From assembly GCA_020250175.1 (NCBI GenBank), contig JADCEN010000025.1, positions 1 to 60,044 of the forward strand: a DNA stretch of 60,044 nt, written 5' to 3'. A program made the translations under genes and the position numbers. The notes below the pieces were generated by a model that worked only from the letters and a program-made list of their open reading frames with translations, had not been told where the DNA came from and made no database searches. This document shows, piece after piece, positions 1 through 60,044 of the stretch; position 1 is the stretch's first letter; every line of letters starts with the position of its first letter. The DNA comes from Rhodobacter sp. GTDB lineage: Bacteria > Pseudomonadota > Alphaproteobacteria > Rhodobacterales > Rhodobacteraceae.

Positions 1-167
1 AGGGCGGCCGAAATGTCCGGGAATGGGTTGCAGCCCGCAATCAGCTGGCCATAATGTTCACCGGGCGCTTCGACGCCTGAACGTATCTGAAAACCGCATG
101 GACCCGGTCAGATACACAGAGTTTCAGACACTCCCCGAGATTGACCAACCGAGAGGACAATCCTGAC

Positions 168-818
168 ATGCTCCGTCCAGCCGCCCTCGTCCTGACGTTC
201 CTCGCCCTCACTGCCACGGCAGTGAGCGCGCAGGAGTTCACCGCCCGCAGCGGCGGCCCCTCCGCTTCGGCCATGACGGGACGCGGCAGCGCGCCCGCCG
301 AAGGGCTCGCCTTCATGCGCCCGGTGCTGTCGGGTGTTCTTTACCGCGCGGGCTTCCAGGGCGGCGACAAGGGCCGCACCGGCCTGTCCGAGGCGCAGCT
401 GGCAGCCCTGTGCAACGCGGGCTTCTCACAGGCCCGCTACATCGATTTCGGCAAGAACGCCGCCTATGGCATCACCCGCTGCTCCACCGGCGAGATCAGC
501 TATGCCCCCGGCAAATCTACCAAGCCTGCGCAGGTGATGCGCGACATCCACGCCATCATCCGCAACCCCGATCAGGGGCCAATGGTCGTCCACTGCATGT
601 GGGGTGTCCATTCCTCCGGCGCGATCAGTGCCATGGCGCTGGTGCAGTTCTGCGGGTGGAACGAAACCCGCGCCAAGGCCTATTGGGAAGAAGCCCGCAA
701 CGGCGCCGACTGTTCCGATGGCTGCGATGCCTGGATCGACCACCATTTCGATACGTTCGACTACGACCCCGCCCTTGCCCTTACCCCCGCCGAACAGGCC
801 GCCATCTGCCCCAAATGA
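168..818 (+). CDS. Exported Cys-phosphatase-fold protein with the P-loop Arg replaced by Ser
   Basis: The 216-residue product begins with a signal peptide (hydrophobic residues 5-19, cleavage probably after Ala at about 21), so it should be periplasmic. Residues 48-200 look like a tyrosine/dual-specificity phosphatase fold: a VLYRAG strand near 57-62, a leucine-rich helix at 73-85, and the P-loop HCMWGVHSSG at 142-151 followed by an alanine-rich helix. Canonical enzymes have Cys-x5-Arg-Ser/Thr; here Cys143 is kept (TGC at 594) but the Arg position is Ser149 (TCC at 612), so normal phosphomonoesterase chemistry is doubtful. I chose the ATG at 168 over the upstream in-frame ATG at 141 because it gives a clean signal peptide and follows GAGAGGAC. 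The stop overlaps the next start as ATGA, implying translational coupling with the kinase-like gene. It may be a pseudophosphatase that binds phosphorylated ligands, or use different chemistry. Confidence 0.75.
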   Translation: MLRPAALVLTFLALTATAVSAQEFTARSGGPSASAMTGRGSAPAEGLAFMRPVLSGVLYRAGFQGGDKGRTGLSEAQLAALCNAGFSQARYIDFGKNAAYGITRCSTGEISYAPGKSTKPAQVMRDIHAIIRNPDQGPMVVHCMWGVHSSGAISAMALVQFCGWNETRAKAYWEEARNGADCSDGCDAWIDHHFDTFDYDPALALTPAEQAAICPK

Positions 819-2062
819 CCGGACCCGCCATGCCCAGACAGCTCCTTCCGACCGCCGCCCTGCTCCTCGCCCTCGCCGCGCCCGCGCTGGCCAATGACGA
901 CGTGCTGGGCACCGAGACCCTGTTCACCAGCCCGAACGGCATCAGCGAACGCTGCGTCCGTATCGCGCCCATGCCGGGCGCCAGTTATTCCAAGGACGAC
1001 CTCGGCGCCGAAGAAGCCTTCTGCGCCATCGACCTCTATGCCCCCAGCGTCGCGCTCTGCCCGAAGACATGGAGCACGAGCCCCGGAATGATCATCCATG
1101 ACATCTCGTCTGGCGCTTACCAGAACGACCGCCGCGCCTTCGAAACCCGCGCCTGTCCCGAAGGCAAGGACGCCAAATCGCTTGGCGCGGGTGAACTGGC
1201 CAAGTTCAAGCCGACGATGAACGCCCAGGGCACCTCCGGCACCTTCTCTGCGTCGCCGCTGCTGTACTACCACCTCTCGCGCTTTCTCGGCGCTGATATC
1301 GGCGTTCCCCCCGCCGTCTGGCGCGGCATGGACCGCCAACAGCATCTGACCGAGGTCGCCCGCCCCGGCGTCGCCATCTCGGGCCACAGCCATTCGTCTG
1401 ACATGAACCGCGCCGGCTGGCAGGTCCTCGTCAAGGCAGACCAGACCCCCGACGCCTACAGCCCGACCGACGACCTCTTCACCGCCGACCGCACGGCGCT
1501 CTACGGTGTGATGCTGCGCTCCAAGGGCAATCGCTACAGTTCCGAATTCAATGGTACCCGTGCGTCGGGCTGGGGCGAAGGGCAGAACCTCGACTTTCAG
1601 GCCACCGCCCCCTATCTGGCGCTGCGGTCGCCGAAGCCGCTGGCCGAAGCCGTGACCGAAGGCATCGCGCAATCCCTGAAGGACCCCCAGATCCGCCGCG
1701 ACATGGGCGATGCCCCGGACCCGCGCCAGATCGTCTACTGGATGACGGACCTCACCCAGATCGTGCTTTTGGACTTCATCCTCAGCCAGCAGGACCGGAT
1801 CGGCAACATCGACTATGTCGAACATTGGTACTGGGTCGAAAACGGCGCCGTGAAATCCCGCAAGGCGGTGTCCCACGGCGACGAGACGGACCCCCTGCCC
1901 CCAGGCGCCGTCCGCATCAAGCGCACCCACCTGAATGACAACGACGCTGGGGGACGGGTGGAATACGCCAATTTCGCCAAGAAGACCGGCATGCTTGACG
2001 ACCTTTTCCACTTCCCCGCACCAACCTATCGCCAGCTCATGGCGCTGGAGGCCGATCTGTAA
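815..2062 (+). CDS. Exported atypical kinase-like protein, ended early by an in-frame TAA
   Basis: The 415-residue product has a signal peptide (hydrophobic residues 10-26, ALA-N cleavage). Several features recall the atypical kinase superfamily that includes Fam20C, HipA and PI-kinases: FKP at 131-133 as possible ATP-binding Lys; YHLSRFLG at 152-159 followed by VPPAVWR at 164-170, as in the family's helix plus VPP segment; DFILSQQDRIGN at 320-331, resembling the catalytic D...DRxxN loop; and LNDNDAG at 373-379, resembling the metal-binding Asp motif. Four Cys suggest disulfides. The start at 815 overlaps the upstream stop (ATGA); ATG at 830 is an alternative. The frame stops at TAA 2060-2062, yet the same frame stays open and gene-like for 68 more codons to TGA 2267-2269, exactly where the next gene starts. 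The kinase assignment is inference from motif order; the export signal and the stop are directly visible. Confidence 0.7.
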   Translation: MTGPAMPRQLLPTAALLLALAAPALANDDVLGTETLFTSPNGISERCVRIAPMPGASYSKDDLGAEEAFCAIDLYAPSVALCPKTWSTSPGMIIHDISSGAYQNDRRAFETRACPEGKDAKSLGAGELAKFKPTMNAQGTSGTFSASPLLYYHLSRFLGADIGVPPAVWRGMDRQQHLTEVARPGVAISGHSHSSDMNRAGWQVLVKADQTPDAYSPTDDLFTADRTALYGVMLRSKGNRYSSEFNGTRASGWGEGQNLDFQATAPYLALRSPKPLAEAVTEGIAQSLKDPQIRRDMGDAPDPRQIVYWMTDLTQIVLLDFILSQQDRIGNIDYVEHWYWVENGAVKSRKAVSHGDETDPLPPGAVRIKRTHLNDNDAGGRVEYANFAKKTGMLDDLFHFPAPTYRQLMALEADL

Positions 2063-2269
2063 TCCGAAGGACCGCTCCACAGCTACCTGCGCACCTCCTT
2101 CGGCCTGTCTGACCGGCAGTTCGAACAGCTTGTCAGCAACACACTCCTCGCCGCCGCAACCCTGCGCAGCCAGTGCCAGGCCGGATCCATCCAGTTCGAC
2201 CTCGACCCCGGTGCCTTCCTTCTCACCGGCAACGCCACGCCCGAACCCGTCGATTGCGCCGCGCCGTGA
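2063..2269 (+). pseudogene. C-terminal 68 codons separated from the kinase-like gene by an in-frame TAA
   Basis: Directly after TAA 2060-2062 the same reading frame continues for 68 sense codons with strong G/C third-position bias and ends in TGA at 2267-2269. The encoded tail has a helical Leu-rich stretch and two further Cys. Its stop overlaps the GTG start of the metallophosphatase (2266) as GTGA, mirroring the ATGA overlap at the operon's other junction. This says the ancestral gene had about 484 codons and that the TAA is recent, a sequencing error, or read through. No start codon or ribosome binding site suggests separate translation of this piece. Confidence 0.7.
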
Positions 2270-3228
2270 GGCGCGTTTGGGCGGTGGCCCTGACCTTTGC
2301 GCTGCTGGCGGGCCTGGCCCCGCCAGTGGCCGCCAAAACCCTGCAGATCGCGGTGATCTCAGACCTCAACGGCCCTTATGGCAGCACCGAGTATAGCCCG
2401 AGGGTGGCCAAGGCCATCGCGGCGATCATCGCCCGGAAACCCGATCTGGTGATCAGCACAGGCGACATGATTGCGGGCCAGCGTGCCGACCCGAAACTCA
2501 GATCGGAAGACCTTGCCGCGATGTGGGCCGCCTTCCACGCCACGGTCAGCGACCCGCTGGCGCGGGCAGGCATCCCCCTGCTCGTGACCCCCGGCAACCA
2601 CGACGCCTCCGCCTCTCCGGGGTATGAGCACGAGCGCCGCGCCTTCGCCGCAGCCTGGGCCGACCGCCGCCCCGACCTGCCCCTGATCGACGGCGCGAAC
2701 TGGCCCTTCCGCATCGCGGCCACCCTCGACGGGACCCTTCTCGTCGGGATGGACGTCACCCGCGCCGGCCCGCTCGATGCCGCCTCCCTTTCGTGGCTCG
2801 ACGGCCTGTTTTCGGACCCGGCGCACAAGGGCGATACGATCCTGCTCTTTGGCCACATCCCCCTCATGCCCATCAGCCAGGGGCGCGAGGGCGACATTCT
2901 TGCCGATCCCGCCCTTTTTTCCCTTGCGCAACAGGCGGGCGTAGACCTCTGGCTCTCCGGCCATCATCACGCCTTCTACGGCGGCACTGCTGGCGGTATT
3001 CTCTTTTCGGCGCAGGGTGCCTTGGGCAACGGCCCGCGCGCCCTGATCACCGAGACGGCACGCAGCCCCCACAGCTTCACATGGGTCGAGATCACCGAAG
3101 ATGGTCACATCACCGTCGCTGCCCTGCCCAGCCCGGATTTCGCCGTCCCCCTGGCCATTACCTCCCTCCCTGCCACTCTGGGGGACGGCCCCTTCCGCCT
3201 GAGGCGCAGCGCCACCCACCCCGACTGA
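2266..3228 (+). CDS. Exported calcineurin-like metallophosphoesterase
   Basis: The 320-residue product has a signal peptide (about residues 1-23, PPVAA-K) and the ordered metallophosphatase motifs: SDLNG at 32-36, GDMI at 66-69, GNHD at 110-113, GHIPL at 196-200 and GHHH at 232-235. The first motif is normally DxH; here the His is Asn35, which would change one metal site but leaves the other ligands. I chose GTG 2266 because it overlaps the extended frame of the preceding gene (GTGA) and starts the signal peptide; there is no nearby in-frame ATG. Third gene of an operon whose other members look phosphatase- and kinase-like. Substrate unknown; it could dephosphorylate a periplasmic protein, sugar or nucleotide. 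Confidence 0.85.
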   Translation: MRRVWAVALTFALLAGLAPPVAAKTLQIAVISDLNGPYGSTEYSPRVAKAIAAIIARKPDLVISTGDMIAGQRADPKLRSEDLAAMWAAFHATVSDPLARAGIPLLVTPGNHDASASPGYEHERRAFAAAWADRRPDLPLIDGANWPFRIAATLDGTLLVGMDVTRAGPLDAASLSWLDGLFSDPAHKGDTILLFGHIPLMPISQGREGDILADPALFSLAQQAGVDLWLSGHHHAFYGGTAGGILFSAQGALGNGPRALITETARSPHSFTWVEITEDGHITVAALPSPDFAVPLAITSLPATLGDGPFRLRRSATHPD

Positions 3229-3462
3229 GCCGCTCCCACGCCCGAGGGAACAGCTTGGGGTCATTGGGACACGGAAGGCTCGAGGCTATTTTTGAGCGCA
3301 GATGGAAGTGGGGATGAGCCACCAACCCTCCACTGCGCAATCGGGCCAAAATTGTTCCGTGGGTGCCGATGGCGGACACCAGACAAGGAGGAGGGTGCCC
3401 GAACGGGAGCCATTCCAAAAGGATGGGTCAGTCTCCAGAATTGGGACGGAGTCGAATTGGGG
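3229..3462. other. Intergenic stretch, no gene seen
   Basis: Between the metallophosphatase stop and repeat copy A1. Short open frames occur on both strands but have no recognisable product or ribosome binding site. A weak stem (GCTCGAGGC / GAGCG around 3277-3299) lies next to a run of five T; it might act as a terminator for the upstream operon, but the stem is short. Confidence 0.4.
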
Positions 3463-3903
3463 CATGATGAGGCTTCGATGACTCGGTCGGCGCATGGCGT
3501 GCCCTTTCTTTCTTGCCGGATTTGTCCGTCGACAAATCTGGGCACTGCCCCGACGGCCGCGCCTGCCGCCCCTGGGCAGGCACGGCCGGATTACCGCTGT
3601 CAGGAAGGTGGCTTCCCGGCCTTGCGCCTGCGCGCAGGGCGTTCGGGCCTGACGATCTGCCACTGGCAGATCGTCCGGGCGGCCCTTACCCCCTTGCCTG
3701 CGGGCTGAATCCCTCCGGCAATCGGACCGTGAAAACGCTCCACAGGAGCGTTTTCAGTCAGTCCTCCGGGCGCGCAGTTTCCAGCCTGGCCGCGCGGTTT
3801 CCCGAAAGATTTTCGACCATTCTCTTCGGCTTGCACAAGGTCACGCCGACACCTGCGTGACACAAGACTGCGATGCGATGTTTCCACCAATCATCATCAC
3901 GCT
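3463..3903 (+). repeat. Interspersed repeat A, copy 1
   Basis: About 440 bp, closely resembling 16571-16969 (same orientation) and 38038-38417 (inverted). Shared blocks include TGACTCGGTCGGCGCATGGC, a GATTTGTC-CGTC-GACAAATC hairpin (3519-3538), CTTGCCTGCGGGCTGAA, a perfect 12-bp hairpin TGAAAACGCTCC / GGAGCGTTTTCA (3730-3756), CTTGCACAAGGTCACGCCGA, and a terminal ACCAATCATCATCACGC. Copy-specific sequence includes a palindrome around GATCTGCCACTGGCAGATC (3649-3667). The element ends exactly at the selD stop codon (TAG, 3906-3904 read on the minus strand), so its GCGTTTT hairpins may terminate selD transcription. No conserved reading frame runs through the copies, so I treat it as non-coding. 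Confidence 0.85.
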
Positions 3904-6171
3904 CTACACCACGGTCAGGCGCGGTTCCCCCGCCTCGATGCGGCCAATGACGGCGGCCGCCTCGCCCTGCCCAAGCAGGGCCGCGACCAGCGTTTCGGCC
4001 TGCTCGGGCGGCACGGCGGCCAGAAGCCCGCCCGCCGTCTGCGGATCGAACAGCAGCGCGGCACGGGGGCTTTCGGCGAAGTGCATGCGCGGGGCCGCCG
4101 CCGCGCGGTTCGCCGGGGCCAGGGATGAGGCATGGCCCGCCGCCGCCAGCGCCTCGGCCCCCGCCAGCAGGGGAACGCAGGCCAGATCAAGCCGCGCGGC
4201 ACAGCCCGACGCCTGCAGGAGTTCCAGAAGATGCCCGGCAAGACCGAACCCGGTCACGTCCGTCATCGCATGGGCCACCGGGGCCAGCAGCGCCGATGCC
4301 GCACCCATCGGGCGGCACATCTGCGCGTAAGCCCCCGCCACCGCTTCGCCCAGCAGGCCGCCGGGCAGCAGGGCCGCCACCATCTCGGCGGCCAGCAGGG
4401 TGCCCGTGCCGATCGCCTTGGTCAGGATCAGCGCGTCGCCCGGCCGCGCGCCGCCTTTGGTGACAACGCGCCCGGCAAGCCCCGTCACCGTGAAGCCCAG
4501 CGTCAGCTCTGCGCCGATGGCGGTATGTCCGCCCACAATATCGGCCCCCGCCGCGCTGAACACGCCGGACGTCGCCTGCATGATCTCGCGCAGGGTCGCG
4601 GCCTGCATATGCGGGGCCAGGCGCGGCAGCGTTACCTGCGCCAGCGCCACCTGCGGGCGTGCGCCCATCGCCCAGATATCGCCAAGCGCATGGATCGCCG
4701 TGATGCGCGCCAGCAGCCAGGGGTCTTCGCTAAAGGCGCGGACGTGATCGGTGGTTATCACCTGCACCCCGCCGTCCCGGCGCAGCACGGCGGCATCATC
4801 GCCGGGGCCGGACAGCACATCGGCCCGGACCGGGGCAGGAAGGTGCGACAGGGCGGCAGCCAGTTCGCCCGCCGCCACCTTGGCACCACAGCCGCCGCAC
4901 AGCGGCTTGGCATCCAGCGCCCCGGCCAGACCAGCCGCATGTTCGGCGGGCAGCCCCGGCACAGCCATGGCCGGACAGGGGCCGAATTTCGCCATGAAGC
5001 GCCGGTCGATGCGGTCTTTCCAGCGCCACAGCACCGCACCGTCCAGACGCAGCCCCCATTTGTCGGCCACGGCCCCCTTGCCCCCCGTGGAGATCAGCTT
5101 GAGGTAGTCGCGCTGCGGATGGTAGCGGCGCAGGTGCCCGCCCGACAGGGCCGCGCGCAGGTTGTGCAGCAGCACCGGGGCCTGCCGCACCGCAAAGACA
5201 CCGGCCTTCGGGCGTGGCGCATGGGTCATCTGCACGCAATCCCCCGCGCCGAAAACCGCCGGATCACTGCTTTGCAGGGTCGGACCCACCGCGATGAAGC
5301 CATCGGCCAGTACAAGCCCGGTATCCCGCAGCCAGCCTTGCGGACGCGCCCCGGCCACGCCCAGCACGATATCCGCCGGAATCTGCGTGCCTGCCACCGT
5401 CTCCACGCCCTGCCCCGTTACGCGCGCCGCCGCTGTCTGTGTCAGAAGCTGCACGCCCAGCCGGTCCATATGGGCCAGCAGCGCCGCCCGCGCCCCCGCA
5501 CCCAAGCTGTCCAGCGCCCGGTCGGCCCGTTCCAGCACGGTCACGCAGGGCCGCCTTCCCGCCACCTGCAGCCGGTGGGCCGTGGCCAGGGCCAATTCCA
5601 CCCCGCCCACCCCGCCGCCCAGCACCACGACCTGCGGATCAATGGTTCCGGCAGCCAGGAAGCGTTCCCAGGCGGCGACAAAGGCCCCCAGCGGCTTGGC
5701 AGCCAGACCATGCGCGGCAAAGCCCGGCAGGTCGGGCAGGTCCGACGTGATGCCGATGTCCAGCGAGGCCACATCATAGGCAACCGGTTCACGCCCCTGA
5801 ACCATCACCTGCCGCGCGGCAAGGTCAATGCCCTCGGCCCGGCCCAGGATCAGCCGCGCCCCGGCGCAGCGGGCCAGCCGCACCAGGTCGATCATCATCG
5901 CATCGCGCGGGTAATGCCCGGCGATGCAGCCGGGCAGCATCCCGGTATAGGGTGCCACCGGGTCGGGATTGATCAGCGTCAGGCGCACCCCGGCCAGCGG
6001 GGCCATGCCCCACATCCGCAGCACCAGCGCATGGGCATGGCCACCGCCGATCAGCACCAGATCGCGGGTCAGGGGAAGCGGCGTCACCGGCGCGCCGGAA
6101 GCGGAAGGCAAAGGAACATCCGTGGTCTTCTTCCTGCCGATACACCCGGCGACCGGGGAAACCCCCGGCAT
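3904..6171 (-). CDS. selD: FAD-dependent oxidoreductase fused to selenide, water dikinase
   Basis: A 755-residue fusion. Residues 36-400 form an NDH-2-like flavoprotein: dinucleotide-binding GGGHAHAL at 42-49, a second Rossmann GGGVGGVE at 185-192, and GAGDC at 308-312. Residues 420-755 are SelD: LCGGCGAK at 424-431 with Cys428 and Lys431 in the positions of the catalytic Cys/Sec and Lys, GPGDDAAV, and GGHTAIGAE. SelD makes selenophosphate from selenide and ATP for selenouridine tRNA or selenoproteins; the flavoprotein domain is thought to supply or handle reduced selenium. The fusion is known in proteobacteria. No tRNA-Sec, selA, selB or mnmH is in the window. The start is uncertain: the ATG at 6171 adds about 30 unlike residues, and a GTG near 6087 would start just before the first FAD strand. 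Confidence 0.92.
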   Translation of the reverse strand: MPGVSPVAGCIGRKKTTDVPLPSASGAPVTPLPLTRDLVLIGGGHAHALVLRMWGMAPLAGVRLTLINPDPVAPYTGMLPGCIAGHYPRDAMMIDLVRLARCAGARLILGRAEGIDLAARQVMVQGREPVAYDVASLDIGITSDLPDLPGFAAHGLAAKPLGAFVAAWERFLAAGTIDPQVVVLGGGVGGVELALATAHRLQVAGRRPCVTVLERADRALDSLGAGARAALLAHMDRLGVQLLTQTAAARVTGQGVETVAGTQIPADIVLGVAGARPQGWLRDTGLVLADGFIAVGPTLQSSDPAVFGAGDCVQMTHAPRPKAGVFAVRQAPVLLHNLRAALSGGHLRRYHPQRDYLKLISTGGKGAVADKWGLRLDGAVLWRWKDRIDRRFMAKFGPCPAMAVPGLPAEHAAGLAGALDAKPLCGGCGAKVAAGELAAALSHLPAPVRADVLSGPGDDAAVLRRDGGVQVITTDHVRAFSEDPWLLARITAIHALGDIWAMGARPQVALAQVTLPRLAPHMQAATLREIMQATSGVFSAAGADIVGGHTAIGAELTLGFTVTGLAGRVVTKGGARPGDALILTKAIGTGTLLAAEMVAALLPGGLLGEAVAGAYAQMCRPMGAASALLAPVAHAMTDVTGFGLAGHLLELLQASGCAARLDLACVPLLAGAEALAAAGHASSLAPANRAAAAPRMHFAESPRAALLFDPQTAGGLLAAVPPEQAETLVAALLGQGEAAAVIGRIEAGEPRLTVV

Positions 6172-6288
6172 CCTTCTGGGCCGTGCCGCAGCCTATCGTC
6201 CCCGGCGGCGCGTGACGAGGGGGCATCGCCCGAGGATGTTGCGTGTCGCGCCTGCCATGCCCCGGGGTTGCAGGGCAGAAGGTACGCG

Positions 6289-6460
6289 ATGACGCGTCAG
6301 CAGATCGGCCTGACGCGACCCAAAGGCTGCACCTTACCCCGGCCCCGCAGCAGCCCATCCGGCTGTTGCGGATGGAGGCGGGCGGTCTGACCGGTTTTGT
6401 GGAAGAGCAGGCGGCGCGCAATCCGTTTCTGGTGGTGGAAGGGCCGGCGGCGCTGAGGGG
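6289..6460 (+). pseudogene. 5' fragment of an rpoN (sigma-54) gene with a frameshift
   Basis: ATG 6289 opens MTRQQIGLT; after a frame change near 6315 the adjacent frame reads ATQRLHLTPAPQQPIRLLRM and then LTGFVEEQAARNPFLVVE. This matches the glutamine- and leucine-rich region I of sigma-54 (typically TQRLxLTPxLQQSIxLLRM ... LEEQAxxNP). Only about 55 codons remain: the core-binding, HTH and RpoN-box regions are absent and the sequence passes straight into repeat B. The frameshift plus truncation make it non-functional as a sigma factor. The full-length gene, if any, lies outside the window. Assignment is from motif recall, not a search. Confidence 0.7.
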
Positions 6461-6852
6461 GCGCTGCCGTCGCATGGGCAGGGTGCCCAAGACGCATCCC
6501 CGCCGCTTGCCGGACGGGAAGATCATTCTGACCCGCCGGAAAGGCGGCTTGCCGTTCCGGGTGGACCAGGAAATGCACCGCGTTCCCCCGCCCGGTCGGG
6601 AACCCCGGCCCCAGAAGAACCCGTCACGCAAGCGCAACGCAGGCCAGCGTCCGGCCCGGCGGGGGCAAAGCGCCCGCCATCGGCGGGCCGGGCGCTGGCC
6701 GGGGGCAATGGCCCCCGGCGGGCCTGTGGCAGGCGCAGCGCGTGGCCGGGGCGGTGGCCCCGGCCAGACCGCGTGAGGCGCGCAGAGGCGGAGAAATGTC
6801 CTGCCTTCCAGCCAGCGGTCCCTGCGGTTGGCACCCGTTCAACATCCTGTTA
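6461..6852. repeat. Interspersed GC-rich repeat B, copy 1
   Basis: Shares with 13175-14004 the block CGCCGCTTGCCGGACGGGAA continuing into GATCATTCTGA (about 6502-6532), a CGCGTTCCCCCGCCC block, and a conserved end (CAGCGGTCCCTGCGG... CCTGTTAGAC, about 6813-6852). It contains a long hairpin (6642-6700, arms starting GGCCAGCGTCC and ending GGGCGCTGGCC) directly followed by a second hairpin GCCGGGGGC-AATG-GCCCCCGGC (6698-6719). No gene is recognised in it. It lies between the rpoN fragment and the hydantoinase-type gene. Confidence 0.8.
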
Positions 6853-6895
6853 GACGCAGGGGCAAGCGGAACGGGTCTGCGGGACGGGGAAGGGA

Positions 6896-8899
6896 ATGGC
6901 GTATTTTCTGGGTGTCGACACGGGCGGCACCTATACCGATGCGGTGATCGTGGACGAGGCGGCAGACCGGGTGATCGGCACCGCCAAATCGCTGACAACA
7001 CGGGGCGATCTGGCGCTGGGCATCGGGCGTGCGGTGGATGCGGCGCTGTCCGGGGCTGGCGTGGCGGCGCGCGAGGTGCGGCTGGTGTCGCTGTCCACGA
7101 CGCTGGCCACCAACGCCCTGGTCGAAGGGCAGGGTGGCCGGGTTGCCCTGATCTTCATCGGTTTCGATGACGGCGATCTGGACCGGGGCGGTCTGACCGG
7201 GGCGCTGCGCGGCGATCCGGTGGTCCGGCTGGCGGGGGGGCATGGTCATGCCGGGCAGGAAACCGCGCCGCTGGACCTGCAGGCGCTGGAAACCGCCGTC
7301 GCCGGTCTGGCGGACGAGGTCATGGGGTTTGCCGTGGCATCCCGCTTTGCCACCCGCAACCCGGGCCACGAGGTGGCGGCGCGCACCCTGATCCGCCGGG
7401 TGACCGGGCGGCCAGTGACCTGTTCGCACGAACTGTCCGCGCAGCTGAACGGCCCGAAACGGGCGCTGACGGCGGTGCTGAACGCCCGTCTGATCGGGAT
7501 GATCGACCGGCTGGTTGCCGCCTGCGAGCGCCATCTGATCCGGATCGGCATTGATGCGCCGCTGATGGTGGTGCGCGGGGATGGGGCGCTGATTTCGGCG
7601 GCCATGGTGCGCGAGCGCCCCATCGAGACGATCCTGTCCGGTCCTGCGGCCAGCATTGTGGGCGCGCGCTGGCTCACGGGCGAATCCGACGCGCTGGTGT
7701 CGGATATCGGCGGCACGACAACGGATGTCGCCCTGTTGCGCGGCGGCCTGCCCGAGATTGATCCGCAGGGGGCGCGTGTTGGCCCCTATCGCACGATGGT
7801 CGAGGCGGTGGCGATGCGCACGACCGGTCTGGGGGGCGACAGCGAGGTGCATCTGCGGACCGAAGGCTTGCAGGGCGGATTGCGCCTTGGCCCGCGCCGT
7901 CTGGTCCCCGTCTCGCTCTTGGCGGTGGACCATGCGGCCATGGTGCATGAGGCGCTGGACCGCTGGCTGTCCGCCGATGCGGTGGCCGAGGCGGACGGGC
8001 GCTTCGTCATCCCGATGGGCGGGCAGGCGGGCGGGCTGAGCGCGCGCGAAGCGGCTGTTCTGGCACGGATCACCGGGCCGATGCCGTTGGAGCTGGCCCT
8101 GACTTCGCGGCTGGAAGTGGCGGCACTGGAACGGCTGGTGGCGCGCGGTCTGGTGATGCTGTCCGGAGTGACCCCGTCGGACGCCAGCCATGTGCTGGGC
8201 CGGCTCGCGGCGTGGGACGGGCATGCCGCAGAAAAGGCGGTGCGTCTGCTGGCGCGGCGGCGCACCGGGCGCGGCGACCGCTTTGCCCCCGATGCCGCCA
8301 CCCTGGCCCAGGCGATTGTCGATCAGTTGACTGCGCAGACCGTGGAGTGCCTGCTGGAGGCAGCCTTTGGCGAAGACCCCGCCTTTGCCGACGAGGTGCC
8401 TGAACACCTTGCCCGCCACAGGCTGACACAGGCCGGGCTGGACCGGCACCGCGGGATTGTGGAAGTGTCGGTCCAACTGGGCGTGCCGGTGATCGGGCTG
8501 GGGGCCTCTGCCCCGTCCTATTACGGGGCGGTCGGGGCGCGGCTGGGCGCGCGGATGATCCTGCCGGAACATGCCGGGGTGGCCAATGCCATTGGCGCTG
8601 TGGTGGGGCAGGTCGCGCAGCGTGCGACCGGGCTGGTGACCAGCCCCGGCGAGGGGCGCTTCACCGCGCATCTGCCGGATGGGATGGCGGTCTTTGCGAA
8701 TCGTGACGCGGCCCTTGCGGCGCTGGAGGCGGCCCTGGTGCAGGAAGCCTCCGCCCGCGCGCGCGCGGCCGGGGCCGAAGACCTGTCCATCACCGTGACC
8801 CGCGACATCCGCGAAGCCCAGGTCGAGGGCCGCGCCATGTTCATCGAGGCCACCCTGTCGGCCACCGCCAGCGGCAGACCCCGCGTGGCCCATGGCTGA
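6896..8899 (+). CDS. Hydantoinase/oxoprolinase family protein (HyuA-type)
   Basis: 667 residues with an N-terminal ASKHA-type nucleotide-binding start (FLGVDTGGTYTDA at 4-16), the central SGPAASIVGARWL and SDIGGTTTDVALL segments typical of hydantoinase A/5-oxoprolinase alpha domains, and a C-terminal domain. Family members hydrolyse cyclic amides such as hydantoins or 5-oxoproline with ATP, normally with a HyuB partner; no hyuB is present in the window, so substrate and partner are unknown. The start is supported by a purine-rich GGGGAAGGGA immediately upstream of ATG 6896. Monocistronic, followed by a tRNA gene. Confidence 0.88.
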   Translation: MAYFLGVDTGGTYTDAVIVDEAADRVIGTAKSLTTRGDLALGIGRAVDAALSGAGVAAREVRLVSLSTTLATNALVEGQGGRVALIFIGFDDGDLDRGGLTGALRGDPVVRLAGGHGHAGQETAPLDLQALETAVAGLADEVMGFAVASRFATRNPGHEVAARTLIRRVTGRPVTCSHELSAQLNGPKRALTAVLNARLIGMIDRLVAACERHLIRIGIDAPLMVVRGDGALISAAMVRERPIETILSGPAASIVGARWLTGESDALVSDIGGTTTDVALLRGGLPEIDPQGARVGPYRTMVEAVAMRTTGLGGDSEVHLRTEGLQGGLRLGPRRLVPVSLLAVDHAAMVHEALDRWLSADAVAEADGRFVIPMGGQAGGLSAREAAVLARITGPMPLELALTSRLEVAALERLVARGLVMLSGVTPSDASHVLGRLAAWDGHAAEKAVRLLARRRTGRGDRFAPDAATLAQAIVDQLTAQTVECLLEAAFGEDPAFADEVPEHLARHRLTQAGLDRHRGIVEVSVQLGVPVIGLGASAPSYYGAVGARLGARMILPEHAGVANAIGAVVGQVAQRATGLVTSPGEGRFTAHLPDGMAVFANRDAALAALEAALVQEASARARAAGAEDLSITVTRDIREAQVEGRAMFIEATLSATASGRPRVAHG

Positions 8900-8914
8900 C
8901 ACCCCGTTTTCCGC

Positions 8915-8943
8915 TTGACGGCTGTGCCCCGCCAGACTACTCA
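8915..8943 (+). promoter_or_regulatory. Probable promoter of the tRNA gene
   Basis: TTGACG (8915-8920) and TACTCA (8938-8943) are 17 bp apart and end 12 bp before the first base of the tRNA. The -35 is near consensus; the -10 is weak, as is usual in this GC-rich group. Confidence 0.45.
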
Positions 8944-8955
8944 GCCCGCACCCTT

Positions 8956-9032
8956 GGCGAGGTAGCTCAGCCGGTTAGAGCACGCGACTCATAATCGCGG
9001 GGTCGGGGGTTCGAGTCCCCCCCTCGCCACCA
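8956..9032 (+). tRNA. tRNA-Met, anticodon CAU, CCA encoded
   Basis: A 77-base cloverleaf: acceptor GGCGAGG / CCTCGCC, D-arm with AGCTCAGCCGGTTAGAGC, anticodon stem GCGAC...ATCGC? with loop CTCATAA and anticodon CAT (about 8991-8993), and T-arm GGGGGTTCGAGTCCCCC, followed by discriminator A and a genome-encoded CCA. The first pair G-C marks an elongator-type tRNA and not an initiator, which has a mismatched 1-72 pair. A tRNA-Ile2 with lysidine-modified CAU cannot be excluded by eye, but the sequence is like alphaproteobacterial elongator tRNA-Met. Its 3' side is flanked by insertion-sequence debris. Confidence 0.93.
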
Positions 9033-9069
9033 CTGCCAAGGCACTGTCCGAATTTCATTTCTTATCATG

Positions 9070-9740
9070 GGCATAGGGGGCAGGCTGTGTCGCAGAAATC
9101 TCTGATGACCGGGGTTCCCTGCCCGCGCGCGGATTGATCCCGCGGCGGCGGTGACGCCGTTCAGGGCGGCTGCCCTGACAGGGAAACCGGCCTCTTGACG
9201 GTTGGCGTCTTGCGCCACCGTTGCCCGGGCGTTCGGCCAAAGCGCCATGGGGTGCGCCGGGTCTGGTTGCGCGATTGCCCCGGCGCTGTCCGGCCTGTGG
9301 TCAGCTTCGCCGCCCGGATGCCCGGCCTCTGCCCGTCAGTTCCGATATGACGCCTGCGCAACAAAGGTCTTTCGGTGCCGCCATGCTTGCGGGTGTTCCC
9401 CCGCCTGCGCCGTCGGCCCTGTTCCCGGTGCTGTCGATCAACCGGTGCAGCGGCCCTTGTGATCCGCGACGGGGATGCTGACCTTGCGGGTCTTGCGGCA
9501 CCGCGACCGCGTGCCGAGGTTCGGCACCGCCCGGCCAAGGCCGGTCAGCCGCAGAAGGCTGCGGGCGACCCCAGTCGTTTGCCGCAGCGCCATGCCGACC
9601 CGCCCTTTCAGGGTCAGACAGGTGTCTGAAAGGCTGTGTCCCCGCCGTCCGGCCGCCAACCGCGCCTGCCCGACGGCGCAGCCCCTGAGGTCATGGCAGG
9701 ATCACGCGGGCTTCACCGGATCAATCCCTTATGGGGTCTG
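9070..9740 (-). pseudogene. Decayed IS5-family transposase
   Basis: Read on the minus strand, consecutive pieces in different frames match an IS5/IS427-type DDE transposase: PAMTSGAAPSGRRG (about 9695-9650), a CLTLKGRVGMALRQTTG-like block and SLLRLTGLGRAVP (9620-9530), GSQGPLHRLIDSTG with its catalytic Asp (about 9450), NTRKHGGTERPLLRRRHIG (about 9390-9330), and a C-terminal VRAAALNGVTAAAG (about 9170-9130). Several frameshifts and deletions, including loss of the middle catalytic region, make it inactive. I cannot fix terminal inverted repeats. It lies between the tRNA 3' end and moaB. Apart from it I see no gene in 9033-9778. Confidence 0.75.
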
Positions 9741-9778
9741 CGCAGCAGGGCCAGAGCGATCCGATTTCAACCCAACCC

Positions 9779-10321
9779 TTACTTCCGCCGCCGGTGCTCT
9801 TCCAGCCTTGGCATGATCTCGACAAAGTTGCAGGGCTTGTGGCGGTAATCGAACTGCCAGCGCAGGATCTCGTCCCAGGCGTCGCGGCAGGCGGAAGGGG
9901 ACCCGGGCAGGGCGAACAGCCAGGTGCCCTGGGCGACCCCGCCGCAGGCGCGCGACTGCACCGCAGAGGTGCCGATCTTTTGCATCGACACCAGGGTGAA
10001 CACCGTCCCGAACGCCTCGATTTCCTTCTCATAGACATCGCGGTGCGCCTCTACCGTCACATCGCGCCCGGTCAGGCCGGTGCCGCCGGTGGTCAGCACC
10101 ACGTCAATCGCCGGATCGGCGCACCAGCGGCGCAGATGCGCGACGATCGCCGCGCGGTCATCGCGCTCGATGGCGCGCGCCGCCAGGATATGGCCCGCAT
10201 CGGTCAGCCGTTCGGCCAGCGTATCGCCCGAGGTGTCCGTCTCTGGCCGCCGCGTGTCGGAGACGGTCATCACCGCTATCCGCACCGGCACAAACTCGCG
10301 TGTCTCGTCAATCCGGTTCAT
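9779..10321 (-). CDS. moaB: Molybdenum cofactor biosynthesis protein MoaB
   Basis: 180 residues matching the MoaB/MogA fold: VRIAVMTVSDTR near the start, the molybdopterin-binding TTGGTGLTGRD loop near the middle, and a C-terminal FALPGSPSACRDAWDEI. MoaB/MogA enzymes adenylylate molybdopterin before molybdate insertion; which of the two roles applies is not certain from sequence. The ATG at 10321 overlaps the stop of the upstream uracil-DNA glycosylase gene (ATGA), so it is translated second in a two-gene operon. A longer frame upstream has no initiation signal. No other moa/moe gene lies nearby. Confidence 0.9.
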   Translation of the reverse strand: MNRIDETREFVPVRIAVMTVSDTRRPETDTSGDTLAERLTDAGHILAARAIERDDRAAIVAHLRRWCADPAIDVVLTTGGTGLTGRDVTVEAHRDVYEKEIEAFGTVFTLVSMQKIGTSAVQSRACGGVAQGTWLFALPGSPSACRDAWDEILRWQFDYRHKPCNFVEIMPRLEEHRRRK

Positions 10322-11121
10322 CCGTTCATCCTCAAACGGGCTTTCAGGCACAAGAGATCTGCCCAGGCCTCGCGTTTTGCCGCCGGGTTGCGCAGCAGAT
10401 AGGCGGGGTGGAGCATCGGCAACACCGGCTTGCCCAGCGCCTCTGCCCATTGTCCCCGCAGGCGGGTGATGCCCTTGGCCCGCAGCAGCGCCGACAGCGG
10501 TGTGTTGCCCATCACCACAATCACCGCGGGGTCGGCAAGGGCGATGTGGCGCTGCAGGAAGGGCAGCAGCATTGCCACCTCGTCCGGCGTCGGCTCGCGG
10601 TTCTGCGGCGGACGCCAGACCATGACATTGGTGATGTACAGCGCCTGCGCCGGGTCAGCCGCCGTGCGCGACAGGCCGATGGCCGCAAACATCCGGTCCA
10701 GAAGCTGGCCCGCGCGGCCCACGAAGGGACGCCCCTCGATATCCTCGTCCCGGCCCGGCGCCTCGCCCACCACCATCACCCGCGCGCCGGGCAGACCATC
10801 GGCAAAGACCAGCGATTTCGCCCCGCGCTTCAGCTCGCAATGCTCGAATGCCGCCATGGCCCCGCGCAGCGCCTCAAGGCTTGGTGCCTGCGCTGCGGCT
10901 TCGCTTGCCGCCCGCACTGCATCGCTGGTATCCGGCGCGGCGGCTGGCGCGGGCCCGGTCGCCACGGGGCGCGCCGCCCCGGCAGGCGGTGCCGCCGGGG
11001 CGGTCGGAGCCGCCGCATCATAGCGGTTGACCGGCGTTTCCCCCAGCGCCACATCTGCGCCAAGCTCCAGCTGCCAGGCCAGCGCCGCAAGGTCCGCGTC
11101 AAAGGTCAGGTCCCTGTCCAT
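10318..11121 (-). CDS. Family 4-type uracil-DNA glycosylase lacking most iron-sulfur Cys
   Basis: 267 residues. A low-complexity Ala/Pro linker (35-80) precedes the catalytic domain with GEAPGRDED at 119-127, [11 protein letters not shown] at 132-142, a [11 protein letters not shown] block at 165-175 and HPAYLLRNP at 238-246. The order matches family 4 uracil-DNA glycosylases, which remove uracil from DNA in base-excision repair. The classical enzymes bind 4Fe-4S through four Cys; here only Cys95 and Cys258 exist, and the usual Cys in the RPP block is Trp169. The enzyme is probably active without a cluster, or differs in stability. It overlaps moaB by 4 bp; the functions are unrelated. Confidence 0.88.
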
Positions 11122-11227
11122 GGCCGCAAGACTATGCGCCCTGCATCCTGCGGTAAACCGCTTGTTCGGCCCCGGCGCGCTTTCTATAAGCGCCTCGACC
11201 GGGACGCCCCGGCCCAGAGAGGTTCCG

Positions 11228-12190
11228 ATGACATTCCGCGCCCGTCACCTGTTGGGGATCGAGCACCTGGCACCAGAGGACATCCGCACGGTGCTGGACC
11301 TGTCCGAACGCTATGTCGATCTGAACCGCCGCACCATCAAGCGCACCGATGTGCTGGCGGGCATGACCCAGATCAACATGTTTTTCGAGGCGTCGACCCG
11401 CACCCAGGCCAGTTTCGAGCTGGCAGGCAAGCGGCTGGGGGCGGATGTGATGACGATGCAAGTCGCCCAGTCCAGCCTGAAGAAGGGCGAAACCCTGATT
11501 GACACGGCGCTGACGCTGAACGCGATGCAGCCCGACCTGCTGGTGGTGCGGCATCCGTCGTCCGGCGCGGTCAATCTGCTGGCATCGAAAGTGACCTGCG
11601 CCGTGCTGAACGCGGGCGACGGGCAGCACGAACACCCCACGCAGGCCCTGCTGGACGCGCTGACCATCCGCCGCGCCAAGGGCCGGATTCAGCGGCTGAC
11701 CGTGGCGATCTGCGGCGACATCGCCCACAGCCGGGTGGCGCGCAGCAACCTTTTGCTGCTGGGCAAGATGGAAAACCGCATCCGCCTGATCGCACCGGCC
11801 ACCCTGATGCCATCGGGCGTCAATGACTTCGGCTGCGAGGTATTCGACGATATGGCCGAAGGGTTGAAGGGCTGCGACGTGGTGATGATGCTGCGCCTGC
11901 AGAAGGAACGGATGGACGGCGGCTTCATCCCGTCAGAGCGCGAGTATTACCACCGCTACGGGCTGGATGCCGAAAAGCTGGCCCATGCCAGGCCCGATGC
12001 CATCGTCATGCACCCCGGCCCGATGAACCGGGGGGTAGAGATTGACGGCACTCTGGCCGACGACATCAACCGCAGCGTGATCCAGGACCAGGTGGAAATG
12101 GGCGTGGCCGTGCGCATGGCCTGTATGGAGCTGCTGGCGCGCAATCTGAAGGCGGAACGGGGGCGGCTGGCAGCGGGGGCCTTGGCCTGA
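11228..12190 (+). CDS. pyrB: Aspartate carbamoyltransferase catalytic subunit
   Basis: 320 residues, the usual length. [12 protein letters not shown] (53-64) carries the carbamoyl-phosphate loop (S-T-R-T at 56-59), followed by KGE near 82, [20 protein letters not shown] with the carbamoyl-phosphate ligands, [11 protein letters not shown] and [11 protein letters not shown]. It makes N-carbamoyl-aspartate in pyrimidine synthesis. The ATG at 11228 follows AGAGAGGTTCC; longer upstream frames lack family sequence. The partner pyrC-like gene is 1.8 kb downstream rather than adjacent, separated by an outer-membrane-type gene and a repeat array. Confidence 0.96.
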
Positions 12191-12292
12191 CCCGGTCCGT
12201 GCGCCGGAGTTGTGACCAAACTGCACCGGCGCAGGCAGAAACGGCGGTATCGGCCTTAACCGGTGCGGATACCGGGCGTAATCCTGTCGCAG

Positions 12293-12313
12293 GGGATCGC
12301 GTGACGCGATCCC
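12293..12313 (+). promoter_or_regulatory. Palindrome in the leader of the beta-barrel gene
   Basis: GGGATCGCG-TGA-CGCGATCCC is a perfect 9-bp inverted repeat ending 17 bp before ATG 12331. It could be an operator or an mRNA hairpin just upstream of the GGAG ribosome binding site. Function is inferred only from position. Confidence 0.35.
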
Positions 12314-12330
12314 GGCAGCGGAGATGACCC

Positions 12331-13131
12331 ATGAAACTTCTGTCCCTGATTGCCTTGGTTGGCGGTCTTGCCGCCGGAGCGGGGCCTGCGCTTGCCCAAT
12401 CCTCGGACGAGCTGGCCAAGAAGCTGGCGAACCCGGTGGCCAGCCTGATTTCGGTGCCGTTCCAGTACAATTACAACAGCGGCTTCGGCGACGGCAACGG
12501 GCAGCAAAGTTACATCAACATCCAGCCCGTGATCCCGATATCCATCGGCGAAAACTGGAACCTGATTTCGCGCACCATCCTGCCGGTGGTAAACGAAAGC
12601 GATTTCACGCCGACATACGGGTCCAGGACCGGGCTTGGCAATACAACGCAGAGTTTCTTCTTTTCGCCGAAGAAACCGACCAGGGCCGGGCTGATCTGGG
12701 GTATCGGCCCGGTTCTGCAGATTCCGACGGCCACGAACGGTATCGGGCCGAACCAGTGGGGCGCGGGGATCACCGGCGTTGCATTGAGGCAGGCAAAGGG
12801 CTGGACAGTGGGCGTGCTGGCCAACCATGTCTGGTCCATCAGCGGCGAAGACCGCTATGGCAATTCCAGCGCCACCTTCCTGCAGCCCTTCCTGAGCTAC
12901 ACCACCAAGAAGGCCACCTCTTTCGCGGTCAACACCGAATCGACCTACAACTGGGAAACCGAGGAATGGTCGGTTCCCATCAACTTCACGGTCGGGCAGA
13001 TCGTCAAGATCGGCGGCAAACCGGTGCAATTGACGGCAGGCGCGCGCTATTGGGCCGACAGCCCGGAAAAGGGGCCAGACGGCTGGGGCGCGCGGCTGGT
13101 GGTGACCTATCTGTTCCCGAAAAAAGGATAA
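12331..13131 (+). CDS. Secreted beta-barrel-type outer-membrane protein
   Basis: 266 residues with a signal peptide (residues 1-22, ALAQ cleavage). The rest alternates polar and hydrophobic residues in short strands rich in Gly, Asn, Tyr and Trp, and ends in VTYLFPKK, compatible with an outer-membrane barrel. Segments such as VPFQYNYNSGFG, QPVIPISI, WNLISRTILPVV and GIGPVLQIPTAT recall proteins often annotated as transporters or neuromedin-U-like, related to the phenol-pathway meta barrel family. The cargo is unknown. GGAG upstream supports the start. It sits between pyrB and the pyrC-like gene, where related genomes usually have no gene (from memory), so it may be an insertion. Confidence 0.7.
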   Translation: MKLLSLIALVGGLAAGAGPALAQSSDELAKKLANPVASLISVPFQYNYNSGFGDGNGQQSYINIQPVIPISIGENWNLISRTILPVVNESDFTPTYGSRTGLGNTTQSFFFSPKKPTRAGLIWGIGPVLQIPTATNGIGPNQWGAGITGVALRQAKGWTVGVLANHVWSISGEDRYGNSSATFLQPFLSYTTKKATSFAVNTESTYNWETEEWSVPINFTVGQIVKIGGKPVQLTAGARYWADSPEKGPDGWGARLVVTYLFPKKG

Positions 13132-13174
13132 CAGGCACGTCCCGCCATTGCCCCGGACGCACAGCCTGGCCTGA

Positions 13175-14004
13175 CAGGGTATTGAAAAGGCATCGCCGCC
13201 GCTTGCCGGACGGGAAGATCATTCTGATCCTTGGGAACGGCGGCGTGCCGATCCCGGCGGGCAAGCAAACGCATCGCGGTTCCCCGCCCCGCCCGGTCCG
13301 GGGCAAGGGTTCCACAAAGACCCGTCATACAGGCGCAATGGAGGCCAGTGCCCGCCAAGGGCGGGCCGGGCGCTGGCCGGGGGCCTTGGTCCCCCGGTCG
13401 GCCAAGGGGCAGCACAGCGCTGTGGCAGGGGCGATGGCCCCTTCCATGCCGGCGACGCAGTTCCGCCTCCCCTCCGGGCGGGATCAGGAAACGCACCGCG
13501 TTTCCCCGCCCGCGCGGGACGGTGCCACATGACCCGTGTCACCCGCGCAACGCAGGCCAGCGCCCGACCCGGCGGGCGAGAAGCGCCCGCCGGGGGCGGG
13601 TCGGGCGCTGGCCGGGGGCTTTGGCCCCCGGCTGGTCAAGAGGCAACGTGGCGCTGTGGCAGGGGCGATGGCCCCTGCCAGAGAGACCGGGCATCCCGGA
13701 ATGCATAGGACCGTCTCTCTGGGCGGGATCAGGAAACGCATCGCGTTTCCCCCGCCCGCGCGGGACGGTGCTCTGCAGACCGGCAGGTCGGGGAACACGG
13801 CAGGCCAGCGCCCGTCCCGGCGGGGGGTGCGAAGCGCCCGCCGGGACGGGCGCTGGCCGGGGGCTTTGGCCCCCGGCGGATGGGTAACAGGCGCAGCGTA
13901 GGGCCGGGGCGCTGGCCCCGGCCAGACCGCAGGGGGCCTGCGGAAGAGGTTCCCGTTTTGCGGCCGGCGGTCCATGCGGCTGGCACTTTTTCAGCAAACT
14001 GCTA
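13175..14004. repeat. Repeat B array: three degenerate tandem units
   Basis: About 830 bp without a gene, made of roughly 220-250 bp units. Each unit has an AAACGCATCGCG-type block (near 13265, 13491 and 13737), followed by a long hairpin whose arms start CCAGCGCCCG and end CGGGCGCTGG (unit 2 at 13555-13613, unit 3 at 13803-13858), then GCCGGGGGC-TTTG-GCCCCCGGC (13611-13632 and a twin near 13856-13877). The first unit carries the CGCCGCTTGCCGGACGGGAA block also found in copy 1 at 6461-6852, and the array ends with the same terminal block (to about 14004). The hairpins could block transcription between the barrel gene and the pyrC-like gene. Confidence 0.85.
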
Positions 14005-14014
14005 AGGTCGCGCC

Positions 14015-15289
14015 ATGATGCTGCACTTCACCAATGCCCGCCTGATCGACCCCGAAGCGTGCAGCGATGCGCCCGGCAGCCTGACCGTGGCGGATGGCCT
14101 GATTGCCGCGCGCGATGCCGATGCGCCGAAGGGGGCCATACGGATCAACTGTGGCGGTCACTGCCTTGCCCCCGGCATCGTCGATCTGGGCGTCAAGATC
14201 GGCGAGCCGGGCGAGCGGCATCGCGAATCCTTCCGCTCCGCCGGGCTTGCGGCGGCGGCGGGGGGTGTCACCACCATCATCGCCCGCCCCGATACCGCCC
14301 CGGCCATCGACACGCCCGAAACGCTGGAATTCGTCACCCGCCGTGCAGCCGAAGCCAGCCCGGTGCGCATCCGCCACATGGCCGCCCTGACCAAGGGGCG
14401 CGCCGGGCGCGAGATGACCGAAACCGGCTTCCTGCTGGATGCCGGTGCGGTTGCCTTTACCGATGCCGGGCATGTTGTGTCCGACAGCAAGGTGCTGGCC
14501 CGCGCCCTGACCTATGCCCGCAGCCTTGGCGCGCTGGTGATCGGCCATCCGCAGGACCCCGGCCTGAGCCATGGCGCGGCAGTGACATCGGGCAAGTTCG
14601 CCAGCCTGCGCGGCCTGCCGGGCGTGCATCCGCTGGCCGAACGCATGGGGCTGGAGCGGGACCTGGCGCTGGTCGAGATGACCGGCGCGCGCTATCACGC
14701 CGATCAGGTGACCTGTGCGGCCAGCCTGCCCGCCCTTGCCCGCGCCAAGTCGGGCGGGCTGGATGTGACGGCGGGGGTTTCCATCCACCACCTGACACTG
14801 AACGATCTGGACGTCGGTGATTACCGCACCTTCTTCAAGTTCACGCCGCCGTTGCGCCCCGAGGCGGATCGGCTTGCCGTGGTCGAGGCGGTGGCAAGCG
14901 GGCTGATCGACATCCTTTGTTCGATGCATACGCCGCAGGACGAGGACTCAAAGCGTCTGCCCTTTGAAGAGGCTGCGGCCGGGGCCGTGGCACTGGAAAC
15001 CGTCCTGCCTGCCGCCATGCGGCTTTACCACTGCGGCGCGCTCAGCCTGCCGCAGCTGTTCCGGGCGATGGCGCTGAACCCGGCGCGGCGGCTTGGGTTG
15101 CCACAGGGGCGGCTTGCCATCGGCGCGCCGGCCGATCTGGTGCTGTTCGATCCCGATGCACCCTTTCTGCTGGACCGGTTCACATTGCGGTCCAAGTCGA
15201 AGAACACCCCTTTTGACGGCCAGCGGATGGAAGGCAAGGTTCTGGCCACCTGGGTCGGCGGCACGCGCGTCTTCGGGGAAGACCGCTGA
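14015..15289 (+). CDS. Dihydroorotase homologue lacking metal ligands (PyrC'-like)
   Basis: 424 residues with the amidohydrolase layout of class I dihydroorotases: APGIVDLGVKIGEPG at 52-66, GGVTTIIARPDT, SIHHLTLND at 256-264, NPARRLGLPQGRLAIGAPADLVLFDPD and a C-terminal VLATWVGG. Key residues are missing: the HxH after the first strand is G59-V-K61, and the TDHAPH motif is SMHTPQ at 303-308, so the catalytic Asp is Met304. This resembles the inactive PyrC' of pseudomonads, which is needed to assemble ATCase with PyrB. I infer a structural role with the upstream PyrB, and an active dihydroorotase elsewhere. plsY follows after one base. Confidence 0.88.
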   Translation: MMLHFTNARLIDPEACSDAPGSLTVADGLIAARDADAPKGAIRINCGGHCLAPGIVDLGVKIGEPGERHRESFRSAGLAAAAGGVTTIIARPDTAPAIDTPETLEFVTRRAAEASPVRIRHMAALTKGRAGREMTETGFLLDAGAVAFTDAGHVVSDSKVLARALTYARSLGALVIGHPQDPGLSHGAAVTSGKFASLRGLPGVHPLAERMGLERDLALVEMTGARYHADQVTCAASLPALARAKSGGLDVTAGVSIHHLTLNDLDVGDYRTFFKFTPPLRPEADRLAVVEAVASGLIDILCSMHTPQDEDSKRLPFEEAAAGAVALETVLPAAMRLYHCGALSLPQLFRAMALNPARRLGLPQGRLAIGAPADLVLFDPDAPFLLDRFTLRSKSKNTPFDGQRMEGKVLATWVGGTRVFGEDR

Positions 15290-15290
15290 G

Positions 15291-15902
15291 ATGCCGGACA
15301 TCACCGGCATCCCCCTGCTTCTGGGTCTGGTGGCAACGGCGGCCTATCTGCTGGGGTCGGTCCCCTTCGGCCTTGTCATCACCCGCGCCCTTGGCCTTGG
15401 GGATCTGCGCCGGATCGGATCGGGCAATATCGGGGCCACCAATGTGCTGCGCACCGGCAACCGCGCGGCGGCGGCGGCCACGCTGGTTCTGGATGCCGCC
15501 AAGGGGGCTGTGGCCGTGCTGCTGGCCCGCGCCTGGGTGGGGCCGGATGCGGCCCAGGTGGCGGCGCTGTTTGCCTTTCTGGGCCACCTTTATCCGGTCT
15601 GGCTGGGCTTTCGGGGCGGCAAGGGGGTGGCAACCTTTCTGGGCACGCTGCTGGCGCTGGCCTGGCCGGTGGGTCTTGCGGCCTGCGCCACCTGGGCCGT
15701 CACCTTTGCCGCCGGGCGGATTTCATCGCTGGCGGCATTGGTGGCGGCAGGCACGGCACCGGTCTGGGTGCTGGCCCTGGGGCGTGGACAGATGCTTGCC
15801 CTTGTGATCATTCTGGCGGCGCTGGTGTTCTTGCGCCATGCTGCCAACATCGCGCGTCTGCGCGCGGGAACTGAACCCCGGATCGGGGCGAGGAAAACCT
15901 GA
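15291..15902 (+). CDS. plsY: Glycerol-3-phosphate acyltransferase (acyl-phosphate type)
   Basis: 203 residues, an integral membrane protein with about five hydrophobic segments and the three PlsY motifs: GSVPFGLVITR (near 22-32), RRIGSGNIGATNVLR (40-54) and the glycine-rich GFRGGKGVATFLGT (near 106-119). It acylates glycerol-3-phosphate with acyl-phosphate in the first step of phospholipid synthesis. The ATG at 15291 begins one base after the pyrC-like stop, so the two are co-transcribed; an earlier open stretch in this frame lies inside the upstream gene and lacks PlsY sequence. Confidence 0.95.
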   Translation: MPDITGIPLLLGLVATAAYLLGSVPFGLVITRALGLGDLRRIGSGNIGATNVLRTGNRAAAAATLVLDAAKGAVAVLLARAWVGPDAAQVAALFAFLGHLYPVWLGFRGGKGVATFLGTLLALAWPVGLAACATWAVTFAAGRISSLAALVAAGTAPVWVLALGRGQMLALVIILAALVFLRHAANIARLRAGTEPRIGARKT

Positions 15903-15925
15903 TGACAACAAGGAACTGAAGACCG

Positions 15926-16366
15926 ATGCGCCATATTCTGACTGCTGCTTTTGCCTGCCTGCTGCCTGCAGCCGCTTTCGCAGATGCCGATGCAATCCTT
16001 GCCGATGCGGCCAAGGCCTGCGCCGAAATGGATAACGGCGTCTTCGCCTCGGAAGGGGCCGTGCGGCAGATCGACATGACGGGCGACGGCACGGAAGACA
16101 CCATCGTCGATGAAGGGCTGTTCACCTGCACCACCGCCGCAAGCCTTTATGCCGGAAGCGGCGGCAGCATGATCCATGTCTTTGTCAATGGCACGGAAAG
16201 CAGCTTTCTGGTCCAGGGCTACGAGACGGTCCGCTGGGCCGACCGGCTGATCGTGCTGCTGGCCGTGGATGGCTCTGCCTGCAACACCATCAGTGCCGAT
16301 CCATGTTTCGAGGCGCTGACCTGGGTCGAAGACCGCTTTGTTTCGGTCCGCCCGCCGGCAGAGTGA
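15926..16366 (+). CDS. Small secreted protein of unknown function
   Basis: 146 residues with a signal peptide (residues 1-19, AFA-D). The mature part is acidic, has three or more Cys (near 31, 69, 117 and 127) fitting disulfides, and a DMTGDGTEDTIVDE segment that looks like a short calcium-type DxxGDGxxD loop. I do not recognise the family. It begins 23 bp after plsY and may be read from the same transcript. Its last 57 codons are duplicated at 17084-17257, mostly with synonymous differences, showing recent local duplication. Confidence 0.75.
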   Translation: MRHILTAAFACLLPAAAFADADAILADAAKACAEMDNGVFASEGAVRQIDMTGDGTEDTIVDEGLFTCTTAASLYAGSGGSMIHVFVNGTESSFLVQGYETVRWADRLIVLLAVDGSACNTISADPCFEALTWVEDRFVSVRPPAE

Positions 16367-16429
16367 TGGCGCGGTAACGTCGCTGCCGTCAGAAGACCCG
16401 AAAGCAAAGATCCAGTGGACCTTTGCCGG

Positions 16430-16525
16430 GTCCGATTGCCGAAGGGCTTCAGCCGGCAGGCAAGGGGCCTTCCCCTTGCCCTGACGGCCGGATTTGACGC
16501 GGGTCAAATCCGACAAGAAGAAAGG
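16430..16525 (-). repeat. Partial inverted copy of repeat A
   Basis: CCGATTGCCGAAGGGCTTCAGCC and the hairpin GATTTGAC-GCGG-GTCAAATC followed by CGACAAGAAGAAAGG are in the orientation of copy A3 (minus), opposite to copy A2 that starts about 45 bp later. The pair therefore forms an imperfect inverted arrangement between the secreted-protein gene and its truncated duplicate. Confidence 0.65.
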
Positions 16526-16570
16526 ACAGAACCTCGCCGGATGACCGCCTTTGTGTTTCCTGCAGTTTTC

Positions 16571-16969
16571 GCAACGCTTTAGGGCGTGATGAGGCTCCGA
16601 TGACTCGGTCGGCGCATGGCGCGCCCTTTTCTTCTTGTCGGATTTGACCCGCGTCAAATCCGGCCGCGCCTGCCTGCCCCTGGGCAGGCGCGATTCCGCG
16701 CCAGCCCCAGGCAGGCGCGGCCGGATTACCGCCGTTGGGCTTGGGGCACACCCCTTGCCTGCGGGCTGAAGCCCTCCGGCAATCGGACTGTGAAAACGCT
16801 CCACCGGAGCGTTTTCAGTCAGTCCTCTGCGCGCGCAGTTTCCAGCCTGACCGCGCGGTTTCCCGAGACATTTTCGCTCATTGTCTTCGGCTTGCACAAG
16901 GTCACGCCGACACCTGCGCGACACAGGAATGCGATGCGATGTTTCAACCAATCATCATCATGCTTTAAC
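16571..16969 (+). repeat. Interspersed repeat A, copy 2
   Basis: About 400 bp aligned with copy 1 (3463-3903). It carries the same TGACTCGGTCGGCGCATGGC block, hairpin GATTTGAC-CCGC-GTCAAATC (16641-16660), hairpin TGAAAACGCTCC / GGAGCGTTTTCA (16791-16817), CTTGCACAAGGTCACGCCGA and the terminal AACCAATCATCATCATGC. It separates the secreted-protein gene from its truncated duplicate. The stretch 16970-17083 after it holds no recognisable gene. Confidence 0.85.
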
Positions 16970-17083
16970 TCATTTGAGAACCGGTCTTCACAAACAGTCC
17001 GGCTTTCGGGACTCAAGCGCTCAATCAGAAACGATCATCCCTCGGACCAACTGCAGCACAGGGTCCAAGACATCACGGACAAA

Positions 17084-17257
17084 ATGGAAAGCAGCTTTCT
17101 GGTGCAGGGCTATGAAACCGTGCGCTGGGCCGACCGCCTGATCGTCTTGCTGGCCGTGGATGGCAGCAGCTGCAACACCATCAGTGCCAATCCCTGTTTC
17201 GAGGCGCTGACCTGGGTCGAAGACCGGTTCGTTTCCGCCCGCCCGCCGGCGGAGTGA
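17084..17257 (+). pseudogene. Truncated duplicate of the 15926-16366 secreted-protein gene
   Basis: 57 codons from MESSFLVQGYETVRWADRL to RPPAE match the last 57 codons of the upstream gene with only a few amino-acid changes (for example Ala to Ser-type changes and Asp to Asn), while many third positions differ. The signal peptide and the first 90 residues are missing; the homology begins at GGAAAGCAGC (17086) right after unrelated sequence. Without a signal peptide and without an obvious ribosome binding site it is probably a remnant. After it, 17258-17474 shows no gene. Confidence 0.8.
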
Positions 17258-17474
17258 TGGCAAAGACAGTCTTCCTGCGGCCACAAACGCCGTGCCGCGT
17301 TTCAGCAGCTTCTGGGCTCCTGCGCACTGGTTGAAGCACTGCCCCCGCGTTGTCCAAACAACACGGGCAGCCGCTCAACTTGTGCTTCTTCTGCATCGCG
17401 GAATTGACACGGGCGCGGCGCTGCCGCTGGTTTGTAGTCTGACTTCAGGTTTTCACAAGTGCGAAGGGTGCGCG

Positions 17475-17849
17475 ATGGGCTTTGCCGAGGCAATCAGTTC
17501 CTGTTTCAAGAACTACGGGACTTTCAGCGGTCGCGCGCGACGTGCCGAGTATTGGTGGTGGACCCTGTTCGCCTCGCTGGTGTACGTCGCCGCGCAAATC
17601 TTGAACGTCGGTATAATCCGGATGGATGGAAGCGTTAACTGGTTCAGCCTGATCGCTTTTCTCATATTCTTGTTTCCAGGAGTTGCCGTGTCCGTTCGCA
17701 GACTGCACGACACGGGCAGGTCAGGATGGTGGCTGTTGATCAACCTGGTTCCCTTGATTGGCTACTTCATCTTCCTGTATTGGATGATCAAGCGCGGCGA
17801 CCAAGGAGCTAATGAATTCGGTCCGGACCCGATTGCCGAAGAAACCTGA
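17475..17849 (+). CDS. DUF805 family inner-membrane protein
   Basis: 124 residues. The N-terminal FSGRARRAEYWWWTLF (residues 18-33) is the DUF805 signature, followed by three membrane segments (about 29-48, 55-75 and 85-103) and a conserved SVRRLHDTGRSGWW between the last two. DUF805 proteins (YhaH/YhaI-like) are widespread, of unknown function, often next to stress or phage-like genes. GAAGGGTGCGCG precedes the ATG. Codon use is visibly less GC-rich than its neighbours (for example GGTATAATC, GGAAGC and GTTAAC), which suggests transfer. It sits at the end of the repeat-rich island, convergent with gshA. Confidence 0.88.
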   Translation: MGFAEAISSCFKNYGTFSGRARRAEYWWWTLFASLVYVAAQILNVGIIRMDGSVNWFSLIAFLIFLFPGVAVSVRRLHDTGRSGWWLLINLVPLIGYFIFLYWMIKRGDQGANEFGPDPIAEET

Positions 17850-17855
17850 TAAGGG

Positions 17856-19220
17856 TCAATAACTCACCGCCAGATACACCGGGTCCAGCCGCCCGCCCCA
17901 GTCCCCGCGATACTGCGCCAGCAGCCGGTCAGCCTGCACTTGGCCCAGCGCCACGCTTTCTGCCAGCACATCCAGGTACCCGGCCTCATCCGCCTGCCCG
18001 TTCCCCGCCAGCGCCCGCGCGCGCAGCCCCGCCTGTGACAGTGCCACGGCCTGCCGCGACAGGTCCAAAAGCCTGACCCCGCCCGCCTCGCCCTGCAAGG
18101 CCGAAACGCTGGCGGCAACCCGCAGCCCCTCACGGGTTTGCGCATCAAAGCCCTTCACCAGGTCCCAGGCCGCATCCAGCGCGCCCTGATCGTACATCAG
18201 CCCCACCCAGAAGGCGGGCAGTGCCGCAAGATGCGCGACATCGCCGCAATCGGCCCCGCGCATTTCGATGTATCTCTTGACCCGGGCCTCGGGGAAGACC
18301 GTGGTCATGTGATCGGCCCAGTCGCTGAGGGTCGGCTTTTCGCCCGGCAGCGCGGGCAGCTTGCCTTTCAGAAAATCGCGAAAGCTCTGGCCCAGGGCAT
18401 TGATGTAGCGCCCGTCGCGGTACACGAAGTACATCGGCACATCCAGCACCCAGTCGACATAGCGCTGAAATCCCATCCCCTCTTCAAAGACAAAGGGCAG
18501 CATCCCGGTGCGGCTGTTGTCCAGCCCGCGCCAGATGCGGCTGCGCCAGGATTTGTGGCCGTTCGTCTTGCCCTCGAAAAACGGGGATGACGCGAACAGC
18601 GCGGTTGCCACCGGCTGCAACGCCAGCGCCACACGCAGCTTCTTCACCATGTCGGCTTCCGAGGCATAGTCGAGGTTCACCTGCACCGTGCAGGTGCGGT
18701 ACATCATCTGCGTGCCATGCGTGCCGACCCGGCCCATGTAATCGGTCATCAGACGGTAGCGCCCCTTGGGCATCACCGGCATCTGCGCATGGGTCCAATC
18801 GGGGGCCGCCCCGATGCCCATGAAGCGGATGCCCAGCGGGCCGGCAATCTCGGCCACTTCCGCCAGATGCAGGCGCGTTTCGGCATCAGTCTGGTGCAGC
18901 GTTTCCACCGCAGCGCCGGACAATTCGAACTGCCCGCCGGGTTCAAGGCTGATGTTCACGCCATCGCGCTGCAGGCCGATCACGTTTTCGCCCTCACGCA
19001 CCGGCGTCCAGCCGAAACGGGCTTGCAGCCCGGCGAAAAGGGCGGAAATGGACCGGTCGCCCGCATAGGGCAGCGGCAGGCGCGTGTCGGTCAGCCAGCC
19101 GAATTTCTCATGCTCGGTCCCGATGCGCCACTGGTCCGCCGTCTTGGACCCTGCTTCCATATACGCGGCAAGCTGGCTTTCGTGTTCGATCAGCCCGCCG
19201 CCGGATTGTGGGATGGACAT
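17856..19220 (-). CDS. gshA: Glutamate-cysteine ligase, plant-type
   Basis: 454 residues of the class II/plant-type enzyme that makes gamma-glutamylcysteine, the first step of glutathione synthesis. Visible features: RIGTEHEKFGW near the start, LEPGGQFELSGA, MPKGRYRLMTDYM, TCTVQVNLDYASEADMV, the RIWRGLDNSRTGMLP block and EARVKRYIEMRGADC, which contains the Arg/Glu substrate-site residues. The ATG at 19220 is preferred over an upstream in-frame ATG because family sequence (IPQSGGGLIEHESQL) begins there. The stop lies only 6 bp from the convergent DUF805 gene. Confidence 0.95.
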   Translation of the reverse strand: MSIPQSGGGLIEHESQLAAYMEAGSKTADQWRIGTEHEKFGWLTDTRLPLPYAGDRSISALFAGLQARFGWTPVREGENVIGLQRDGVNISLEPGGQFELSGAAVETLHQTDAETRLHLAEVAEIAGPLGIRFMGIGAAPDWTHAQMPVMPKGRYRLMTDYMGRVGTHGTQMMYRTCTVQVNLDYASEADMVKKLRVALALQPVATALFASSPFFEGKTNGHKSWRSRIWRGLDNSRTGMLPFVFEEGMGFQRYVDWVLDVPMYFVYRDGRYINALGQSFRDFLKGKLPALPGEKPTLSDWADHMTTVFPEARVKRYIEMRGADCGDVAHLAALPAFWVGLMYDQGALDAAWDLVKGFDAQTREGLRVAASVSALQGEAGGVRLLDLSRQAVALSQAGLRARALAGNGQADEAGYLDVLAESVALGQVQADRLLAQYRGDWGGRLDPVYLAVSY

Positions 19221-19312
19221 TGGGGCGCGCTCCGATGCTTTTGCCGTTCGTTCACGGCTGCAAGAGGTGCTGCGTCCCGCAACCCGAGTCAAGGGCAGCC
19301 GAACGGGTCGGT

Positions 19313-19840
19313 TCAGATGCCGGTCAACCGCAGATTGCCGGGCCCGCGCCCGCGCCGCCAGATCACGCTGTCTGCCATCCGGCCCCCGGCCGCCTCGACC
19401 AATGTCTGGCTGTCCATGCCGGGCAGGCTGGCAAAGACGTCAAACAGCCGGTCCGCCCCGGCGGCGGATACCGGGATCAGCAGCGCCTGCCCGTCATCCT
19501 GCTTCAGCCGCCACAGCCGCTGGCCCTGCACCGTCAGGATGCGCAGCTCCACCATGTCGGGCAGCGCCACAAAGCCGCCGAAGGCCGGGCCAAGATAGCC
19601 GACCTGACCTTCGACCACCTCCACCATCCCCGGCGCGGCAAGGTCCTGCGAAAAGCGCAACCGCCGCCAGCTCTGCCTGGCCCAGACGGCGCAGGTGCCC
19701 AGGATCACCACCCCGACCGGAAACAGCAGATACCCGCCCAGCCAGATCAGCCACAGCCCGCCCAGCGCCACGATCCCCGCCGCGATCACCTCGCGCCCCC
19801 GGCGGGCGGCGGCCAGCACGTCATCGCGGATCAATCCCAT
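19313..19840 (-). CDS. Conserved membrane protein of unknown function
   Basis: 175 residues with two hydrophobic segments (about 17-33 and 37-52) and a soluble C-terminal part that may fold as a small beta-rich domain (VEVVEGQVGYLGPAFGG ... MVELRILTV). I do not recognise an enzyme motif. Its start overlaps the stop of the upstream acetyltransferase gene by 10 bp, and it lies in the run rsmE, GNAT, this gene, gshA, all on the minus strand. The position suggests co-expression but not a function. Confidence 0.75.
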   Translation of the reverse strand: MGLIRDDVLAAARRGREVIAAGIVALGGLWLIWLGGYLLFPVGVVILGTCAVWARQSWRRLRFSQDLAAPGMVEVVEGQVGYLGPAFGGFVALPDMVELRILTVQGQRLWRLKQDDGQALLIPVSAAGADRLFDVFASLPGMDSQTLVEAAGGRMADSVIWRRGRGPGNLRLTGI

Positions 19841-20676
19841 GCCTGCACCTGCTGCGGGTCTGCAAACAGCACCAGCCCGACCGGATCAGCCGGACCAAAG
19901 CCGATGGCGCGATAGGCGCGTGCCGCCTGATCGTTGACAGCAAACAGCCTGGCCCGCCCGATACCCCGCGCCCGCGCTTCGGCCAGGTGCAGGGCCACGA
20001 CACGCCGGGCGCGCCCCCTGCCGCGCAGATCGGGCGGCACGTAAACGCCACCCACCTGCACCACATCGGGCAAGACCGCGTTGAAGCCGCTCATCGCCAC
20101 GGGGACACCAGCTTCCAGCAGGACATAATGGCTTTTTGCAGTGCGCCAGCGTTCGATGTCGGCGGGCGCTTGCCGTGCCGCGCGGTCGGGCGGCGTGCCT
20201 GTAACTTCCGTCAGATAAGTGGCCCGCCATGCCGCCAGAACGCCTGCGTCAACCGCCTCCAGCGCGGCAAGAACACCCGGCCCCTCTGGAATGATCAGGT
20301 TGTTCAGGTCCAGCACGAAGCCCGACTCGGCCCTGTCCATCTCTCTCCCGGCTTTGCCAAGGCCCAGCGCCGCAACAAGCGCAGTGACCTGCCCGGCAGG
20401 CCCAATCACCCCGGCCACCTCTGCCCCCGCCAGCACCGCCCGCGCCGCTGCCCAATCGGCGGCACCGGGCCATTGCGGGTGCAGCATTCCGCCATTGGTC
20501 AGCCCGATGGCACCGCTGACATCCCCGGTCACCCAGAACCGCATTCCATAGGGACCGCCCCCGTTCCATCCCGCCCCGGCAAGGTTGGACAGCGGAAACA
20601 TCGAGGTTGCCTCGTACCGGCGCAAAAGCGCCGTCAGGGCCGGAAGGTCATCCGCAGTGGCCGCCCGCAGCGTCAT
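19831..20676 (-). CDS. GNAT family N-acetyltransferase
   Basis: 281 residues. The C-terminal half has the GNAT acetyl-CoA-binding pattern VGGVYVPPDLRGRGRARRVVA (Q/RxxGxG/A-like, about residues 208-228) followed by FAVNDQAARAYRAIGF, the common helix-4 signature. The N-terminal half is less conserved and may be a second, degenerate domain. The substrate is unknown. The ATG at 20676 overlaps the rsmE stop (ATGA), so it is translated after rsmE. Confidence 0.85.
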   Translation of the reverse strand: MTLRAATADDLPALTALLRRYEATSMFPLSNLAGAGWNGGGPYGMRFWVTGDVSGAIGLTNGGMLHPQWPGAADWAAARAVLAGAEVAGVIGPAGQVTALVAALGLGKAGREMDRAESGFVLDLNNLIIPEGPGVLAALEAVDAGVLAAWRATYLTEVTGTPPDRAARQAPADIERWRTAKSHYVLLEAGVPVAMSGFNAVLPDVVQVGGVYVPPDLRGRGRARRVVALHLAEARARGIGRARLFAVNDQAARAYRAIGFGPADPVGLVLFADPQQVQAWD

Positions 20677-21401
20677 GCCCAATCCCCCAGCACCGCTTGC
20701 CACAGCGTCAGCGCGGCCACTGCCGCCGTATCGGCACGCAGGATGCGCGGGCCAAGGCTGACAGGCACCACCTGCGGCATCGCGCGCAAGCGCGCGCGCT
20801 CGCGGTCGGAAAACCCGCCTTCCGGCCCGGTCAGAATGGCCCAGGGGCTGCCCTTTTCCACCGCCAGCACTGTGCTTCGCGCCCCGGCCAGCGATTCATC
20901 ACACCACAGGATGCGCCGGTCCGCAGGCCAGTCCGCCAGCAGCCGGTCCAGGGCCACAAGTTCGGCCACCTCGGGAACGAAGGTGCCGCCGCACTGTTCT
21001 GCCGCTTCAACCGCGTGCGCCTGCAGCCGGTCCTGCCGGATGCGGTCGGAACTGGTGTGCGCGGTCTGCACCGGCATCACCCGCGCCGCGCCCATCTCGA
21101 CCGCCTTTTCCACGATGAAATCCGTGCGCGCCTTCTTGATCGGTGCGAACAGAAGCCACAGATCGGGCGGGGCCTGCAAGGGCCTGGTCTGCGCATCGCA
21201 GGTCAGCACGCCGCCGTGCTTGCCCGCCACCGCCACCCTGGCCCGCCATTCACCGTCGCGCCCGTTGAACAGCAGCACCAGCGCCCCCGGCCCCAGCCGC
21301 ATCACGGTGAACAGATAATGCGCCTGATCCCGCGACAGGGCCACCGCTTGCCCCGGCGCAAGGGGTTGCTCTACATAAAGCCTGATCCTGGCATCCTGCA
21401 T
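20673..21401 (-). CDS. rsmE: 16S rRNA m3U1498 methyltransferase
   Basis: 242 residues of the SPOUT-type RsmE family, which methylates N3 of U1498 in 16S rRNA. Visible features: an N-terminal PUA-like segment (RLYVEQPLAPGQ ... HYLFTVMRLGPG), the KKARTDFIVEKAVEMGAARV block, and the knotted S-adenosylmethionine site ILTGPEGGFSDRERA plus VSLGPRILRADTAAVAAL. The start is only 11 bp from the divergent ubiA start, so both promoters must overlap coding sequence or lie within this short gap. Confidence 0.95.
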   Translation of the reverse strand: MQDARIRLYVEQPLAPGQAVALSRDQAHYLFTVMRLGPGALVLLFNGRDGEWRARVAVAGKHGGVLTCDAQTRPLQAPPDLWLLFAPIKKARTDFIVEKAVEMGAARVMPVQTAHTSSDRIRQDRLQAHAVEAAEQCGGTFVPEVAELVALDRLLADWPADRRILWCDESLAGARSTVLAVEKGSPWAILTGPEGGFSDRERARLRAMPQVVPVSLGPRILRADTAAVAALTLWQAVLGDWA

Positions 21402-21412
21402 TGGCCAACCCT

Positions 21413-22378
21413 ATGACCGAGACCCGCGAATTGCCAGATGCGACCGTTGCCGATGCCGCGCCCGGCAACTGGGTGGATCGGTACTCCCCCGCGTCCTGGC
21501 GCCCCTACCTGCGCCTGTCGCGCGCCGACCGCCCGGTGGGCACCTGGCTGCTGCTGATCCCCTGCCTTTGGGCCATCGCCCTTGCGGTGGCCGCCACGCC
21601 CGGCGGGTTCGGCCTGGCGGACCTGTGGCTGGCCGTCAGCAGTGCCATCGGGGCGGTTCTGATGCGCGGTGCGGGCTGCACCTGGAACGACCTGACCGAC
21701 CGCGATATCGATGCCGCCGTGGCGCGCACCCGGTCGCGCCCGCTGCCCGCAGGTCAGGTGACGCCCCGGCAAGCGCTGGCCTGGGCCATCGGGCAATCGC
21801 TGCTGGCGGCCTGCATCCTGTTCACCTACAATTCCACCGCCGTCGCCCTTGGCGTGGCCTCGCTGGCGCTGGTGGCGATCTATCCCTTTGCCAAACGCTT
21901 CACCTGGTGGCCGCAAGTGTTTCTGGGCCTGGCCTTCAACTGGGGTGCGCTGCTGATGTGGGCGGCGCAGCAGGGCAGTCTGGGCTGGCCGCCCCTGCTG
22001 CTTTATGCGGCGGGTATTGCATGGACGCTGTTCTACGACACGATCTATGCCCATCAGGACGCCGAGGATGATGCGCTGATCGGCGTCAAATCCACGGCCC
22101 GCCTGTTTGGCGACAGGACGCGGCCCTGGCTGCGCGGCTTTCTGGGTCTGTCGGTCCTCTGCATGGCCGCTGCCGTGGTCTGTGCACTGCTGCCGCTGGG
22201 CCGGCCCCTGCAGCTCGCCGTAGCGCTGGGCGGGGTCTGCGGCTTTGGCTGGCACATGGCCTGGCAACTGGCACGGCTGGACACCGGTGATCCCGCGCGC
22301 TGCCTGATGCTGTTCCGGTCGAACCGCGATGCCGGGCTGATCGCTGCGCTGTTTCTTGCCGCCGCCGCACTGCTGTGA
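21413..22378 (+). CDS. ubiA: 4-hydroxybenzoate polyprenyltransferase
   Basis: 321 residues, about nine membrane segments. The first Asp-rich prenyl-diphosphate site NDLTDRDIDAAVARTRSRPL (about 94-113) and the second YDTIYAHQDAEDDALIGVKS (about 209-228) are the UbiA signatures. It attaches the polyprenyl tail to 4-hydroxybenzoate in ubiquinone synthesis. The ATG at 21413 is preferred; an in-frame TTG at 21401 would overlap the divergent rsmE start. Confidence 0.96.
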   Translation: MTETRELPDATVADAAPGNWVDRYSPASWRPYLRLSRADRPVGTWLLLIPCLWAIALAVAATPGGFGLADLWLAVSSAIGAVLMRGAGCTWNDLTDRDIDAAVARTRSRPLPAGQVTPRQALAWAIGQSLLAACILFTYNSTAVALGVASLALVAIYPFAKRFTWWPQVFLGLAFNWGALLMWAAQQGSLGWPPLLLYAAGIAWTLFYDTIYAHQDAEDDALIGVKSTARLFGDRTRPWLRGFLGLSVLCMAAAVVCALLPLGRPLQLAVALGGVCGFGWHMAWQLARLDTGDPARCLMLFRSNRDAGLIAALFLAAAALL

Positions 22379-22413
22379 TTGATCCCGGCCCGGCTTGCGC
22401 CTAGGAAGCGCTG

Positions 22414-24456
22414 TTGAACCGTCAGGCACCGCATTTCCCCATGACCTTGCCGCCCCGCCTCATTGCCCCTGCCGCCTTTGCTGCTGCCGCAGTTCTGGCC
22501 GTGCTGGCCGCCGCCTGGGCGGCACTGGCCATCGAGTCGCGCACCAGGGCCGAGGTGCAAAGCCTGATGACGCGCGAAGGGTTAAGCTGGGTCGCGGTGA
22601 CGACCGATGGCCTGCAGGTCCGCCTGGCGGGCACCGCCCCGACCGAAGCCCAGCGGTTCCGCGCCGTCAACCTGACCGCCAGCCTGGTCGAGGCGGGCCG
22701 CATCCGTGACCGCATGGATGTGACCCCGGCGCAGGCCATCCAGGCCCCGCGCTTTTCCGTCGAGCTTTTGCGCAACAACAACGGCATCTCGCTGATCGGG
22801 CTGGTGCCAGCGGCCGCGGATGCCCCCGCCCTTGCCGAAGAGGTCGCCGCAGCTACCGACGGGGCAGAAGTGGCCGATATGCTGACCCGCGCCGATTATC
22901 CCGCCCCCGAAGGCTGGGACCGGGCGGTCAGCTTTGGCCTGACCGCGCTGGCCCTGCTGCCGCAATCCAAGATTTCGATCGACGCAGGCCGCGTTTCGGT
23001 CACGGCGATTTCCGGGTCAGACGCCGAAAAGCGGCGTCTGGAAACCGAACTTGACCGCGCGAAGCCGGACGGGCTGGCAGTCAGCGTAAGCATTTCTGCC
23101 CCGCGCCCGGTGCTGACACCCTTTACCCTGCGGTTCCTCAAGGATGACCGGGGCGCGCGCTTTGATGCCTGCTCGGCCGATACCGAAGCCGCGCGCAACC
23201 GCATCATCATCGCTGCCGTGGCCGCAGGACTGACCGGAGAGGCCGATTGCACCATCGGGCTGGGGGTGCCCACGCCGCGCTGGGCAGAGGCCGCCGAGGT
23301 TGCCATCCGGGCTGTCGGTGAACTCGGCGCGGGGTCGGTCACCTTCTCGGACGCGGATGTGTCGCTGCTGGCCACGCTGGAAACCCCCCAGGCCGCCTTC
23401 GACCGCATCGCGGGAGAGCTTGAAGCCGCCCTGCCGGACGTGTTTTCCCTGAAGGCGACCCTGCCGGAAAAACCGCAGACTTCCGCCCCGGACGGACCGG
23501 CCGAATTCATGGCCACGCTGTCTGCGGACGGTGCGGTGCAATTGCGCGGGCGCCTGACCGACGGGACGCTGCGCGATGCCGTCAGCAGCTTTGCCGCAGC
23601 GCGGTTCGGGGCGGGGGATGTCTATATGGCAACACGGCTGGACCCCGACCTGCCCGAAGGCTGGCCGGTGCGGGTGCTGGCCGGGTTGCAGGCCCTGTCC
23701 GAGCTGAACGAAGGACGGGTGACCGTGCGCGCCGATACCGTTGAGGTGACGGGCGTCACCGCCCTGGCCGGGGCGCGCGCCGCGATCACCCGCACCCTGT
23801 CCGTCGGGCTGGGCCAGGGTCAGGCCTTTACGGTAGAGGTGCGCTATGACGAAGCGCTTGATCCGCAGGCGGCCCTGCCGACACCGCAGGAATGCGTGAC
23901 CGCCCTGAACGGCATCCTGCAAAAGCAGAAGATCGCCTTTGCGCCCGGATCGGCCGAGATCGAATCTGCGGCCCGCGACACGATGGATGCGCTGGCGGAC
24001 CAGATGCGCAAATGCCCCGACATCGCCATGGAAATCGGCGGACATACCGATTCGCAGGGCCGCGACAGCAGCAATCTGGCGCTGAGCCAGGCCCGCGCCG
24101 AAGCGGTGCTGCTGGGCCTGCAGGGGCGTCGTGTGCTGGTCGGGTCGCTGACCGCCGTGGGATACGGCGAAACCCGCCCCCTGGCCGACAACGAAAGCCC
24201 TTCGGGACGCGAGACCAACCGGCGGATCGAGTTTACCCTGCCTGGACAGGCCGCTGCCACCGCCGCCGCCGTTTCCTCCCCGGCGCGGGCCCCCGTATCG
24301 CCCGGTGCCGATGCGTCGGCCCCGCCTGCGCCACAGCCTGCGCCCCGGTCGGGGGGCGCACCCGCAGCGGCGGCCCCCGAGCCGGCAGAGCCTTTCGTTT
24401 CTTCGGCACCCGACGAACCGACACCCCGCGCCCGCCAGCGCCCCCAGGCCGAATAA
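22414..24456 (+). CDS. OmpA-domain protein with BON-like repeats
   Basis: 680 residues: a membrane anchor or signal (about 12-40), a long region with BON-like alpha/beta repeats (for example DGLQVRLAGTAPTEAQRF, INGISLIGLVPAAADA-type and VTVRADTVEVTGVTALAGA), and an OmpA/MotB peptidoglycan-binding domain near 505-615 (FAPGSAEIESAARDTMD ... EIGGHTDSQG ... NLALSQARAEAV ... GYGETRPL ... NRRIEF). A Pro/Ala-rich tail of about 65 residues follows. Thus it probably links the envelope to peptidoglycan. The start is TTG 22414, supported by AGGAAG 5 bp upstream; ATG 22441 is the alternative. The coiled-coil gene follows after 15 bp. Confidence 0.85.
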   Translation: MNRQAPHFPMTLPPRLIAPAAFAAAAVLAVLAAAWAALAIESRTRAEVQSLMTREGLSWVAVTTDGLQVRLAGTAPTEAQRFRAVNLTASLVEAGRIRDRMDVTPAQAIQAPRFSVELLRNNNGISLIGLVPAAADAPALAEEVAAATDGAEVADMLTRADYPAPEGWDRAVSFGLTALALLPQSKISIDAGRVSVTAISGSDAEKRRLETELDRAKPDGLAVSVSISAPRPVLTPFTLRFLKDDRGARFDACSADTEAARNRIIIAAVAAGLTGEADCTIGLGVPTPRWAEAAEVAIRAVGELGAGSVTFSDADVSLLATLETPQAAFDRIAGELEAALPDVFSLKATLPEKPQTSAPDGPAEFMATLSADGAVQLRGRLTDGTLRDAVSSFAAARFGAGDVYMATRLDPDLPEGWPVRVLAGLQALSELNEGRVTVRADTVEVTGVTALAGARAAITRTLSVGLGQGQAFTVEVRYDEALDPQAALPTPQECVTALNGILQKQKIAFAPGSAEIESAARDTMDALADQMRKCPDIAMEIGGHTDSQGRDSSNLALSQARAEAVLLGLQGRRVLVGSLTAVGYGETRPLADNESPSGRETNRRIEFTLPGQAAATAAAVSSPARAPVSPGADASAPPAPQPAPRSGGAPAAAAPEPAEPFVSSAPDEPTPRARQRPQAE

Positions 24457-24471
24457 GGACTTGCCCCAGCC

Positions 24472-24798
24472 ATGAACCGGCTTGAATTCATTGTTGCCAC
24501 GTCGATCATCCTCTTTGTGGCCTTTGGGCTTGGCTGGTTTTCCTACTGGCTGCTCCATCGCCTCAGCCCCATCGGCGCGGCCGACATGAACGAGGTCGAC
24601 CGTCTGGCCCAGGCCCTGCACGAAGCCGAAGAAGCCCGTGAACAGGCGCTGATCTACATCGACCAGCGCGAGGAAGACCTGGCCAACCAGATCGCCCAGA
24701 CCGAGGCAGAGCTGCGTGCGGCCATGGACGGGCTGCGCGACGCCCGCCATGAAACCGAAGAAATGCGCGCCTATATCGACCGCCTGAACGCGTCCTGA
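24472..24798 (+). CDS. Small membrane-anchored coiled-coil protein
   Basis: 108 residues: one transmembrane segment (about 7-29) and then a long charged helix (about 40-105) rich in Glu, Ala, Arg and Leu in heptad-like spacing, typical of a coiled coil. I do not recognise the family. It follows the OmpA-domain gene by 15 bp and is likely co-transcribed, so the two may act together in the envelope. Confidence 0.8.
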   Translation: MNRLEFIVATSIILFVAFGLGWFSYWLLHRLSPIGAADMNEVDRLAQALHEAEEAREQALIYIDQREEDLANQIAQTEAELRAAMDGLRDARHETEEMRAYIDRLNAS

Positions 24799-24806
24799 CG
24801 CCGGAC

Positions 24807-24825
24807 GGGGGGCTGTCTGCCCCCC
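24807..24825. terminator. Hairpin between convergent genes
   Basis: GGGGGGC-TGTCT-GCCCCCC is a perfect 7-bp stem 9 bp after the stop of the coiled-coil gene and 56 bp before the end of the convergent hydrolase gene. No U-run follows on either strand, so termination is only suggested. Confidence 0.5.
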
Positions 24826-24880
24826 GCGGCGCGTGCTGCGCCGTCCCCCCGAGGCTATTTCCGAACAGATATTCAGGCTG

Positions 24881-25672
24881 TCAGAGACCCCCCACCAGGG
24901 TTTCAACCAGCAGGCTGTCCGGATCGACGAGGTCATCGATCACGTCGTAGTGGTGACGCCCCGGTGCCACATGCCAGGGGCAGTCCCAGGCTTCGGACAG
25001 AAGCCGGGCCTGCCAGAGAAAGGCAGGCCGTTCCTGCCCGCCGATCCAGACGGTCACGCCGCAGCCGGGATGCCGCCGCAGAAGGGCGGGGCTTTCGGCG
25101 GCAACTTCAGCCTTGGTCAGCTGCAGGGTCTCGTTCATCTTTGTGGCCCGCAGCGGCTCCAGATCCGCCAGCGGGGAAATCGGAACCGACCGGACGACGC
25201 GCGCCGCCAGAGCCCCGACAAGCACGCCCGCGCAGGCCATGCGCGCAGCCAGATGGCCGCCCGCCGAATGGCCGGTAACAACGACAGGCCCAGGGGTTTG
25301 CGCCGCAACCGCCGCGAGGGCGGCGGCAATCTCGGCGGTCATTGCCGGAATCCGCGCCTCGGGTGCCAGCGTGTAGGAGGGCATCGCCACGGCCCAGCCG
25401 CGCGCTAGCGCCCCGGCGGCAAGATGTGACCAGCTGGAGCGGTCAAAGGCCATCCAGTAGCCGCCATGCAGGAAGACAACCGTTCCGCGCGCCGCCCCGA
25501 GGGGCCGGAACAGGTCAAGGCGCTGCCGCTCTTTCGGCCCGCAGGCCAGCCCGAGCATTGCCCTGGGACCCATGCCGGTCCGGAACGCCGCCGCCTGTGC
25601 CGCCCAGCGGGCGGGCCAGGCTTCGCCCCCCGCGATGAAGGCCCCGTTCGCATAGGCGCGGTCCATATCCAT
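24881..25672 (-). CDS. Alpha/beta hydrolase, kynurenine formamidase-like
   Basis: 263 residues with the alpha/beta-hydrolase oxyanion motif FLHGGYW (about 67-73), the nucleophile elbow GHSAGGHLA (about 134-142, catalytic Ser), a late Asp and a GRHHYDVIDDL segment with the catalytic His. HGGYW with GHSAGG is characteristic of the kynurenine formamidase/esterase branch. No tryptophan-degradation genes are nearby, so the substrate is open. It is divergent from the gabD-like gene with a 107-bp gap that must hold both promoters. Confidence 0.85.
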   Translation of the reverse strand: MDMDRAYANGAFIAGGEAWPARWAAQAAAFRTGMGPRAMLGLACGPKERQRLDLFRPLGAARGTVVFLHGGYWMAFDRSSWSHLAAGALARGWAVAMPSYTLAPEARIPAMTAEIAAALAAVAAQTPGPVVVTGHSAGGHLAARMACAGVLVGALAARVVRSVPISPLADLEPLRATKMNETLQLTKAEVAAESPALLRRHPGCGVTVWIGGQERPAFLWQARLLSEAWDCPWHVAPGRHHYDVIDDLVDPDSLLVETLVGGL

Positions 25673-25779
25673 GCCCGTCTCCGGAATCTGATCCCGAACC
25701 TGCCCAATGCCCCGTCAGGAACTGGACATTTTCCCCCCGACCATGTTTTGCATGGCCAGCCGCGAAATGGGAGGCCCGC

Positions 25780-27258
25780 ATGCTGGATGACATAACCGAT
25801 CTGCCGTCACTTCTGAAAGACCCGACGCTGCTGTCGTCCAGGGCGCTTGTCGCCGGTGAATGGCAGGATGCCGATGACGGGGCCACCTTTGCCGTGACTA
25901 ACCCCGCTCGCGGCGATGTCATCTGCCGCGTGCCGGACATGAGCCGGGTCGAGACGGCCCGCGCCATTGCCGCCGCCGCCGTTGCGCAAAAGGAATGGGC
26001 GGCGCGCACCGGCAAGGAACGCGCGCAGATCCTGCGCAGGTGGTTCGAGCTGATGATGGCCAACCAGGATGATCTCGCGCGCATCCTGACCGCCGAAATG
26101 GGCAAACCGCTTGCCGAAGCAAGGGGCGAGATCGCCTATGGCGCGGCCTACATCGAATGGTTCGGCGAAGAGGCAAAGCGCGTCTATGGCGAAACCATCC
26201 CCGGCCATCTGCGCGACAAGCGCCTGATGGTGATCCGGCAGCCTGTCGGTGTTGTCGCCTCGATCACCCCGTGGAACTTTCCCAATGCGATGATCGCGCG
26301 CAAGGCCGCCCCGGCCATTGCCGCAGGCTGCGCCTTTGTGGCCCGCCCCGCCGCCGAAACGCCGCTGTCGGCGCTGGCGATGGCCGTTCTGGCCGACCGG
26401 GCCGGCCTGCCCAAGGGCATCCTGTCTGTCATCACCTCCAAACGCGCGTCCGACATCGGCAAGGAATTCTGTGAAAATCCCGCAGTGCGCAAGCTGACCT
26501 TTACCGGATCAACCGAGGTGGGCCGCATCCTGCTGAAGCAGGCCGCAGACCAGGTGATGAAATGCTCGATGGAACTGGGCGGCAACGCCCCCTTCATCGT
26601 CTTCGACGACGCTGATCTGGATGCGGCGGTCGCGGGGGCCATGGCCTCCAAGTTCCGCAACAACGGCCAGACCTGTGTGTGCGCCAACCGCATCTACGTG
26701 CAGGCGGGCGTTCATGACGCCTTCGCGGCAAAGCTTTCGGCGGCCGTCGCCAGACTGAAGGTGGGCGATGGCCTGAAGGACGGGATCGATACCGGCCCGC
26801 TGGTGAACATGGATGCCGTAGGCAAGGTTGAAGAACATATCGCCGATGTGCTGAGCAAGGGCGGCAGGATCGTTACCGGGGGCAGGCGCCACGCGCTGGG
26901 CGGGTCGTTCTTTGAACCCACCATTGTCTCTGGCGTGACCCAGGACATGCTGGTCAGCCAGGAAGAAACCTTTGGCCCCTTGGCCCCGCTGTTTCGTTTC
27001 GAGACCGAGGAAGAGGTGATCGCCTGGGCCAATGACACGATTTTCGGCCTTGCCTCGTATTTCTATGCCCGCGACATCGGCCGGATCACCCGCGTTCAGG
27101 AGGCGCTGGAATATGGCATGGTGGGCGTGAACACCGGTCTGATTTCCACCGAAGTGGCCCCTTTCGGCGGCATCAAGCAATCCGGCCTTGGCCGCGAAGG
27201 CTCGCGCCACGGGATGGAGGATTATATGGAAATGAAATACATCTGCCTGTCGGTGTGA
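25780..27258 (+). CDS. gabD: Succinate-semialdehyde dehydrogenase-type aldehyde dehydrogenase
   Basis: 492 residues of the aldehyde dehydrogenase superfamily, closest in motifs to GabD: TPWNFPNAMIARKAAPAIAAG (163-183), FTGSTEVGRILL (241-252), the general base Glu265 in MELGGN, and the catalytic Cys299 in GQTCVCANR with a second Cys at 301, as in GabD where the pair can form a disulfide. GabD oxidises succinate semialdehyde to succinate. One oddity: the cofactor-site Lys of the usual KPAxxTP motif is Arg189 in VARPAAETP. No gabT is adjacent. Substrate specificity is inferred from resemblance only. Confidence 0.85.
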   Translation: MLDDITDLPSLLKDPTLLSSRALVAGEWQDADDGATFAVTNPARGDVICRVPDMSRVETARAIAAAAVAQKEWAARTGKERAQILRRWFELMMANQDDLARILTAEMGKPLAEARGEIAYGAAYIEWFGEEAKRVYGETIPGHLRDKRLMVIRQPVGVVASITPWNFPNAMIARKAAPAIAAGCAFVARPAAETPLSALAMAVLADRAGLPKGILSVITSKRASDIGKEFCENPAVRKLTFTGSTEVGRILLKQAADQVMKCSMELGGNAPFIVFDDADLDAAVAGAMASKFRNNGQTCVCANRIYVQAGVHDAFAAKLSAAVARLKVGDGLKDGIDTGPLVNMDAVGKVEEHIADVLSKGGRIVTGGRRHALGGSFFEPTIVSGVTQDMLVSQEETFGPLAPLFRFETEEEVIAWANDTIFGLASYFYARDIGRITRVQEALEYGMVGVNTGLISTEVAPFGGIKQSGLGREGSRHGMEDYMEMKYICLSV

Positions 27259-27270
27259 TCGCGCGGCGCA

Positions 27271-27353
27271 GCGGCGGGGCAAGGGCGGGCACCGGGACGG
27301 ACAGTCTGGTGGCCGCCCCCCCGGCGCGGGCGACAGGCAACCTGCCCCGCCGC
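27271..27353. terminator. Long inverted repeat between convergent genes
   Basis: GCGGCGGGGCA (27271-27281) and TGCCCCGCCGC (27343-27353) are perfectly complementary 11-bp arms, 61 bp apart, in the 137-bp gap between the converging gabD-like and kinase genes. It may help separate the two transcripts, though the loop is long and no U-run is seen. Confidence 0.3.
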
Positions 27354-27395
27354 CCGGCCCGCTGAAAGACGTGCCCGCGCGGTTCCGCGCCGACG

Positions 27396-28841
27396 TTACC
27401 TTGCCGCTAACTCCTGCTGGGCTTCGGGCGGCGCTGCGGGCAGGGCGGCCTGCGGCAGGCGGATCACCGTGACGCTGCAGGGCGCCTGTGCCACCACCTG
27501 GCTGGACACCGACCCCAGATAGCGGCGGGCCGTTGACGCGCCCCGCGCGCCCATCAGGATGTGATCGACATGATTGCGGCTGGCATAATCGATGATGGCG
27601 CTGCCAGGTTCGCTATTCTCCAGGATCGAGCAGGTCATCCGCCCCTCGCCCAGACCAAGGCCCGCTGCCCAGGCCTTGAGCGCGACCAGCCGGGACACAT
27701 GAATATTGTTCCCCGCTTCATCCAGCGCCTGATCCAGCCCGATCCGGGGCGTCTTGATCACGTTGACACAGGCCACCCGCGCGTCCGGCTGGATCATCAG
27801 CAGCCGCTGCACCGATTGCCGCAGGTGCCCCGCCAGCCCTTCCATCTCGGGCGAAAGGTCCACCGCCACCATCAGGATCGGGGCCCTGTCGATCTGTGCT
27901 GCAAGGCTTGCCGGTGCGGCAAAACCGGTCACAGGCCGCATCCGGCGCCAGCGGCGGAACACCTTGGGCAAGGAATCCCGCACCATCTTTCCGGCCCGGT
28001 CCGTCAGCACCACCTGCGCGGGATGCTGCAGGTCAAACAGCATCTGCGCGGCGGACTGGTAGCGTGCCGCAGGGTCCACCTCGAGCGCGCGCAGGATCAC
28101 CTCTTGCAGCCATTCGGGAATGGCCGGAACCAGCCCGCGCGGCGGCTCGGGGTCGCGCCACAGGCGTTGCCGCACCTGCCGGAGCCGCTGCGGCGCGCCG
28201 AAGGGTTTGCGCCCCGTCGCCAGCTCATAGGTCATGGCACCCAGCGCGAAAATGTCGCTGCGCAGGTCGTCGCGCTGCCGCAGATACTGCTCGGGCGCGA
28301 TATAGGGAAAGGTGCCCATCGGGATCTGGAACTCTTCCGCCAGCAGATCGGGCAGCTCGTCATGCCGCGACAGGCCAAAGTCGATGCAGACCATGTCCCC
28401 GGCCGGACGGCGCAGGAAGTTGGCGGGCTTCAGGTCCAGATGCACGACGTGCTGTCGGTGCAGGTCATGAACGGCCCGCACCATCGCCACCGAAACCTCT
28501 ACCACCTCGTCCACCGGGCGCGGCGCGGTGCCAAACAGCCCCAGCAGCGATGCGCCGGGAATACGTTCGGTCACCAGATAGGGCATGACCGCAAAATCAC
28601 CCACCGCGATCACCTGCGGCACATGTGCGCCGGTCAGGCGCGGCAGGATCATCTGTTCCACCTCGAACCCCACGATGGTCGGTGCGTCATAGCCATCCAG
28701 GATCGTGGGCACCTTCATGACCATCGGCAGCGCGTGATCCGGATGGATCACATCCCAGATCGTGGCAAAGCCGCCCCGGTACAGGCAGGTGCCCAGCGTG
28801 AAGCCGTCAATCTCCAATCCCTGCTGCGGCCTGATCTGCAT
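27396..28841 (-). CDS. Ser/Thr protein kinase fused to a universal-stress-protein domain
   Basis: 481 residues. Residues 12-275 are a Hanks-type kinase: glycine loop YRGGFATIWD (21-30), Lys43 in VMKV, HLDLKPANF (134-142, catalytic Asp136), IDFG (153-156), and GTFPYIAPEQY (176-186). The usual HRD is HLD, so it is a non-RD kinase. Residues about 320-470 are a UspA domain with the nucleotide-type motif GARGAS...LGSVSSQVV near 439-456. No membrane segment is visible, so it is cytoplasmic. The metallophosphatase gene starts upstream and ends 2 bp before this start, pairing a kinase and a phosphatase. The ligand and targets are unknown. Confidence 0.9.
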   Translation of the reverse strand: MQIRPQQGLEIDGFTLGTCLYRGGFATIWDVIHPDHALPMVMKVPTILDGYDAPTIVGFEVEQMILPRLTGAHVPQVIAVGDFAVMPYLVTERIPGASLLGLFGTAPRPVDEVVEVSVAMVRAVHDLHRQHVVHLDLKPANFLRRPAGDMVCIDFGLSRHDELPDLLAEEFQIPMGTFPYIAPEQYLRQRDDLRSDIFALGAMTYELATGRKPFGAPQRLRQVRQRLWRDPEPPRGLVPAIPEWLQEVILRALEVDPAARYQSAAQMLFDLQHPAQVVLTDRAGKMVRDSLPKVFRRWRRMRPVTGFAAPASLAAQIDRAPILMVAVDLSPEMEGLAGHLRQSVQRLLMIQPDARVACVNVIKTPRIGLDQALDEAGNNIHVSRLVALKAWAAGLGLGEGRMTCSILENSEPGSAIIDYASRNHVDHILMGARGASTARRYLGSVSSQVVAQAPCSVTVIRLPQAALPAAPPEAQQELAAR

Positions 28842-28843
28842 GG

Positions 28844-29584
28844 TCAGCTTCCCCTCAGCAATCGCAGCGCCAGCGTTTCCGGCAGGCCGGCCGCCCGCAG
28901 CTTGGCCGCCGTGGCGGCACAGTCATAGGCCACCCGGCGGAAGGTCAGCGCATGCGACGCCGTGTCGAACAGGGCATAGCCCGCCTGCGCCACCCCGTCG
29001 CGGGGCTGGCCCACCGATCCCACGACGGCCAGCCACCGGCGCGACCGCAGCAAGGGCACCGGTTGTGCCATCGGAAAGCGGTGGGCGCGCACCGTGCCCC
29101 GGATATCGCAGGTGAACAGCGCCGGCACATGCACATGACCGCAGAAAATCACCTGCGCCGTGCTGACGCGAAAGCTGGGCATCGCCGAGCGTTCCGAGGT
29201 GACGTAGATCCAGCCGGACGGGTCATTGGCGCTGGCATGCACGAACAGCGCATCGCCCAGCATCCGGCTGAGCGGCAGCGCTGCCAGAAATGCCGCCTGC
29301 CGCGCCGTCAACTGCGGGCGCGTCCAGTCGATTGCGGCCTTTGCGATGGCCGTCATGCTTTCCGAAGGCGTGCCGATGGCGCTGTCATGGTTCCCCTTGA
29401 CGCAAAGCGCGCCCTGATCGGCCAGATCCATCACCCGGTCAACACACCAGGCCGGGTCAGGGCCATAGCCCACCACATCACCCAGCACCACAATCCGGTC
29501 CACCTGCCGGGCGGCTAGATCGGCAAACACCGCCTCAAGCGCCTCGCGGTTGCCATGGATATCGGTCAAAAGGGCAAGGCGCAT
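28844..29584 (-). CDS. Cytoplasmic metallophosphatase partner of the kinase-Usp protein
   Basis: 246 residues with calcineurin-type motifs in order: TDIHGN (8-13), LGDVVGYGPDP, KGNHD, a distal His region and GHVHVPALF. The GDVVGYGPDP form is typical of the YfcE/PrpE-like branch that includes protein phosphatases and diadenosine-polyphosphate hydrolases. The ATG at 29584 is used; sequence further upstream in frame is unlike the family. No signal peptide, unlike the exported metallophosphoesterase at 2266-3228. The stop is 2 bp from the kinase start, so they are one operon and may form an antagonistic pair. Confidence 0.88.
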   Translation of the reverse strand: MRLALLTDIHGNREALEAVFADLAARQVDRIVVLGDVVGYGPDPAWCVDRVMDLADQGALCVKGNHDSAIGTPSESMTAIAKAAIDWTRPQLTARQAAFLAALPLSRMLGDALFVHASANDPSGWIYVTSERSAMPSFRVSTAQVIFCGHVHVPALFTCDIRGTVRAHRFPMAQPVPLLRSRRWLAVVGSVGQPRDGVAQAGYALFDTASHALTFRRVAYDCAATAAKLRAAGLPETLALRLLRGS

Positions 29585-29725
29585 GGCTGGGTATCCCGGG
29601 GAGTACAGCCTTACGCTAGCGCGGCCCTGATTTGCCGCGCAATGCGCTGGATCAAGTCCGGTCGTTGCACCCAAGCCGCGTTCGCGCTACATCCGCATCT
29701 TACCGTCCCGGCGCAAGGGTTCCCT

Positions 29726-31000
29726 GTGATAGCCGAAATCCTGATCGTCGCTGCCCTGATCCTGCTCAACGGGGCGCTGGCCATGTCGGAACTTGCGGTC
29801 GTCTCGTCCCGCCCGGCCCGGCTGAAAATGATGGCGGACAGCGGCAGCAGCGGGGCAGCGGCCGCGCTGCGCCTGGCGCAGGATCCGGGGCGCTTTCTGT
29901 CGGCGGTCCAGATCGGCATTACCCTGGTGGGCGTGCTGTCCGGGGCATTCTCGGGGGCCACGCTAGGCGCGCGGCTGTCCGGCTGGCTGTCAGTGCAGGG
30001 GCTGGACGCCCGCTGGTCCTACCTGCTGGGCGTGGGCACTGTGGTGGTTCTGCTGACCTACCTGTCGCTGATCGTGGGCGAGTTGGTGCCCAAACAGATT
30101 GCGCTGAAAAACCCCGAAGGCGTCGCCGCGCGCGTTGCCCCGGCGATGACGCTTCTGTCGCGCGTCTCCTCGCCCCTTGTCTGGCTGCTGCACAGTTCGG
30201 GCAAGCTGGTGCTGGCCCTTCTGGGACAGACGGCCGAGCCGCGCAACCGCGTCACCGATGAAGAGGTGCGCACCATCCTGGCCGAGGCGCATGAAGGCGG
30301 CATCATCGAGACCGAAGAACAGGAAATGCTGTCGGGTGTCATGCGCCTGGCCGACCGGTCGGCCCGCGCCCTGATGACCCCGCGCCGCGACGTGGAACTG
30401 CTGGATCTGGATGCCGCACCCGAAGACACGCTGGAGGCGATCCGCCGCATCGCCCGCCCGCGCATTCCGGTGCGCAACCCCGACACAGATGAGGTGCTGG
30501 GTGTTCTGTACCTGACCGATGCTTTTGCGTCCCTGTCGCGGGGAGAGCCGGTGGACCTTGTGGCCCTGATGCGCGAGGTGCCCGTGGTGTCGGACCGCGC
30601 CGATGCGCTGGATGTGATCGAAATCCTGCGCGCCTCGCCCAATCACATGGCGCTGGTCTATGATGAATACGGTGCTTTCGAAGGCATCATCACCACCGGC
30701 GATATCCTTGAGGCGATCACCGGCACCTTCAAGGAAAGCCTGGCCGAGGAACCCGCCCTGCTGCAGCGCGACGATGGCAGCTATCTGGTGTCGGGCTGGA
30801 TGCCGGTCGATGAATTCTGCGACAGGCTGGCCTTCCCGCGTGCCCTGGCGGGCGATTATGAAACCGTCGCGGGCCTTGTCATCAACCACCTGCGCCGCCT
30901 GCCCGCGCTGGGCGACAGCTTTACCCTGAACGGCTGGCGTTTTGAGGTGATCGACCTTGACGACCGGCGCATCGACAAGCTGCTGGTCGCACGGGTGTAG
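29726..31000 (+). CDS. CorC/HlyC-type membrane protein with CBS domains
   Basis: 424 residues: a DUF21/CNNM membrane domain with about four hydrophobic segments (residues 2-180), a CBS pair (RALMTPRRDVELLDLD ... LGVLYLTDAF ... MALVYDEYGAFEGIITTGDILEAITG, about 210-345) and a C-terminal CorC_HlyC domain (about 355-424). The family is tied to magnesium/cobalt export or resistance. The start is GTG 29726 with AAGGGT 5 bp upstream; the in-frame sequence before it is unlike a protein N-terminus. Confidence 0.92.
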   Translation: MIAEILIVAALILLNGALAMSELAVVSSRPARLKMMADSGSSGAAAALRLAQDPGRFLSAVQIGITLVGVLSGAFSGATLGARLSGWLSVQGLDARWSYLLGVGTVVVLLTYLSLIVGELVPKQIALKNPEGVAARVAPAMTLLSRVSSPLVWLLHSSGKLVLALLGQTAEPRNRVTDEEVRTILAEAHEGGIIETEEQEMLSGVMRLADRSARALMTPRRDVELLDLDAAPEDTLEAIRRIARPRIPVRNPDTDEVLGVLYLTDAFASLSRGEPVDLVALMREVPVVSDRADALDVIEILRASPNHMALVYDEYGAFEGIITTGDILEAITGTFKESLAEEPALLQRDDGSYLVSGWMPVDEFCDRLAFPRALAGDYETVAGLVINHLRRLPALGDSFTLNGWRFEVIDLDDRRIDKLLVARV

Positions 31001-31139
31001 ACCAGGCCCGCGTCTGCCTGCCGGATGACATGAACCGGCGTGTGCTGGGCGTGGCTGACACGACCGGGACGGAACCGGGCCACCGTGGGACGCCAGTCCA
31101 GACCCCGGCACTGCGATACAGAATCACCCTGCAGCGCCC

Positions 31140-31169
31140 CCTGCCTCCGGCCGGGGTGCCGGAGGCAGG
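31140..31169. terminator. Strong hairpin between convergent genes
   Basis: CCTGCCTCCGGC-CGGGGT-GCCGGAGGCAGG is a perfect 12-bp stem with a 6-base loop. It lies between the CorC-type gene (ends 31000) and the minus-strand small gene (ends 31187). No U-run, so it may act as a barrier rather than a classical intrinsic terminator. The rest of 31001-31186 shows no gene. Confidence 0.5.
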
Positions 31170-31186
31170 CCAGACCTTGGCGCAGG

Positions 31187-31309
31187 TCAGAGGTACTGGG
31201 GCAGGTGCAGACCGGCGATCAGCAGCACAAACAGGGTCACCACACCAAGGGCATCCTCGAAAACGGCACGCGGCGAACGGGCAAGAACAGTTCCGGCTTC
31301 TTTCAGCAT
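31187..31309 (-). CDS. 40-residue membrane protein
   Basis: A very short frame: MLKEAGTVLARSP, then an acidic turn AVFEDALG and a hydrophobic segment VVTLFVLLIAGLHLP of about 15 residues. GGAGG lies 5 bases before the ATG (read on the minus strand), a much better ribosome binding site than most genes here have. Small proteins of this pattern are common in Rhodobacteraceae from memory, with no function assigned. An in-frame upstream ATG at 31387 would add 26 residues but lacks a binding site. Confidence 0.7.
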   Translation of the reverse strand: MLKEAGTVLARSPRAVFEDALGVVTLFVLLIAGLHLPQYL

Positions 31310-31371
31310 GGCATCCTCCGTTGTTGCTTTTTTGTTCTCACATGCTTCGCCGAAAGTAAAGAACTTATTGC

Positions 31372-31391
31372 GAACATATGGGAACAAAATG

Positions 31392-31396
<5 letters not shown>
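31372..31396 (-). promoter_or_regulatory. Spaced GTTC repeats upstream of the 40-residue gene
   Basis: On the minus strand this reads GTTA-N7-GTTC-N6-GTTC. The alphaproteobacterial LexA box is GTTC-N7-GTTC, so the first pair fits with one mismatch. It overlaps the recG stop codon and lies about 65-85 bp upstream of the small-gene start. It is a candidate operator only. Confidence 0.25.
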
Positions 31397-35683
<4,287 letters not shown>

Positions 35684-36394
35684 TCAGGCGCTTGCTGCAA
35701 CCCTGCGCTGAGATTGCAGACCGGGTTCCCGAAGGACATATCCGCGCCCCCATACCGTTTCAATATGGTTATGGCCGCCGGTCGCCTCGGCCAGTTTCTT
35801 GCGCAGCTTGCAGATGAAGACATCGATGATCTTCAATTCCGGTTCGTCCATGCCGCCGTAAAGATGGTTCAGGAACATTTCCTTGGTCAGCGTTGTTCCC
35901 TTGCGCAGCGACAGCAGTTCCAGCATCTGGTATTCCTTGCCCGTCAGGTGAACCATCTCGCCGTTCACGTCCACGGTCTTCGCGTCCAGATTGACATTGA
36001 TCTGACCGGTGCGGATGATGGATTGCGCATGGCCCTTCGACCGCCGGATTATGGCATGGATGCGTGCGACCAGCTCTTCCCGATGGAAGGGTTTTGTCAT
36101 GTAATCGTCGGCACCGAAGCCAAAACCCCGGAGTTTGCTTTCGGAATCATCCGATCCGGACAGGATCAGGATGGGCGTTTCCACACGCGCCAGGCGCAGC
36201 TGGCGCAGAACCTCGTGGCCGTTCATATCGGGTAGGTTGAGATCCAAAAGGATAAGATCGTAGTCATACAGTTTCGCCAGATCGATGCCTTCTTCGCCAA
36301 GGTCCGTGCAGTAAACGTTCAGATTGGCATGAGTCAGCATCAGCTCGATGCTGCGCGACGTCGCCGGATCATCTTCCACAAGCAGTACCCGCAT
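35684..36394 (-). CDS. ctrA: Cell-cycle response regulator CtrA
   Basis: 236 residues: a receiver domain (1-118) with acidic pocket Glu7-Asp8-Asp9, phospho-acceptor Asp51 ([11 protein letters not shown]) and Lys of MTKPF, followed by an OmpR-type winged-helix DNA-binding domain (about 125-230) with [17 protein letters not shown] and [12 protein letters not shown], typical of CtrA. In Rhodobacterales it mainly controls motility and gene-transfer-agent-type genes. The ATG at 36394 follows GGAG 8 bp upstream. It is directly downstream of sciP on the same strand, with a CtrA-type box in the 48-bp gap and sciP end. Confidence 0.96.
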
Positions 36395-36442
36395 TCCAAA
36401 GCTCCACGTAGGTTGTCTTTTAATGATCCTGACCGCCAATGG

Positions 36443-36457
36443 TTAATCGGAGGTTAC
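36443..36457. promoter_or_regulatory. Candidate CtrA box upstream of ctrA
   Basis: TTAA-TCGGAGG-TTAC on the plus strand matches the CtrA consensus TTAA-N7-TTAA with one mismatch. It overlaps the sciP stop codon and lies 49 bp upstream of the ctrA start, which suits autoregulation. Confidence 0.5.
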
Positions 36458-36754
36458 CTTAAGATTAGCATTCGGCCTACATGCTCTATACTTTTGGATA
36501 GTCGTGACTTTCAACGCCATCTCGCCATGCTGTTCCACGGCCTTGAACCAAAGCGCGAGTTCCTCTTCCGAAAGCGCATAGCGGTCCATGGCTTCGGACC
36601 GGGTGATCAGGCCGCATGTCACCGCCCTGACAACAACCGCCTTGCGGCTGGCCACCCATCGCCGCGTCGCGGCCGGGGGAAGATCGGCGCGGCTCAGGAT
36701 GCTGCCATCCGGCAGCGTGACCTGTCGCGGGCCGTCTACGCGCTTGAGATGCAT
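36443..36754 (-). CDS. sciP: SciP-like small CtrA antagonist (DUF1153)
   Basis: 103 residues of the DUF1153 helix-turn-helix family: MHLKRVDGPRQVTLPDG, LSRADLPPAATRRWVASRKA, VVRAVTCGLITRSEAMDRY, and LSEEELALWFKAVEQHG. In Caulobacter SciP binds CtrA-bound promoters and represses their activation. The conserved N-terminus fixes the start at 36754. Its last ten residues (about 94-103) are an extension beyond the domain. The TTAACCAT half-site upstream and location next to ctrA suggest that it is part of the CtrA circuit. Confidence 0.9.
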   Translation of the reverse strand: MHLKRVDGPRQVTLPDGSILSRADLPPAATRRWVASRKAVVVRAVTCGLITRSEAMDRYALSEEELALWFKAVEQHGEMALKVTTIQKYRACRPNANLKVTSD

Positions 36755-36797
36755 CGGGGCTTCCTTCCTGATCTGGCCCGACCCTGGCAGATCACGC

Positions 36798-36805
36798 TTA
36801 ACCAT
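36798..36805. promoter_or_regulatory. TTAACCAT CtrA half-site in the sciP-mnmA gap
   Basis: TTAACCAT lies 44 bp upstream of the sciP start, in the 140-bp divergent gap to mnmA. It matches a single CtrA half-site known from Caulobacter; no second half is seen. Confidence 0.3.
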
Positions 36806-36894
36806 CCGTGAAACGGGGGGTTGAGGATGCACGGCATTTTCCTATATTCCTGCCGACTTGGCGGCTGTCTGTCTGCCCCCGCCGGAGATGCCCC

Positions 36895-38037
36895 GTGCCG
36901 CTTGACCAGCCGCTCAACTCCCTGGGCTTTGCCAAGACCCCGCAGGCGACGCGGGTTGTGGTTGCCATGTCGGGCGGCGTGGACAGTTCCGTTGTGGCAG
37001 CACAGCTGGCCGAAGAAGGCTATGACGTGGTGGGCGTCACGCTGCAGCTTTACGATCACGGGGCGGCGCTGGCAAAGAAGGGGGCCTGCTGTGCCGGCCG
37101 CGACATTCATGACGCCCGCCGCGTCGCCGAGACGATGGGCTTTCCCCATTACGTGCTGGATTACGAGAACATGTTCCGCACGGCTGTGATCGACGAGTTC
37201 GCGGATGCCTATCTTGCCGGGGCCACGCCCGTGCCCTGCATCCGCTGCAATGAACGGGTCAAGTTCAGGGACCTGCTGGCCACAGCGCGCGATCTGGATG
37301 CCGATTGCATGGCAACCGGCCATTACATCCAGCGCAAGATCGGGCCCGGCGGGCCAGAGTTGCACCGGGCTGCGGATGCAAATCGCGACCAAAGCTATTT
37401 CCTGTTCTCGACCACGGCAGAGCAACTGGCGTACCTGCGCTTTCCGCTGGGCGGGATGGCCAGCAAGGCGGACACCCGGGCACTGGCGGCGCGCTATGGC
37501 CTGCCGGTGGCCGACAAGCCGGACAGTCAGGATATCTGCTTTGTTCCCGGCGGGAATTACGCCGCCGTGATCGAAAAGTTGCGGCCCGGTGCTGCGGACC
37601 CCGGAGAGATCGTGGACATGGCAGGCCACGTTCTGGGAAGCCATGGCGGCATCATCCATTATACGGTCGGTCAACGCCGGGGCCTGGGGATCGGCGGGCT
37701 GGGCGATCCGCTATACGTCGTCCGGCTGGACCCGGCAACGCGGCGGGTGATCGTGGGGCCGAAAGCGGCCCTGTCAACCCGGACCATTCCGCTGAAAGAC
37801 GTCAACTGGCTGGGGGATGCCCCCTTTGCGAGCCGGGCGGAGTGGCCGGTTGAGGTCAAGGTCCGCTCCACCCGCCCGCCCTGCCCGGCCATCCTCCGCC
37901 CCCTGGGGCCGACCGGGGCCGAGGTCGAGCTGCTCAGCCCGGAAGAAGGGGTATCGCCGGGGCAGGCCTGCGTGTTCTATGCGGGCGACGGCAGCCGGGT
38001 GCTGGGCGGCGGCTGGATCTGGAAGGGCCGTGGCTAA
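36895..38037 (+). CDS. mnmA: tRNA-specific 2-thiouridylase
   Basis: 380 residues, normal for MnmA. PP-loop [12 protein letters not shown] near the N-terminus, catalytic Cys in [14 protein letters not shown], partner Cys in [10 protein letters not shown], and the interaction block [20 protein letters not shown]. It thiolates U34 of tRNA-Glu, -Gln and -Lys. The start is GTG 36895 with GGAG 7 bp upstream; an ATG at 36888 is out of frame. It is divergent from sciP. Confidence 0.96.
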
Positions 38038-38417
38038 AGCATGGTGATGATTGGTGGAAACATCGCAGCGCAGTCTTATGGCGCGCAGGTGTCGGTGTAA
38101 CCTTGTGCAAGCCGAAGACGATGGGCGAAAATCTCTCTGGAAAACGCGGCCAGGCTGGTAACTGCGCGCCCAGAGGACTGACGGAAAACGCTCCTGTGGA
38201 GCGTTTTCACAGTCCGATTGCCGGAGGGCTTCAGCCCGCAGGCAAGGGGCGTGCCCCAAGCCCAGCGGCGGTAATCCGGCCGCGCCTGCCTGGGGCTGGC
38301 GCGGAATCGCGCCTGCCCAGGGGCAGGCAGGCGCGGTCGGATTTGACGCGGGTCAAATCCGACAAGAAGGAAAGGGCACGCCATGCGCCTACCGAGTCAT
38401 CGGAGCTTCATCACGCT
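38038..38417 (-). repeat. Interspersed repeat A, copy 3 (inverted)
   Basis: Reads on the minus strand like copies 1 and 2: TGACTCGGTAGGCGCATGGC, a GATTTGAC/GTCAAATC hairpin (about 38340-38365), GAAAACGCTCC / GGAGCGTTTTC (38184-38208), CTTGCACAAGG and the terminal ACCAATCATCACCATGC. It starts right after the mnmA stop codon. Its transcript hairpins could end mnmA transcription. Confidence 0.85.
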
Positions 38418-38619
38418 TCAGCCCGCAGGCAAGGGGCTTGCCCCAAGCCCAGTGGCGGTAATCCGGCCGCGCCTGCCTGGGGCTGGCGCTCTTCGCGCCT
38501 GCCCAGGGGCAGGCAGGCGCGGCCGTCGGGGCAGTGCCCCGACTTGACGCGGGTCAAATCCGACAAGAAGGAAAGGGCACGCCATGCGTCGGCCAATTCA
38601 TCGGAGCCTGATAACGCTA
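38418..38619 (-). repeat. Tandem partial copy of repeat A
   Basis: A second copy of the first part of the element (CAGCCCGCAGGCAAGGGGC, CTGGGGCTGGCGC, TTGACGCGGGTCAAATCC, AAGGAAAGGGCACGCCATGC) placed directly behind copy 3, lacking the terminal half. The remaining 38620-38754 shows no recognisable gene. Confidence 0.75.
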
Positions 38620-38754
38620 GTGCTGCGTCTCTCGGTGGGCTGCCTTGACAAGCCCTTGATCCGAAACGATCTGCCAAAGAGTTTTAGCCTGATCTTCACC
38701 TTCGTGAACGCCCCATTTCCCTGTCGCGAGGTCCCTTGAGGCGCGGCAGGTGCG

Positions 38755-39906
38755 TCAGGCGGGGCCTGTGGCCAGTGCAGCCAGAACCGACCGCGCGGCA
38801 CGCAGTCCGGGCGGATCGCCGCCCTGCCCAAGACGCGCCATCGTCAGGCGCATCGCCGCAAGCTGCGCGTCCCGCGCCGGACCGGGGCTGATCAGCCCAA
38901 GCAGCGCCGGGGCGATCAGGTCAGGCGTGCAGCGGCCCCCCAGGAATTCGGGCACAACGCGCGTTTCCGACACCAGGTTGACCAGTGTGACGGTATCGAC
39001 CCGCGCCATGCGGCGCATCAGCCACATGGTCAAGGGGTGCATGTCATAGGCGATGACCATCGGCACAGCGTTGGCCGCCAGTTCCAGCGACACGGTGCCA
39101 GAGGCGGCAATCGCCACATCGGCGGCGGCGAAAGCCGCCCGCCTGGCCTCGGGCACCTCGACGATCCGGGGGCGGATCGGCCAGTCTGCCGTCAGGTCTT
39201 CGACCATGGCCGCAACCGGGCGCAGCGTGGGCAGCACAACCTGAGCCTGCGGAAAGGCCGGCCGCAGGCGGTCAAGCACGCCGCCGATCACCGGGGCAAG
39301 ACGGGCCACTTCGCCCCGGCGCGATCCGGGCAACGCAAGCACAATCGGCCCCCCGCCGCCAAGTTCGGCGCGAAAGGCCAGCACCTCGGCGGCGGTGGCG
39401 CGGGGGGCGGACACCACGGGATGTCCGACAAAATCGCAGGTCATCCCGGCGTCGGTCATATAGGGCGGCTCGAAGGGCAGCAGGGCCAGCACATGGTCGA
39501 TCACAGGTGCCATCTTCGCCGCGCGCCCCGGACGCCAGGCCCAGACCGAAGGCGCAACGTAATGGATGGTGCGCAGGTCCGGCCGGGCGGTGCGCACGAT
39601 CCGGGCAACGCGCAGTACGAAATCCGGGCTGTCGATGGTGATCAGCGCATCCGGTGCCGCCGCCAGCACATCGGCGGCGGCCTCCCGGATGCGGCGCTTC
39701 AGATGGGCGTATTTCGGCAGCACTTCGGCCAGCCCCATCACCGAAAGCTCGTCCATCGCAAACAGGCTGTGCAGCCCTTCGGCCTGCATCAGCGGCCCGC
39801 CGATGCCCTGCGCCTGCAAATCGGGCCGCAGCGATTTCAGCCCGGCCAGAAGCGCCGCCCCCAGCGCATCGCCCGAGGCTTCGCCTGCAATGAGATACAG
39901 CTTCAT
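38755..39906 (-). CDS. lpxB: Lipid-A-disaccharide synthase
   Basis: 383 residues of the GT-B/family 19 enzyme. Visible: LIAGEASGD at 5-13, GIGGPLMQAEGL, VAPSVWAWRPGRAAKM, LLPFEPPYM, FVGHPVV, LPGSRRGEVARL, and AASGTVSLELAANAVPMVIAYD. It joins UDP-2,3-diacylglucosamine and lipid X into the lipid A disaccharide. The ATG at 39906 overlaps the lpxI stop by 4 bp. Last gene of the envelope block, next to repeat A. Confidence 0.96.
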   Translation of the reverse strand: MKLYLIAGEASGDALGAALLAGLKSLRPDLQAQGIGGPLMQAEGLHSLFAMDELSVMGLAEVLPKYAHLKRRIREAAADVLAAAPDALITIDSPDFVLRVARIVRTARPDLRTIHYVAPSVWAWRPGRAAKMAPVIDHVLALLPFEPPYMTDAGMTCDFVGHPVVSAPRATAAEVLAFRAELGGGGPIVLALPGSRRGEVARLAPVIGGVLDRLRPAFPQAQVVLPTLRPVAAMVEDLTADWPIRPRIVEVPEARRAAFAAADVAIAASGTVSLELAANAVPMVIAYDMHPLTMWLMRRMARVDTVTLVNLVSETRVVPEFLGGRCTPDLIAPALLGLISPGPARDAQLAAMRLTMARLGQGGDPPGLRAARSVLAALATGPA

Positions 39907-40721
39907 TCCCCGCGCGACCACAGGAACAGGCCCTTGTCCTGCGCTGCGGCGACAGTGGCGGCCCGGTCCAGCAGCAGGACACCACCTGCCGCCCATGCAA
40001 TGCCCGCAAGACCCGCTGCGGCGGCGCGGGCGACCGTTTCGGGGCCAATGGCGGGCAGATCAACCCGCCGGTCCTGGCCGGGTTTCGGGGCCTTGTAAAG
40101 CAGACCGCGCGCCCCTTGCGGGTCGGGGCGCAGGGCGGCCCCGGTCCGGGCGACGAAGTCAAGCAGGGCATCGGTGCCGGGCAGTGCTTCCACGCCAAGG
40201 CAAAGCCCCTGGGCCACCACGGCCCCCTGCCCCACATCAACCGCGCCAAGCGCCTGCACGATGGATGCCGCACGGGCAGCATCGCGCCGGTCACCTTCGG
40301 TCACGGTGCCGGCCAGAATACCGGGACCGGGCACAAGGCCGGGCGCGACCTGATCCACCCCGACAACCTCAAGACCGGCTTCTTCGAAAAGGGCGATGGC
40401 ACCGCGCAGGGCGGCATCGTCCCCGCCCTGCATCGCGGCCAGCAGGCGGGGCACCAGCCGGGCCGTCGCCGGGTCGAACAGCGCCGGGTCAAGCCGGGGG
40501 CGCTGCACGGCCCCGGCAAAGACCACGCGGGTCACGCCCCTGTCGGCCAGGTGATCCAGAAACGGCACCAGACGCTCGACACGGAACACAAGGTCGGGCA
40601 CCAGCCCTTCAGGCGCAAACCCCTCGATCGCCGCCACAAAGGGGCGTTCAAGCGCGGCGGCAACGATGGCGGCAAGCCCCCCGCGCCCGGCGATGATGGC
40701 AGTCGGCCCGGCCCCGGTCAT
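39903..40721 (-). CDS. lpxI: UDP-2,3-diacylglucosamine diphosphatase LpxI
   Basis: 272 residues of the DUF1009/LpxI family that replaces LpxH in alphaproteobacteria and cleaves UDP-2,3-diacylglucosamine to lipid X. Visible: IIAGRGGLAAIVAAAL near the N-terminus, TRVVFAGAVQRP, FEEAGLEVVGVDQVAPGL, AQGLCLGVEALPGTDALL and a C-terminal DLPAIGPETV...AAGLAGIAW block. It overlaps lpxA and lpxB by 4 bp each, so the three lipid A genes are translationally coupled. Confidence 0.94.
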   Translation of the reverse strand: MTGAGPTAIIAGRGGLAAIVAAALERPFVAAIEGFAPEGLVPDLVFRVERLVPFLDHLADRGVTRVVFAGAVQRPRLDPALFDPATARLVPRLLAAMQGGDDAALRGAIALFEEAGLEVVGVDQVAPGLVPGPGILAGTVTEGDRRDAARAASIVQALGAVDVGQGAVVAQGLCLGVEALPGTDALLDFVARTGAALRPDPQGARGLLYKAPKPGQDRRVDLPAIGPETVARAAAAGLAGIAWAAGGVLLLDRAATVAAAQDKGLFLWSRGE

Positions 40722-41515
40722 TTCGGCGTCAGAAAGGACCGGTCCGAATTGGACAGGATGAACTCGGTGATCTCGCGCACATGCGTGCTGTCGGTTTCCT
40801 CGGCCAGCTTGCGGGCGCGGTCCAGAAAGGTCCCCTCGCCCTGCGCCAGCATCTGATAGGCGGCGCGCAGCGACATGATTTCGGCCCGCTCCACCCCGCG
40901 CCGCTTTAGCCCGACAAGATTGAGCCCGTCCAGCTCGCCGCGCGGCCCCTGCACCAGCCCGTAGGGCAGCACATCATGGGTCACCATGGTGACGGCCCCG
41001 ATGATCGCCCCGCGCCCGATCCGGACCCATTGATGCACGCCTGACAGGCCGCCGACGATCACATCATCCCCCAATATGCAATGCCCGGCGATGGCAACCT
41101 GATTGACCAGAATCACCCGGTCACCGATCTGGGCATCATGGCCCACATGGGCACCGGTCATGATCAGGCAGTCATCCCCGACGCGCGTCACGCCGCCGCC
41201 GCCTTCGGTGCCGGTGTTCAGCGTGGCCGCTTCGCGAATTCTGCAGCGCCGCCCGATGACAAGGCGCGTGTGTTCGCCGCGATACTTCAAATCCTGCGGC
41301 ACTTCGCCCACCGTGGCAAAGGGGAAGATCACCGTCCCCTCGCCGATCTCGGTCCAGCCGGTGACAACGGCATGGCTTTTGACCGTCACGCCGGGGTACA
41401 GCGTCACCTCGGCACCGATCACGGCAAAAGGACCGATGACACAGCCTGCGCCAACCACCGCCCCCTCCGCGATGACCGCAGAAGGATGGACCTGCGCCTG
41501 GGGCGATAGGGTCAT
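40718..41515 (-). CDS. lpxA: UDP-N-acetylglucosamine acyltransferase
   Basis: 265 residues with left-handed beta-helix hexapeptide repeats ([LIV]GxxxxI pattern, about 10-190), the catalytic-His region near MTGAHVGHDAQIGD, a GLSGVHQWVRIG turn, and a helical C-terminus with FLDRARKLAEETDSTHVREI. It starts lipid A synthesis by O-acylating UDP-GlcNAc. It begins 6 bp after fabZ; no lpxD is found in this cluster. Confidence 0.96.
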   Translation of the reverse strand: MTLSPQAQVHPSAVIAEGAVVGAGCVIGPFAVIGAEVTLYPGVTVKSHAVVTGWTEIGEGTVIFPFATVGEVPQDLKYRGEHTRLVIGRRCRIREAATLNTGTEGGGGVTRVGDDCLIMTGAHVGHDAQIGDRVILVNQVAIAGHCILGDDVIVGGLSGVHQWVRIGRGAIIGAVTMVTHDVLPYGLVQGPRGELDGLNLVGLKRRGVERAEIMSLRAAYQMLAQGEGTFLDRARKLAEETDSTHVREITEFILSNSDRSFLTPK

Positions 41516-41521
41516 CTGCGG

Positions 41522-41995
41522 TCAGGCCTTCGGCACATCGAACATGGCCATGAAGGTGGCTTCGCAGCACAGGTCCGCACCGACCATCGCCCTGCCTTCG
41601 AACTTCCACACCCGCCCGCCGCCGCGCAGCGCCCGCACATGCAGTTCCAGCACATCACCCGGCACCACCTTGCGCCGGAATTTGACACCGTCGACCCCCA
41701 TGAAAAAGACATTGGCCTTTCTGTCCACCAGGTCCATCGACAATCCCACCAGCACGCCCGAGGTTTGGGCCATCGCCTCGATGATCAACACGCCCGGAAA
41801 GATCGGCATGCCGGGAAAGTGGCCCTGAAACTGCGGTTCGTTAAGGGTCACGTTCTTGATGCCCACACAGGACTGGTCGATCACGATGTCCTGTACCCTG
41901 TCGATCATCAGGAAGGGATAGCGGTGGGGAATGATCCGCTGGATCAGGGAAAGATCGGCAGTGGTCGGGGCCGGGGTAACGGCGGATTCGGGCAT
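41522..41995 (-). CDS. fabZ: 3-hydroxyacyl-ACP dehydratase FabZ
   Basis: 157 residues with the hotdog-fold signatures: [12 protein letters not shown] (21-32, catalytic His near 24), [26 protein letters not shown] (catalytic Glu), and [17 protein letters not shown]. It dehydrates 3-hydroxyacyl-ACP in fatty-acid elongation and competes with LpxA for hydroxyacyl-ACP, which fits its position 6 bp before lpxA. The 92-bp gap to ompH holds no gene. Confidence 0.96.
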
Positions 41996-42087
41996 CGCGC
42001 ACTCCTTGCGACGTCAACAGGGGCACGCCACGGCGCGCCCTTGCCGATGGTTAGCAACCTTGGCCCGCCGAAACAAGCGCGGCGGTC

Positions 42088-42681
42088 CTAGTCCTGGCTG
42101 GCGGCGGGGGCCGGATCGGCGGCGCGTTCGGGAACCGTCCCGGTGTTCAGCAGCGCCCCGTCAATCCGCCCGATCGCAAGATCGGTGATGTCGATGGTGG
42201 GACTGGACCAGATCACCAGGGCCCGGTCAAGAATAAGCTCGGCCCCCATTTCGGTCCTTATCTGATTGAGGATCGGGACAACCTTTTGCAGAAAGGCCCG
42301 CTGCGACTGTTCCTGCCGCAGCGACAGTTCGCGCGCCTTGGCATCACGCTCGCGGCGGATATCCTTGACCTTGGCATCAAAGGCCTGCGCCAGGGTCTGA
42401 AACTCTGCGGCCGGAAGGCCGGGTCGCCGTTCCGCCAGCGCGGCTTCCTCGGCCTCCAGAGCGGCTTGCAGACTGCGGTTTTCTGCGGCCATCGCCTTCA
42501 CCTCTGCATCGATTGCAGCCTGCGTCTGCCGACCATAGCGCGAGTCGGAATAGAGACGGGTCTTGTCAAGTGTCAGAATGGGACCGACCGTGGCGACCGG
42601 CTCCCCAAGCGACATCTGCGCCACAGCCGGACACGCCGCCAGCAGGCCGACACAAAGGGCAATCATGCAGAACGGGCGCAT
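42088..42681 (-). CDS. OmpH/Skp family periplasmic chaperone
   Basis: 197 residues with a signal peptide (about 1-21, AVAQ) and a long Glu/Ala/Arg-rich helical region (about 55-135) as in Skp/OmpH tentacles, followed by the C-terminal GAELILDRALVIWSSPTIDITDLAI segment of the family. It likely carries unfolded outer-membrane proteins to BamA. The start overlaps the bamA stop by one base (TGATG), so it is coupled to bamA. Confidence 0.9.
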   Translation of the reverse strand: MRPFCMIALCVGLLAACPAVAQMSLGEPVATVGPILTLDKTRLYSDSRYGRQTQAAIDAEVKAMAAENRSLQAALEAEEAALAERRPGLPAAEFQTLAQAFDAKVKDIRRERDAKARELSLRQEQSQRAFLQKVVPILNQIRTEMGAELILDRALVIWSSPTIDITDLAIGRIDGALLNTGTVPERAADPAPAASQD

Positions 42682-45047
42682 CAGAAGGTGGTGGACACGG
42701 TCAGGTCGAAATTCTGTTCCCTGTCATAGTCTTCCTTGACTATGGCCCGGGTGAAGTTGAACCGCAGCGGGCCGATCGGCGTTGTCCAGAAGATTGACAC
42801 GCCCAGAACCGCGCGCAGATTGAAACTGTCGTCAACGGGTCCCGCAGTACCCTGGGTATCGTTCAGGTACCAGACCGAGCCTGCGTCCAGGAAAACGCCC
42901 CCCTTGAGGCCGTATTCATTGGGGATGCCCAAGGGGAATTCCGCCTCAAGGCGGGCCACGGCAGAATAGTTGCCGCCCAGTGCGTCCTGGTTCACCGCCG
43001 TCAGGTCGCGCGGACCGATGCCGTTGGTTTCAAAACCGCGAATCTCGCCGTTTCCGAAGTAGCGGTCGGTCACGCGGCTGTCTTCATCGATCATGTTCAG
43101 GGACGCGGCCTCGAACGTCGCACGCAACGTCACCTCTTCGTTCAGGACACGGCGTTCGATGCTGGCGAGGGCGGTGGTGGTAATCGACTGGATATCCCCG
43201 CCGATCCCGGCGAAATCCTGACCGAAGCGCAACTGCGCACCGCCCAGCGGGTTCAGCGCCCCGGTGCGGGTATCGTAGGTGTACAGATATCCAAGCGCGC
43301 TGGTCACCAGCGGACCGCGCGCTGCATCACGCTTCAGGATGGTCGAGGAGTTGACGCTGACATCAGTCAATTCTTCCTGTTGCAGAAGATATCGCAGTTC
43401 AAAGCGCGAATAGTCGCCCGCCGGAAAGACCAGCGACGTGCGCCCGCCGAAGACTTCGGTATTGTAAAAGGCGTTGAACTGCCGGGTGTTGGACGAAAAG
43501 AAGGACAGCCGGAAGCCAAGGTCACGGTCCAAAAAGGCCGGTTCGAAGAAGCTGACGGTCGCGTCGAGGTTTTCCGAGCCGCCCGACAAGTTCAACCCGA
43601 CGGTCTGCCCCCGGCCCAGAAAGTTGGTCTCGGTAAAGCCAAGGTTCAGGCCAATCCCGTCAGACACGGAAAAGCTGGCACCCAGTGAAAGGGTGCCCGT
43701 GGGCTGCTCCACCACATCGACGTTGACGATGACCTGATCGTCAGCGGTGCCGGGCTGGCTGTCGACCTGCACATCCGAGAAAAAGCCAAGCGCGCGGATG
43801 CGTTCGGCGGCACGGCGGATTTCGCGCGGGTTGAAAGGATCGCCTTCGACCGTGCGGAACTGGCGCCGGACGACCTCGTCCAGGGTGGTGGTATTGCCCT
43901 CGATGTCGATACGCTCGACGAAAATGCGCGGCCCACGGGTGATGGCAAAGGTGACATCAAGCGTCAGGTCGCGGTCGTTGCGGGTGACGCGCGGCTCCAC
44001 GCGGATGAAATTCAGGCCCTGCTGCAGGGCAAGGTTTTCCATCCGCGCAATGTTGTTGTCGATGACGGCAGGGGAATAGGTCACACCCGGGCGCAGGCGC
44101 ACCACATTGGCAAAGGCCACAGGATCGACCTCGGGAATCTCGCTGATGGTGTCGACCTTGCCGACACTGAATCTTTGGCCTTCCCGCAGGGTGAATGTCA
44201 CGAAAAAGCCGTCGCGCTCTGCCGTGACGGCCGAGGTGGCGTCCAGCACCTCGAAATCGACAAACCCGCGCGCGGCGTAGAAGTCGCGCAAAAGCTGCTT
44301 GTCCAACTCGATCCGGTCGGCAATGAACGTATCGGCCCGGACGAAGGTCCGCAGCAGACCTGCCTGCTTGGTTTCCAGCACCTGGCGCAGGCGGCGGTCG
44401 GAAAAGGCGCGGTTGCCGACGAATGCCAGCCTTTCCACCTCGACCACGCGGCCTTCGGTGATCTCGAACACAAGGTCCACGCGGTTTTCGGACCGGCGGA
44501 TGATCTTGGGGGTGACCGTCGCCGAAATGCGCCCCGCCGCCGTATAGGCTTCGGCAATTGCGGCGGCGTCGGCCTCGGCCTGGGCGGGCGAATAAATCCG
44601 CCGCGATTCGGATTGAACGACAGCGTCAATCTGTTCGTCGGTGAGGCGCCTGTTGCCCTCAAAGCTGATGATGTTGATCGTCGGGTACTCCCTGACGCGC
44701 AGCACAAGCACGCCGCCCTCTGTCTCCGCATCGACCGTCTCAAACAGGCCAGAGTTTGTCACCGCCTGAACGGCGTCGTTCAACTGCCCCGCTGACAGGG
44801 TCTGGCCGACAGTGATTCCTGCGTAGCGCAGCACGGTTGCGCTGTCGACGCGTTGGTTGCCTTGGACGCTGACGCTTGAGAACCGGTATTCCTGCGCCAG
44901 GGCAGAGGTTGCAAACAAAAGCCAGAATGCTGAGATCAGGGCTGAAGCCGCCAGAAACAGGTGACGTTGCGGATGCAGGCCCATGACTGTGCCGGTCGCC
45001 CTTGCGGCTGACTTCTGCTGCATCGTCCAAACCACCCCGTCTTGCAT
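42681..45047 (-). CDS. bamA: Outer membrane assembly factor BamA
   Basis: 788 residues with a signal sequence (hydrophobic about 30-50, ALAQ), five POTRA repeats (about 52-400: YRFSSVSVQGNQRV, NIISFEGNRRL, EVERLAFVGNRAFSDRRL, QRFSVGKVD, FVERIDIEGNTTTLDEVVRRQFR), and a C-terminal barrel ending in ...DLTVSTTF with terminal Phe. The signature FNLRAVLGVSIFWTTPIGPLRF near the C-terminus includes the VRGF-like loop block upstream (EIRGFETNGIG). It inserts outer-membrane barrels. The start may be 45047, 45023 or 44984; no clear ribosome binding site decides. Confidence 0.95.
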   Translation of the reverse strand: MQDGVVWTMQQKSAARATGTVMGLHPQRHLFLAASALISAFWLLFATSALAQEYRFSSVSVQGNQRVDSATVLRYAGITVGQTLSAGQLNDAVQAVTNSGLFETVDAETEGGVLVLRVREYPTINIISFEGNRRLTDEQIDAVVQSESRRIYSPAQAEADAAAIAEAYTAAGRISATVTPKIIRRSENRVDLVFEITEGRVVEVERLAFVGNRAFSDRRLRQVLETKQAGLLRTFVRADTFIADRIELDKQLLRDFYAARGFVDFEVLDATSAVTAERDGFFVTFTLREGQRFSVGKVDTISEIPEVDPVAFANVVRLRPGVTYSPAVIDNNIARMENLALQQGLNFIRVEPRVTRNDRDLTLDVTFAITRGPRIFVERIDIEGNTTTLDEVVRRQFRTVEGDPFNPREIRRAAERIRALGFFSDVQVDSQPGTADDQVIVNVDVVEQPTGTLSLGASFSVSDGIGLNLGFTETNFLGRGQTVGLNLSGGSENLDATVSFFEPAFLDRDLGFRLSFFSSNTRQFNAFYNTEVFGGRTSLVFPAGDYSRFELRYLLQQEELTDVSVNSSTILKRDAARGPLVTSALGYLYTYDTRTGALNPLGGAQLRFGQDFAGIGGDIQSITTTALASIERRVLNEEVTLRATFEAASLNMIDEDSRVTDRYFGNGEIRGFETNGIGPRDLTAVNQDALGGNYSAVARLEAEFPLGIPNEYGLKGGVFLDAGSVWYLNDTQGTAGPVDDSFNLRAVLGVSIFWTTPIGPLRFNFTRAIVKEDYDREQNFDLTVSTTF

Positions 45048-45366
45048 GAGGTCTTCTGACTACCGGTATTGACCGGGGTTGTCAAAAGCCTGTGGCGCAG
45101 CGCGGCGGAAGTCTGCGGGCAGGCTGTGCCGGGGGCTGCCCTGCGGGATCAAGTCATCGGTGACTGACAACGGCAGGCCCGCACAGGCCCCGACGGGAAG
45201 GTCGGCCATAATGGCACCGTCCCCGAAAATGCTGCCCCGGTTCAGACCGGCAGCAAACGAATGGGCCTGATCCACGCCAGGCACAGCCTGCCCGCCGCGT
45301 TCTTCTTCCCTTGGGTCTGCCGCCGGGCTGCGGCATCACCGGGACCAACAGGGCGCTGACATCGGT
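45048..45366. other. 319-bp gap between rseP and bamA, no gene recognised
   Basis: A 74-codon minus-strand frame (45284-45060) is open but its product is not recognised and it has no clear ribosome binding site. The gap may hold a promoter for bamA, for example an envelope-stress promoter, but I see no convincing consensus. Confidence 0.4.
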
Positions 45367-46704
45367 TCAGGGGCAGAAGATATCGTTCGAAAGCGCCAAC
45401 AGCATCAGCGAGATGACTATGGCAAGCCCCCCCGCCATCAAGATACGCAATGCCCTGTCAGACGGCGGGCGGCCGGTCACCGCCTCAAACGCGTGAAACA
45501 CCAGATGGCCACCATCCAACACCGGAACCGGGATCAGGTTGGCGAACCCCACGGCGGTCGAAAGCACTGCGATGAACCACAGGAAACTGGCCAGCCCCAG
45601 CGTGGCCGCAGCGCCGGAGGTTTCTGCGATGGTGATCGGACCGCTGAGATTGCAGGTGCTGATCGCCCCGGTGATCATATGGACAAGGCCCGAAACCGTC
45701 AGCGTGATCGCGCCCCAGGTCTGCTGCGCGCCCAGGCTGATCGCCTCGAACACACCCGGCGTGCGGGTTTCCGGCGCAAAAACCAGCCCGCCGGTCAACC
45801 CGATCAGCCAGCGCGTTTCAAAACCGCCTTCCGACAACGGAATATCCATGCGCCGCGGTTCCAGTGACACGTCGAAAACCTCGTCCGCGCGCCAGACAGT
45901 CAGGGCAACCGGCGCGCCGCCGGAATTGCCCACCACCTCGCGCAGCTGCGCAAAGGCCGTGACGGGCGTTCCGTCAACGGACAGAATCACATCGCCCGCC
46001 GCAAGACCCGCCTGCATCGCCGCTGAGGCCGGTTGCACCGAATCCACCACCGGCGGAAAGGGAAACGGCCCGTCCAGGGTCAGCACCTGGTCGCCGCGCT
46101 GCACGCGGTAGGACACCGGGGTCACCGGGTCCAGCGCTTCGGTGACCTTGCCGAAGGTTTCGAAATCAGGTGTCTCCTGCCCATCCACGGCCAGAATGCG
46201 GTCACCCGGCTGCAGCGCCGTTTCAAAGCCGGGCATGGCCTGGACCTCGCCCACCACCGGCTTGTCGACGGCGATGCCCTGCCACAGGAAAAAACCGGCA
46301 AAAAGCAGGATCGACAGCATGAAGTTGAAGGCCGGGCCGGCGGCCACCGTGGCAGACCGGGCCCAGACCGGCGCGCCATGCATGGTGCGGCGCAACTCGG
46401 CCTGGCTCAGCCCGCTCATCGCCGCCCCGTCTTTGGCCGAAGCGGCGTTGGCATCCCCCTTGAACTTGACGAAGCCGCCGAAGGGCAATGCGGCCACCTG
46501 CCATTTGGTGCCGCGCCGGTCGGTCCGCGACATCAGCACCGGACCGAAACCGATGGAGAAGACATCGGCATCGATCCCCGTCCATCGGGCCACGATGTAA
46601 TGGCCGTATTCATGCACCGCGACGATGACAGACAGGGCGACAACAAACGCAAGAAGCGTCCAGACAAAGCCGCCGAACGACGGGATCAACGAAAAGATGT
46701 CCAA
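45367..46704 (-). CDS. rseP: Site-2 intramembrane metalloprotease RseP
   Basis: 445 residues. Zinc site HEYGH at 31-35 in the first membrane segment, GFGPVLMSRTDRRGTKW with the beta-hairpin following, two PDZ domains (about 130-200 and 210-290), and the NLIPVPVLDGGHLVFHAFE motif (LDG, third zinc ligand) near 388-406. It cleaves anti-sigma factors or signal-peptide remnants in the membrane. It lies between dxr and bamA, as in other proteobacteria. Confidence 0.95.
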   Translation of the reverse strand: MDIFSLIPSFGGFVWTLLAFVVALSVIVAVHEYGHYIVARWTGIDADVFSIGFGPVLMSRTDRRGTKWQVAALPFGGFVKFKGDANAASAKDGAAMSGLSQAELRRTMHGAPVWARSATVAAGPAFNFMLSILLFAGFFLWQGIAVDKPVVGEVQAMPGFETALQPGDRILAVDGQETPDFETFGKVTEALDPVTPVSYRVQRGDQVLTLDGPFPFPPVVDSVQPASAAMQAGLAAGDVILSVDGTPVTAFAQLREVVGNSGGAPVALTVWRADEVFDVSLEPRRMDIPLSEGGFETRWLIGLTGGLVFAPETRTPGVFEAISLGAQQTWGAITLTVSGLVHMITGAISTCNLSGPITIAETSGAAATLGLASFLWFIAVLSTAVGFANLIPVPVLDGGHLVFHAFEAVTGRPPSDRALRILMAGGLAIVISLMLLALSNDIFCP

Positions 46705-46707
46705 CTT

Positions 46708-47880
46708 CTACCTCTGCCAATGACGGTGACGAACCGTGTATTCGGTGGTCCTGCGGGCGAGATGGTCCATCGCGACCACGTCCTCAAGGGTCAGCAGGGT
46801 GTTATCGCGGCGCATTTCGCCGGAAAGCCTGTCCAGCATAACGTCAACTATGGCTGCCATGTCGGCAAATCCAACCCCGCCCGCAAGGAAGTGATCAAGA
46901 GCCACCTCTTTTGCGGCATTGAAGACCGCCCCCGACAGGCCGCGCACCTCCATCACCGCTCGCGCCAGCCGCAGCGCGGGAAAGCGTGCCTCGTCGGGGG
47001 CCTCGAAGGTCAGTTGCCCCAGTTCCGCAAGGTTCAGCCGCGCGACAGGCACATGATCGCGGCGCGGCCAGTTAAGCGCGTAGCCAATGGCATGGCGCAT
47101 GTCCGCCGGCCCCAGATGGGCCATCATGCCCCCGTCGCGAAACCCCACAAGGGCATGCACGATGGATTGCGGATGGACGATCACTTCGATCCGGTCGGGA
47201 TCGAAGCCGAAGAACTCCCGCGTTTCGATCAGCTCCAGCGCCTTGTTGAACATCGAGGCGGAATCGACGGAAATCCGCTGGCCCATCGCCCAGGTGGGAT
47301 GCGCCACCGCCTCGGCCGGGGTGGCGGCCGCCATGCGCTCTGCCGACCAGGTGCGAAACGGCCCGCCCGAGGCGGTCAGGATCACCCGTTCAACCCCGGC
47401 GGGGTCTTCGCCCGTCAGGGCCTGGAAAACGGCGGAATGTTCGCTGTCCACCGGCAGGATGGTGGCCCCGTGCCGCGCGGCGGATGCCATCAGGACCGGA
47501 CCCGCCGTTACAAGGCTTTCCTTGTTGGCCAGGGCCAGGGTGCCGCCCTGGGCCAGCGCCCGCATGCCCGGAACCAGACCAGCCGCCCCGACAATCGCTG
47601 ACATGACCCAGTCCGCCTGCCGGTCGGCGGCCTCGGCCACGGCATCGGCCCCGGCGGCCACTTGCGTTCGGGTGCCTGACAGGGCGTCCTTGAGCGCGGC
47701 ATAGCATTCGGGATAGGCGGTGACGGCGATTTCCGCGTCAAAGCGGCGGGCCTGTGCCGCAAGCCGGTCCACCTGCCCGCCCCCGGTCAGCGCCACGACC
47801 TGCACGCTGCCGGGTGTCAGCAGGTTCAGCGTGTTTTCCCCGATCGAGCCGGTGGAACCGAAAACCGAAATCCGCCGCAT
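46708..47880 (-). CDS. dxr: 1-deoxy-D-xylulose-5-phosphate reductoisomerase
   Basis: 390 residues. NADPH motif GSTGSIGENTL at 8-18, ALANKESLVTAG, the metal site PVDSEHSAVFQAL, TASGGPFR and the flexible-loop MGQRISVDSASMFNKALELIE. It makes MEP, the committed step of the non-mevalonate isoprenoid pathway that feeds UppS. The ATG at 47880 overlaps the cdsA stop by one base. Confidence 0.97.
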   Translation of the reverse strand: MRRISVFGSTGSIGENTLNLLTPGSVQVVALTGGGQVDRLAAQARRFDAEIAVTAYPECYAALKDALSGTRTQVAAGADAVAEAADRQADWVMSAIVGAAGLVPGMRALAQGGTLALANKESLVTAGPVLMASAARHGATILPVDSEHSAVFQALTGEDPAGVERVILTASGGPFRTWSAERMAAATPAEAVAHPTWAMGQRISVDSASMFNKALELIETREFFGFDPDRIEVIVHPQSIVHALVGFRDGGMMAHLGPADMRHAIGYALNWPRRDHVPVARLNLAELGQLTFEAPDEARFPALRLARAVMEVRGLSGAVFNAAKEVALDHFLAGGVGFADMAAIVDVMLDRLSGEMRRDNTLLTLEDVVAMDHLARRTTEYTVRHRHWQR

Positions 47881-48671
47881 CAGGGGCGCACCTCGGGGAC
47901 AACGACGATCAGCGCCACGAAAAGCATCAGCAGCGCCGCCCCAAGCAGCCCGTCGAAGCGGTCCAGCAGCCCGCCGTGACCGGGGATCAGGTGCGAGCTG
48001 TCCTTCACGCCCATGCGCCGCTTGATGGCGCTTTCGGCGATATCGCCGATCTGCGAGGCCAGCGACAGGGCGGCGGATATCCAGGGCAGGTCCGGACCGG
48101 CGGTGGTAAAGCGCAGGAATACCAGACCGACCAGCGCTGCGGCAATCCATCCGGCAATCGTGCCGGACCAGGTCTTTTTCGGGCTGACGGCCGGCCAGAA
48201 TCGGGGGCCACCGATCATGCGGCCGGCGAAGTATCCGGCAATATCGGTGACGACAACGACAAGGACCAACCAGATCAGCCAGACCATGCCGTAATCGGCG
48301 CGAAAGCCGACAAGGCCCCAGGCAGCCAGCAGGATGGCAAAACCGTAAACAGCAAAGATCGCGGCGTGGCTGCGCAGCAGGACGGCCCCGGCAAGTGCCA
48401 CCAGGGCCAGAACGGCCAGGCCCGTGACACCCGGAACCACAAGGGCCAGCAGCACCCCCGACGCTGCGGCCAGCCCCAGAAGCCGGGCCGCCCCAGGCTG
48501 ATCCGGGCGGATCATCGCGGCCAGTTCCCAGATCATCAGCCCGGCAATCAAAACCGCCAGCGTGCCAAACCACCAGCCGCCAGCCCAGACAGCCGCAGCG
48601 CCGACAAGGACCATCGCAGCCCCCGAGACCATGCGCGGCCCAAGATCAGCCCAGGTGCCGGTTGCGGTCAT
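47880..48671 (-). CDS. cdsA: Phosphatidate cytidylyltransferase
   Basis: 263 residues with about seven membrane segments and the CDP-diacylglycerol synthase signature near the C-terminus: SLASQIGDIAESAIKRRMGVKDSSHLIPGHGGLLDRFDGLL. It makes CDP-diacylglycerol for phospholipid head groups. The ATG at 48671 overlaps the uppS stop by 4 bp; a longer frame upstream lies within uppS. Confidence 0.95.
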   Translation of the reverse strand: MTATGTWADLGPRMVSGAAMVLVGAAAVWAGGWWFGTLAVLIAGLMIWELAAMIRPDQPGAARLLGLAAASGVLLALVVPGVTGLAVLALVALAGAVLLRSHAAIFAVYGFAILLAAWGLVGFRADYGMVWLIWLVLVVVVTDIAGYFAGRMIGGPRFWPAVSPKKTWSGTIAGWIAAALVGLVFLRFTTAGPDLPWISAALSLASQIGDIAESAIKRRMGVKDSSHLIPGHGGLLDRFDGLLGAALLMLFVALIVVVPEVRP

Positions 48672-49411
48672 GCCGGGGCCGCCGCACCGAAGCGCCGTGC
48701 GCGGCCGCCAAAACGCCCGATGATCGCGGCAAGCTCTGCCGCAGTGAAATCGGGCCACAGCGTGGGGGTGAATTCGTATTCGGAATAGGCCGACTGCCAC
48801 AGCAGGAAGTTGGAAATCCGGGTCTCTCCGCTGGTGCGGATCACCAGATCGGGGTCGGGCAGATCATAGGTGTCCAGGCAGTTTTCCAGCATGTCCTCGT
48901 CAATGGCCTCAACCGCGACCTCGCCTGTCGCGACCCTGTCGGCAAGCTTGCGCGCGGCCCGCAGCACCTCGTTGCGCCCGCCGTAATTGATCGCAACCGT
49001 CAGGTTAAGAAGCGACAGGCCGGCAGTGCGCTCTTCGATCCCGGCCATCAGGCGCTGCAGCTTGGGGTCCAGACGTGTCCGGTCCCCGATGAAGCGCATC
49101 CGAACCCCTTCGGCTGCCAGCCGGTCCGCCTCGCGCTCGATGTAGCGAGCGAAGATCGACATCAGGCCCAGCACCTCTTCGGTGGAGCGTTTCCAGTTTT
49201 CTGTCGAAAAGGCATAGATGGTCAGCCAGCGGATGCCGAGATCCGGCGCGGACCGCACGATCTCGCGCACCCGCTCGGCGCCTTTGCGGTGTCCGACAAG
49301 CCGGGGCCAGCCCCGGTTTGTCGCCCATCGGCCGTTGCCGTCCATGATGATCGCGACATGCTCGGCGCGCCGCTCGGGCGGGCGGGCGTCGCGCTGTTCG
49401 GCCAAGGCCAA
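48668..49411 (-). CDS. uppS: Undecaprenyl diphosphate synthase
   Basis: 247 residues of the cis-prenyltransferase family: VAIIMDGNGRWATNRG (19-34, Asp24 metal ligand), HRKGAERVREIV, YAFSTENWKRSTEEV, and near the C-terminus DPDLVIRTSGETRISNFLLWQ, the substrate-binding RTSGE motif, with a final EYEFTPTLWPDF. It makes the C55 carrier for peptidoglycan and O-antigen. Coupled to cdsA by overlap. Confidence 0.97.
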   Translation of the reverse strand: MALAEQRDARPPERRAEHVAIIMDGNGRWATNRGWPRLVGHRKGAERVREIVRSAPDLGIRWLTIYAFSTENWKRSTEEVLGLMSIFARYIEREADRLAAEGVRMRFIGDRTRLDPKLQRLMAGIEERTAGLSLLNLTVAINYGGRNEVLRAARKLADRVATGEVAVEAIDEDMLENCLDTYDLPDPDLVIRTSGETRISNFLLWQSAYSEYEFTPTLWPDFTAAELAAIIGRFGGRARRFGAAAPA

Positions 49412-49446
49412 GGTCCTGCCCCCTTCCGGCGCGGCGAAGATGCAGG

Positions 49447-50013
49447 TCAGACCTGCATGATCTCTGCCTGTTTCGATTCCAGCGCCCGGTCCACAACGGC
49501 GATGGCTTTGTCCGTCAGCTCCTGCACCTCGTCGGCATACATCTTCTGGTCGTCTTCCGACAGGCCGGCGGCTTTCGCCTTTTTGATCTGGTCCATGCCG
49601 TCGCGGCGCACATTGCGGATGGCGACCCTGGCCTGTTCGGCATACTGGGCCGCAACCTTGGTCAGCTCGCGCCGCCGCTCTTCGTTCAGTTCCGGGATCG
49701 GCAGACGGATCAGCGGTCCGTCAACGACGGGATTGATGCCGATCCCCGAATCGCGGATCGCGCGTTCGACCTTGGAAATCATGCCCTTGTCCCAAACGTT
49801 GATCACCACCATGCGCGGTTCAGGCACGTTGACCGTGCCAAGCTGGTTGATCGGGGTCATCTGGCCATAGGCATCCACCTGGATCGGCTCCAGAATCGAG
49901 GCCGAGGCGCGGCCCGTCCGCAACGAGGCAAATTCGGCGCGCAGCGCGGTCATGGCGCCGTCCATCCGGCGCTGCAGGGCATCAAGGTCGATCTCGGTGG
50001 CATCCTGGCTCAT
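49447..50013 (-). CDS. frr: Ribosome recycling factor
   Basis: 188 residues, the usual size. [23 protein letters not shown] near the N-terminus, [35 protein letters not shown], and [17 protein letters not shown] are characteristic. It splits post-termination ribosomes together with EF-G. It follows pyrH by 75 bp, a common pair. Confidence 0.97.
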
Positions 50014-50088
50014 CAGGGGGTCCCTTCTTATGGGCAGTAAGGCGTCTTGGCCGGTCTATAGCAGCGCGCGGCGCACATGGGTATAGGC

Positions 50089-50835
50089 TCAGCCCTGTAC
50101 CCGCGTATGGGCCCCCCGCCCGCCCAGGATGCCGCGGAAGCCGCCGGGTTCGTCCAGGCTGAAGACGATGATCGGCAGATTGTTGTCGCGCGCCAGCGCA
50201 ATCGCCGAGGCATCCATCACGCCAAGATGCTGTTGCAGCACCTCGTCATAGCTGACCCTGTCATAGCGTTTGGCATCGGGGTATTTCTTGGGGTCCTTGT
50301 CATAGACGCCGTCCACCTTGGTTCCCTTGAAGATCGCCTCGCAGGCCATTTCGCTGGCCCGCAGCGTCGCGGCGGTATCGGTGGTGAAATAGGGGTTGCC
50401 TGTTCCGGCGGCGAAGATGACGACGCGCTTCTTTTCCAGGTGCCGCACGGCGCGGCGGCGGATATAGGGCTCGCACACCTGATCCATCGGAATGGCCGAG
50501 ATCACGCGGGTAAAAATGCCGATCTGTTCAAGAGAGGCCTGCATCGCCAGCGCATTCATCACCGTGGCCAGCATCCCCATGTAATCGGCCGTGGTGCGTT
50601 CCATACCCTGGGCCGAACCCTGCAGGCCGCGAAAGATATTGCCGCCGCCGATCACCATGCAGATCTCGACGCCCAGATCATGGACCGATTTCACTTCTTG
50701 CGCGATGCGCTTCACAGTGGGCGGGTGCAGACCATAGCCCTGATCGCCCATCAGCGCCTCGCCCGAGATTTTCAGAAGGACGCGCCTGTAGCGCATGATT
50801 GCCCCATCGCCGCCGTTGGCCGCCGCGCCGGTCAT
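50089..50835 (-). CDS. pyrH: UMP kinase
   Basis: 248 residues of the bacterial amino-acid-kinase-type UMP kinase: [14 protein letters not shown] near the start, [42 protein letters not shown], and [14 protein letters not shown]. It phosphorylates UMP. The ATG at 50835 is preferred, just after a G-rich GGGGGGCAGG sequence; ATG 50853 upstream is possible. First gene of the long minus-strand envelope block. Confidence 0.95.
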
Positions 50836-51043
50836 CGCCTGCCCCCCGTTCATCTGTTCTTGTTTGACTGCGGCGCAAAATGTCGGAAAACGGGGCCGGG
50901 TACAACGGGGAAGCTGCATTTTCCGGCAAGCGCCACCTGTACCCGGCCTCGACGGTGGCGGCGCGGGCTTCATACACCGCCGCCACCCTGAGATACCTGC
51001 GAGAATAAGTCAGGGCTTGCGGGCCCGATCCTTGGGGACCGAC

Positions 51044-51916
51044 GTGCCATCCTCCGACATCCCGCCTGACCGCCCGGTGCTGATCGCCGGGCCGACTGCC
51101 AGCGGCAAATCGGCCCTGGCCGAAACAATCGTGGCGACCGGCGGCGGGGTGATCGTGAATGCGGATGCGCTGCAGGTCTATGACTGCTGGCGGGTTCTGA
51201 CAGCGCGGCCCACAGCGGCGGCCGAAGCGGCACTGCCGCACCGCCTTTATGGCCATGTCGGGCGCGAACAGGCCTATTCGGCCGGCCACTGGCTGCGCGA
51301 GGTGCGGGCGGTGCTGGCCGAAGGGCTGCGCCCGGTGATCGTGGGGGGAACCGGGCTTTATTTCATGGCGCTGACCGAAGGCCTGGCCGAGGTGCCGCCG
51401 GTGCCGCCCGGCATCAGGGCAGAAGCCGATTTCCGGCTGCACGATGCCGGTCTTGCGGCGATGACGGCAGAGCTTGACCCCGCCACAGCGGCGCGGATCG
51501 ACCTGCGCAACCCCGCGCGGGTGCAGCGCGCCTGGGAGGTGCTGCGGGCCACCGGGCGCGGCCTGGCCGACTGGCAGGCCGATACCGGGCCGCCGCTGCT
51601 GCCGCCGGATCGTGTCAAGGCGCTGGTGCTGGACCCCGGTCGTGACTGGCTGGCGGCGCGGATCGACCGGCGATTCGACGCGATGATGGCGGCGGGCGCG
51701 CTGGAAGAGGTGCGGGCGGCCTTGCCGGCCTGGCAGACCGGCGCGCCCTGGACACGGGCCATCGGCGCACCGGAACTGGCGGCGCATCTGCGCGGAGAGT
51801 TCAGCCTGCCCCAGGCCGTGGCGGCCGCCAAGCTTGCGTCGCGGCAATATGCCAAGCGCCAGCGCACCTGGTTCCGCAGCCGTATGGCGGCATGGCAGCG
51901 CATCGCCCCGGCCTGA
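51044..51916 (+). CDS. miaA: tRNA dimethylallyltransferase
   Basis: 290 residues. P-loop [14 protein letters not shown] (13-26), [11 protein letters not shown] with the catalytic Asp, [35 protein letters not shown], and a C-terminal [14 protein letters not shown]. It isopentenylates A37 of tRNAs reading UNN. No in-frame ATG is near; GTG 51044 follows GGGGACC and gives a family-like N-terminus. Divergent from pyrH with a 208-bp gap. Confidence 0.94.
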
Positions 51917-52016
51917 CCGCTGCCCGTGCAGCGATGCCACAGCATCGGCGCAGCCTGTGGATTTCCGCTTGGGTGCGCACAGCGGGTGCTGGTATGGTAA
52001 ATGCCGGTTAATCCGG

Positions 52017-52823
52017 ATGCGACAAATGAAAGACCTTCCACCGGGTCCGCAGGCGCGGCTTATGGCGATTCCCCGTCTTGCAGCGGGGGGGCGCTGGCGC
52101 GTGGAAGCGATGCGGTCCCTGTCCGAGCCGATGCTTTTGTGGTTCACCAAGGGCCAGGGGCGGATCACCGTGGCAGGCGTGACGCGCGGCTATACCCCGC
52201 ACAACGCGGTCCTCATTCCCGCAGGCATAATGCACGGCTTTGAGGTTGGCCCACAGGTCTTTGGAACTGCTCTTTTTTTCGGTCGGGACAATGAAGTGGC
52301 CCTGCCGTCCTCCCCGGTGCATCTGCGCATTCGGGAAACCCAGTTGCAGGTGGAACTGAACCTGTGCCTGGACAGCATCCAGCGCGAACTGGACAGCACC
52401 CTTCCCGGCCATGACCGGGCGGTGCGGCATCATCTGGGCCTGCTGGGCGTGTGGCTGGAACGGCAGACAGCGCGGATGCCGTCCGAGGCGGTGACGCCCG
52501 AATCCGCCCGGCGGCTGGTGACGGGCTTTACCGCGCTGCTGGAGCGTGATTTCCGTTCGGGGCGCGGCGTGGCCGACTATGCCGCAGCCATGGGCGTGAC
52601 ACCCACGCATCTGACCCGCTGCTGCCAGCAGACCTGCGGACGTCCCGCCTCGGCGCTGCTGCATGACCGGCTGCTGTTCGAGGCGCGGCGGATGCTGGCC
52701 GAAACCGACCGGCCGGTCAGTCACATAGCCCGGGATCTTGGGTTCACCTCGCCATCCTATTTTACCCGTGCCTTCCTGCATCAGACGGGCAAAACACCCT
52801 CGGCCTTCCGGCGCGCGCCCTGA
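52017..52823 (+). CDS. AraC family transcriptional regulator
   Basis: 268 residues. The N-terminal half resembles an AraC sensing cupin (WFTKGQGRITVAGVTRGYTPHNAVLIPAG), the C-terminal 100 residues hold two HTHs: GVADYAAAMGVTPTHLTRCCQQ and VSHIARDLGFTSPSYFTRAFLHQTGKTPSAFR, the AraC signature. It lies 168 bp upstream of the peptide ABC operon in the same direction and is a natural candidate regulator of it. Start at ATG 52017; ATG 52026 is equally possible and neither has a clear ribosome binding site. Confidence 0.9.
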   Translation: MRQMKDLPPGPQARLMAIPRLAAGGRWRVEAMRSLSEPMLLWFTKGQGRITVAGVTRGYTPHNAVLIPAGIMHGFEVGPQVFGTALFFGRDNEVALPSSPVHLRIRETQLQVELNLCLDSIQRELDSTLPGHDRAVRHHLGLLGVWLERQTARMPSEAVTPESARRLVTGFTALLERDFRSGRGVADYAAAMGVTPTHLTRCCQQTCGRPASALLHDRLLFEARRMLAETDRPVSHIARDLGFTSPSYFTRAFLHQTGKTPSAFRRAP

Positions 52824-52991
52824 CGCCGGAACGCCCGTGTCGCAAACAGGTGCCGTAACGGCGAAGGCAGACGTTGACGCGGCAGGTCATTCTGTGCGGA
52901 ATGGTCCGCGCAAACATGGCTTCAATCCGCGCCCGGCAGGTCCGCCGGGCCCGCGCGGTGACCGAGGGCATGTTCTGACAGGGAGATGACA

Positions 52992-54635
52992 ATGAAAGAC
53001 GACACACAACTGGGCCCCCGGCTGCATCCGGCGGCGATCATGTATGCGGACGAAGTGGCAGCCGGAAAGCTGTCGCGCCGCGAGTTTCTGACGCGGACCA
53101 CGGCGCTGGGCGTTTCTGCCGTTGCCGCCTACGGCCTGCTGGGCCTTGCCACGCCGCAAGCGCGCGCGCAGGAAACCCCGGTCACGGGCGGAACCTTGCG
53201 GATGAACATGGAAACCCGGGCGCTGAAAGACCCGCGCACCTGGGACTGGTCGGAACTGGCGAATTTCAGCCGCGGCTGGCTGGAATATCTGGTCGAATAC
53301 GAGCGCGACGGAACCATCGTCGGCCGCCTGCTGGAAAGCTGGTCCACCAACGCGGATGCAACCGTTTACACGCTGAATGTCCGCCCCGGCGTCAAGTGGA
53401 ACAATGGCGACGATTTCACTGCGGAAGATGTGGCCTTCAACATCACCCGCTGGTGCGATGCCTCTGTCGAAGGCAATTCCATGGCGACCCGGATGGGCGG
53501 CCTGGTGGACGAGACGACAAAGCAGGCCCGCGCCGGTGCCGTTGCGGTCGCAGGCCCGCTGACGGTCACGCTGACCCTGCCCGCCCCCGACATCAGCCTG
53601 ATCGCCGGGATGAGCGATTATCCTGCGGCGATCGTGCACCAAAGCTATGACAACGGCGACCCGTCCGTGAACCCGATCGGCACCGGCCCCTACCTGCCGG
53701 AAACAAACGAGGTCGGCGTGCGCCAGACGCTGGTACGCAACCCCAATCACACCTGGTGGGGCGAGGGGGCCTATCTGGACCGGATCGAGTATATCGATTA
53801 CGGCACCGATCCCGCAGCGGTTCTTGCGGCGGCACAATCCGGCGAGATTGATGCAACCTACCGCACCGAGGGCGATTTCGTGGCGGTGTTTGATGGCATC
53901 GGCTGGACCAAGACCGAAGCGGTCACCGCCGGCACGCTGGCGGTTCGCTTTCACCATGCCGTGGCACCATATGACAACCTTGCCGTCCGCAAGGCGCTGC
54001 AATTGGCCGTGGACAACAATGTTGTGCTGGAACTTGGCTTTGCCGGTCTGGGACAGGTTGCGGAAAACCACCATGTCTGTCCGATCCACCCGGAATATGC
54101 CCAGCTGCCGCCTTTGGTGGTCGATCCGGCCGCAGCCAAGGCGATGCTTGCCGAAGCGGGCCATGCGGATACTGAATTCGAACTGATCTCGCTTGACGAC
54201 AACTGGCAGGCGGCAACCTGCGATGCCGTTGCAGCCCAGCTTCGGGACGCGGGCGTGAACATCAAACGCTCGATCCTGCCCGGATCGACCTTCTGGAATG
54301 ACTGGCTGAAATACCCGTTCTCTGCCACCGAATGGAACATGCGTCCGCTGGGCGTTCAGATCCTGGCGCTGGCCTATAAATCGGGCGTGGCCTGGAACGA
54401 AACCGCCTTTGCCAATGCCGAGTTCGATGCCGAATTGACCAAGGCGCTGGCGATTGCCGATGCGTCCGAGCGTCGCAAGGTCATGGAACGCCTGCAGTTG
54501 ATCATGCAGGAACAGGGCGTTCTGATCCAGCCGTTCTGGCGGTCGGTGTTCCGTCATGCCAATGCAAACGTCCGCGGTGCCGATGCGCACCCGATTTTCG
54601 AACACCACCACTACAAGTGGTGGATCGCGGTCTGA
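52992..54635 (+). CDS. Peptide-type ABC transporter substrate-binding protein (Tat exported)
   Basis: 547 residues of the SBP_bac_5 family (peptide/nickel binding): [11 protein letters not shown] after the signal, [47 protein letters not shown], and a C-terminal [13 protein letters not shown]. Its export signal has twin arginines (SRREFL at 28-33) followed by a hydrophobic stretch and ARA-Q (about 59), so it should be a Tat substrate. GGGAG lies 6 bp before ATG 52992. First gene of a four-gene transporter operon. The ligand cannot be read from sequence. Confidence 0.92.
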
Positions 54636-54751
54636 CCGGCGATTCGTGACGACCCGGCGCGGACGGCAGTGGCCGTCCGCGCTGTTTGCCCGGATCAGGG
54701 CGGCATGTTTCGCCCCAAGACGGCAAGACCCAGGCCGGAGATGCCCCCCCA

Positions 54752-55837
54752 ATGCTTGCTTTCCTGATCCGGCGCGTTCTGACAATGGTTCTCACGGCGC
54801 TGTGCCTGACCTTTGTTGTCTTTTACCTGACCAATCTGCCGCCCAACCTTGAGAAACTTGCCAAGTCCGAGGCGTCCACGCGGATGAGCGATGCGGACGT
54901 GGCAAGCTGGATCGAGCGCAACGGCTTTGGCCGCCCGATGTTGCTGCGCTATGGCGAATGGCTGGGCGTGGTCCCCGGCTGGACCCGGACCGAGGATGGC
55001 GTGACCAGGGGGCGCTGCATTGAAGCGGGGCAGGACCCGGCGGCGGCCCCGCTGCGCTGCGGCGTGTTGCAGGGCGACTGGGGTTTCTCGACGGTGTTCA
55101 AGCAGCCTGTTTCGCAGATCATCGCAGAAAGACTCAGCGCGACCGGCCTGCTGATGCTGTGGGTGATGATCGTCATGGTGCCGACCTCGCTTCTGATCGG
55201 CGTACTGTCGGGGATGCGCGAAGGCTCGCGGCTGGACCGGGGCCTGTCGATCTTTTCCATCGCCTCGACTGCCACGCCTGAATATGTCTCGGGCGTGGTG
55301 CTGATCGCCCTCTTCGCCTCCACCACCACCGGGATTTCGCCATGGCTGGCCGAACAGGGCTGGATTTCGGGCAAGACCCTGTTCTTGGGCACCGCCACCA
55401 GCGCGCTGGACAGCGGGATCACCTTCTGGAACTTCGGCCTGCCGGTGATGACCATTGCGCTTTATGGCATCGGCTACATCGCGCGCATGACCCGCGCCAG
55501 CATGACCGAGGTGATGACGGCGCAGTATATCCGCACCGCGCGGCTGAAGGGCGTGTCCTTTGGCATGGTCGTGATGAAGCACGCGCTGCGCAACGCGCTG
55601 ATCGCGCCCTTCACCGTGATCATGCTGCAGTTCCCCTGGCTGCTGAACGGTGTGGTGATTGTCGAGACCCTGTTCAATTATAAGGGCTTCGGCTGGACGC
55701 TGGTCCAGGCGGCCGGCAATAACGACATCGAGTTGCTGCTCGCCTGTTCGGTGGTGGCCGTCTTTGTGGTGCTGATGACACAGCTGATCTCGGACATCGG
55801 CTATGTCTTTCTGAACCCCCGTATCCGCGTGTCGTAA
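54752..55837 (+). CDS. Peptide-type ABC transporter permease (DppB-like)
   Basis: 361 residues with about six membrane segments: LIRRVLTMVLTALCLTFVVFYL at the N-terminus, and the EAA-type loop near ARMTRASMTEVMTAQYIRTARLKGVS. Longer than typical DppB: residues about 70-110 form an extra external loop with Cys89 and Cys103, perhaps a disulfide. The ATG at 54752 follows GGAG about 12 bp upstream; spacing is long. The next permease starts 11 bp after it. Confidence 0.9.
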   Translation: MLAFLIRRVLTMVLTALCLTFVVFYLTNLPPNLEKLAKSEASTRMSDADVASWIERNGFGRPMLLRYGEWLGVVPGWTRTEDGVTRGRCIEAGQDPAAAPLRCGVLQGDWGFSTVFKQPVSQIIAERLSATGLLMLWVMIVMVPTSLLIGVLSGMREGSRLDRGLSIFSIASTATPEYVSGVVLIALFASTTTGISPWLAEQGWISGKTLFLGTATSALDSGITFWNFGLPVMTIALYGIGYIARMTRASMTEVMTAQYIRTARLKGVSFGMVVMKHALRNALIAPFTVIMLQFPWLLNGVVIVETLFNYKGFGWTLVQAAGNNDIELLLACSVVAVFVVLMTQLISDIGYVFLNPRIRVS

Positions 55838-55848
55838 GGAGGCCGCCG

Positions 55849-57027
55849 TTGGACGCACTTTCCTGGGGCCAGATATTCGGCCGCATCGCCTGGCAGTTCT
55901 GGCCGGTCTGGGCGGCGCTGATCCTGACCTTTGCGGTTTCTGTCAGCTTCAAGCGCAGGCTCGGGCTTTACGGCAAGCTCTATGACAGCCCGGTCGGCAT
56001 GGTCGGCTTTGGTCTGGTGATGTTCTGGGTGTTTACGGCACTCTTCGCTCCGGTCATCATGACGCATGATCCGCTGACCCAGGTATCGGGCATGAAGAAC
56101 GCCCTGCCCGGATTTCCGCAGAAGGGGGCCGAAGGGGCCTATTACCTGCTGGGCGGCGACAATCTGGCGCGCGATGTGTTCAGCCGCATGGTGGCGGGCT
56201 CGGTGCTGGTGATCCAGATTGCGCCGATGGCCACGATCTTTGCCTTCATGGTGGGCATTACCCTGGGCCTGCCGGCGGGCTATTACGGTGGCAAGCTCGA
56301 CACCGGGCTGTCATTTCTGGCGAACCAGATTCTGGCCTTTCCGGTGATTCTGCTGTTCTACCTGCTGGTCACGCCGGAAATCGTCGCTTCGGGGTTGCCG
56401 CAGTATATCGGCGTGGTGCTGTTCCTGTTCCCGCTCATCTTCCTTATAGTGCTGATCAATTCGCGCCTTTATGTGAAACCCGCGCTGCGCAACCTTCTGG
56501 TCGGATTGGTGGTGGTGATCGGCGGCTGGCTGTACCTGTCTTTGCTGTCGTCGCCCGACACCAGGATCGACCTGCTGCCGCCGCAGGCCGACGCCCTGGA
56601 GATACCGGGCAACATCCTGATCGTCTTCGTCTCGGTGGTTTTCGTCAACGCGCCCACCGTGTTCCGCATCATCCGCGGCCTGGTGCTTGACATCAAGACG
56701 CGCGACTATGTCGCGGCCAGCCAGACGCGCGGCGAAGGGCCATGGTACATCATGCTGTGGGAGATTCTGCCCAATGCGCGCGGGCCGCTGATCGTCGATT
56801 TCTGCCTGCGGATCGGCTATACGACCATCCTGCTGGGCACGCTGGGCTTTTTCGGGCTGGGCCTGTCGCCGGAAAGCCCCGACTGGGGGTCCACGATCAA
56901 CGCGGGCCGCCGGTTGCTGTCGATCTTTGTCCACCCTGCCCTCGTGCCCGCCCTGGCGCTGATGAGCCTGGTGCTGGGCCTGAACCTGCTGGCCGACGGT
57001 CTGCGGGAAGAAAGCCTGAAAGACTGA
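55849..57027 (+). CDS. Peptide-type ABC transporter permease (DppC-like)
   Basis: 392 residues, longer than typical DppC (about 300). N-terminal membrane segment near 13-30, another near 50-65, FTALFAPVIMTHDPLTQ, then the permease core (GGDNLARDVFSRMVAGSVLVIQIA), an extra hydrophobic stretch around 215-230, the EAA-type loop LDIKTRDYVAASQTRGEGPW and a C-terminal LSIFVHPALVPALALMSLVLGLNLLADGLRE. It starts with TTG 55849, supported by AAGGAGG six bases upstream. It pairs with the preceding permease. Confidence 0.9.
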   Translation: MDALSWGQIFGRIAWQFWPVWAALILTFAVSVSFKRRLGLYGKLYDSPVGMVGFGLVMFWVFTALFAPVIMTHDPLTQVSGMKNALPGFPQKGAEGAYYLLGGDNLARDVFSRMVAGSVLVIQIAPMATIFAFMVGITLGLPAGYYGGKLDTGLSFLANQILAFPVILLFYLLVTPEIVASGLPQYIGVVLFLFPLIFLIVLINSRLYVKPALRNLLVGLVVVIGGWLYLSLLSSPDTRIDLLPPQADALEIPGNILIVFVSVVFVNAPTVFRIIRGLVLDIKTRDYVAASQTRGEGPWYIMLWEILPNARGPLIVDFCLRIGYTTILLGTLGFFGLGLSPESPDWGSTINAGRRLLSIFVHPALVPALALMSLVLGLNLLADGLREESLKD

Positions 57028-57074
57028 TGCAAACCCTGCACTGCTTCTTCTGTTCAGAAATATCCCACGGGGGT

Positions 57075-57095
57075 CCGGGGGTGTGAAACCCCCGG
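57075..57095 (+). terminator. Hairpin inside the ABC operon
   Basis: CCGGGGGT-GTGAA-ACCCCCGG is a perfect 8-bp stem 47 bp after the permease stop and 33 bp before the ATPase gene. It may lower ATPase expression or stabilise the upstream mRNA. Confidence 0.45.
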
Positions 57096-57127
57096 TCCGT
57101 CGGCCAGCCACCCTTGCGAGGCCCGCC

Positions 57128-59218
57128 ATGACCGCCACCACCGACTGGGACCCCTCGAAACCCATCCTGGAAATCGAGAACCTCTCGATCAGTTTCTTCA
57201 CGCGCCTGCGCGAAATTCCGGCGGTGATGGATTTTTCCTGCACGGTGATGCCGGGCGAGGCGATGGGGCTGGTGGGGGAATCGGGCTGCGGCAAGTCCAC
57301 CGTGGCGCTGGCGGTCATGCGCTATCTGGGCAAGAACGGGCGGATCACCGGCGGGTCGATCCGCTTCAAGGGCCGCGATCTGACCACGATGGATGACGAG
57401 GCGCTGCGCCAGATTCGCGGGTCCGGGATTGCGATGATCTATCAGGAACCGATGGCATCGCTGAACCCGGCAATGCGGATCGGCGCGCAACTGGCCGAAG
57501 TGCCGATGATCCACGAGGGGATCGGCAGAGAGGCGGCCTGGAAACTGGCGCGCCAGATCGTGGCAGACGTGCGCCTGCCCGACCCGGACCGGATCCTGAA
57601 GGCCTATCCGCACCAGCTGTCTGGCGGCCAGCAGCAGCGCATCGTCATTGCGATGGCCCTGATGTCCAAGCCGGCGCTGCTGATCCTGGACGAGCCGACC
57701 ACGGCGCTGGATGTGACGGTCGAGGCGGGGATCGTCGATCTGGTCAAGGATCTCGGGCACAAATACGGCACCTCGATCCTGTTCATCAGCCACAATCTGG
57801 GCCTGATCCTTGAGGTCTGCGACCGGCTTTGCGTGATGTATTCCGGCGAGGCGGTGGAAACCGGCGCTGTGGCGCGGGTCTTCGACCGGATGCGCCACCC
57901 CTATACGCAGGCCTTGTTCCGGTCGATCCCCCTGCCGGGCGCAGACAAGAACACCCATCCCCTGGTGTCGATTCCCGGCAATTTCCCCTTGCCGCACGAA
58001 CGCCCGCCGGGCTGCAACTTCGGGCCGCGCTGCGCCTATTTCCAGGCCGGGCGCTGCGATGCGCAGGAGGTGCCGATGGTCCTGCTGCCGGGCGGAGACC
58101 GGCATGAAACACGCTGCCTGCGCTCTGCCGAGATCGACTGGGACAAGCCGCCCGTCGCGGCCAGGGCGGTGGCCAGGACACCGGTGGGCGAGGTCGTGCT
58201 GAAGATGACCGACCTGCGCAAGTATTACGAAGTGTCGGGCGGGCTGTTCGGCGGCAGCCTGAAAAAGGTCGTGAAGGCGAACGAGACCCTGAGTTTTGAG
58301 GCGCGCGCGGGCGAAACCCTGGCCATCGTCGGCGAATCCGGCTGCGGCAAATCCACCTTCGCCAAGGTGCTGATGGGGCTGGAAACGGCAACCTCCGGCA
58401 GGATCATGCTGTTCGATCAGGACATTCAGGACATTCCCATCGAAAAGCGCGGCACCGATACGGTGTCATCGGTGCAGATGGTGTTCCAGAACCCGTTCGA
58501 CACGCTGAACCCCTCGATGACCGTGGGCCGCCAGATCATCCGGGCGCTGGAGATTTTCGGCGAAGGTGCCAATGACGCGGAACGGCGCGACCGGATGCTG
58601 GAATTGCTGGATCTGGTGAAACTGCCGCGCGCCTTTGCCGACCGGATGCCGCGCCAGCTGTCGGGCGGGCAGAAGCAGCGCGTCGGCATCGCGCGGGCCT
58701 TTGCCGGCGGGGCCAAGATCGTGGTGGCGGACGAGCCGGTTTCGGCGCTGGACGTGTCCGTTCAGGCGGCGGTCACCGACCTTCTGATGGAAATCCAGCG
58801 CAAGAACCGCACGACCCTGCTGTTCATCAGCCATGACCTGTCGATCGTGCGCTATCTGAGCGACCGGGTGATGGTGATGTACCTGGGTCATGTGGTGGAA
58901 CTGGGCACCACCGATCAGGTGTTCTCGCCCCCCTACCACCCCTATACCGAGGCGCTGCTGTCGGCGGTGCCGATTGCCGACACGCGGGTGACGAAAAAGC
59001 GCATCGTGCTGGAAGGTGACATTCCGTCGGCGATGAATCCGCCGCCGGGCTGCCCGTTCCAGACGCGCTGTCGTTGGAAATCGCAGGTGCCGGGAAATCT
59101 GTGCGAAACCGTGATGCCGCCGATTCGCCTGCTGGCGGGCGACCACCAGATCAAATGCCACCTGTCGGACGATGTCCTGGCGGGGATGGAACCGGTGATC
59201 AGGATCGCGGCGCAATAG
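57128..59218 (+). CDS. Fused double ABC ATPase of the peptide transporter
   Basis: 696 residues carrying two ABC domains (DppD-DppF-like). First: GESGCGKST (about 52-60), LSGGQQQR (about 168-175), LILDEPTTALD. Second: GESGCGKST (about 414-422), LSGGQKQR (about 519-526), VADEPVSALD. Each ends in an oligopeptide-transporter extension with Cys (GCNFGPRCAYF; GCPFQTRCRW). One subunit may therefore supply both nucleotide sites. ATG 57128 gives a normal N-terminus; the upstream in-frame stretch is non-family. Last gene of the operon. Confidence 0.94.
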   Translation: MTATTDWDPSKPILEIENLSISFFTRLREIPAVMDFSCTVMPGEAMGLVGESGCGKSTVALAVMRYLGKNGRITGGSIRFKGRDLTTMDDEALRQIRGSGIAMIYQEPMASLNPAMRIGAQLAEVPMIHEGIGREAAWKLARQIVADVRLPDPDRILKAYPHQLSGGQQQRIVIAMALMSKPALLILDEPTTALDVTVEAGIVDLVKDLGHKYGTSILFISHNLGLILEVCDRLCVMYSGEAVETGAVARVFDRMRHPYTQALFRSIPLPGADKNTHPLVSIPGNFPLPHERPPGCNFGPRCAYFQAGRCDAQEVPMVLLPGGDRHETRCLRSAEIDWDKPPVAARAVARTPVGEVVLKMTDLRKYYEVSGGLFGGSLKKVVKANETLSFEARAGETLAIVGESGCGKSTFAKVLMGLETATSGRIMLFDQDIQDIPIEKRGTDTVSSVQMVFQNPFDTLNPSMTVGRQIIRALEIFGEGANDAERRDRMLELLDLVKLPRAFADRMPRQLSGGQKQRVGIARAFAGGAKIVVADEPVSALDVSVQAAVTDLLMEIQRKNRTTLLFISHDLSIVRYLSDRVMVMYLGHVVELGTTDQVFSPPYHPYTEALLSAVPIADTRVTKKRIVLEGDIPSAMNPPPGCPFQTRCRWKSQVPGNLCETVMPPIRLLAGDHQIKCHLSDDVLAGMEPVIRIAAQ

Positions 59219-59238
59219 CGCCGCCGGTGATATATCGG

Positions 59239-59835
59239 TCAGCCACCCATGATCGAGGCGACGTAATCCTTCGTCTCGGGATAGGGGGGAATGCCGTCAT
59301 GTTCCTCGACAGCTTCGGGACCGGCGTTATAGGCGGCCAGCGCCAGCTTCCAGTCACCGAAACGGTCGAACATGCGGCGCAGATACCTGGCCCCCCCGTC
59401 CAGATTTTCCTTCGGATCGTTGATGTCGACGTTCAGAAGCTCTGCCGTACCGGGCATCAGCTGGGCCAGCCCCGTGGCCCCCTTGGTCGACACCGCCACA
59501 TGGTTCCAGCCGGATTCCTGCTGCACAAGGCGCAGGAACAGATCCTCGGGCACGCCATGCCTGCGGGCGGCGGCTTTTGCCAGTTCCAGATATTCGCCCC
59601 TGTACTGCCCCGCATAGCGCGGAAGACCAGCCGCGTCAGCGCCGGCCCGTTTCGGCTGAAGCCGCACCGAGGCATCGTATTGCCTGGCCAGACGCGTATC
59701 CAGCAGCCTCGTCTGTGCCTTGAACATCTCCATGCGGTTTTGGGAAGACGGCATCTGCCGCAGCCCTTCGGCACCGGCCTGCCCGAACGCCCCTGCACAA
59801 AGCACCGTCACGACCCCGAATGTGATCCGCCGCAT
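59239..59835 (-). CDS. Lytic transglycosylase, SLT family
   Basis: 198 residues with a signal peptide (about 1-21, AGA-E). The SLT/goose-lysozyme-like domain is at 85-190: catalytic Glu in LVQQESGWNHVAV, STKGATGLAQLMPGTAELL, NLDGGARYLRRM and LALAAYNAGPEAVEEHDGIPPYPET. It cleaves peptidoglycan between MurNAc and GlcNAc to anhydro ends. The ATG at 59835 is chosen because it starts the signal peptide. It converges with the ABC operon. Confidence 0.92.
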   Translation of the reverse strand: MRRITFGVVTVLCAGAFGQAGAEGLRQMPSSQNRMEMFKAQTRLLDTRLARQYDASVRLQPKRAGADAAGLPRYAGQYRGEYLELAKAAARRHGVPEDLFLRLVQQESGWNHVAVSTKGATGLAQLMPGTAELLNVDINDPKENLDGGARYLRRMFDRFGDWKLALAAYNAGPEAVEEHDGIPPYPETKDYVASIMGG

Positions 59836-59989
59836 ATCCCGCCCCGCTGTCCGCGCCGGAACTATACCTGAATCCGCGCCGGTTTCCAGCAGGTTGCGGC
59901 CTGCCCAGGGCAATCGCCTGAACGAGCGGAGGATTCCCAGACAGCGCTAAGGGTGATTCACTGGTGACCTCACAGTTGGAGGCCTTGCC

Positions 59990-60044
59990 ATGTCCCGCTC
60001 ATCGCTTCTTGATCACTTTTCGGCACTTGATGACCCTCGTCAGC
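59990..60044 (+). mobile_element. 5' end of an ISAs1-type transposase gene, cut by the window edge
   Basis: Only 18 codons are present: MSRSSLLDHFSALDDPR. This matches the common N-terminus of ISAs1-family transposases (LLDHFxxLxDPR). A GGAGG lies 9 bases before the ATG. The upstream CAGCGCTAAGGGTGATTCAC at 59942-59961 may be the terminal inverted repeat, but only one end is visible. Confidence 0.6.

Follow-up and report, generated by a model that had tools for sequence, protein, structure and literature searches.

An exported protein family of predicted Fam20-type kinase fold in a conserved three-gene setting with altered kinase-like and phosphatase-like sites

Among described kinases, those nearest in fold to the protein considered here are the secretory-pathway kinases Fam20A, Fam20B and Fam20C, whose metal site is of the DNG/DNA type. 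PMC5865150 describes the Fam20 Lys as forming a pair with an acidic residue of the loop preceding helix aC (Glu213 in ceFam20, Glu306 in human Fam20C), and Fam20A, which has Gln at the Glu306 place, as a pseudokinase. In Gram-positive bacteria, PMC7112168 reports genes for a CotH kinase and a DUF4956 protein together beside Pel clusters.

The window, that is, the whole stretch of 60,044 nucleotides of Rhodobacter sp. DNA analysed here, is a single complete contig, and its first three plus-strand genes form the trio listed below. Residues of gene 2 follow the numbering of a relative, L014, to which 6 is added for the window protein.

168..818, plus strand: gene 1, putatively exported PTP/DSP-like protein, 216 aa, P-loop without Arg
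591..620, plus strand: P-loop HCMWGVHSSG of gene 1, Cys retained, Arg of C-x5-R replaced by Ser
815..2062, plus strand: gene 2, putatively exported kinase-like protein of predicted Fam20 fold, 415 aa with the present stop
1208..1210, plus strand: Lys132 (K126 in L014) in FKP, invariant, in a beta3-like strand (120-127)
1793..1807, plus strand: catalytic-loop DRIGN, with Asp, Arg and Asn invariant; window D327 at 1793-1795
1934..1948, plus strand: NDNDA, a DFG-like metal site by position, with Asp-Asn-Asp invariant; window D375 at 1937-1939
2060..2062, plus strand: in-frame TAA truncating gene 2, not found in relatives
2063..2269, plus strand: cut-off gene 2 tail, 68 residues, with C-lobe helices and two conserved Cys, constrained
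2266..3228, plus strand: gene 3, putatively exported calcineurin-type phosphoesterase, 320 aa, GTG start

The gene 2 motifs named in the sequence-only reading (K132 in FKP, VPP, DRIGN and NDNDAG) lie where it had placed them. Our main reading, to which we give a probability of roughly 0.48, is that the locus encodes an extracytoplasmic module of three proteins: the kinase-fold product of gene 2, the Arg-less PTP-like product of gene 1 and the metallophosphoesterase of gene 3.

Overlapping stops and starts had been proposed at both junctions. Genes 1 and 2 do overlap by 4 bases (ATGA at 815-818), but the GTGA overlap with gene 3 is present only for the extended gene 2 frame (2063-2269), since gene 2 ends at the TAA, 203 bases before gene 3, a distance explained by the premature stop. 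With script-chosen starts, the gap between genes 1 and 2 is -35 to 51 bases (22 rows), and that between genes 2 and 3 is -89 to 49 bases in 20 relatives. The three-gene order is conserved, as the sequence-only reading had expected: protein searches recovered the trio at 21 distinct places, one of them the window, and an order-wide search, which overlaps that set, found all three genes in 19 of 21 places (own included), the remainder being a lone gene 2 (L051) and a fragment (L054). Conservation across so many places means that the trio is not due to chance. The trio count sets aside fragments L013 and L032, and the distinct counts omit L002, L003, L004, L005 and L011, which are taken as the same places as L017, L030, L019, L021 and L026, respectively. 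The contig of L018 stops before gene 3, gene 2 of L012, L027 and L028 has no detectable genes 1 and 3, and in the remote relative G307 (27-28% identity) genes 1 and 2 are adjacent and gene 3 was not detected.

The distribution of the gene 2 family is patchy. Across genome sets that overlap one another, it is present in 13 of the 198 genomes from the taxonomic family (counting the own genome and a degraded fragment that contains two stops) and in 18 of the 292 from the order, again counting the own genome. Among 398 genomes from the phylum only the own one and G307 have it, among 385 from the class only the own one, and G307 is the only one with it among the 149 genomes of its family. One genome, G772, carries the whole trio twice (L057 and L058), about 32 kb apart and with similar neighbours, and partial extra gene 2 copies of about 110 residues occur in Rhodovulum euryhalinum (L032) and in G799 (L054, with an internal TAA). 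No match was found in the plasmid collection; the viral-contig collection gave one partial match (L116), a partial gene 2 relative (47% identity) that lies at the very end of its contig, which is filed as viral. An anti-phage origin was considered and set aside, as no PADLOC match was found at E<=0.1.

Gene 2 of the window is truncated. A sense codon occupies the TAA position in all 29 relatives covering that site (24 distinct places, L013 and L032 again set aside), and in profile searches the window is the only full-length match with an internal stop, although fragment L054 also has one. In the cut-off tail, where changes are few, pN/pS between the window and L014 or L016 is 0.25 and 0.17, compared with 0.07 between L014 and L016; the corresponding values for gene 3 are 0.46 and 0.47, compared with 0.25. 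There is about an even chance that gene 2 is here a decaying pseudogene and the operon functionless, a reading compatible with the others for the family as a whole. The stop absent from all 29 relatives, the somewhat relaxed values of gene 3 and the tail, and the one listed genome of the same genus, which has no gene 2 match, argue for decay, whereas genes 1 and 3 are open and the family is conserved overall. Moreover, the tail changes remain mostly silent after the stop, which points to a recent break or to an assembly error; readthrough may also occur. The three-protein module is probably off in this genome.

Structure prediction and fold comparison (L014 numbering) bear out the kinase fold suggested for the middle protein, with Fam20 and PI4KII as the nearest folds; of the Fam20C/HipA likeness once proposed, the Fam20 part stands, while HipA scores lower. 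On this model, gene 2 is predicted to be a leader-bearing protein with a Fam20-type atypical kinase fold. It shares with Fam20A/B/C the kinase fold, the secretory leader and the Asp-Arg of the catalytic loop, but the family is bacterial and operon-encoded, is only 11-16% identical in the listed Fam20 rows of the fold comparison, and has 48 residues separating the catalytic Asp from the DND where human Fam20C has 20. PI4KII, CtkA and HipT/HipA have a lower Z than Fam20, and we know of no export of this kind among them; the catalytic loop of HipA is also one residue longer than the DR-x-GN of gene 2.

Among the 34 gene 2 members, no Pfam kinase family was matched: PF06702 (Fam20) gave 0 of 34 at E<=1, and PF07804 (HipA) and PF08757 (CotH spore-coat kinase) had no match among the 34 and none in the own genome. 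With hhalign, the family reached a probability of 0.2% against CotH, and against the Fam20 C-lobe 18 and 16 of 60 shuffles were equally good. PDB sequence searches, whether the query was the window protein, the family as a whole or either of two sub-blocks, were empty or gave rows judged to be chance, two weak ones (E 0.63 and 2.2) being phosphorylase kinases that match the C-terminal tail region only. The Fam20 catalytic-loop block found its best place at the gene 2 DR loop, where 0 of 300 column shuffles were as good; the DFG block missed the DND site, which follows a predicted strand (360-366), and 128 of 300 shuffles were as good. When 300 single ORFs of the fetched loci, the family's own included, were scored likewise, they equalled or beat the family profile in 35 cases for aC-b4, 46 for aC, 202 for b4, 8 for the catalytic loop and 180 for DFG. 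Because this sample contained family ORFs and because a single sequence gives sharper scores than a profile does, the test was repeated with single sequences against single sequences and the family ORFs taken out, the spacing ranges being chosen with the gene 2 family alignment in view. Of 223 background ORFs, 3 then reached the family minimum (36.5); the best score among 1700 shuffles (51.2) exceeded the family median (44.9), and four of the seven members printed (P0002, L012, L055 and L014) lay above all shuffles. Among the controls, scores ranged from 20 to 51 for HipA proteins and from 24 to 34 for CotH proteins, and the block test thus does not recognise CotH.

Signal-peptide leaders had been read in all three window genes, and our calls, made with a simple, untrained hydrophobicity measure, likewise predict them there. 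Leaders were called in 21 of 21 complete gene 1 proteins, 23 of 25 gene 2 proteins (all but L027 and L028) and 20 of 21 gene 3 proteins (all but L010 at its start as called), with L020 counted by its twin-arginine leader despite a weak hydrophobic stretch and the start of L023 called too early; five gene 3 leaders are of the twin-arginine type. The two leaderless gene 2 homologues (L027:5992-7353 and L028:5980-7347, from Thiothrix and Aquificaceae MAGs) have in-frame stops upstream of the start and are probably cytoplasmic. Gene 2 has six nearly invariant cysteines. L028 lacks both C41 and C64, and L027 lacks C64, as would be expected from disulfide pairing outside the cytoplasm, if they pair. 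L017 breaks the pattern with W at C41, and L051 lacks C448 (its row ends before C475).

The partners of gene 2 are both of phosphatase type. Gene 3 matches PF00149 (E 6.6e-16, 59.7 bits against a cut-off of 21.5) and by profile is nearest to purple acid phosphatases (E 4e-9), which agrees with the calcineurin-type phosphoesterase first proposed. Calcineurin-type phosphoesterases usually have D-x-H as their first motif, whereas gene 3 has D33-L34-N35, which is the same in all 20 aligned proteins. Gene 1 matches PF00102 at E 0.007, under the family cut-off, and 17 of its 21 relatives match at E<=0.1; weak profile matches link it to receptor PTP S (E 0.012) and TpbA (E 0.02). With TpbA and other PTP/DSP phosphatases it shares the HC-x-x-G loop, but it has Ser or Ala in place of their catalytic Arg (HCMWGVH[S/A]SG; HCWYGLHASG in the remote relative): in the fetched loci, all 34 distinct loops keep the Cys and none has the Arg of the C-x5-R signature. 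At the sequence level, these matches and the loop are consistent with the suggested Cys-phosphatase likeness with an altered P-loop.

The K and D residues highlighted in gene 2 are preserved: Lys126, Asp321-Arg322, Asn325 and Asp369-Asn370-Asp371 are invariant in 34 of 34 members, down to 28% identity, the DND being by position a candidate counterpart of the Fam20 DNG/DNA. In an ungapped aC alignment, the place of Fam20 Glu306 falls on Thr137, which is Thr in 32 of 34 members and otherwise Ala or Ser; the place of the canonical aC acid falls on residue 142, where the members have Pro, Ser, Ala or Ile. No acid therefore stands at the place of Glu306 or Glu213 of ceFam20 in the 34 members, in a loop whose alignment is uncertain, loop lengths being different; for the same reason, the invariant N-terminal acids E39, D56 and D67 might pair with the Lys instead, E60 being a further, nearly invariant candidate. 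With the acid assignment ambiguous, gene 2 may or may not be an active kinase. It is conceivable, if doubtful, that gene 2 encodes a pseudokinase, serving as a scaffold or ligand sensor in the manner of Fam20A, which would bind a nucleotide or phosphate without transferring anything and be accompanied by a pseudophosphatase, and that gene 3 is the sole enzyme. The non-acidic residues at both places in our alignment, the parallel with Fam20A and the Arg-less loops of gene 1 would fit such a scaffold, but the invariance of the Lys, the catalytic Asp, the Arg, the Asn and the Asp-Asn-Asp, together with N-terminal acids that might serve the Lys, argues against it. Overall, an active phosphotransfer module is somewhat likelier than a pseudokinase scaffold.

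Kinase folds can perform non-phosphate transfers, as in atypical kinase-fold enzymes. That gene 2 uses its fold to transfer AMP, glutamate or similar is improbable: the unusual DR-x-GN loop, the DND replacing DNG/DNA and the missing acid would suit it, and the title of a reference in PMC7948968 points to other chemistry by kinase folds, but nothing found points to any particular chemistry.

Two families of genes recur near the trio. Among 20 neighbourhoods with flanks of unequal length (L018 counted in; L060 left out, being the same place as L022), a membrane protein weakly like DUF4956 is found in 15 and an SdiA-regulated/phytase-like protein in 10, for example at the following positions.

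L015:3417-4337, L022:8360-9130 and L061:8932-9690: DUF4956-like membrane protein
L015:4337-5266, L018:2701-3615 and L057:6185-7138: SdiA-regulated/phytase-like protein

Neither occurs at L014, L016, L017, L020 and L031, nor at the gene-2-only or pair-only loci L027, L028, L055, L056 and L059. The DUF4956 Pfam gave the membrane neighbour 16.3, 20.5 and 11 bits, all under the cut-off of 30.6, and no match at E<=0.01 for that of L015; a search of the own genome for this family, run without a control, was empty. In the window, a long ORF lies on the minus strand at 3904-6171, which we take to resemble a fusion of an FAD oxidoreductase with a SelD-like protein. The CotH/DUF4956 pairing at Pel clusters provides a precedent for a DUF4956-like protein as the partner of a kinase outside the cytoplasm, and by this analogy it may serve as a lead, not as a sign of membership.

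In the three-protein module that we favour, gene 2 would bind a nucleotide or another phosphoryl donor and phosphorylate a protein, glycan or lipid that is secreted or belongs to the envelope, gene 3 would take the mark off again, and the PTP-like product of gene 1 would bind a phosphorylated partner without cleavage or carry out other Cys-based chemistry; in the window genome the kinase-like gene would be newly broken, or mis-sequenced. Judged from the alignments and searches above, an active module would seem less likely in view of the non-acidic T137 and P/S142, the DND missed by the DFG block, and the lack of any Fam20 or CotH hhalign signal or kinase Pfam in the 34 members; the homologues with no detectable partner (L012, L027, L028 and L051, two of them leaderless) and the truncation seen here would also count against it. 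The full version, in which an active exported bacterial kinase of Fam20 fold works with its own phosphoesterase, a phospho-binding Arg-less PTP and an extracytoplasmic donor, and may share ancestry with metazoan Fam20, is unlikely on present evidence. No description of the trio was recognised in literature searches, which is no proof of absence.

Overall, this is an exported family of predicted Fam20 fold in a conserved three-gene setting, with its kinase-like and phosphatase-like sites altered. Little is known of phosphorylation outside the bacterial cytoplasm, and what donates the phosphate there is puzzling; an exported operon this compact, in which two partners of phosphatase type accompany a Fam20-fold protein, offers a testable case, as well as a bacterial counterpart for comparing animal secretory kinases and pseudokinases.
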